A program made the position numbers and the translations under genes. From the NCBI GenBank assembly GCA_947574215.1, contig CANPIX010000012.1:1-34756 (forward strand): 34,756 nt of DNA. Reading direction: 5' to 3'. The notes under the pieces are model-generated. The model was not told the origin of the DNA. It saw only the letters and a program-made list of their open reading frames with translations, and ran no database searches. This document shows, one piece after another, positions 1 through 34,756 of this stretch. This DNA is from an uncultured Mycoplasmatota bacterium. Its GTDB lineage: Bacteria; Bacillota_I; Bacilli_A; RF39; UBA660. The number at the start of each line of letters is the position of its first letter. Position 1 is the first letter of the stretch.

Positions 1-84
1 TTTCATTTTTGGATTCCATCTTTTGGTTTGGTGTCCAAAATGAACTCCTGCTTCTAATAAAAAACTCATAGAAACAACGGCCAT
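1..84 (-). CDS. rpsB: 30S ribosomal protein S2, N-terminal part (runs off left edge)
   Basis: Reverse complement of 1-84 translates to MAVVSMSFLLEAGVHFGHQTKRWNPKMK, the S2 N-terminus; AAGGAGG RBS just upstream. Confidence 0.95.
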   Translation of the reverse strand, partial: MAVVSMSFLLEAGVHFGHQTKRWNPKMK

Positions 85-99
85 AAATTATTCCTCCTT

Positions 100-236
100 C
101 GTTAAAACATCTGTTTAAGATCAACTTAAAACCCATCACCTCTTCGGCACTCGATGAATTCAATCCTTTAAACATGTCTATTTGCTAACTCATTTAGCCA
201 TTTGTATTTTAGCAAAAATAAGTACCAACAGCAAGC
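100..236 (-). promoter_or_regulatory. Candidate structured mRNA leader of rpsB
   Basis: Long 5' UTR with nested helices: TTTGCTAA/TTAGCAAA (181-188/209-216); ACAT-CT-GTTTAA/TTAAACATGT (107-118/168-177); inner GATCAA/TCAATC and CATC/GATG. AT-rich promoter-like sequence (TTGCAT ... TATATTATAG) just upstream on the minus strand. Confidence 0.45.
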
Positions 237-292
237 ATTTTTACTATAATATATAGAAAATATTTAAAAAAATGCAAAAAATTTATTATCAC

Positions 293-328
293 AAATAAAA
301 ACAGGCTTATTTTTTGATTAACACCTGT
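293..328 (-). terminator. Probable intrinsic terminator downstream of 399-620 ORF
   Basis: Minus-strand ACAGG...CCTGT stem followed by TTTTT. Confidence 0.5.
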
Positions 329-398
329 CTTTTCAAAAAAAATATATCTTCCAGAGTTTTTACATTATTCCTGTTTTTTTACAAATTATGAATCCTTT

Positions 399-620
399 CT
401 ATTTAACTAATAAAAAACCTTTGTATTTATGATAATAATTTTTTTTAAAATTATTTAATAAACTTTTATTATAAGACCCCAAAATAGAAACAATAATTTT
501 ATCTACACCATACTCATCAATAATTTTAAAGATTCGTCTTTCCAATAAAGCAACGACTTCAACCGTTATATCATTGGTTACATCTACAAACAATGTTTCA
601 TTTTTATAATAAACGTCCAT
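399..620 (-). CDS. Small hypothetical protein, possibly a truncated STAS/SpoIIAA-like fold
   Basis: 73 aa; beta-beta-alpha-beta-alpha-beta pattern (ETLFVDVTND..., VDKIIVSILGS..., GFLLVK); lacks the usual DSSG motif. Confidence 0.4.
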   Translation of the reverse strand: MDVYYKNETLFVDVTNDITVEVVALLERRIFKIIDEYGVDKIIVSILGSYNKSLLNNFKKNYYHKYKGFLLVK

Positions 621-697
621 ATTGAATCACCTAATAATAGAATACTAAATTTTTAAATTTTTGTAAGGAATTCGACAAGAGTTGCCGAAATATATTC

Positions 698-1372
698 TTA
701 AAAATTAATTTTTTTTCCATACAAACATCCACAATATTCTTGGCGATACAAACCATATTTTTTAGAAAATTCAATACTTTTTTTATAGCCATTTTTCTTT
801 TTAAAATCTGAAATTAAAAATGAAATTTTTTGTTCTTCCTTTAAATTTTCATTTATTTTTTCTTCTATTTCCAATCCTATTTCATTAATTATTTTAGCAT
901 TTTTATAAGGGCTTACAGTCAAAGTAGTTCCAAAATAATCAAAATGGTTTTCTTTTGCTAAGAGAGCTGTTTTCTCTAAACGTAAATAATAACATTTATG
1001 ACATCTGGCTCCCCCTTCTGGTTCAAACTCCAGATGTTTAGAAATTTTTTGAAAACTCTCATGATCGTAATCCACATCCATCATGTTGATCTCGTATCCA
1101 CTTTCTTTTATGTATCTTTTTTGTTCTTCCTTACGTTTTGTATATTCCTCTAACGGCTCAATATTTGGATTGTAATACAAAATAGTAATAGCAAAATAAT
1201 CTTTTAAAGTATCGATTACAGCAGTAGAACAAGGTCCACAACAACTATGCAAGAGGATTGTTTTTTTAGTGGCAAAACGTTTTAATTCTCTTTCCATCCA
1301 ATCGTTATAATTTAAATTTTGTATTTTCGTATTGTTTTGTTTAAAAAATTGTTCACATTCTTTTCTTTCCAT
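698..1372 (-). CDS. queH: Epoxyqueuosine reductase QueH
   Basis: LLHSCCGPCSTAV, ARCHKCYYLRLEKTA and EYCGCLYG Cys motifs typical of QueH (DUF208). Confidence 0.9.
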   Translation of the reverse strand: MERKECEQFFKQNNTKIQNLNYNDWMERELKRFATKKTILLHSCCGPCSTAVIDTLKDYFAITILYYNPNIEPLEEYTKRKEEQKRYIKESGYEINMMDVDYDHESFQKISKHLEFEPEGGARCHKCYYLRLEKTALLAKENHFDYFGTTLTVSPYKNAKIINEIGLEIEEKINENLKEEQKISFLISDFKKKNGYKKSIEFSKKYGLYRQEYCGCLYGKKINF

Positions 1373-1374
1373 AA

Positions 1375-2085
1375 TTACTCTCCAAATTTACGAAACCATG
1401 CACTATTATTATCAGAATCCAAGTATAAAGTTCCTTTTTCCATAAGAGTTGTATACGTTAACGCATACATATCCAAACGGTCCATATGAAGCAAATTAAT
1501 ATACACTTGATTTCCATCGTTCATTCGAAGTAAAAATCTTGTATCGTCTAAAACAACTTCACCACTTCTACTAGGCGAATATTCAATTTCACTAATAAGA
1601 GAAAGGGTTTCTGTTTTTACTTCGGAAAGCTCTTTAATCAATCGTTCGTAGACATCGTTCTTTACCTCACTAATTAAAAAAGGAATACCATGAAAATTTC
1701 CATGTATTGTTTCTTTTCCATTGGATAAAACATAACTAGAATGATTACGATTGTAAAATAAAACCCTTGCCTCTTCCATTTCTATAGTTATTTTTCCAAA
1801 AATACTTTTTTTTACTTTTACTTTAGAAACTAAATCTAACTTACGAATATTATTTTCCAAAGTACGAATTGAATATTTATTCATCGTTGGGAATTCTTTC
1901 AAACCCGCTATCTCTATAATTTCATACTCTTTTATTTTTTCATTCCCAAGAATTAAAATACGTTTTACAGGCAAATGCAAAAAAGAATAACCCACTAAAA
2001 AAAATAAAAGAGTAATAAATACAATTAAGAAAAGCCCTTTCCATTTAATATGCAATTTTACTTTCTTCTTTGGTTTCTTTGTCAT
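1375..2085 (-). CDS. divIB: Cell division protein DivIB/FtsQ
   Basis: Single N-terminal TM after a basic tail, then POTRA-like VKRILILGNEKIKEYEIIEIAGL; sits in dcw cluster. Confidence 0.8.
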   Translation of the reverse strand: MTKKPKKKVKLHIKWKGLFLIVFITLLFFLVGYSFLHLPVKRILILGNEKIKEYEIIEIAGLKEFPTMNKYSIRTLENNIRKLDLVSKVKVKKSIFGKITIEMEEARVLFYNRNHSSYVLSNGKETIHGNFHGIPFLISEVKNDVYERLIKELSEVKTETLSLISEIEYSPSRSGEVVLDDTRFLLRMNDGNQVYINLLHMDRLDMYALTYTTLMEKGTLYLDSDNNSAWFRKFGE

Positions 2086-2109
2086 TTGCTAAAACACCTA
2101 CTTTTTAAT

Positions 2110-3222
2110 TTATTTCGAAGATTGAATTAATTTCTTTATCGAATTATAAATAATCTCACTTGGTTGAATTTTTTTATATTCCACCATATTTTTCTTTAAC
2201 TCTTTTCTTTTTTCTAGATCGCTTAAAAGCTTATTAATTTTACTTGCCAAAACTTCTTTTGTGATTTCTTTTTCTTCCAAAACCTCAATCACTTTATTTT
2301 CTTTTAATTCTTTAGCGTTATAATACTGATGATTATTAGCAACATTGGGACTTGGAATAATAATACTAGGTTTTTCAAGTCCTATTATTTCAAAAAGAGT
2401 TCCTGCTCCTGCTCTTGAAATCACTAGATCACTGCTTGCCATAATTCCTGGTAAATTTTCAAAATAAGGAACTACTTTTACTCCTTTGGTACTAATTAAT
2501 TTTTTCTTAAATTCTTCTATATCAATAGTACTACCTACGATATACATAATTTCATAAGAATTATGCAAATCGCTATTTAAAAAATCAATCATTTTTTGAT
2601 TCAAAGAAGAGCTACCAAGACTTCCAGCAACGTACACCACTAATTTTTTAGAGATACTAAAACCTAACATAGTTTTATCAATTGGTTTTGTATTTAATGC
2701 ACCATCTAATGAAGGATGCCCTGTATAGATAACCTTTTTGGCTTTCTTAAAAAAATCTATAGAACTCTTAAACGTTACCCCTACCAAATCTGCATATCGA
2801 CTTACTACATAATTTACTTTACCTGGTCGACTATTTTGTTCATGAATAAAAGTTTTTATTCCCAATTTTTTAGCTACTTTTACAACAGGATAAGTAACAT
2901 ACCCTCCTACACCAATCACAACATCTGGTTGAAATTCTTTCATAATACGTAAACATTTTTTCTCAGCTTTACGAATTAAAAATAAATTTTTAATATCTCT
3001 TTTTATATCTTTAGTAAATCCATAAATTTCTAAAGCTTCATAAGGGATACCTTTTTTTGGAACGATATCCTTTTCCATACGATTATGTGTTCCAATGTAC
3101 AATATTTTTACGTTTTTCTCTCTTTTTTTAAATTCTTCAACTATAGCAAGAGCTGGATAAATATGGCCCCCACTTCCACCCGCTGAAACGATAATATTCA
3201 TGATAATCACCTTTATTACCAT
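2110..3222 (-). CDS. murG: UDP-GlcNAc:undecaprenyl-PP-MurNAc-pentapeptide transferase MurG
   Basis: IIVSAGGSGGHIYPALAI, GVGGYVTYPVV, SRAGAGTLFEI motifs. Likely start is the internal Met MNIIVSAGGSGG. Confidence 0.95.
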   Translation of the reverse strand: MVIKVIIMNIIVSAGGSGGHIYPALAIVEEFKKREKNVKILYIGTHNRMEKDIVPKKGIPYEALEIYGFTKDIKRDIKNLFLIRKAEKKCLRIMKEFQPDVVIGVGGYVTYPVVKVAKKLGIKTFIHEQNSRPGKVNYVVSRYADLVGVTFKSSIDFFKKAKKVIYTGHPSLDGALNTKPIDKTMLGFSISKKLVVYVAGSLGSSSLNQKMIDFLNSDLHNSYEIMYIVGSTIDIEEFKKKLISTKGVKVVPYFENLPGIMASSDLVISRAGAGTLFEIIGLEKPSIIIPSPNVANNHQYYNAKELKENKVIEVLEEKEITKEVLASKINKLLSDLEKRKELKKNMVEYKKIQPSEIIYNSIKKLIQSSK

Positions 3223-3277
3223 TATACTATAAATTAAAAAAAGATATTAGCAAATCTTTTGAAACGTGTAAACGCAT

Positions 3278-4360
3278 TTAGTTTCGACTAATATTTAAAA
3301 TGATACCTATACTTGCCATTGATACTAATAAACTACTTCCACCATAACTTAAAAATGGCAAAGTAACTCCAGTAACAGGAATTATTCCTACTACGACCAT
3401 TAAGTTTAATAGAGCTTGAACGATTATCCCAAAAGAAAGACCAAAAGCTAAATATTTTCCAAACAAATCACTTTGTTTTAATGCGATATTTAAAACCCGA
3501 TAAAAAAGAAAGAAAAAAACACTAGTTACAATTAAAACTCCTAAAAATCCAAATTCTTCACTAATAATGGAAAAGATAAAATCGGTTTGTGGTTCAGGAA
3601 GATAAAAATGTTTTTGTCGCGAATGCATAAACCCTTGCCCAAGTAATCCTCCAGGACCAATAGCATACAAGCTCTGGATAATTTGAAATCCACTTCCTAA
3701 TGGATCAGTCCATGGATTTAAAAAGGATACAATTCTAGCCATACGGTATGGAGCTACAATAATTAAACCAACAATTCCAATTAATCCTAGTAAGCCGATT
3801 CTTACAAAAAAGGACATTTTTACTCCCGATGTAAAAATCATGACTACAAGCGTTAGAACAATTACCATTGCCGTACCAAAATCAGGTTCTAACATGATTA
3901 AACCGAAAAAAATAAAAATAACACTCATAATTGGCAAAACACCTGATTTAATATCTCGCATATTTTTTTTGTTATTGGATAAATACTTGGCAACATAAAT
4001 AATTAACCCTATTTTAGCAAACTCACTAGGTTGTATCCCAAATCCACCAAGTCCAAACCAACTTCGACTTCCATTACGAATCGTTCCAATTCCTGGAATA
4101 AGTACTAAAATTAAAAGAAGAAAACAAACAAATAAAATAGTATTGGCTTTTTTAAAATAAAGATGATAATCAACTTTTGATAAAAAAAACAACACCAAAA
4201 TACCTACAATAAAAAACATACCTTGAGCTTTTACGAACTTAAAAGCATCATGAAATTTATATTCCGCCCAAATGCTACTAGCAGAATAAATCATAATAAT
4301 TCCAAACATAGCAATGAACAATACAGCAATTAATAATTTATAATCGATCTTATATTTCAT
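3278..4360 (-). CDS. ftsW: SEDS-family lipid II polymerase FtsW/RodA
   Basis: Polytopic; GIQPSEFAKIG, PEPQTDFIFSIISEEFGF, GVTLPFLSYGGSSL motifs. Confidence 0.92.
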   Translation of the reverse strand: MKYKIDYKLLIAVLFIAMFGIIMIYSASSIWAEYKFHDAFKFVKAQGMFFIVGILVLFFLSKVDYHLYFKKANTILFVCFLLLILVLIPGIGTIRNGSRSWFGLGGFGIQPSEFAKIGLIIYVAKYLSNNKKNMRDIKSGVLPIMSVIFIFFGLIMLEPDFGTAMVIVLTLVVMIFTSGVKMSFFVRIGLLGLIGIVGLIIVAPYRMARIVSFLNPWTDPLGSGFQIIQSLYAIGPGGLLGQGFMHSRQKHFYLPEPQTDFIFSIISEEFGFLGVLIVTSVFFFLFYRVLNIALKQSDLFGKYLAFGLSFGIIVQALLNLMVVVGIIPVTGVTLPFLSYGGSSLLVSMASIGIILNISRN

Positions 4361-4397
4361 AATTTATCCTCATTAAAGTTTATTAAAAAAAGAGAAA

Positions 4398-4424
4398 AAA
4401 AAGTAGTAAATTCTACTTTTTATT
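4398..4424 (-). terminator. Intrinsic terminator in mraY-ftsW gap
   Basis: Minus strand AAAAGTAG-aattta-CTACTTTTTTTT. Confidence 0.6.
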
Positions 4425-4469
4425 TTCAAAGTTTCTTTTAAAATATTCTACTTTCAAAAAAAACATAAA

Positions 4470-4492
4470 AAAAGGATATATTTTTATATCCA
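4470..4492 (-). terminator. Intrinsic terminator overlapping mraY stop
   Basis: Minus strand GGATATAaaaaTATATCC followed by TTTTTTT. Confidence 0.7.
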
Positions 4493-5476
4493 TACACCAT
4501 AAGTAATTGCTGCCATGGCAAGCAAAAATCCAATGACCCAAAATAGTTTTACAATATCAGTTTCTGCCCATCCCAGTTGTTCAAAATGATGATGAAGAGG
4601 TGCCATTTTAAAAATTTTTTTATGAAATTTCGTAATGGCTATAATTTGTACAAAACTTGAAATAGTTTCGATAACAAAAATACCTCCTACCAATACCAAT
4701 GACAATTCATGTCTTGTTACAATAGCAACAGTAGCTAAAGCTCCACCCAAGGCAAGACTTCCTAAATCTCCCATAAAAATTTTTGCAGGATGAGAATTAT
4801 AAAGTAAAAAGCCTAATAAACTACCTACCAACAAAAAACAAAAAATAGCGACTTCTTCATATCCTTGCATCCATCCAGTATTCCAAGAAATAATTCCAAA
4901 GGCTAAAAAGGCAATAGCTGATAATCCTCCTGCCAAACCATCTAATCCATCTGTAATATTAACCGCATTACTTGTACCCACAAGCACAAACAAAATAAAA
5001 ATACCAAATAGCCAACCCATATCAATGCTTATATTAATAGAAGTAATCCATAATACAGGTTCTCCTCCATTTTTCATAAAAATGTAAAAAAATACAAGAG
5101 CAATTCCCATTTGAATTAAAAACTTAGTAGTAATGCTAATTCCTTTATTGTTTTTAAATTTCATTTTCAAAAAGTCATCTAAAAATCCTAAAGCCGCATA
5201 AGCAACAAATACAAATATTAAAATCCAAAGATTATGACTCATAGAAATACTTCCCCGAATATAAAGTAATAACAAGGAAATAAGAACAGGAACAATAAAA
5301 ATGAATCCACCCATTGTAGGAGTTCCATTTTTCTTCATGTGTCTCTCACCAATGGTCAAACTTACATTTTGACCCATTTTCTTTTTTCTAGCAAACTTCA
5401 CAAAAAAGAAGCCAAAAACCATTGATAAAACAAATCCTAACATAATAGACATTGCTGCTTTTGCAAGTATTAGCAT
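4484..5476 (-). CDS. mraY: Phospho-N-acetylmuramoyl-pentapeptide transferase MraY
   Basis: GTPTMGGFIF, DDFLKMKFKNNKGIS, NAVNITDGLDGLAGG, HHHFEQLGWAE motifs. Confidence 0.97.
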   Translation of the reverse strand: MLILAKAAMSIMLGFVLSMVFGFFFVKFARKKKMGQNVSLTIGERHMKKNGTPTMGGFIFIVPVLISLLLLYIRGSISMSHNLWILIFVFVAYAALGFLDDFLKMKFKNNKGISITTKFLIQMGIALVFFYIFMKNGGEPVLWITSINISIDMGWLFGIFILFVLVGTSNAVNITDGLDGLAGGLSAIAFLAFGIISWNTGWMQGYEEVAIFCFLLVGSLLGFLLYNSHPAKIFMGDLGSLALGGALATVAIVTRHELSLVLVGGIFVIETISSFVQIIAITKFHKKIFKMAPLHHHFEQLGWAETDIVKLFWVIGFLLAMAAITYGVWI

Positions 5477-5545
5477 ACTATCACCTCGTAATCAAATTAT
5501 ACAATATTTTTTTTAATCTAAGTACTTCCCAAGAAAAAATTGACA

Positions 5546-7453
5546 CTAGTTAGACAACATTAAGGAAATCGTACTTTCTTCTTCCGTGTAAAAATTTCCT
5601 TCTGGACTTTGATAAAGAACTTTTTCTCCTACTCCAGTAGTTACAATTTGAAATCCTTTTAATGTTTTTTTTGCCTCTTCTAAAGTCATTCCCACTACGT
5701 CTGGCAACATCGTATATTTTTTATCCAACCAAGTGTATTCTCTAGGCATTCCTTCATTGGTTTTGGGATAATTATATAGTTCTATAGCGGTTTTAAAAAC
5801 ATTTTTAGCAATAGGTGCTGAAACAACCCCACCATATTGAGTAATTCCTTTTGGATTATCTATCGCTACATACACAACAATTTCTGGATTGTCTGCGGGC
5901 ATAAATCCCATAAAAGATACTATATAATTCCCAACCATGTAAACACCATTGTTTACTTTCTGTGCTGTTCCTGTTTTTCCTCCAATTCGATAATTCTCTA
6001 TATAAGCGTTTTTACCAGAACCGTTTGCAACAACACTTTCTAAAGCGTAGCGGACCATTTTTGATGTTTCTTCTCCAATTACACGAGTTCCCTCATCAGG
6101 AGTAAACATCTTTATAACACTATTGGTTTCAGGTTCTGTCATTTTCTGAACAATATATGGAGTATGCAAAATACCTCCATTCACCGCCGCCGATACAGCT
6201 CTTACTTGTTGAATTGGTGTAACGCTAATTCCTTGTCCAAAACTAGTAGTTGCTAATTCTACAGGTCCCATTTGTTCTAAAGAAAATAAAATTCCATTGG
6301 CTTCCCCATTTAAATCTATACCTGATTTTTTTCCAAAACCAAAACTCTTAATATAATTAAGTAATCTTTCTGGTCCTAATTTTTGTCCCATCACAACAAA
6401 TCCAGGGTTGCATGAATTTTCAACAACTTGCAACATCGTTTCTGCTCCATGCCCACCAGCTTTCCAACATTTAATTCGTGCATTTTCTACCCGAATAGAT
6501 CCTCCATCAAAATAAGTATCCTTAAAAAGATTAATGGTTTGCTCTTCTAAAGAGGCAGAGAGAGTAATAATTTTAAAAGTTGATCCTGGTTCATAAGTCA
6601 TCCAAATTGGCAAATTACGATTGATAACTTCTACTGATGAAGTTTGGTATTGATTTGGGTTAAAATTTGGTCGACTTGACATCGCCAAAATTTCTCCAGT
6701 TTTGGGATTCATTGCCATAATAAGTGCTTGCTCTGGATTGTATTTACTCATAACATTATCAAGTTCATTTTCAATAGCAAGTTGCAAATCCAAATCAATT
6801 GTTAAATCCACATTAATTCCATTTTGAGGCTCCTCATAAATTTCAGACAGTTCCAAACGATTACCTTTTCCATCCGAAAAATATTTAATAGCTCCATTTT
6901 CTCCCGTTAAATAATCGTCATAATTAAGTTCTATACCTGATAAACCTTGATTGTCGATTCCTACATACCCTAATACATGAGAAAGCACATTTCCATAGGG
7001 ATAATATCTTTTACTTTCCTTTACTAAGTATACCCCGTCATACCCTAAATTATTAATTTGTTCTGCTACATCATAAGACAATTGTCTTCCTTCAGGATGG
7101 ACTCTTTCAATAGAAGTTTTTTTAGCAATATGACGATACATTTCCTCATAGCTTACATTTAAAATACTTGCCAATTTTGTTGCTACTTCTTCTTTGTTTT
7201 TTATTTGGTTTGGTATAACCACCAAAGAAGTCGTCGTAATATTAGTAGCAAGTACCTTTCCGTTACGATCTCTAATTTCTCCTCGGTCCGCCGTAATCGG
7301 AAGTTCGCGACTCCATAAAGATTCCGCTAAAGAAGATAATTTATCGTATTTAAAAACTTGAATGTAAAACACTCGAAGAACAATAGCAATTAACAAAACA
7401 CACACTACTACAAACACCACTCTCATACGAGTATGAATTGTATTAAAAAACAT
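5546..7453 (-). CDS. pbpB: Division-specific class B penicillin-binding protein (FtsI/PBP2B-like) with C-terminal PASTA-like domain
   Basis: YEPGSTFKI (SxxK), SCN motif (ENSCNPG), GGKTGTAQK (KTGT); C-term MLPDVVGMTLEEAKKTL. Confidence 0.93.
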   Translation of the reverse strand: MFFNTIHTRMRVVFVVVCVLLIAIVLRVFYIQVFKYDKLSSLAESLWSRELPITADRGEIRDRNGKVLATNITTTSLVVIPNQIKNKEEVATKLASILNVSYEEMYRHIAKKTSIERVHPEGRQLSYDVAEQINNLGYDGVYLVKESKRYYPYGNVLSHVLGYVGIDNQGLSGIELNYDDYLTGENGAIKYFSDGKGNRLELSEIYEEPQNGINVDLTIDLDLQLAIENELDNVMSKYNPEQALIMAMNPKTGEILAMSSRPNFNPNQYQTSSVEVINRNLPIWMTYEPGSTFKIITLSASLEEQTINLFKDTYFDGGSIRVENARIKCWKAGGHGAETMLQVVENSCNPGFVVMGQKLGPERLLNYIKSFGFGKKSGIDLNGEANGILFSLEQMGPVELATTSFGQGISVTPIQQVRAVSAAVNGGILHTPYIVQKMTEPETNSVIKMFTPDEGTRVIGEETSKMVRYALESVVANGSGKNAYIENYRIGGKTGTAQKVNNGVYMVGNYIVSFMGFMPADNPEIVVYVAIDNPKGITQYGGVVSAPIAKNVFKTAIELYNYPKTNEGMPREYTWLDKKYTMLPDVVGMTLEEAKKTLKGFQIVTTGVGEKVLYQSPEGNFYTEEESTISLMLSN

Positions 7454-7495
7454 AACAATGTGCTCCTTTTATACATTTTATTTAAAATAAATACA

Positions 7496-7524
7496 ATTAT
7501 TAATAATTAAAGTATTATTTTCAA
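7496..7524 (-). promoter_or_regulatory. Candidate sigma-A promoter for pbpB
   Basis: TTGAAA (-35), 17 bp, AATAAT (-10). Confidence 0.35.
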
Positions 7525-7610
7525 ATTAAATGAAAAAATTGTTCTATATTTTATTCTATTCCTGTTGGTCTGTTATAAAAAACCAAAATTGAAAGTTTAA
7601 TTTTTTCCAA

Positions 7611-7643
7611 ATAAAAAAAGATTTCACTTTATTTGTGAAATCA
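7611..7643 (-). terminator. Intrinsic terminator at end of cpsCDB transcript
   Basis: Minus strand GATTTCAC-aaataaa-GTGAAATC-TTTTTTT. Confidence 0.8.
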
Positions 7644-7652
7644 ATAGAAAAT

Positions 7653-7766
7653 CTAATAGTGTTTCTTATTTCTTTCCTCTAACTTAGAACCTAATCCAGC
7701 GGCATAACAAAAAGAATATAAAAAATAAAAAAGAAAAATGAGTACAATTACGAAAAAGCATTTCAT
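7653..7766 (-). CDS. Unannotated 37-aa small single-TM membrane protein
   Basis: ATG..TAG reading MKCFFVIVLIFLFYFLYSFCYAAGLGSKLEERNKKHY; 29 nt after cpsB stop and followed immediately by the intrinsic terminator. Confidence 0.5.
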   Translation of the reverse strand: MKCFFVIVLIFLFYFLYSFCYAAGLGSKLEERNKKHY

Positions 7767-7795
7767 AGAAAACCAACCTACATTCTTTTCAAAAC

Positions 7796-8539
7796 TTAGT
7801 TTTCCTCACTTTGAACTATAATATTCTCATCTTTTAAAACTTTTAATGGATTTTCATAAGTTAGTTCATGAAATTTTTCTTTAGAAGTCAATTTTATAAT
7901 CTCTTTTTTTACTTTTTTCATTTTTTTAAACAAAATATCATCCTCATGGTGAACATCCGTTGCCAAAAATTGGTATTGGTTGTTCTTTAACATATACATA
8001 AATAATTTTTTAGCATGTAATCCATATTTTTCTAAAACATTTGCTAAATTCCCCTGAAATAAACATCCCATTTTTAATAAATCAAAAATCAAATCATGAT
8101 TCTCTTGAAAATAAATATAGCGTTCTGGATGAGCAATTATAGGTACAAAATCTTTACTTCGCAAATAAAATAAAATTTCCATCATGTCATGAATAGGATT
8201 AGTAATAGGAAATTCAATTAACAAATAACGACTTCCATTAATTGAAGCAATTTCATTTTTTTTCAGAAGAGAACTTATTGAAAAATCAATAAATATTTCA
8301 TTTCCTAAATACAATTGAGTTTCTATATTTTCTTTTTCGATTTCATAAACCAAATTCGTCCATTTTTCATTTTTTTGATAATTATTGCTTATAAATTGAC
8401 TTCCTGTAATATAGTGTGGAGTGGCAACTACATGTGTAAAACCAATACCATTTAATTTTTTTAACAGTGTCAAACTTTCTTTTAAACTTCTTGCACCATC
8501 ATCGATTTCATTTATAACATGTGAATGTATATCAATCAT
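7796..8539 (-). CDS. cpsB: CpsB/CapC-type PHP-family protein tyrosine phosphatase
   Basis: MIDIHSHVINEIDDGARSLKESL, VATPHYITG, PIIAHPERY, TDVHHEDD. Confidence 0.92.
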   Translation of the reverse strand: MIDIHSHVINEIDDGARSLKESLTLLKKLNGIGFTHVVATPHYITGSQFISNNYQKNEKWTNLVYEIEKENIETQLYLGNEIFIDFSISSLLKKNEIASINGSRYLLIEFPITNPIHDMMEILFYLRSKDFVPIIAHPERYIYFQENHDLIFDLLKMGCLFQGNLANVLEKYGLHAKKLFMYMLKNNQYQFLATDVHHEDDILFKKMKKVKKEIIKLTSKEKFHELTYENPLKVLKDENIIVQSEEN

Positions 8540-8547
8540 ATAAGTTC

Positions 8548-9216
8548 CTATTCGTAATAATTTCCATAATAGCTTCCATGTATATCATTGGTACGATTAA
8601 CGATCACACCTGCAATGTCTGCTCCAACACTCATTAAGCTCTTTTTCGTAAACTCAAGTTCAGTAGTCTTAGTTTGCTTTAAAGAAGTCACAATAACCGT
8701 TTTATCAACGTACTTAGTTAAAATAAGAGAATCTGTTAATCCATTTACAGGGGTACCATCCAATACAATGTATTCAAACTTTTCCGCCAATGTTCTTAAA
8801 AGAACTTTAGTTTTGGGAGAATTTAACAGCTCACTTGGATTTGGTGGAACAACTCCTTTTGGTAAAAGATACAAATTTTCAATACGAGTTTTTCTAATAT
8901 AGCTATTAAAATGAACTTCTACATTTTCCAAAAGTAAATTAGACAATCCTTTATCGTTTTCAATTCCAAAAATTTTATGAAGCCTTCCTTTTCGCATATC
9001 ACAATCCATCAATAAAACTTTGCTACCATTTTGAGCAAAAGCTGTAGCCAAATTACTACTAATAAAACTTTTTCCTTCTCCCGGAACAGAAGAAGTAATT
9101 AATACGGTACGAACTCTTTTATCCACTCCAGAAAATTCTAAATTCGTTCTAATAATACGAATGGCTTCCGCCACACTTGACTTTGGATTTCGATCAACAA
9201 TAATTTCATCTTTCAT
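8548..9216 (-). CDS. cpsD: CpsD/CapB-type tyrosine-protein kinase (BY-kinase)
   Basis: Walker A SSVPGEGKSFISSNLA, Walker A' VLLMDCDMRKGR, C-terminal Tyr cluster YYGNYYE. Confidence 0.93.
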   Translation of the reverse strand: MKDEIIVDRNPKSSVAEAIRIIRTNLEFSGVDKRVRTVLITSSVPGEGKSFISSNLATAFAQNGSKVLLMDCDMRKGRLHKIFGIENDKGLSNLLLENVEVHFNSYIRKTRIENLYLLPKGVVPPNPSELLNSPKTKVLLRTLAEKFEYIVLDGTPVNGLTDSLILTKYVDKTVIVTSLKQTKTTELEFTKKSLMSVGADIAGVIVNRTNDIHGSYYGNYYE

Positions 9217-9217
9217 T

Positions 9218-9910
9218 TTATTTCATCGTCCCCTTTTTCTTTTTAGAATAATCTGGTACTGAGCCCAAAATAGTAAATTCAAATTTTCTTTCCACATCGG
9301 ATACACTTTTAATTGTGGTATCAAAATAATAAAATACAAACAAAACAAAAATGGCTAAAATTATTCCCGCACCAATATACAAAACAACTTGTTTTGTTAT
9401 ATTAAAATTAGATGGAAAGTCAGAAATTTCTGCTGAATCTAAAATGGATACATTCGATAAATTGTAAAGTTCTTTCGCCTCTTTTCCGAAAACTTCTGCC
9501 ACTTCATTAGCAATTAAATAAGCTTTTTTGGCTTCCACATCGGTAACAGAAATTTCAATAATTTCTGTATCTTTTACAGAACCCACATTAATCATTTTTG
9601 CTAACAAAGCCGTATCGTATTCCAAATTCAAATTCTCAATAACTTGATTTAAAACTCTTCTACTTTTAACAATTTGCTGATAGGTACTCACAAGCTTTGA
9701 ATTTACAGTTAAATCCGATTGCGTAATACTTGAAGTTTCATTACTACTAAATCCAGTCAAGATAATACTTGTTTTTGAAGTATATTTTGGTTGTTGTAAA
9801 AAAACAGAATAGAAACAACCAATTGTAACCACTAAGGCAACTATCGCAAAAAACTGTACGCTTTTTGATAAAAAATAGATTAATAAATCTTTAATATCAA
9901 GTTCTTCCAT
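9218..9910 (-). CDS. cpsC: CpsC/CapA-type Wzz polysaccharide co-polymerase / kinase activator
   Basis: Two TMs flanking an extracellular domain, P-rich second TM region; adjacent to cpsD. Confidence 0.88.
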   Translation of the reverse strand: MEELDIKDLLIYFLSKSVQFFAIVALVVTIGCFYSVFLQQPKYTSKTSIILTGFSSNETSSITQSDLTVNSKLVSTYQQIVKSRRVLNQVIENLNLEYDTALLAKMINVGSVKDTEIIEISVTDVEAKKAYLIANEVAEVFGKEAKELYNLSNVSILDSAEISDFPSNFNITKQVVLYIGAGIILAIFVLFVFYYFDTTIKSVSDVERKFEFTILGSVPDYSKKKKGTMK

Positions 9911-9934
9911 AAATTCCTCTTCCTATTCTATTCA

Positions 9935-9970
9935 AAATTATAGCATAGGCTTATTTTTTTGTATAGAATA
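9935..9970 (-). promoter_or_regulatory. Candidate extended -10 promoter of cpsCDB
   Basis: Minus strand ...CCTATGCTATAATTTTG: TGN-TATAAT upstream of the cpsC start. Confidence 0.5.
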
Positions 9971-10009
9971 AATTTCTACACCTAAGCAGAAAACATTAAA
10001 AAAAACATC

Positions 10010-10483
10010 TTAATTTTTAAGACATTCTTTTTCTTTCTTTTTAACAAATAAAAATGTTAAACACACACCCACCGTTGCCCCGCAAGTATCTAAGAATACA
10101 TCCAAAATACGTGCTGTTCTTTCACTTACAAAATATTGATGGAATTCATCACTGCAAGCATACAAAAAACATAGTAGGATTGTTGATAAAATTGGATGCT
10201 TCCATTGGTACACTTTTAGTGTAAAATAAAGTAAAATTCCAAGAATAAAATAAATAAAAAAATGAGCACTTTTACGTATTAAAATTCGTGTATTTTTAAT
10301 AAAATTGATTTCATCCATAGAAGTACTTTCTTTTTTGGTTAATTCTTTTTGAATTTCAAATGTTTTTTTGGCTACTTCATCACTTAAACTTTGACTTTTT
10401 TGCGCATTTTGATTAGAAAAACAAAAGATTATAAACATACAAAGAAAAACCAAAACAGGATAAATAATTTTTTTATCTTTCAT
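10010..10483 (-). CDS. VanZ-family membrane protein
   Basis: FCFSNQNAQKSQSLS..., RKSAHFFIYFILGILLY, DEFHQYFVSERTARILDVFLDTCGATVG. Confidence 0.88.
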   Translation of the reverse strand: MKDKKIIYPVLVFLCMFIIFCFSNQNAQKSQSLSDEVAKKTFEIQKELTKKESTSMDEINFIKNTRILIRKSAHFFIYFILGILLYFTLKVYQWKHPILSTILLCFLYACSDEFHQYFVSERTARILDVFLDTCGATVGVCLTFLFVKKKEKECLKN

Positions 10484-11921
10484 TTATAACCTCATTTATT
10501 TTTTGTTTGGCTTTTTCAATACTATTTTTATCAGGTTCCATAACGTACAATTTGTACTTAGTACCCATACTATGCGTATAGTCCATAGAACCACTTCCAG
10601 TAACCGCAATACTTTCTATTTTCCAAGAAGGCATTTTATCCAATTGGTATTTGATAATTGAAGTAATTTCTTCTGAAGACAAATCTGTTGTAAAACTTTT
10701 ATCCAAAGCATTTAAAATACTATTGTATTTGCTTATTAGTATATGAGATTTTGTCATTTTTTCAAATATTGCTGTAATAACTTGTTGTTGATTCGCTCCA
10801 CGATGATGATCTCCAGTTGTATAAGCAAAACGTTCTCTTGCATAAGCCAAAGCTTCTGCACCTCCAAAATGATTCCATCCCTTATTTACATACACTTTTT
10901 TATTAGTCCAAGCTTGAAAAGATTTATCCGAATAAATATCAATCCCACCAATCACATCTACTAGTTTTACAACCGTATTAAAATTTACTCTCACATAATG
11001 GGAAATATCAATTGCATACAAGTTCTCTAAAGTTTCAATACTTTTTTCAATTCCGTAAATGCCTGCGTGTGTTAATTTATCTTTTAATCCTGTAGTTCCT
11101 GCAAGTTGTACATAATAATCTCTTGGGGTATTTAGAAGTAAAATATGATGCGTAACTGGATTTACAATCACAAGTTGGTTGACGTCACTTCTACCTCTTA
11201 CACTATCAACATTTCCCCATTTATCGATTCCACTTATATACAAAATGAAAGGTTGTGTAAGAAGTTCTAGTTCCTTCTTATTTTCTTCATCTTCAATATG
11301 AGCTTTTATTTGAATCTCAAAAGAATATATAGATTTTACTTTTTCAAAAAAATCTTCAATTTCGTCTTTAGCAATCGTAATATAACTTTCCTCTAAAACA
11401 ATTGCATCTACACTTCCGTCGAAAAGAGATTCTATTAAACCACCAAATTCTTCTTTTAACATTTCATTGAATGTTATTTGTTTGTTCAATTCTTGTTTTA
11501 TTTTTTCATAGTATTCATTATCCAAAAAAAGAATATTTTTATCTTTTAAATCCATTAAGTTATTATAACGATCATTATTTAATGTTAGCACAGAATAAGA
11601 AAGAATATCGTAGTCTACTTTTGTATTAACAATAAACGAATTCATTTTAAAAAGGTAATAAGAACCCAAAACAAAAATTATAGAAAACAAACAAAGAAAA
11701 AAGACACTTAGAATTTGAACGAATTTCCGTTTTTTGTAAAGTAAATAAAATAGAAAAAAATTTACCAAAACAATTCCAATAATCCCACTCAACAAATATT
11801 TTGTAGGTATAATATTTATTTTAGATAAAAAATAAGTAAATACTAAAAAACTTCCTATCCAAAAACAGGTAAATAAAATTTTTATGAATAAAGTTAACAA
11901 TTGTAACTTATTATTTTTCAT
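10473..11921 (-). CDS. LytR-CpsA-Psr (LCP) family glycopolymer ligase, CpsA-like
   Basis: RGRSDVNQLVIVNPVTHHILLLNTPRDYYV, THAGIYGIEKSIETLENL, YARERFAYTTGDHHRGANQQQVI. Confidence 0.92.
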   Translation of the reverse strand: MKNNKLQLLTLFIKILFTCFWIGSFLVFTYFLSKINIIPTKYLLSGIIGIVLVNFFLFYLLYKKRKFVQILSVFFLCLFSIIFVLGSYYLFKMNSFIVNTKVDYDILSYSVLTLNNDRYNNLMDLKDKNILFLDNEYYEKIKQELNKQITFNEMLKEEFGGLIESLFDGSVDAIVLEESYITIAKDEIEDFFEKVKSIYSFEIQIKAHIEDEENKKELELLTQPFILYISGIDKWGNVDSVRGRSDVNQLVIVNPVTHHILLLNTPRDYYVQLAGTTGLKDKLTHAGIYGIEKSIETLENLYAIDISHYVRVNFNTVVKLVDVIGGIDIYSDKSFQAWTNKKVYVNKGWNHFGGAEALAYARERFAYTTGDHHRGANQQQVITAIFEKMTKSHILISKYNSILNALDKSFTTDLSSEEITSIIKYQLDKMPSWKIESIAVTGSGSMDYTHSMGTKYKLYVMEPDKNSIEKAKQKINEVINER

Positions 11922-13450
11922 GACAACGAACTCCTTTCTTTCCTATGATGGTTTTTCAACAAGTTTTTATAATAATTAAAATGATCGTTTTTCCAAAATA
12001 AACAGAATAGTATTAGATTAGGAATAAATAATGCTACTATAAGATTCCATAAGAATTCCATAATTATAGTAGAGAAAACAAAGATGTTGGCTATAAAATA
12101 GGTAAATCCTATGATTAATAAAAATAAGAAAAAATACGCTACTGTTTCAATAAGATAATTTCCATACTTTCGTTGGAACAATTTTGCATAAACAAATTTT
12201 GGATAACTAAAAATCCATAAAACAAGACTACTAATTAACGTTCCCATAAAAACACCTGTTAAACCAAATCTTTTTACTAAAAGAATACTAACTACAATAT
12301 TTAAAAAAGATTCAATGATAGGAACAAAACGGTCTTCATATAAAATTCCAGCAGCTTCTTTAAAAACAGAATAGGTATATCTAGAACATCTTTGAAAATG
12401 ATTTAAAGTCAAAACAACTAAAACCGAAAAAGGAAGCAAATAAATGGCTCCAATCCACAAAGTTACAAAACTATCCATTATAATAAATAGACAAACACTT
12501 GTAAAAGTAGAAATCCAAAAATTTAAAAAACGAATTCTTTTAAACACTAAAAAATGTTTCTCTTTTGTTTCGGTAACTAATAAATTTCCAATACTAGCGG
12601 TTGTTTCTTTAATAACTTGCATAAATATTTTTTGAACTGCGTCAATGATTAAATGATAATTAGAATACAATCCTACAGTAACAAGTCCTAAAAATTTTGA
12701 GATAATAATATTATCCGTACCAAAAACAATGAATCCGCCAATTTGATGAAAAAAAGATGCTTTTACTTTTTTAAATATATCCTTTTCTAATGATTTAGAG
12801 AGTGGCTCTACTTTTTTTTCTTTTAAATAAGGATAGAGTTTATTTGCGAGAAACGTAATAGCTAGATTTTCTAAAACTCGCATTGTTATTTTTATTTCCA
12901 AATACAAATAATAATTTTTTGTTAAGAATAAAAATAAAAGCTGTATACCATTTAAAAGAATAGTATAAAAAATATGAACAATCTGAATAAGATAATTTTT
13001 TTGCTGTGCGTATAAAATACTTCTTTTGTAAGACAACAAATAGGAACAAATTGTATCCAATAAAAATAATAAATAAACTATATAGATATTTACATTTATA
13101 TTAATTTCCCCAACAATTGATGGCAGAAAAAACAAAATTCCTATTCCTATAAAAAAAACGATTCCCGCAATACAACGATAACTTTTTTTATAAAAACGCA
13201 TCAAAGATTTTATAGTCTTAATATCTTCTTGAGCAATAGGCTTATAAAGATTATAAATTATTGCACTTCCTATTCCCATTTCAACAATAGACATCATAGA
13301 CAAAATATTTGTAAATAACCCATTTAATCCTAAATATTCACTTCCAAGTATTTTTAAAAAAACGGCTTGTGCAACGAATCCAATCAAAACAGAAATAATG
13401 TTAGATCCTAAAGAGGCCATTCCATTTTTCATAGAGTTTTTGGTACGCAT
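11918..13450 (-). CDS. Polysaccharide flippase (Wzx-like, MOP superfamily)
   Basis: ~12 TM protein; N-term LGSNIISVLIGFVAQAVFLKILGSEYLGLNGLFTNILSM. Confidence 0.88.
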   Translation of the reverse strand: MRTKNSMKNGMASLGSNIISVLIGFVAQAVFLKILGSEYLGLNGLFTNILSMMSIVEMGIGSAIIYNLYKPIAQEDIKTIKSLMRFYKKSYRCIAGIVFFIGIGILFFLPSIVGEININVNIYIVYLLFLLDTICSYLLSYKRSILYAQQKNYLIQIVHIFYTILLNGIQLLFLFLTKNYYLYLEIKITMRVLENLAITFLANKLYPYLKEKKVEPLSKSLEKDIFKKVKASFFHQIGGFIVFGTDNIIISKFLGLVTVGLYSNYHLIIDAVQKIFMQVIKETTASIGNLLVTETKEKHFLVFKRIRFLNFWISTFTSVCLFIIMDSFVTLWIGAIYLLPFSVLVVLTLNHFQRCSRYTYSVFKEAAGILYEDRFVPIIESFLNIVVSILLVKRFGLTGVFMGTLISSLVLWIFSYPKFVYAKLFQRKYGNYLIETVAYFFLFLLIIGFTYFIANIFVFSTIIMEFLWNLIVALFIPNLILFCLFWKNDHFNYYKNLLKNHHRKERSSLS

Positions 13451-13452
13451 AA

Positions 13453-14640
13453 CTACGTTTCCTTTCCATCAAAAATTATTTTCCAAAGTTGACCTACATT
13501 TTCAATGGAAAATTTTTTCACTTGTTTTTTAACTATTTCCGACATCTCTTTTCTTATGTCCTCATTTTCTGCTAAAAAATGCATCGCATCCGCCAACTGA
13601 GTGACATTGTTTTTCTCAACTAAAATTCCACAACGCTTATTTTCAAATATTTCAGTAATAGATGGCAAATCAAAACTTATCACTGGCAACCCAAAAGACA
13701 TCGCTTCTGTAACAACCATTCCCCATCCTTCCCACAAAGAAGTCATTACATATAAAGAAGAATTCAAATAATATTTAGAAACATCATTCGTTTTTTCTGT
13801 TAAAAAAATTCGATTTTGTAAATGATAATTTGCTATTAATTTTTGATAATTTTCTTTTTCCTCTCCTTCTCCCACAATGTATAAATTCCATGTATCATTT
13901 GTTTTTGAAAAAATTGAAAAAGCTTCTATTAACTTGTCAAAGCCTTTTACAAAAGTATATCTTCCAACGGCTAGAAAATTTGGCTTTGTTAAATCACTTA
14001 CAAGAGTAGAACAAAAACTGTTAGGATTTGGAATAACCTGAGGGGTAAAATGAAATTCTTTTTTCATTTGGAGTTGGTCATCTTTTGTTTGAACCACATA
14101 GAAATCAATATGAGAGAAAAGATAGGAGATAAAAGAATTTTGATAGTAAAGACGATGAGCTTTTGTTTGAAAATAAGAAGCAAAAGTACTGTGTTGCCAA
14201 GCAATCACTTTTATATTTTTTAAATTAGGTTTTAGTACAGCTAGTATACTAAAATATTCACTTGCAACGCCAATTATAAAATCATAAGAATTTTTTGTGA
14301 TGGTCTGTACTAATATTTTTTTGTCTAAAAAATTACAATGCATACTTTTTAAAAATCTTACATTGTGCTTTAAAAATCCATATTTTGAATTCCATTTACA
14401 TATTATTTTATATATTTTTCTCGTAATTCGATTCCAAAAACAATTGTAAGAATCCAAAAATTGAATCTTTATTTTTTTATTCAACTGATAGAGCGAATAA
14501 TCTATTTTTTTATGCCGATCAGTAAGCAAAAAAGAAACTTCATAATTTTGTTGCACCAAATAATTGGCAAGTGTTGTAACAACTCTTTGCTCTCCTCCTA
14601 AAGTAAAAGGAGAATTCATAAAAAAACAAACCTTTTTCAT
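13453..14640 (-). CDS. Glycosyltransferase family 4
   Basis: GGEQRVVTTLANYL; AVGRYTFVKGFDKLIEAF; SLWEGWGMVVTEAMSFGLPVISFD. Confidence 0.92.
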   Translation of the reverse strand: MKKVCFFMNSPFTLGGEQRVVTTLANYLVQQNYEVSFLLTDRHKKIDYSLYQLNKKIKIQFLDSYNCFWNRITRKIYKIICKWNSKYGFLKHNVRFLKSMHCNFLDKKILVQTITKNSYDFIIGVASEYFSILAVLKPNLKNIKVIAWQHSTFASYFQTKAHRLYYQNSFISYLFSHIDFYVVQTKDDQLQMKKEFHFTPQVIPNPNSFCSTLVSDLTKPNFLAVGRYTFVKGFDKLIEAFSIFSKTNDTWNLYIVGEGEEKENYQKLIANYHLQNRIFLTEKTNDVSKYYLNSSLYVMTSLWEGWGMVVTEAMSFGLPVISFDLPSITEIFENKRCGILVEKNNVTQLADAMHFLAENEDIRKEMSEIVKKQVKKFSIENVGQLWKIIFDGKET

Positions 14641-14641
14641 T

Positions 14642-15544
14642 CTACCACTTCCTATTTATTTTTAATAATCCTCCCAGATACACTAGTGCTTCTTTTGTAT
14701 TGTAATTTACAAATCCCCCTGCTGGAGTAAAGGTAAGTTCCCCAAAATAGATTTTTCCCTTTATATTATATAAATCAACTCGTACAAAAGCAAATTCTTT
14801 GGATAGGTCCTCTGCAATATGGATCATTTCTTTTAAATTTTCTGGTTTTGGAATTATTAAATTCGAACGATACTTCGATAAGCTATAATCTAAATAATTC
14901 CAATTAGTATCGTAATAATCCAATTTTAAAGATTTTTCTCTATCCGAGCAAACCAAAATACAATGTACTTCTCCATCAAAACAATAAAATTTATAATCGA
15001 TTGGCATTGCATTTTTTGAATCTTCTAAATATTCTTCTGCAAAAATTTTGGGTTTAATAAAGGAATAATGGTATTCCAAATTATTTTTAGCAAAATTTTG
15101 TTTCAAAGCTTGCGTAAGGGCTTTTTTACACAAAGAAATATCATTTTCCTGATTCTCCAAAAAAAGAAATACATTTCCACATCCATTGTTCGGTTTTAAA
15201 ACAAACCTTTTTGGTAATGTATGAAAATCAATTTCATCAAAATGACCATAAACTCCATAAATTTTTGGCAATATCTTTTCATACCCTTTTTTTATAATGA
15301 ATTCTCGAACCGCAATTTTATCCGCTAAAATTCCATATTTTTTTTCTTTACGATATTGAAACACAATCAACCAATGAATTTTTTCATTAAAATCTATTGG
15401 ATTATTCAAATTCAAACTTTTTTTCATTCTATGTTTGTAAATAAGTTTATGAGCCAACGTTGGTGGAAGAAACCAAAAAAGTTCTTTAATTATTTTTTTG
15501 CACCATTTCTTCATAAAATGATTCTCCTTCCAATTTTTTTTCAT
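14642..15544 (-). CDS. TupA-like ATP-grasp protein
   Basis: DFNEKIHWL, RFVLKPNNGCGNVFL, DYKFYCFDGEV, FVRVDLYNIKGKIYFGELTFTPAGG; overlaps 3' end of upstream GT2 gene. Confidence 0.8.
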   Translation of the reverse strand: MKKNWKENHFMKKWCKKIIKELFWFLPPTLAHKLIYKHRMKKSLNLNNPIDFNEKIHWLIVFQYRKEKKYGILADKIAVREFIIKKGYEKILPKIYGVYGHFDEIDFHTLPKRFVLKPNNGCGNVFLFLENQENDISLCKKALTQALKQNFAKNNLEYHYSFIKPKIFAEEYLEDSKNAMPIDYKFYCFDGEVHCILVCSDREKSLKLDYYDTNWNYLDYSLSKYRSNLIIPKPENLKEMIHIAEDLSKEFAFVRVDLYNIKGKIYFGELTFTPAGGFVNYNTKEALVYLGGLLKINRKW

Positions 15545-16493
15545 ATTCTTTGGTTTTTTTTTCTAAACGTTTACACGAACTAGGTTTTAAAAAATAAATA
15601 CATTGTTTTAAAAAAGGAACTTTTCGAAACACTTTTTTATAAAAATACTTTAAATAAATTTTTCCTGAAATTTTATTGTATTGTTTTAATAAATTTACAC
15701 TATAATGAAAATGTTTTCTATCCTCTAAGCTACTATAAAACAATTGAAGATAATTGTTGTAATAAATTTCCTTTTCATTATACTTTTCTATTTCTTCATG
15801 AAATTTTGTAAAAAACATATTTTTTGTCTCCAACATTTTTTCAAAATTAGGAACATTGTTTTTATCGTCTGTGCATTTAACAACCAAAAATTCATTTAAC
15901 GGAATAGCTTTACCAAAAGAAAAAAAACGTAACATATATTCTATATCTTGATGGCGAACAAAATTCTCATCAAAAAGCCCATTTTTTAAGATGGCTTCTT
16001 TTCGAAAAAAAAGATTACTTCCTGTTCCAAATATATTTCTCTGATTTAAAAGTTCTTGCTTCACATCTTTGTGTGAAGTAGCTTGAATTTTTTTTATAAA
16101 TTTATTATTTTGTCTATACAAAACCGCAGTATAAGCACAATCGTACTCTCGATTTTTTTCTAATAGATCAACCAATTTTTGAAGACGATTGGGTAAAAAA
16201 TAATCGTCATCATCTAAAAAAGTAATGTAATCCCCAGTTGCTTGTTTTATCCCTGTGTTTCTTGCCACTGCTCCATTCTGATTTTTTTTATGTGTTAAAT
16301 ATACTATGGATTTATTAAGAATATAATTTTTTAATTTCTTTTCATTTTCCCTTCGATAAGTGGAATTTTCATCATTATCGTCTACAATAATAATTTCTAT
16401 ATTTTTATAATTTTGAGCCAAGACGCTATGAATAGCTCGCACTAAACTATCCGCTCTTTTATACGTTGGGATGATTACCGTAACTTTTTTCAT
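15486..16493 (-). CDS. Glycosyltransferase family 2
   Basis: VTVIIPTYKRADSLVRAIHSVLAQNYKNIEIIIVDDNDEN ... FLDDDDYFLPNRL. Confidence 0.92.
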   Translation of the reverse strand: MKKVTVIIPTYKRADSLVRAIHSVLAQNYKNIEIIIVDDNDENSTYRRENEKKLKNYILNKSIVYLTHKKNQNGAVARNTGIKQATGDYITFLDDDDYFLPNRLQKLVDLLEKNREYDCAYTAVLYRQNNKFIKKIQATSHKDVKQELLNQRNIFGTGSNLFFRKEAILKNGLFDENFVRHQDIEYMLRFFSFGKAIPLNEFLVVKCTDDKNNVPNFEKMLETKNMFFTKFHEEIEKYNEKEIYYNNYLQLFYSSLEDRKHFHYSVNLLKQYNKISGKIYLKYFYKKVFRKVPFLKQCIYFLKPSSCKRLEKKTKEYEKKLEGESFYEEMVQKNN

Positions 16494-16501
16494 GATTTCA
16501 C

Positions 16502-17671
16502 CTATTTGTTTTTTATTAAATATTTACTATTATAGCACAAAACGAACAAATACATAAAGTATTCATAAGAATACGCTTCTGTTAACATCATAACAAGAAA
16601 AACAAACATCGTAACAGATAGAATTTTAGAAACATCATGTTTTTTATATTTATACAATTCTTTAAAAGATGTAAATGCTATAAGAATTATACTAATACTT
16701 CCAATAATTCCCGTTTTATATAGAATCTCTAAAAATTGATTGTGAGCATGATAAGATTGTAAAAAATGCGTTTTACTTAGCCTATACAAGCGATCTTCAA
16801 TTCCATATCCCAAGAAAGGCTGTTCTTGTATAAAACCGATAACATAATCCCAAATATAGACTCTTCCTGTTAAAGTTACATCTCGATGAAAAACATTTAC
16901 AATAAGAGAAGAAAATAAATTTTGAATTTTAAACACAACAATGGAAAAAAATAAAAAAATAGAAGTAAAAACATACGTTTTTATATTGAAAAAAGAACAT
17001 TTTTTTAACAATGGTTTTACTAAAGAAAAAATACTAATTAGTAAAATTCCCACTAAAGAAGTGCTACTATCTACTAACAATAAAGAAAAACAGGAAATAA
17101 AAAGCAAAATATAATTTCTTAATGTCAATTTTCCTTTTTTATAAAAAGAATGTACATAACTTACAGCAATAGCAGGCAAAATAAATAATATATGTATGTT
17201 TTTATATCCTAAAAGCCAATTGTCTCTATACCCACTAGCATCCAAATACATTCCATTTGGATACATTAAAATACTAACAAAATTAAGAAGTATCAATGAG
17301 TAAAGTAAAAATTCTAAGGCTTCCAATAAAGAATCTATATGCGTTTTCATTCCTAAGTCTATTATTAGAGATAAAGTTAAAACTTGAACAATCGTAGAAA
17401 TACAACTTGAAATATCTCCATTATTAATTAAAGTAGAAAATAATAAAATGATTAAATAAAGCACAATAAAATAAATAATTTTAGACACTTTATTTTTTTT
17501 TAAGCTTAATCCTACAACAAAAAGAAAAGCAACATAAGGAAAATAATTATAAATTAAATTGATTGTTGGAAAAAACACTCCTAATGATCTAGGTTTAAAA
17601 AAAGAAAATAAAAGTATAAAATACAATAAAATCCATTTCCAATTTTTTTTCTTACTAACATCTGTCCCCAT
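16502..17671 (-). CDS. O-antigen polymerase/ligase-like protein (Wzy)
   Basis: Polytopic; RVYIWDYVIGFIQEQPFLGYGIED ... HAHNQFLEILYKTGIIG (Wzy_C signature). Confidence 0.85.
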   Translation of the reverse strand: MGTDVSKKKNWKWILLYFILLFSFFKPRSLGVFFPTINLIYNYFPYVAFLFVVGLSLKKNKVSKIIYFIVLYLIILLFSTLINNGDISSCISTIVQVLTLSLIIDLGMKTHIDSLLEALEFLLYSLILLNFVSILMYPNGMYLDASGYRDNWLLGYKNIHILFILPAIAVSYVHSFYKKGKLTLRNYILLFISCFSLLLVDSSTSLVGILLISIFSLVKPLLKKCSFFNIKTYVFTSIFLFFSIVVFKIQNLFSSLIVNVFHRDVTLTGRVYIWDYVIGFIQEQPFLGYGIEDRLYRLSKTHFLQSYHAHNQFLEILYKTGIIGSISIILIAFTSFKELYKYKKHDVSKILSVTMFVFLVMMLTEAYSYEYFMYLFVLCYNSKYLIKNK

Positions 17672-17688
17672 TTTTATTCCTCACTTTT

Positions 17689-18489
17689 CTAAGAATTGTA
17701 ACTAAAACTTCCCGTAAATAAATTTTTTAAAGCTTTAAAAAACGACATATTTTTTTTGTACTCTTGGTGTTTTCGTATTGCAAAATCAAAATTAAATAAA
17801 AAATATAAATATTTATGCATTCTTTTAAAAGAAGCTCCTTTTGCCAATAAAAATGCATCATTCATTCCTTGGTACCATGTAGAAGGTCTTTTATTTTCAA
17901 TTTGGCATAAAACATAAGCATCACTTGCGATGTTCAAACCTCTTTTTAAACAATCCGATACAAAAATATTTTCTTCTCCTAAAATATATTTTCCAGATCC
18001 TGTTCCAAAATCTTCATCAAATCGAAAAGACTGTATTGAGCGGAAACGAAAAGTCAAAGATACTGAAGAAGCTCGAAAAAGATTTATTTGATTTAGTTTT
18101 TTGCCTATTTTTTTATTGAGTTTTCCATTTGGTTTTCGAATATTAAAAACAATTCCGTCTGAATTATTTTTCAAATAAGCTTCGGAGACTTTTTTAGGAT
18201 AATCTTCAAAAAAATGAATATCGTCATCAGTAAAAATTATTATATCTGTGTTTGGATCCACAAACTGAAGCGCTTTGTTTCTACTTTTGCTAATCCCTCT
18301 TTCTGGACTTGAAATAATTTTTACAACATGTTCATCTATTTTTATTTCTTCATAAGACTCCAAACTACATTTACATTGATTTATAAAAATAGCATCTGTT
18401 TTTAAATTCATTTCTTTGTATAATTTTCTTATGTTTTTATTATACATTGTTGCTACTAACACTTCAATTTTCATATTTACCCCATCCAA
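17689..18489 (-). CDS. Glycosyltransferase family 2-like
   Basis: PERGISKSRNKALQF, IIIFTDDDIHF; possible start at internal MKIEVLVATMY. Confidence 0.8.
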   Translation of the reverse strand: MDGVNMKIEVLVATMYNKNIRKLYKEMNLKTDAIFINQCKCSLESYEEIKIDEHVVKIISSPERGISKSRNKALQFVDPNTDIIIFTDDDIHFFEDYPKKVSEAYLKNNSDGIVFNIRKPNGKLNKKIGKKLNQINLFRASSVSLTFRFRSIQSFRFDEDFGTGSGKYILGEENIFVSDCLKRGLNIASDAYVLCQIENKRPSTWYQGMNDAFLLAKGASFKRMHKYLYFLFNFDFAIRKHQEYKKNMSFFKALKNLFTGSFSYNS

Positions 18490-18490
18490 A

Positions 18491-19291
18491 TCATCCTCTA
18501 TAATTTTCTTTGTTTTTACGTTTGTAAATTCTCTTTTTTATGGCATGATAAGCGTAACCAACAAAACAGTAGCAAGATTTAATAAATGAAAGATTTTCTA
18601 TATTACGGTACAAATACCAGGTTCCTTTCATTGCTTTCCATTTATTACTTGATAAAGAATTAGGTACAACGCGATAATAAGACAAAACTTTAGGAATTCC
18701 ATAACAAGAAAAACCATTTTTCAATAGTTTGCACCATAAAGCCGCATCTTGTCTCCTTCTAAGATTTTCCATAGCCAAAATTTCTATTCCAACCATTTCT
18801 TTATTAATCATAACACCTACTGTTTGTATAATTGTGTTTCTTAAATAATAATTGTAAGTTATTTTTTTCGGCATTCTTATAACTTTATTTAAAGAATTTC
18901 CATTTTTATCTATTTTTTCATAATCTGTACAAGTAAAAGCGTAATTATTATCTTTCATAAATTGAACTTGGTATTCTAATTTTTCAAATGCCCAAATATC
19001 ATCTGCATCCAAATAAGCGATAAACTTTCCCTTTGCTTTTGCTAAAGCATAATTTCGAGCAATTCCTGCACCACTATTTTTCTTTAATTGATAACATTTT
19101 ATTCTCTTGTCTCGATTAGCAAATGATTGGGCGATAAAAAAAGATTTATCGGAAGAACAATCATCCACAATAATCATCTCAAAATTACTATAACTTTGTT
19201 TTAAAACGCATTCTATTGTCTCAGTTATCCATTTTTCACTATTATACATTGGAGTAATAATAGAAATAAGTTCGTCTTGACCCATATTCAT
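18491..19291 (-). CDS. Glycosyltransferase family 2
   Basis: LISIITPMYNSEKWITETIECVLKQSYSNFEMIIVDDCSSD ... AYLDADDIW. Confidence 0.92.
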   Translation of the reverse strand: MNMGQDELISIITPMYNSEKWITETIECVLKQSYSNFEMIIVDDCSSDKSFFIAQSFANRDKRIKCYQLKKNSGAGIARNYALAKAKGKFIAYLDADDIWAFEKLEYQVQFMKDNNYAFTCTDYEKIDKNGNSLNKVIRMPKKITYNYYLRNTIIQTVGVMINKEMVGIEILAMENLRRRQDAALWCKLLKNGFSCYGIPKVLSYYRVVPNSLSSNKWKAMKGTWYLYRNIENLSFIKSCYCFVGYAYHAIKKRIYKRKNKENYRG

Positions 19292-19372
19292 TCAATCCTT
19301 TGTATCTTTTCTTTTTTACTACATATATTATAGCAGAATTTTTATTTTTTTCCCATAAAAAATGAGCAATAT

Positions 19373-20065
19373 CTATTCTGCTCCATCCTTTTTAAAAACT
19401 TGAACAATTGTTTTCCCAATAATATCCAAATCCTTTTTTAAATTAAAATGAATACTATAATCTTTTTCAAGCATTAATCTTTTTTGAAAGGTTGTGTTAC
19501 TTCTTCCACTCACTTGCCAAATTCCTGTTAATCCAGGTTTTGTGGAAGTGATGATTTTAAAATACTCTCCCATATCTTCTTTTTCATAAGGTAAATAAGG
19601 GCGATTGCCTACCAAACTCATATTTCCCAATAAAACATTTATAAACTGAGGAACTTCATCTAAAGAAGTTTTTCGTAAAAAACGCCCCACTTTTGTAATT
19701 CTAGGATCATTTTTTACTTTTTTATTAATGTAATATTCATTACGAAAGGAAGGATTTGTACGCATTAATTCAATCAAAACTTCATCCGCATTCGGAACCA
19801 TAGTTCTAAACTTATACATAAAGAACAACTTACCATTCTTTCCTATTCTTTGTTGTTTATAAAAAATACTATGATAGTCTCTATTGTAAATAGAGACTGC
19901 TTTTATTATAAAAGCAATAGGAACCATCAAAAGAATACCAAATAACCCAAATAGAATATCAAATCCACGCTTTAATTTGACATAAATAATTTTATTGGTC
20001 ACGGTATCTACTTTTAAAGACTCACTCAACATCACACTATTCGTATTCATAACTTTCTCCTTCAA
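19373..20065 (-). CDS. Undecaprenyl-phosphate sugar-1-phosphate transferase (initiating glycosyltransferase)
   Basis: KRGFDILFGLFGIL, YKFRTM, LRKTSLDEVPQFINVLLGNMSLVGNRP, KPGLTGIWQVSGRS. Confidence 0.95.
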   Translation of the reverse strand: MKEKVMNTNSVMLSESLKVDTVTNKIIYVKLKRGFDILFGLFGILLMVPIAFIIKAVSIYNRDYHSIFYKQQRIGKNGKLFFMYKFRTMVPNADEVLIELMRTNPSFRNEYYINKKVKNDPRITKVGRFLRKTSLDEVPQFINVLLGNMSLVGNRPYLPYEKEDMGEYFKIITSTKPGLTGIWQVSGRSNTTFQKRLMLEKDYSIHFNLKKDLDIIGKTIVQVFKKDGAE

Positions 20066-20122
20066 ACAAATTTTTATCCCCTGTTAGCAACATTATAAAT
20101 CATTTTTTTAAAATTTGCCATT

Positions 20123-20150
20123 AGTATATCATAAAATTTACAAATGTCTA
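20123..20150 (-). promoter_or_regulatory. Candidate promoter of capsule operon
   Basis: Minus strand TAGACA-N16-TATACT with extended -10 TG. Confidence 0.5.
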
Positions 20151-20188
20151 CAAAAAATAAGCAAAACATGCTATTTTTAACTACCAAT

Positions 20189-20956
20189 TTATGGATGTCT
20201 CTTTTTTGAATTCGATTTTTTTCCCTTTTCTTTATTCTTTTCTTTTTTATAGTCTCTAATTGTTTTCATTATATCAAATTCTTTGGAATTTGCATTTTTA
20301 AGATCTGGAAATGCCTCTAATAATCTCTTAGGATATCTTCTAAATTTTTCAACCTTTTCTCTTATAATTTTTTCAAGCATACCTGGAAGTTTAGCCAATT
20401 TCTCATTTTTTAATTCCTCACATATAATAAGACGATTTCTAAGGTTGTATGCAATCATAAACGAATAAATAAAATCAGCAAGAAAAATAAATAATAAACC
20501 ATACGCGATTATTTTTATACCTAAGGGTGAAAAACAGTTTAATACTTTTGTAACAATTTCATTTCCTGTATAAATAATCACCAAAGATCCAAAACCAAAT
20601 AACAAAGAATTAAATAAGAAAATACGGCCATGAATATTAAATTTTTCGTCCGAATAATCCCACCATTTATTGTGAAAAATTTTCTCTAACACAAAACTTG
20701 TAATGTATTCAATCGCAGAAGTAAGAATAGCTCCTAACACAAAAACAATAACAGGATCTTCTTTGAATCTTAAAAGCAAAAACAAAATAAATAAACTTCC
20801 TACCCCATAAATCGGACAATACGGTCCACACAAAAATCCACGATTTACTAATTTTTTTTGCTTAATACTTGAACAAACAATTTCACAAATATAACCCGCA
20901 AAACTATACAGCATAAAAACTAAAAACAAATATGGAAAATCCATTTGCATATGCAT
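20189..20956 (-). CDS. Putative ABC-transporter type IV family membrane protein (PF06541-like)
   Basis: FMLYSFAGYICEIVCSSIKQKKLVNRGFLCGPYCPIYG...; start moved from 21067 to 20956 (MHMQMDF) because of GGTGAG RBS and overlap with the divergent gene. Confidence 0.75.
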   Translation of the reverse strand: MHMQMDFPYLFLVFMLYSFAGYICEIVCSSIKQKKLVNRGFLCGPYCPIYGVGSLFILFLLLRFKEDPVIVFVLGAILTSAIEYITSFVLEKIFHNKWWDYSDEKFNIHGRIFLFNSLLFGFGSLVIIYTGNEIVTKVLNCFSPLGIKIIAYGLLFIFLADFIYSFMIAYNLRNRLIICEELKNEKLAKLPGMLEKIIREKVEKFRRYPKRLLEAFPDLKNANSKEFDIMKTIRDYKKEKNKEKGKKSNSKKRHP

Positions 20957-21052
20957 CTCACCTATTTTTAGTATAACATGTATAAACTTTCTTGTAAATT
21001 GGCATAAAAAAATTACATGTACGTATACTTTAAGTAAGTTGGAGGGATTTAA

Positions 21053-21553
21053 ATGATAAATAAACAAGGGTTATGGTTCGTAACCTTATTCAGTTTAATA
21101 TTAGTATTAGGAATTTACTACGTTACGGTTAAAGACGACAAAAACATACTGGCAACAGCAGTAAGTGGATCAGAAAATAAGGAAGCCGAAGTTGTACAAA
21201 GCAATGAAAGCAGTATTTTGGTATCCCTTCGTGTAAAAGACGAAGAAGAAATGCTTCAAGAAATGGAAAGTTTACAAACAATACTTTTAGACAGCGAAGC
21301 AAGTTTACAAGAAAAAAATGACGCTTACAATTCATTACAAACTCTAAATGCAAACAAAGGACATGAAGAAAGTTTAGAAAAAAAAATAAAAGAGAAATTT
21401 AATTTAGAAAGTTTCATAAAAATTAAAAATGACCAAATAAGTATCACAATTGCTAGTAAAGAACATAATAATACATTAGCAAATAATATAATAAGAACTA
21501 TACAGGAAGAATTTGATACAAAAATGTATATTGTCGTAAAATTTCAAGGATAA
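21053..21553 (+). CDS. spoIIIAH: Stage III sporulation protein AH-like
   Basis: Short N-term, TM (LWFVTLFSLILVLGIYYVTV), acidic coiled segment, C-terminal ring-forming-like domain; GGAGG RBS; next to gerE. Confidence 0.75.
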   Translation: MINKQGLWFVTLFSLILVLGIYYVTVKDDKNILATAVSGSENKEAEVVQSNESSILVSLRVKDEEEMLQEMESLQTILLDSEASLQEKNDAYNSLQTLNANKGHEESLEKKIKEKFNLESFIKIKNDQISITIASKEHNNTLANNIIRTIQEEFDTKMYIVVKFQG

Positions 21554-21579
21554 ACCCTAATTTCTAGGCATATTCTCTC

Positions 21580-21606
21580 ACTTAAATTTTTATACTTCAT
21601 AAAATA
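21580..21606 (+). promoter_or_regulatory. Candidate sigma-K promoter of gerE
   Basis: AC (21580-21581)-N16-CATAAAATA (21598-21606), matching sigma-K consensus AC-N16/17-CATAnnnTA. Confidence 0.6.
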
Positions 21607-21642
21607 CAATAGATTTAAGTATAAAAGAAAGTGAGGAGGCTC

Positions 21643-21849
21643 ATGAAAAAAAGCATTTTAACGTCAAGAGAACAAGAAGTTTTCGAATTGCTCGTTTTAA
21701 ATAAATCAACTAAAGAAATAGCAGAATTTTTGGGAATAAGTGAAAAAACCGTACGAAACCATATTTCCAACGCTATGCAAAAACTAGGAGTAAAAGGACG
21801 CGCACAAGCGGTAGTTGAATTAATAAAACTTGGAGAAATTACAATTTAA
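21643..21849 (+). CDS. gerE: LuxR-type transcriptional regulator GerE
   Basis: MKKSILTSREQEVFELLVLNKSTKEIAEFLGISEKTVRNHISNAMQKLGVKGRAQAVVELIKLGEITI, near-identical core to B. subtilis GerE; start corrected from GTG 21631, which overlaps the GAGGAGG RBS. Confidence 0.93.
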   Translation: MKKSILTSREQEVFELLVLNKSTKEIAEFLGISEKTVRNHISNAMQKLGVKGRAQAVVELIKLGEITI

Positions 21850-21859
21850 AAAGAAAAAT

Positions 21860-21890
21860 CATGCTCATCTTTAAAGATGAGATTTTTTTA
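21860..21890 (+). terminator. Intrinsic terminator after gerE
   Basis: CTCATCTTTAAAGATGAG then ATTTTTTT. Confidence 0.85.
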
Positions 21891-21943
21891 TTTTTTTGGT
21901 ATAAAACTCTATTAAAAAAATAAAATATATTAGGTGATTTATC

Positions 21944-22894
21944 ATGTTAAAAAAAGGGATTATTAAACGAATAACGATTTCTTCTTTAGCTCTTCTTATC
22001 TTACTTATTACCTATTTTTTTCCTACCAAAAATGAAACAGAATTTCCACAAACTTTAAGTTATAGTGATGTAAAAACAAGTGCAATCTATGTTCTGGATA
22101 AAAACCAATTTGTCAGTCGAATCAATATGAAAATAAATAATAGCGAAACAATAGAACAAGCGAAAGAAATCCTTAGCCTTTTAACAATTAAAAGTAAAGA
22201 AAGTGAATATTTACCTACTGATTTCTATGGTCTTTTACCGGTCGGAACAAATATCCTAGACATTTCTTTTGATAAAGGATTGTTAAAAGTAGATTTTTCA
22301 AAAGAATTGTTAAATACTACGAAAGAATTAGAACGAAAAATGATTGAAGCCATTGTATACTCATTATTGGAATTAAACGAAATTGAAAACATTTTAATTT
22401 TTGTTGAAGGAAATCAACTTCAAGAACTACCCTATAGTAAAGAAAAACTTCCACCTATATTGAATAAAGATTTTGGAATTAACAAAGTATACGATATTGA
22501 TAGCATCAAAAATACCACCAAAACAACAATATATTATGGTAGTAAACTAAATAATTATTTTTATTATGTCCCTGTTACTTATGTAGAAAACAATCCTCAA
22601 GAAAAAATAGAAGTTATTATAGAAAAGTTAAAAACATCTCCTTTGTATGAATCACAATTAATGAGCTACTTGCATGCAAATGCAGAAATGACAAATTACG
22701 AAATATTAGAGCAAGAAATTAAACTAAGTTTTAACAATTATCTCCTTGATGATTTAACAAATGGAAATATTTTAGAAGAAGTAAAATATACGATATTTTT
22801 GTCTATTAGAGACACATATGGCATAAGTAAAGTGGAATTTAAAGTAGAAAATGATAGTCAAAACGTAAATTTTGTTATAAATTCACTTGAATAA
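21944..22894 (+). CDS. gerM: GerM-like sporulation/germination protein, two GerMN domains
   Basis: N-terminal TM/signal; two repeats of GerMN type (LLPVGTNILDISFDKGLLKVDFSKEL; EKIEVIIEKLKTSP...). Confidence 0.8.
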   Translation: MLKKGIIKRITISSLALLILLITYFFPTKNETEFPQTLSYSDVKTSAIYVLDKNQFVSRINMKINNSETIEQAKEILSLLTIKSKESEYLPTDFYGLLPVGTNILDISFDKGLLKVDFSKELLNTTKELERKMIEAIVYSLLELNEIENILIFVEGNQLQELPYSKEKLPPILNKDFGINKVYDIDSIKNTTKTTIYYGSKLNNYFYYVPVTYVENNPQEKIEVIIEKLKTSPLYESQLMSYLHANAEMTNYEILEQEIKLSFNNYLLDDLTNGNILEEVKYTIFLSIRDTYGISKVEFKVENDSQNVNFVINSLE

Positions 22895-22915
22895 TACAAA
22901 ATAGTATTATATAAT
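22887..22915 (+). promoter_or_regulatory. Sigma-A promoter of tRNA-Arg
   Basis: TTGAAT-N17-TATAAT. Confidence 0.75.
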
Positions 22916-22937
22916 CAATATGTCCTAGCTTGAGAAT

Positions 22938-23014
22938 GTCCCGGTAGCTCAGCTGGATAGAGCATACGCCTTCTAAGCGTACGGTCATGTGTTCGAATCA
23001 CATCCGGGACACCA
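22938..23014 (+). tRNA. tRNA-Arg (anticodon TCT), CCA encoded
   Basis: GTCCCGG..GCTCAGCTGGATAGAGC..TACGC CTTCTAA GCGTA..ATGTG TTCGAAT CACAT CCGGGAC A CCA cloverleaf. Confidence 0.97.
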
Positions 23015-23050
23015 GATTGATACCAAACTCGAACTTCGAGTTAAAATAGC

Positions 23051-23077
23051 AAACGGCTTGTCAAAAAGTCGTTTTTA
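23051..23077 (+). terminator. Probable terminator of tRNA-Arg
   Basis: AAACGGCTT...AAGTCGTTTTT hairpin. Confidence 0.6.
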
Positions 23078-23086
23078 TGTTATTAT
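23058..23086 (+). promoter_or_regulatory. Sigma-A promoter of putative antisense antitoxin RNA
   Basis: TTGTCA-N17-TATTAT. Confidence 0.6.
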
Positions 23087-23092
23087 GAATAT

Positions 23093-23205
23093 GTCAAGGG
23101 AACTTGCATAAAATAAAAAGGAACATTCAATATGCCGATGTTGAGTGTTGCCATTTAATTAGGTACCACCTAAATCATTGGATGAGTTAGGTGGATTTCT
23201 TTTAT
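23093..23205 (+). ncRNA. Putative type I antitoxin RNA
   Basis: Follows promoter at 23058-23086; CAAG-GGAA-CTTG tetraloop hairpin; 9-bp hairpin AACATTCAA/TTGAGTGTT with a G.U pair favouring plus-strand RNA; ends at terminator CCACCTAA/TTAGGTGG-ATTTCTTTT. Confidence 0.55.
23166..23205. terminator. Terminator of plus-strand RNA, possibly bidirectional
   Basis: CCACCTAA (23166-23173)/TTAGGTGG (23187-23194) followed by ATTTCTTTT on plus strand. Confidence 0.65.
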
Positions 23206-23285
23206 ATTAGAGTTATAAATAACAATAATAGTAAAAGGAAGATAATAATTACTAGAGCAAAGATTAGCAAATCTTTATTGTTCAT
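23202..23285 (-). CDS. Putative 27-aa hydrophobic toxin peptide
   Basis: ATG..TAA reading MNNKDLLIFALVIIIFLLLLLLFITLI; GAAGG SD-like; own sigma-A promoter. Confidence 0.55.
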   Translation of the reverse strand: MNNKDLLIFALVIIIFLLLLLLFITLI

Positions 23286-23343
23286 TGTATCGCCTTCTTT
23301 ATGAAGTTTGGCTCCACCCAACTTATTAAATATTCCTAAAACG

Positions 23344-23372
23344 ATTGTAGCAAACATTAGTTTTGTTAACAA
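23344..23372 (-). promoter_or_regulatory. Sigma-A promoter of putative toxin mRNA
   Basis: Minus strand TTGTTA-N17-TACAAT. Confidence 0.6.
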
Positions 23373-23429
23373 GAATTTTTTATTAAATTTTGATAATTTG
23401 ATAAAACATTATTTTTCTAAAAACGAAAA

Positions 23430-23459
23430 AAATAAAGCACTTTTTTAAGCACTTTATTT
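23430..23459 (-). terminator. Intrinsic terminator overlapping rpmF stop
   Basis: Minus strand AAATAAAGTGCTT-aaaa-AAGTGCTTTATTT with T-run; 13-bp stem including two G.U pairs. Confidence 0.85.
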
Positions 23460-23669
23460 TTCTTCAACTTTAATTACTTCTTTATTTTTGTAATTACCAC
23501 ACTTAGTACAAGCACGATGTGGACGAATTGCTGCCCCACATTTACTACATTTTTCTATAGCTCCTACTTCTTTTTTCAAGTGTGTACGACGCATTCTCTT
23601 TTTTGTTTTACTAGTTCTTCTAAAGGGAACAGCAAACCTTTGAATGTCTAATTGTAACATAGTCTTCAT
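23454..23669 (-). CDS. rpmF: 50S ribosomal protein L32 with N-terminal Prp-like extension
   Basis: [21 protein letters not shown]...[18 protein letters not shown]; extension [12 protein letters not shown] precedes the canonical N-terminus. Confidence 0.95.
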
Positions 23670-24151
23670 TCCTTTCCTTTATCAAGTAGCTCTGTTAATT
23701 TTTCGAGCCTTGGATCTATTTTTTCTTTCTCATTTTGAGTCAGTTCCCAACCACATCCTTGTAATTTCAAATCATTTGAATTTACATTGGTGGCACGTAT
23801 AGGAATTTCCAATACAATATTTTCCCATAAAATCTCACTAATATCAAGAGTATTTTTACTTTTTTCATAAAAACCACCACAAGTTTCTTGTAAATTTTCG
23901 ATTTTTTCATCTAAGGAACAAAAAAATGGATACTCTATTGGATCTAAAGTGATGGCATCTTCTAATAAAAATATACCATTGACTTCTAAATTAAGTACTA
24001 AATTCTTTTCATAATCGTAATTAATAAAACCTTTTACATGCACATTTTTTAATGAAAGAATATTTGCACTTTTGTAAAGCTCTTTTTTTAAATCAATAGA
24101 GGCATCTATTTCTAAACCTATATTAGGAATTTTATTTAAATCAATAATCAC
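23666..24151 (-). CDS. yceD: YceD/DUF177 family protein
   Basis: Immediately upstream of and overlapping rpmF (ATGA); [36 protein letters not shown] start. Confidence 0.85.
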
Positions 24152-24154
24152 TTT

Positions 24155-24190
24155 TTTTCACCTATACTAATTATACAATAAAATCTTTGA
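24155..24190 (-). promoter_or_regulatory. Sigma-A promoter of yceD-rpmF
   Basis: Minus strand TTGTAA-N17-TATAAT upstream of yceD start. Confidence 0.6.
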
Positions 24191-24253
24191 CCTTACAATC
24201 TTCTTTATTTTTTATGCATTATTATGTTAAACTATGACAAAAGGAGAATTTAT

Positions 24254-25366
24254 ATGGAGCGTATTGGTATTATTTGTGAATACAATCCTTTTCACAATGG
24301 ACATATGTATCATTTAGAAAAAATCAAAGAAATGTTTCCTGATTCCATTATTATTTTAGTGTTAAATGGATATTTTTTAGAGCGAGGAGAAGTTAGTATT
24401 TTAACAAAAGAAGAAAAAACAAAACTTGCCTTATTACATGGTATAGATATCGTTCTAGAACTTCCTGTACTCTTTGGCACTCAATCCGCCGACCATTTTG
24501 CAGAAGCTTCTCTTACTATCTTAAATCATTTTAAAATTAATAAGTTCATATTTGGCAGTGAATTAAATAATGTATGTGTATTAAAAGAAATAGTGAATAA
24601 AATTACCAGTCCTATTTATCAAGAAGAGGTAAAAAAGCTATTAAAAACCGGATTAAACTATCCAACGGCTTTATCAAAAGCAATTAGAACTGATGTCGAT
24701 TTTAATCATCCAAACGATTTACTAGCTATTTCCTACTTAAAAACGATAGAAGAAAAAAAATTTGCTATTACTCCTATATCAATAAAAAGAACAAGCAATT
24801 ATCACGATTTAGAAAGTAATAATAAAATTATTAGTGCCTCAAACATTAGAAATAAATATAAACAAAAAGAAAATATTGATACTTACTTACCAAAAGAAAG
24901 TAAACAGGCTCTCTTAACGTTCAACGAAACATTATATTTTCAATTATTAAAAACAAAAATACTTACGACACCCCATTTAGAACAATTCTTAACAGTAGAC
25001 GAAGGAATTGAAAAACGCCTTCAAAAAGGAATGGAAAAGAGTGTTAATTTAGAAGAATTTATAAAAAATGTAAAAACAAAAAGATACACATACAATAAAA
25101 TTAATCGTATGTGTATCCATATTCTATTGGGAATACGTAAAATAGAAAAGAATAACACTCTTTCTTATATCAAAATATTAGGGTTTAGTAAAAAAGGAAA
25201 AGAATATTTAAATTCTATCAATGAAAAACTAACTATCTCCACAAAAGTTGATAAGAATTCTTTACAATACCAAAGAGAACTTAAAGCTTCTCAAATTTTT
25301 GATATCCTAAACAATACAAATACTCATTTTTTTGAACTTCAAAATAAACCCATTACAAAAATGTAA
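24254..25366 (+). CDS. tmcAL: tRNA(Met) cytidine acetate ligase TmcAL (YlbM family)
   Basis: RIGIICEYNPFHNGHMYHLEKIKE nucleotidyltransferase motif, FGSELNN; start corrected to MERIG (AAGGAG RBS). Confidence 0.9.
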   Translation: MERIGIICEYNPFHNGHMYHLEKIKEMFPDSIIILVLNGYFLERGEVSILTKEEKTKLALLHGIDIVLELPVLFGTQSADHFAEASLTILNHFKINKFIFGSELNNVCVLKEIVNKITSPIYQEEVKKLLKTGLNYPTALSKAIRTDVDFNHPNDLLAISYLKTIEEKKFAITPISIKRTSNYHDLESNNKIISASNIRNKYKQKENIDTYLPKESKQALLTFNETLYFQLLKTKILTTPHLEQFLTVDEGIEKRLQKGMEKSVNLEEFIKNVKTKRYTYNKINRMCIHILLGIRKIEKNNTLSYIKILGFSKKGKEYLNSINEKLTISTKVDKNSLQYQRELKASQIFDILNNTNTHFFELQNKPITKM

Positions 25367-25368
25367 AT

Positions 25369-25962
25369 CTATTCTTTTTTAGCTAAATTTCTTCGAAATT
25401 CTATAGAAGTTAATCCTTCATAATTATTTTGTTCTTTTAATATAAAAGTTTTTAATTCATGCACCAATGGAAAATTTTTTAATATAGGCTTTTCTCCGTT
25501 TACTAAACATTTCTTCATATCATTTAAATACATATTATTCTCTTTCATTTCTTGAATATAAGTATCCATAGTAATTTCAATAAAAGCTTCTATAACGGAA
25601 AAATGAAATACATCATCCTGCCCCATTTCTTTATAAGTTAAAAGCAATTTTTCCAAACGACTCTTTATTTCTAAGTATTCTTCTAAGAGAATACTTTTTT
25701 CTTGTAAAGCAAACAAAAAACGATTGTGATGAGGTGAAAACTGATAAAATCTCGCAAAAAATTGTGATAATTCACTTAAATAAAATTTTAAATTTAAAAA
25801 ATAAATCTCTTTAGAAGTTAAAAAAATATTTTTCATAATTGCCCAATTTAGATACAATATTTTTTCATAAATTGTATTGTATACCTTTTTTGCATTTTCT
25901 AACTTTGCATTCTCTATTAAAAATTCTTCTTTATACTGATGAAATAATAATTCAAAATCCAT
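25369..25962 (-). CDS. Hypothetical protein
   Basis: Intact 197-aa ORF, helix-rich, no recognised family. Confidence 0.65.
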   Translation of the reverse strand: MDFELLFHQYKEEFLIENAKLENAKKVYNTIYEKILYLNWAIMKNIFLTSKEIYFLNLKFYLSELSQFFARFYQFSPHHNRFLFALQEKSILLEEYLEIKSRLEKLLLTYKEMGQDDVFHFSVIEAFIEITMDTYIQEMKENNMYLNDMKKCLVNGEKPILKNFPLVHELKTFILKEQNNYEGLTSIEFRRNLAKKE

Positions 25963-25966
25963 AAGA

Positions 25967-26308
25967 TCACTTAACCTTTACATAATTCAATTCGTTTTCT
26001 AATTCTTTTAACTCCTCAAGACAATAAAATTCTTTTTGAAACACTTCCTTTATAGTATTTCTATTTTTCAAACTATATTTTCGAGGTATAATACAAAAAT
26101 AATTATTTTTCTTAATTATTTTTATTTTTTCTTTTCTCAAATTTTGATAAATAATATTCGTACTGTTTTGATGTTCTTTCTCACTTCTTTTTGGAAATAG
26201 AATTTCATAAGTGAATGTCTCATTATTAAAAACAATTCTCAAGTCACTTCGAAAATATAATTTTTTTTCCTCTAATTCTTCTTTTAATTCTTCTAATACT
26301 TCTTTCAT
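25967..26308 (-). CDS. Hypothetical protein
   Basis: Intact 113-aa ORF, 4 nt upstream of 25369-25962; charged, no recognised family. Confidence 0.6.
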   Translation of the reverse strand: MKEVLEELKEELEEKKLYFRSDLRIVFNNETFTYEILFPKRSEKEHQNSTNIIYQNLRKEKIKIIKKNNYFCIIPRKYSLKNRNTIKEVFQKEFYCLEELKELENELNYVKVK

Positions 26309-26366
26309 AAGTCACCTCATAAATAATATCCTCTATAATAAAAGAAAATTTAAAAAATAACAAGTT

Positions 26367-27185
26367 CTATTTTTGACAAAAAGGACAATAATACGTACTT
26401 CGCCCATTTATTTTTTCATTCTCTATTTTAGTTCCACAAACTTTGCATTCTTCTCTTTCTCTTTTGTGTACCATTAATTCTTGTTGAAATCTTCCTGTAA
26501 CCCCTAAACTAGAAGTGTAACTTTTAATTGTCGTACCGCCTAATTTTATTGCTTTTTCAATTACAAGAAAAGAACACCGAACTATTTTTTCTGCTTCTTC
26601 TTTGGTAATTTCACTCCCCTTTTTCGTTGGATTCAACTTTGCTGCAAATAAAACTTCATTAGCGTAAATATTTCCTAAACCGCTAATAATGGTTTGATCA
26701 AGTAAAAGAGTTTTTATTGCAATAGTTTTGTTTTTGAATTTGTCTAAAAGATATTGAGCGTTTAATTCTTTTTCTCCTGGTTCATACCCTTGTTTTTTAA
26801 TAGATGGATTATTCACTAAATCTTCTTTTTTAATGAGTTCCATTCGTCCAAATTTTCTTGTATCGTGATAACGAAGATCAGTTTCATCTAAAAATGAAAA
26901 AACGACGTGTTCGTGTTTGACAATCTCTTCACTACTCTTTTTTAAAAAAAATTTTCCTTCCATACGTAAATGAGATAACAAATAATGATTTTCTAGTTCA
27001 AAAATTAACCATTTTCCTCTTCTTTTAATATCAATAAATTGATTCCCTTTTAGTACTTTTTTAAATTCTTCCCGATTCGAAACAATTATTTTTTCATACA
27101 ATATTTTAACTTCTTTAATTCTTTTATAAAGAATTTGTTTTTTTAAAGTATTTCGTACGGTTTCCACCTCTGCTATTTCTGGCAT
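26367..27185 (-). CDS. mutM: Formamidopyrimidine-DNA glycosylase (Fpg/MutM)
   Basis: MPEIAEVETVRNTL, GLGNIYANEVLFAAKLNP, zinc finger CKVCGTKI...YYCPFCQK. Confidence 0.95.
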   Translation of the reverse strand: MPEIAEVETVRNTLKKQILYKRIKEVKILYEKIIVSNREEFKKVLKGNQFIDIKRRGKWLIFELENHYLLSHLRMEGKFFLKKSSEEIVKHEHVVFSFLDETDLRYHDTRKFGRMELIKKEDLVNNPSIKKQGYEPGEKELNAQYLLDKFKNKTIAIKTLLLDQTIISGLGNIYANEVLFAAKLNPTKKGSEITKEEAEKIVRCSFLVIEKAIKLGGTTIKSYTSSLGVTGRFQQELMVHKREREECKVCGTKIENEKINGRSTYYCPFCQK

Positions 27186-27198
27186 AAATTCTCCTTTT

Positions 27199-28464
27199 CT
27201 ATTTCTTATTTAAATATTCTTCTAAAGTTAAATTATTATCCATAATTTCATGAGCAATTTTTTTAGAATGGACATAACGAATATGCCATGGTTCATAATT
27301 ATATTTGGTAATTTCTTCTTTTCCTTTCGGATAACGTAAAATAAAACCAAAATCAGAGCAATATTTTTCTAAAAAGTAATAAAATTCTGTAAGTCTTTCG
27401 TCAAATCCAGACAACCATTCTTCATTCATTTTTAAACAAACATCAATTGAAAGACCTAACTCATGTTCACTAAATCTTGGCTGAGCAACATACTTACTCG
27501 CATACTCTATCCCTTCTTTTTCTAGAATAGCATTATAAATTGTTTCTTGCATTTCTTTTGCCCTATAAGCACTTTCTATCTCAGCATCATACCCATTTTC
27601 CTTTAAAAATTTTTGGAAATTCACCCAAGCTTCACAAGTTTTTCTCTCTAAATTACTGTCAAAAGTACAATTTGGATACTTTGAATGATACTCAATTATT
27701 TTAAAATTTTTAGAATATTTTATGGGATTCTCTCGATTAACTAAAGTTAAATACTTACGAGTAGATGAAATAAGCCAATCAAATAGGAAATTCTCTTTTT
27801 CTATTTCTGGATGAAATTGAACTCCTAAAAGTAAACATCCATTTTCTCTATATTCAATTGCTTCTAAAACTTCATCCATAGCTTTAGCACTTATTATTGT
27901 ATCCTTAGAAACTCTCGAAATACCCATACTATGCAAACTCACAACATTCATTTCTTCTTTTTTAAATATTTCATAAAGAAGGCTATTTTTCTCTATTTTT
28001 ATTTTGTGTCTCGCAGACAGTATGGAATTGTTTTCTTTGGTCACAATATGAAAATGGCAGTTTTCATCTTCTAATTTTTTCAAATAAGGTTTATTTTCTT
28101 TATATAAATTATACGTTTCTTTTAATGATTTTGCTTTGTTATTTCCTTGATCTTCTAATAAATTTAAAAATGTTGCCAAGACTTGAACCCCTAAACAAAT
28201 TCCTAAAAACGGTTTTTGATTTTTTATAGCATCCAAAAGAATGGGATAATAATCAAATAAAATTTGGTTCCCACCAGGCCAAACATATCCATCACAAATT
28301 CCAGTATATAAAGAAGGATCTTCCAAAATGCCAATAGGAATTCCACCACTTTCTTTAATTTTTTCACTATACATTCTAACAAAATTTGTGCGATCTTGGT
28401 AAGGATCTACTTCATGACTACTTATTGTTGGAACAATACCAATAATAGGTTTTTTATAAAACAT
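27199..28464 (-). CDS. Fusion: peptidase C26/class I glutamine amidotransferase-like domain + VanY-type D-Ala-D-Ala carboxypeptidase domain
   Basis: N-term KPIIGIVPT, FLGICLGVQVLA, GVQFHPE; C-term SAYRAKEMQ, RFSEHELGLSIDV, EPWHIRYV. Start likely MFYKKPIIG with AAGGAG RBS. Confidence 0.85.
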   Translation of the reverse strand: MFYKKPIIGIVPTISSHEVDPYQDRTNFVRMYSEKIKESGGIPIGILEDPSLYTGICDGYVWPGGNQILFDYYPILLDAIKNQKPFLGICLGVQVLATFLNLLEDQGNNKAKSLKETYNLYKENKPYLKKLEDENCHFHIVTKENNSILSARHKIKIEKNSLLYEIFKKEEMNVVSLHSMGISRVSKDTIISAKAMDEVLEAIEYRENGCLLLGVQFHPEIEKENFLFDWLISSTRKYLTLVNRENPIKYSKNFKIIEYHSKYPNCTFDSNLERKTCEAWVNFQKFLKENGYDAEIESAYRAKEMQETIYNAILEKEGIEYASKYVAQPRFSEHELGLSIDVCLKMNEEWLSGFDERLTEFYYFLEKYCSDFGFILRYPKGKEEITKYNYEPWHIRYVHSKKIAHEIMDNNLTLEEYLNKK

Positions 28465-28478
28465 AAAATTCTCCTTTT

Positions 28479-31064
28479 CTATTTTGTCTCGTACCAATCA
28501 CGGCCATAATCACTACTTACTTTTAATGGAACGGATAATTCTATGGCTTTCGTCATTTTTTCTGTAACAATTTTGGTAACTAAATCTTTTTCCTTTTCTA
28601 CTAAGTCAATAATAAGCTCATCATGAACTTGGATAACCAATTTACTTTTTATAGAAAGACGTTTAAATTCTTCATCAATGGCAATCATAGCTTTTTTAAT
28701 AATATCCGCACTCGTTCCTTGAATTGGCGTATTAAGAGCGATTCTTTCTCCCGCTTGCCTTACCATATAATTAGCAGAATTTAACTCATCAATCACTCGT
28801 TTACGATGGAAAAGCGTTCGTACACTGCCATCCTTATAAGCAGACACGACAATATTATCCATATATTTTTTTACGCCAGGATAAAGTTCATAATATTTTT
28901 CAATAAATTGTTTGGCATCTCGCTGGCTAATTTCTAAATTTTCTCCTAATCCAAAACCACTAATTCCATAAACGATACCAAAAATAACCGCTTTAGCAGT
29001 GGAACGCATTTCTTTTGTTACTGCAATTTCAGGTACCCCATGAATATCTGCAGCCACTTTAGTATGTATATCTCCATCTTTATTAAAGGTATCTATAAGT
29101 TCTTGACACTCAGAAACATGAGCAAGAATTCTCAGTTCAATTTGAGAATAATCCGCACTTAAAAAACAATCATTACTTGGTAAAAAAGCTTTTCTTATCT
29201 TTCTTCCCCCTTCATCACGAATGGGAATATTTTGAATATTAGGCTCCACCGAAGAGAGTCTTCCTGTTCTCGTTAGCGTTTGTTTAAATATGGTATGGAC
29301 TTTGCCATCCTCATGAATAAAATTTTCTAAACCTTCCACATACGTAGAATAGATTTTTGTTATATTACGATATTCCAATATTTTAGCAATAACTGGATGA
29401 CTTCCAAGCAATTTGTGCATCACTTTCGCATCGGTTTTGTACCCTTTTTGAGTTTTTACTCCCCCTGGAAGCCCCAATTTCAAAAACAAAATTTCTCCCA
29501 ATTGTTTTGTACTTGCAATGTTAAACTCTTCACCAACCAAGTTGTAAATGTCATTAGAAACTCGATCTATTTTAATTTTTAATTCTTCTTTCATATCGTC
29601 AAGTATCGCTTTATCAACCACTACACCAGCAATTTCCATATCCGCTAAAACGGAGATAAGAGGCATTTCAATGGTTTTGAAAAGTTCTTCCATTTCTTCA
29701 CGTTTTAATTGGTTCATAAAACGTTCATACGTTTCATAGATGAACTTACTTTTTAGTAATATGTCTTTTTTCACTTTATCCATTTCATACTTCTTTTTTG
29801 CAATCGTTTCTTCGTACAAATCGACATCATAACCGTCTGGTTTCATTAAATACGCAATATCATCTTTAATAGTATAATTTAAAAGATAAGAACAAATCAT
29901 TAAATCGTATGCCACTTTCGGTGCCTGTACGCCTATTTTTTGTAAAGCTACAATATTTTTCTTTTGGTCAAAAGTATACAAAATCTTTTCATAGAGTAAA
30001 GGAATTACTTTTGGAATCATTTCTGGTTTCACATAATAACAATTTTCTTTATCTTGAATAGACATTCCTAAAATTGTACCTAAATGGTAATTGGAATGAT
30101 CCACTTCAACATAAAAAGATAAAGGATCTTTAAAATCTAAATCTTGAGTCTCTTCAATTTCTATAAAATTTTCTAGTTTTTCCGTTTTTTCTTCTTTATT
30201 CATTTTCTTTAAAAAAGAATAAAATTCTAATTCTTCATACAGAGAATACAAAACACCATTTTGCTCTTCTTCTTTTTTATAAAGTAAATCTTCTAAATCT
30301 TTTATATCAATAGGAACGTCTTTATAAATGGTTGCAATTTCTTTGCTGATGAAAGCCATTTCTTTATCCATCTCTAATTTTTCTTTGGTTTTTCCTTTAA
30401 TTTCATCAAGATGCTCGTATAGATTTTCAACCGTTTGATAAGTAGAAAGTAAATGGAGAGCTGTTTTTTCACCTATTCCTTTAACCCCTGGAATATTATC
30501 AGAAGAATCTCCTGCTAAAGCTTTTAAATCAATTACATGAATTGGTTCAATATGATATTCCGCAAAAAAAGAAATTGGATTGTAACGAATAAATCCTTTT
30601 TGCTTTAAAAGCTTCATATCAACTTGTTCATTCATCAATTGTAATAAATCTTTATCACTTGAAATGATAGTAGCATTAAAACGATCGTCTTCCAAAACCA
30701 TTTTGGAAAGCGTTCCAATAATGTCATCTGCCTCATATGGCGCTAGTTCAAAATAACGTATCCCCATTCCTTCTAGTATTTTTCTAGCATAAGGCATTTG
30801 TCTAATCAAATCTTCGGGAGTTTCTTTTCTTCCATCTTTATAAAAAGCGTATTTTTCTGCTCGAAAATTCTTGCCAATATCAAAGGCAACTGCAATGTAT
30901 TCTGGATTTTCTTCTTCTATAATTTTATGCATCATTGATGCAAAACCATACAGACCATTTGTTGGAAATCCTTTACTATTTCGCATGATAGTGCCTGTAT
31001 AGGCTGTTGCATAATAACTACGAAACAATAAGTTGTTTCCATCGACTAAAATTAACTTCTTCAT
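28479..31064 (-). CDS. polA: DNA polymerase I
   Basis: 5' nuclease domain (KLILVDGNNLLFRSYYA, GDSSDNIPGVKGIGEKTA); polymerase motifs (SADYSQIELRILAH, RSTAKAVIFGIVYG, VIQVHDELI). Confidence 0.97.
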   Translation of the reverse strand: MKKLILVDGNNLLFRSYYATAYTGTIMRNSKGFPTNGLYGFASMMHKIIEEENPEYIAVAFDIGKNFRAEKYAFYKDGRKETPEDLIRQMPYARKILEGMGIRYFELAPYEADDIIGTLSKMVLEDDRFNATIISSDKDLLQLMNEQVDMKLLKQKGFIRYNPISFFAEYHIEPIHVIDLKALAGDSSDNIPGVKGIGEKTALHLLSTYQTVENLYEHLDEIKGKTKEKLEMDKEMAFISKEIATIYKDVPIDIKDLEDLLYKKEEEQNGVLYSLYEELEFYSFLKKMNKEEKTEKLENFIEIEETQDLDFKDPLSFYVEVDHSNYHLGTILGMSIQDKENCYYVKPEMIPKVIPLLYEKILYTFDQKKNIVALQKIGVQAPKVAYDLMICSYLLNYTIKDDIAYLMKPDGYDVDLYEETIAKKKYEMDKVKKDILLKSKFIYETYERFMNQLKREEMEELFKTIEMPLISVLADMEIAGVVVDKAILDDMKEELKIKIDRVSNDIYNLVGEEFNIASTKQLGEILFLKLGLPGGVKTQKGYKTDAKVMHKLLGSHPVIAKILEYRNITKIYSTYVEGLENFIHEDGKVHTIFKQTLTRTGRLSSVEPNIQNIPIRDEGGRKIRKAFLPSNDCFLSADYSQIELRILAHVSECQELIDTFNKDGDIHTKVAADIHGVPEIAVTKEMRSTAKAVIFGIVYGISGFGLGENLEISQRDAKQFIEKYYELYPGVKKYMDNIVVSAYKDGSVRTLFHRKRVIDELNSANYMVRQAGERIALNTPIQGTSADIIKKAMIAIDEEFKRLSIKSKLVIQVHDELIIDLVEKEKDLVTKIVTEKMTKAIELSVPLKVSSDYGRDWYETK

Positions 31065-31128
31065 TACATCACCACATATAACTATAAGAACATTATACCA
31101 TAAAAAAAGTAGCCTCCCTAGAACTTAT

Positions 31129-32019
31129 TCATAACTTATGAAAAGAACCTAGCGATTTTAAGAATTCCATACTACCTTTTGATAAATAGTTTTGATCTAG
31201 AGATATAATCCCAAAATCTCGTTTGGAAATTCTTGGTATCACTTCTAATTCAAATAGTTCTTGGTTTATTAATTCTTTTTTTACATATTCTTTAGTTACT
31301 ACTCCGATACCATAACCAATTTTTGCAAATTCAATTAGTAAATTGGAACTTGCTATTTCCATAACACTATTCAAAAGAACCTCATTTTCTAAACAAAATT
31401 TTTCAATAAACTCTCTAGAACTAGAAGGATTTTTTTGCAAAAGTATAGGATAATTTGTTAAATCTTGTAATTTTAATTTTTTATTTAAAAGCGCTTTATA
31501 CGACTCGTTTACTACAAAAATATCTTGCATTTCTCCTATTTTTGTATATTGAAAATCATCAATTATTTTTGACGGAAATTTTGCTAAAATAAAATCAATT
31601 TTTCCTTTTTTCATTTGCACTTTTAAAGCTGTAGTTGGATCTGTACTGATTTCAAATACGATATTGGGATAGGCTGCATGAAAGTCACGGATATAAGGCA
31701 TTAAATAAGTTTTAGCTAAAGTTGTACTAATTCCAATTCGAATGATACCTGTTAACATTTGATTGTTGGCTTGAATCTTTTTTTCTGCTAGTTCAAAAGA
31801 ATTAAGTCCGTTTTTGATATCATTTAAAATGATTTCACCTTCTTTAGTTAATAAAACACCTTTTTGAGATCTTATAAAAAGTTTACAATTCAAATATTCT
31901 TCCAAATTTTGAATTTGCTTTGTTACTGCAGGTTGGGAAATATGCAATCGCCTACTGGCTTTAGAAATATTTCCAATATTAGCCACTTCATAAAATATTT
32001 TCCAAACGTCTAAATTCAT
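31129..32019 (-). CDS. LysR-family transcriptional regulator
   Basis: N-term HTH IGNISKASRRLHISQPAVTKQIQNLEEYLNCKLF; LysR substrate domain. Confidence 0.93.
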   Translation of the reverse strand: MNLDVWKIFYEVANIGNISKASRRLHISQPAVTKQIQNLEEYLNCKLFIRSQKGVLLTKEGEIILNDIKNGLNSFELAEKKIQANNQMLTGIIRIGISTTLAKTYLMPYIRDFHAAYPNIVFEISTDPTTALKVQMKKGKIDFILAKFPSKIIDDFQYTKIGEMQDIFVVNESYKALLNKKLKLQDLTNYPILLQKNPSSSREFIEKFCLENEVLLNSVMEIASSNLLIEFAKIGYGIGVVTKEYVKKELINQELFELEVIPRISKRDFGIISLDQNYLSKGSMEFLKSLGSFHKL

Positions 32020-32042
32020 TATAACCTCCTATTATGGCTTTT

Positions 32043-32063
32043 ATAAAAATTATATATTTTTAT
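32043..32063. promoter_or_regulatory. Candidate LysR operator between divergent genes
   Basis: Inverted repeat ATAAAAAT-TATAT-ATTTTTAT in 92-bp divergent intergenic region. Confidence 0.3.
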
Positions 32064-32111
32064 TATAAACGAAATCGTGTTATAGTTCAAGTATAGAGAA
32101 GAGGTAGTATA

Positions 32112-32807
32112 ATGGAAAATAAACAAAAATTAAGAGACACGGAATGGATGTATTACACATTGATGGATTACTGTAAAGAAAATAACTTAAAAAACGCATT
32201 AGTCGCTTTGCCTTTTGCTAGAGAAGTATATGACAGTATCAAACCAAGAAAAGATGGAGAGCCATATTTAATTCATCCTTTATCGATCACATTAAAAGGA
32301 ATCGCCCTTGGAATTACAGACGATATAAGTATTTCAACAGAACTTTTACACGATGTAAAAGAAGAAAAACCAGATTGTGATCTAGACAATCTAAACGTTG
32401 CAGATCTCATTAAGCAATATACTTATACTTTAACGTATGTACCTATTGATGGATTATCAAAAATCGAATCTCAAAAAATATATTATCATAACATTTTAAA
32501 AGCTCTTGTCACAACGAGAACAAAAGGATTAGATCGTGCAGATAATGTTTCCACAATGAGTTGGACATTTGAAAAAGATAAAATAGGAAAATATGACGAA
32601 GAAACCTATCGATTTTATCCAGAAGTTTTATGCAAATGGGCAGAAATGGCCTCAACAATAATAGAACAAATTCAAGTTTGGACAATTTATCGCAGTATCT
32701 TTACATGTGTTTTTTCAAACGAAAGGTTTCTCGAACAAGAAATTGATGAAGAGGTAAAACGAAATCTATTAAAAATAAGAACTCTATATGAAGAAAGAAG
32801 AATTTAA
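32112..32807 (+). CDS. HD-domain protein related to RSH/MESH1-type (p)ppGpp hydrolases
   Basis: DGEPYLIHPLSITL, ELLHDVKEE, KGLDRADNVSTM parallel SGEPYxxHP / LLHDVVED / KLADRxxNM of the RSH hydrolase domain. Confidence 0.7.
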   Translation: MENKQKLRDTEWMYYTLMDYCKENNLKNALVALPFAREVYDSIKPRKDGEPYLIHPLSITLKGIALGITDDISISTELLHDVKEEKPDCDLDNLNVADLIKQYTYTLTYVPIDGLSKIESQKIYYHNILKALVTTRTKGLDRADNVSTMSWTFEKDKIGKYDEETYRFYPEVLCKWAEMASTIIEQIQVWTIYRSIFTCVFSNERFLEQEIDEEVKRNLLKIRTLYEERRI

Positions 32808-32820
32808 ATTTCTTCTTCTT

Positions 32821-33741
32821 TTATTTTTCTTTTCGTTTTATTAAAACGGTGTCTTGTAATTCTCTTCTTTCCGAAACATGACAAATCATTTTTCTTTCAA
32901 AACCATAATTTTCAAATTGATTTATAACTGCATCGTACCATCTAGGGCTCTCTTCAAAATGATAAAAATGAACAAATCCACCTTGCAGTACACCATCCTT
33001 TGAAAGATAATCTTCATACTCTTTTAATTTTTGCAAATAGTTGTATCCTTGTTTATTGTCATAAATATAATTATGCATATTAGCAAAGTACATATAATCA
33101 AAATGATTACCTTTTAAAAAATCATGAATTCTCCCAAAATCTTCTACACATATTTTTAAAGTAATTTGCTTAAGTTTCTTTTTTAAAAGGTAAAATTCAC
33201 TTTTTTGTAAAAATAAATTCCCTGGGATGGTAACTTTTTCAAATATTTTAAAATCATTACAATCTAATTTACCAGTATACATAAGGCGATGAAAAGAAGT
33301 AGATGAGTAATTTTCATACAAACCAGTCCAATAATTTAATGATTCATAGGGTAGTTCTACCTTTAATCGATCAAAATATTTTTTAGAAAAATATTCATCC
33401 ATATCTAATGAATAAAAATAACTTATATACTCTTCATACTCTAATTCTAAAATTCCAGCAATTTGTAAAAATAAATAATGAAAATTTAAAGCATTAATAT
33501 CAAAAACAAATATTTTTCTAAAACATAAACATATAGCATTAAACAGTGAAGCAGAAGAACCTAAAAGTCCAAAAAAACTAGTATTCTTTGTCATCGTTTT
33601 CTTAAATAATTCTTTATGATTTATGTCAATCAAATTAAATATTTTAGAATAATGCTTATAGTCACTACCATCTATAAAATCTGAATTTTCTATTATCTCT
33701 AAAGAAGCTTTTAAATCTTTTTTCCAGTTTAAGTTTTCCAT
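32821..33741 (-). CDS. Hypothetical protein, possibly DUF3419/BtaA-like SAM-binding
   Basis: SFFGLLGSSASLFNAICLCFRKIFVFDINALNFHYLFLQIAGI resembles DUF3419 N-terminal motif. Confidence 0.45.
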   Translation of the reverse strand: MENLNWKKDLKASLEIIENSDFIDGSDYKHYSKIFNLIDINHKELFKKTMTKNTSFFGLLGSSASLFNAICLCFRKIFVFDINALNFHYLFLQIAGILELEYEEYISYFYSLDMDEYFSKKYFDRLKVELPYESLNYWTGLYENYSSTSFHRLMYTGKLDCNDFKIFEKVTIPGNLFLQKSEFYLLKKKLKQITLKICVEDFGRIHDFLKGNHFDYMYFANMHNYIYDNKQGYNYLQKLKEYEDYLSKDGVLQGGFVHFYHFEESPRWYDAVINQFENYGFERKMICHVSERRELQDTVLIKRKEK

Positions 33742-33848
33742 AACAAAACCCCTTTTACCCCTTTTTTTTAATGTATCCTAGCATGTTCTAAAAAATATGT
33801 CAATTTCAAAAAAATATTTTTTACTTTTTCTTTTGTAAAGGATGAAAT

Positions 33849-33893
33849 AAAAAAATGGGTAAATAAAAATCTAAACATTTTTATTTACTCATT
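33849..33893 (-). terminator. Intrinsic terminator
   Basis: Minus strand ATGAGTAAATAAAAAT-gtttag-ATTTTTATTTACCCAT-TTTTTT. Confidence 0.75.
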
Positions 33894-33901
33894 TTAAAAA
33901 T

Positions 33902-34756
33902 TTAATATAAACTTATCTCAAACGGTTTGGTAGTGGAACCATTTCCATCACCTATTAACTTAATATTAGGACTTAAATATAAACTAGGCCTTACAGCCAA
34001 AGTATAATCATGCACATTATAACTACTTACAACTCCAAGATTATGTATTTGAAATGCCCTATTGTCATAACTACTATCAAGCGTTAATGTACATTGTTGC
34101 ACTCCACTTAAATATAACCAATCATTTGTATAACAGTCATTGGTATGAAAAATACTTAATTCGGTAGCTAAACAAGTGTTTCTTACATTTTTACCAACAG
34201 CGTATCCATAATCGCTTGCATATATCATTCCTATTTTTCCCGTCCAAGTTGTAGGTCTTCCATTATAAACCTGGTTTCCTCTTTCGGCATTATAGAATGT
34301 ATTTACTGGAGCAGCAAACGTTGATTGCCCACCTAAATGCCATACAACATTGCTTATCATTTTTTTTGCACTATCCAATAATCCGTTATAATAATTCCCA
34401 TTTAATTCTGTATTTAAAGTACTTTTTGTCCAATCATTCGTTTGATTTTCACTACTTCCGCTCCAATAATAATTTCCTATACTCTCATTTCTAATGATTT
34501 TAATATATTTATTTATATTTCCATGACGATCTTCTACATTGTTCATTACTCCTATAATTCTCCATAATTCATTATTAAACTTTATATAATTATTCGGATT
34601 TGTCCCAATGTATCTTAAATTATTATCCACTGTACCATCGTATACCAACTCTTCACTTTCTTGTGCAAGAGTCGCTAAATAATCAACCATGTAGTTTTTG
34701 GTTTCTCCTTCATATCCAAATTCTATTGTAAATTCTTTTCCTTGTTCACTGTTTTG
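33902..34756 (-). CDS. Putative surface/extracellular protein, C-terminal part (runs off right edge)
   Basis: Frame stays open from 34690 to window end (QNSEQGKEFTIEFGYEGETKNYMVDYLATL...), so the Met at 34690 is not the true start; NELWRIIGVM...YYWSGSS...AVRPSLYLSPNI style domain. Confidence 0.7.
   Translation of the reverse strand, partial: QNSEQGKEFTIEFGYEGETKNYMVDYLATLAQESEELVYDGTVDNNLRYIGTNPNNYIKFNNELWRIIGVMNNVEDRHGNINKYIKIIRNESIGNYYWSGSSENQTNDWTKSTLNTELNGNYYNGLLDSAKKMISNVVWHLGGQSTFAAPVNTFYNAERGNQVYNGRPTTWTGKIGMIYASDYGYAVGKNVRNTCLATELSIFHTNDCYTNDWLYLSGVQQCTLTLDSSYDNRAFQIHNLGVVSSYNVHDYTLAVRPSLYLSPNIKLIGDGNGSTTKPFEISLY

Follow-up and report, generated by a model that had tools for sequence, protein, structure and literature searches.

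An uncultured Mycoplasmatota bacterium encodes a single protein in which a Peptidase_C26/class-I GATase domain is fused to a VanXY-like zinc peptidase domain of the M15B family. The gene lies on the minus strand at positions 27199..28464 of the window (the whole 34,756-nucleotide stretch that was analyzed) and specifies 421 amino acids, with an ATG at 28464 and a stop at 27199-27201. The N-terminal C26 domain spans residues 1-236 (27757..28464, minus strand), as seen from Pfam, sequence and fold matches; the C-terminal M15B domain spans residues 237-421 (27199..27756, minus strand), as seen from Pfam PF02557, the NCBIfam vanXY model and fold matches. Both families are known, and it is their combination that is newly described. 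We tentatively regard the protein as a soluble hydrolase with two catalytic heads that acts in the cytosol on wall-type peptides, a reading that we place somewhat below an even chance and in which the substrate is putative.

The fusion gene is flanked directly upstream by polA, the DNA polymerase I gene identified by ORF and sequence (28479..31064, minus strand), whose stop lies 15 nt before the fusion-gene ATG, and directly downstream, 13 nt off, by mutM/fpg, encoding formamidopyrimidine-DNA glycosylase (26367..27185, minus strand). An AAGGAG ribosome-binding site stands immediately 5′ of the ATG; an alternative upstream TTG at 28497 falls within polA and is a weaker start. The preliminary description had reported one open reading frame uniting C26 and VanY-family domains without assigning a strand; the frame of 421 codons is confirmed on the minus strand, and the motifs named there (the C26 nucleophile elbow, GVQFHPE, SEHELGLSIDV and EPWHIRYV) are all present. 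The fusion is unbroken in eight genome bins at 49–98% identity, which rules out an assembly or frameshift artefact and chance alike. The genome is reduced, at 1.1 Mb in a bin that is ~92% complete, and MraY, MurG, FtsW and a PBP are encoded in the same window as the fusion, so the host builds a cell wall. The window also holds a surface polysaccharide locus (7796-20065) with CpsB/CapC, Wzz, VanZ-like, LytR-CpsA-Psr, glycosyltransferase, TupA-like ATP-grasp, Wzy and sugar transferase genes, as well as SpoIIIAH-like and Germane-domain genes (21053-22894), which in a genome of this size hint at a remnant or reduced form of sporulation.

Within the N-terminal half, Pfam Peptidase_C26 (PF07722) matches residues 75-220 with 94 bits (cut-off 20.5; E 1.4e-26), and a Pfam GATase match (E 8e-14) is likewise above its curated cut-off. 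This half aligns by sequence with Lin1909, SpuA and PuuD; its catalytic triad is Cys90, His218 and Glu220, and these residues, together with His178, which is also kept, are invariant in six aligned fusions. The PuuD equivalog model NF008471 is not reached (32.8 bits, cut-off 266), and we rejected PuuD or another known amidotransferase equivalog on such profile cut-offs. The sequence SLHSMG had been pointed out as a departure from the C26 norm, but this was overstated, the same place being occupied by SLHHQ in Lin1909, SIHGQG in SpuA and SLHGQG in PuuD. A clearer deviation follows the nucleophile, where CLG replaces CRG and the elbow thus lacks Arg.

The C-terminal half is matched by Pfam VanY (PF02557) at residues 271-398, with 101.1 bits against a cut-off of 25 (E 5.3e-29). 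Its best NCBIfam match is vanXY (NF000380), which is near full length (176 of 179 positions) and scores 119.7 bits, about half of the 250 bits set as the equivalog cut-off; the LdcB/DacB model NF041194 reaches 87.5 bits, below its cut-off of 275. The VanXY pattern of Zn ligands and catalytic Glu (SxHxxxxxxD, ExxH) is present as S332, H334, D341, E391 and H394, all of which, with R301 and Q306, are invariant in the six aligned fusions. By motif correspondence, these seven residues match the catalytic and D-Ala-binding set of LdcB, which includes the Gln and Ser used for D-Ala (PMC4087270). Sequence matches in the PDB are to YodJ/LdcB, VanXYc and VanXYg, with YodJ the best single one, and the region of the β4-α5 selectivity loop is ~3 residues shorter than in VanXYc, longer than in pneumococcal LdcB and similar to that of YodJ. 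This half is nearest to cytoplasmic VanXY rather than to exported VanY.

A first structure model was weak in the C26 half (pLDDT ~45). A second AlphaFold model, built from a deeper alignment, has a mean pLDDT of 78.6 and is usable except at residues 1-67, which are modelled with low confidence, and 135-141. Foldseek searches with this second model matched VanXYc/VanYB (E ~1e-14), Lin1909 (6e-11), PuuD (7e-10) and SpuA (~4e-9).

VanXY enzymes are a soluble class working on cytoplasmic precursors. The fusion has no hydrophobic N-terminus, its best 19-residue Kyte-Doolittle mean being 0.67 as against 2.3 in another VanY of the same genome, which bears out the earlier remark that no signal sequence is visible; the absence had also been thought unusual for a VanY, but with a C-terminal half closest to VanXY it is what would be expected. 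In the VanXY tree a clade of 50 rows is set apart from TM-anchored VanYs with support 99, and the longer, exported-type VanYs of the window genome itself fall outside it. An exported VanY with an overlooked signal was rejected from the hydropathy, the start region and this separate clade. Several genera of the same family have a VanXY-like domain N-terminal to the tRNA pseudouridine synthase TruB in proteins of ~460–500 amino acids (L042:6010-7395, also L043, L051, L070, L071 and L076; Pfam-confirmed for L042 and L051), and since these domains belong to the VanXY clade and TruB acts on tRNA, the clade is assigned to the cytosol. The rule is not absolute, as one member (G063; L126:5350-6039) carries a lipoprotein-like N-terminus. 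Another VanXY-like domain (G158; L124:5753-6961) has a C-terminal extension that is weakly HAD-hydrolase-like (E 2e-4).

As far as sampled, the fusion is limited to the genus of the window and one or two sister genera: full-length relatives occur in congeners at 50–98% identity and in at least one sister genus (G143) at 49%, and G197 has a partial or broken copy. In class and phylum samples of ~390 genomes, which are not exhaustive, only the window genome has a full-length match. Within the genus its distribution is patchy: roughly one in two of the congeners sampled lacks it, and it is broken in G018 (L008; C26 half interrupted by an in-frame stop) and G021 (L014; a frame break), where the interruptions reflect either pseudogenes or assembly errors. 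Both halves of the fusion are under purifying selection, with dN/dS mostly 0.1–0.3 in the less saturated pairs, several distant pairs being near saturation. With these low ratios and the invariant catalytic residues, the suggestion that one active site is clearly dead finds no support.

In four genomes of other genera (G032, G138, G273 and G163) C26 and VanXY are separate neighboring genes, with C26 always first and directly before VanXY. All fused VanXY domains, the broken copies and a lone copy in G033 form one clade (98), and the VanXYs of these adjacent pairs fall in two other clades, indicating that the pair arose about three times. The chance of such adjacency is roughly estimated at 0.1% per gene, a figure that serves only as a guide because the loci were picked by similarity to the fusion. 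Stand-alone VanXYs adjoin UvrD/PcrA-like helicases and other housekeeping genes, as named by eye from their sequences. We take the recurrent pairing as the best evidence for a joint function on one class of substrate, and it bears directly on the strongest alternative, that two unrelated enzymes were joined by packing: a separate cytosolic D,D/L,D-peptidase (VanXY) and an ordinary hydrolase of gamma-glutamyl amines or glutamine (C26) would both have been taken into the compact polA-mutM interval, after which a stop codon was lost. The TruB fusions of the same VanXY clade in other genera fit this account and make fusion alone weak evidence of a common pathway. The polA-mutM interval, which in this family is commonly found without the fusion, moreover holds unrelated inserts as well; one half has been lost in G002, G019 and G033, leaving C26 alone or VanXY alone at the interval; and the single clade of fused VanXYs means that fusion may date to one event that was then inherited. 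Against it stand the recurrence of C26-first adjacency with other VanXY branches and the persistence of the fused state under purifying selection in several species, and we consider packing less likely than not, if the most serious of the alternatives.

A two-headed hydrolase of wall-type peptides, the reading we prefer, would work as follows. One catalytic Zn is predicted in the VanXY-like half, bound by His334, Asp341 and His394; Glu391 would be the general base, and this half would take the C-terminal D-Ala off D-Ala-D-Ala or short stem peptides. Through Cys90-His218-Glu220, the C26 half would form a gamma-glutamyl thioester and then hydrolyze a gamma-glutamyl amide bond, most simply that joining gamma-D-Glu to the third residue in the same stem peptides. 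Together the two could take apart stem peptides, whether scavenged or derived from precursors, and so free D-Ala, Glu, and DAP or Lys for reuse. We infer the activity, the substrate and the action of both halves on the same molecule; a D-Ala-trimming soluble enzyme with a gamma-glutamyl hydrolase fits stem-peptide chemistry. The narrower claim that one cytosolic polypeptide cuts stem peptides both at the terminal D-Ala and at the gamma-D-glutamyl bond, replacing LdcA- and MpaA-type steps, we hold to be rather doubtful.

The preliminary description had likewise proposed a one-polypeptide muropeptide enzyme. Two apparently intact active sites, no export signal, a wall-making host and the recurrent pairing agree with that much of the proposal, but its recycling aspect gains no positive support: neither S66 LdcA nor an OppA or POT peptide importer was found in the window genome (bin ~92% complete), OppA was found nowhere in the genus, and MurT was found neither in the window genome nor in congeners with an intact fusion. 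Absences from a bin of ~92% completeness are not proof, yet they weaken an import-and-recycle model and leave room for a different importer or for turnover of precursors. The occurrence of S66 or MurT appears complementary to that of the fusion, which is suggestive, the genomes being few and their kinship ignored. Related reduced Bacilli, RF39 and others, are predicted to have DAP-type walls, to miss precursor steps and to need muropeptide scavenging (PMC10868615), a prediction that applies to the genomes surveyed there and may extend to the window genome. Several observations count against the wall-peptide reading. Neither neighbor, polA or mutM, belongs to wall synthesis, and the genes beside stand-alone VanXYs are housekeeping genes as well. 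D-Ala-D-Ala that the cell itself needs would be open to attack by a D,D-dipeptidase made constitutively. The TruB fusions, the patchy distribution, the CLG elbow without Arg and the poorly modelled residues 1-67 weigh in the same direction.

The polA-mutM interval of six congeners (G014, G018, G013, G010, G019 and G021) contains a divergent C15 gene, pyroglutamyl-peptidase-like (L007:2775-3284, L008:1986-2534, L016:2211-2723, L173:4920-5399, L174:5073-5555 and L175:4153-4473); these are all of the sampled congeners that have one. Its place in this interval counts in favor of the wall-peptide reading. The presence of C15, C26 and VanXY at one locus, and the small size of the genome, would also suit a broader salvage in which peptides with caps or other unusual features, whether pyroglutamyl, gamma-glutamyl or D-Ala-ended, supply an auxotroph with amino acids, wall peptides being just one source. 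The C15-like proteins, however, align with the C15 profile over no more than its C-terminal third, with a Cys and a His kept at the expected motifs, and such a route too lacks a detected OppA or POT importer; we judge it improbable.

Poorer still are the prospects of precursor editing for glycopeptide tolerance, the classic VanXY role, in which removing D-Ala-D-Ala and pentapeptide, with C26 as an aid in the clearing, would leave altered precursors in the majority. The kinship of the C-terminal half with VanXY speaks for it, as does a VanG-type glycopeptide-resistance operon in the same genus (G014; L176:222-5827, with the Ddl-VanXY-Alr portion also in L177 and L178), which contains a response regulator, a kinase, VanW, a VanG ligase (509.9 bits, cut-off 495), a VanXY_G-like protein and VanT-G (496.3 bits, cut-off 460). 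That operon, however, has its own VanXY_G and the fusion is located elsewhere; the fusion scores far under the vanXY cut-off and is not linked to a D-Ala-D-Ser ligase or serine racemase; and in the window genome a single D-Ala ligase-type match was seen, while none of the VanY matches lies in a Van cluster. Also rejected were a phage or plasmid origin, since nothing in the phage and plasmid collections spans 80% of the query; a role in anti-phage defence, for which PADLOC gave no match; and partnership with MurT/GatD, MurT not having been found in the genomes named above. In a different genus (G119; L091:5754-8574), a C26 gene is convergent with a GatD-MurT pair.

The literature searched held nothing relevant on C26 combined with VanY or with peptidoglycan recycling, a search for VanXY as a cytoplasmic carboxypeptidase was without result, and one for VanY with TruB gave unrelated text matches only. 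The fusion points to a cytosolic VanXY-like lineage, apart from resistance operons, that occurs widely across an uncultured gut family and has more than once come to stand beside, or be fused to, another enzyme; screens of gut metagenomes for resistance genes may mislabel its members. If the wall-peptide hydrolase acts on stem peptides as we propose, it would offer ungrown bacteria a simple means of salvaging D-Ala and Glu or of turning over precursors. It would then be a C26 peptidase with peptidoglycan peptides as its substrates, in wall-bearing gut Bacilli of reduced genome, and would give a non-resistance context to a domain usually taken as a vancomycin-resistance marker.

Four known systems resemble parts of the protein. 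Lin1909 (3fij), SpuA (7d4r) and PuuD (6vtv) share with the C26 half the class-I GATase fold, the Cys-His-Glu triad and the SLH motif, but have CRG after the nucleophile, and the C26 half is in addition fused to M15B. VanXYc (4mur/4oak) and VanXYg (4f78) have the M15B fold, the zinc and catalytic residues and the lack of an export signal in common with the fusion, which differs in carrying C26, in its low vanXY score and in sitting outside any van operon. The L,D-carboxypeptidases LdcB, DacB and YodJ (4ox5, 4d0y and 4ox3) have the same catalytic set as the M15B half, but LdcB enzymes act outside the cell, whereas the fusion has neither signal nor anchor. Muropeptide recycling of the E. coli type (LdcA of S66 and MpaA of M14) has the same chemistry as that proposed here, cytosolic D-Ala trimming with gamma-D-Glu cleavage; the fusion would perform it with enzymes of different families, in a genome where neither LdcA nor an Opp importer was found.
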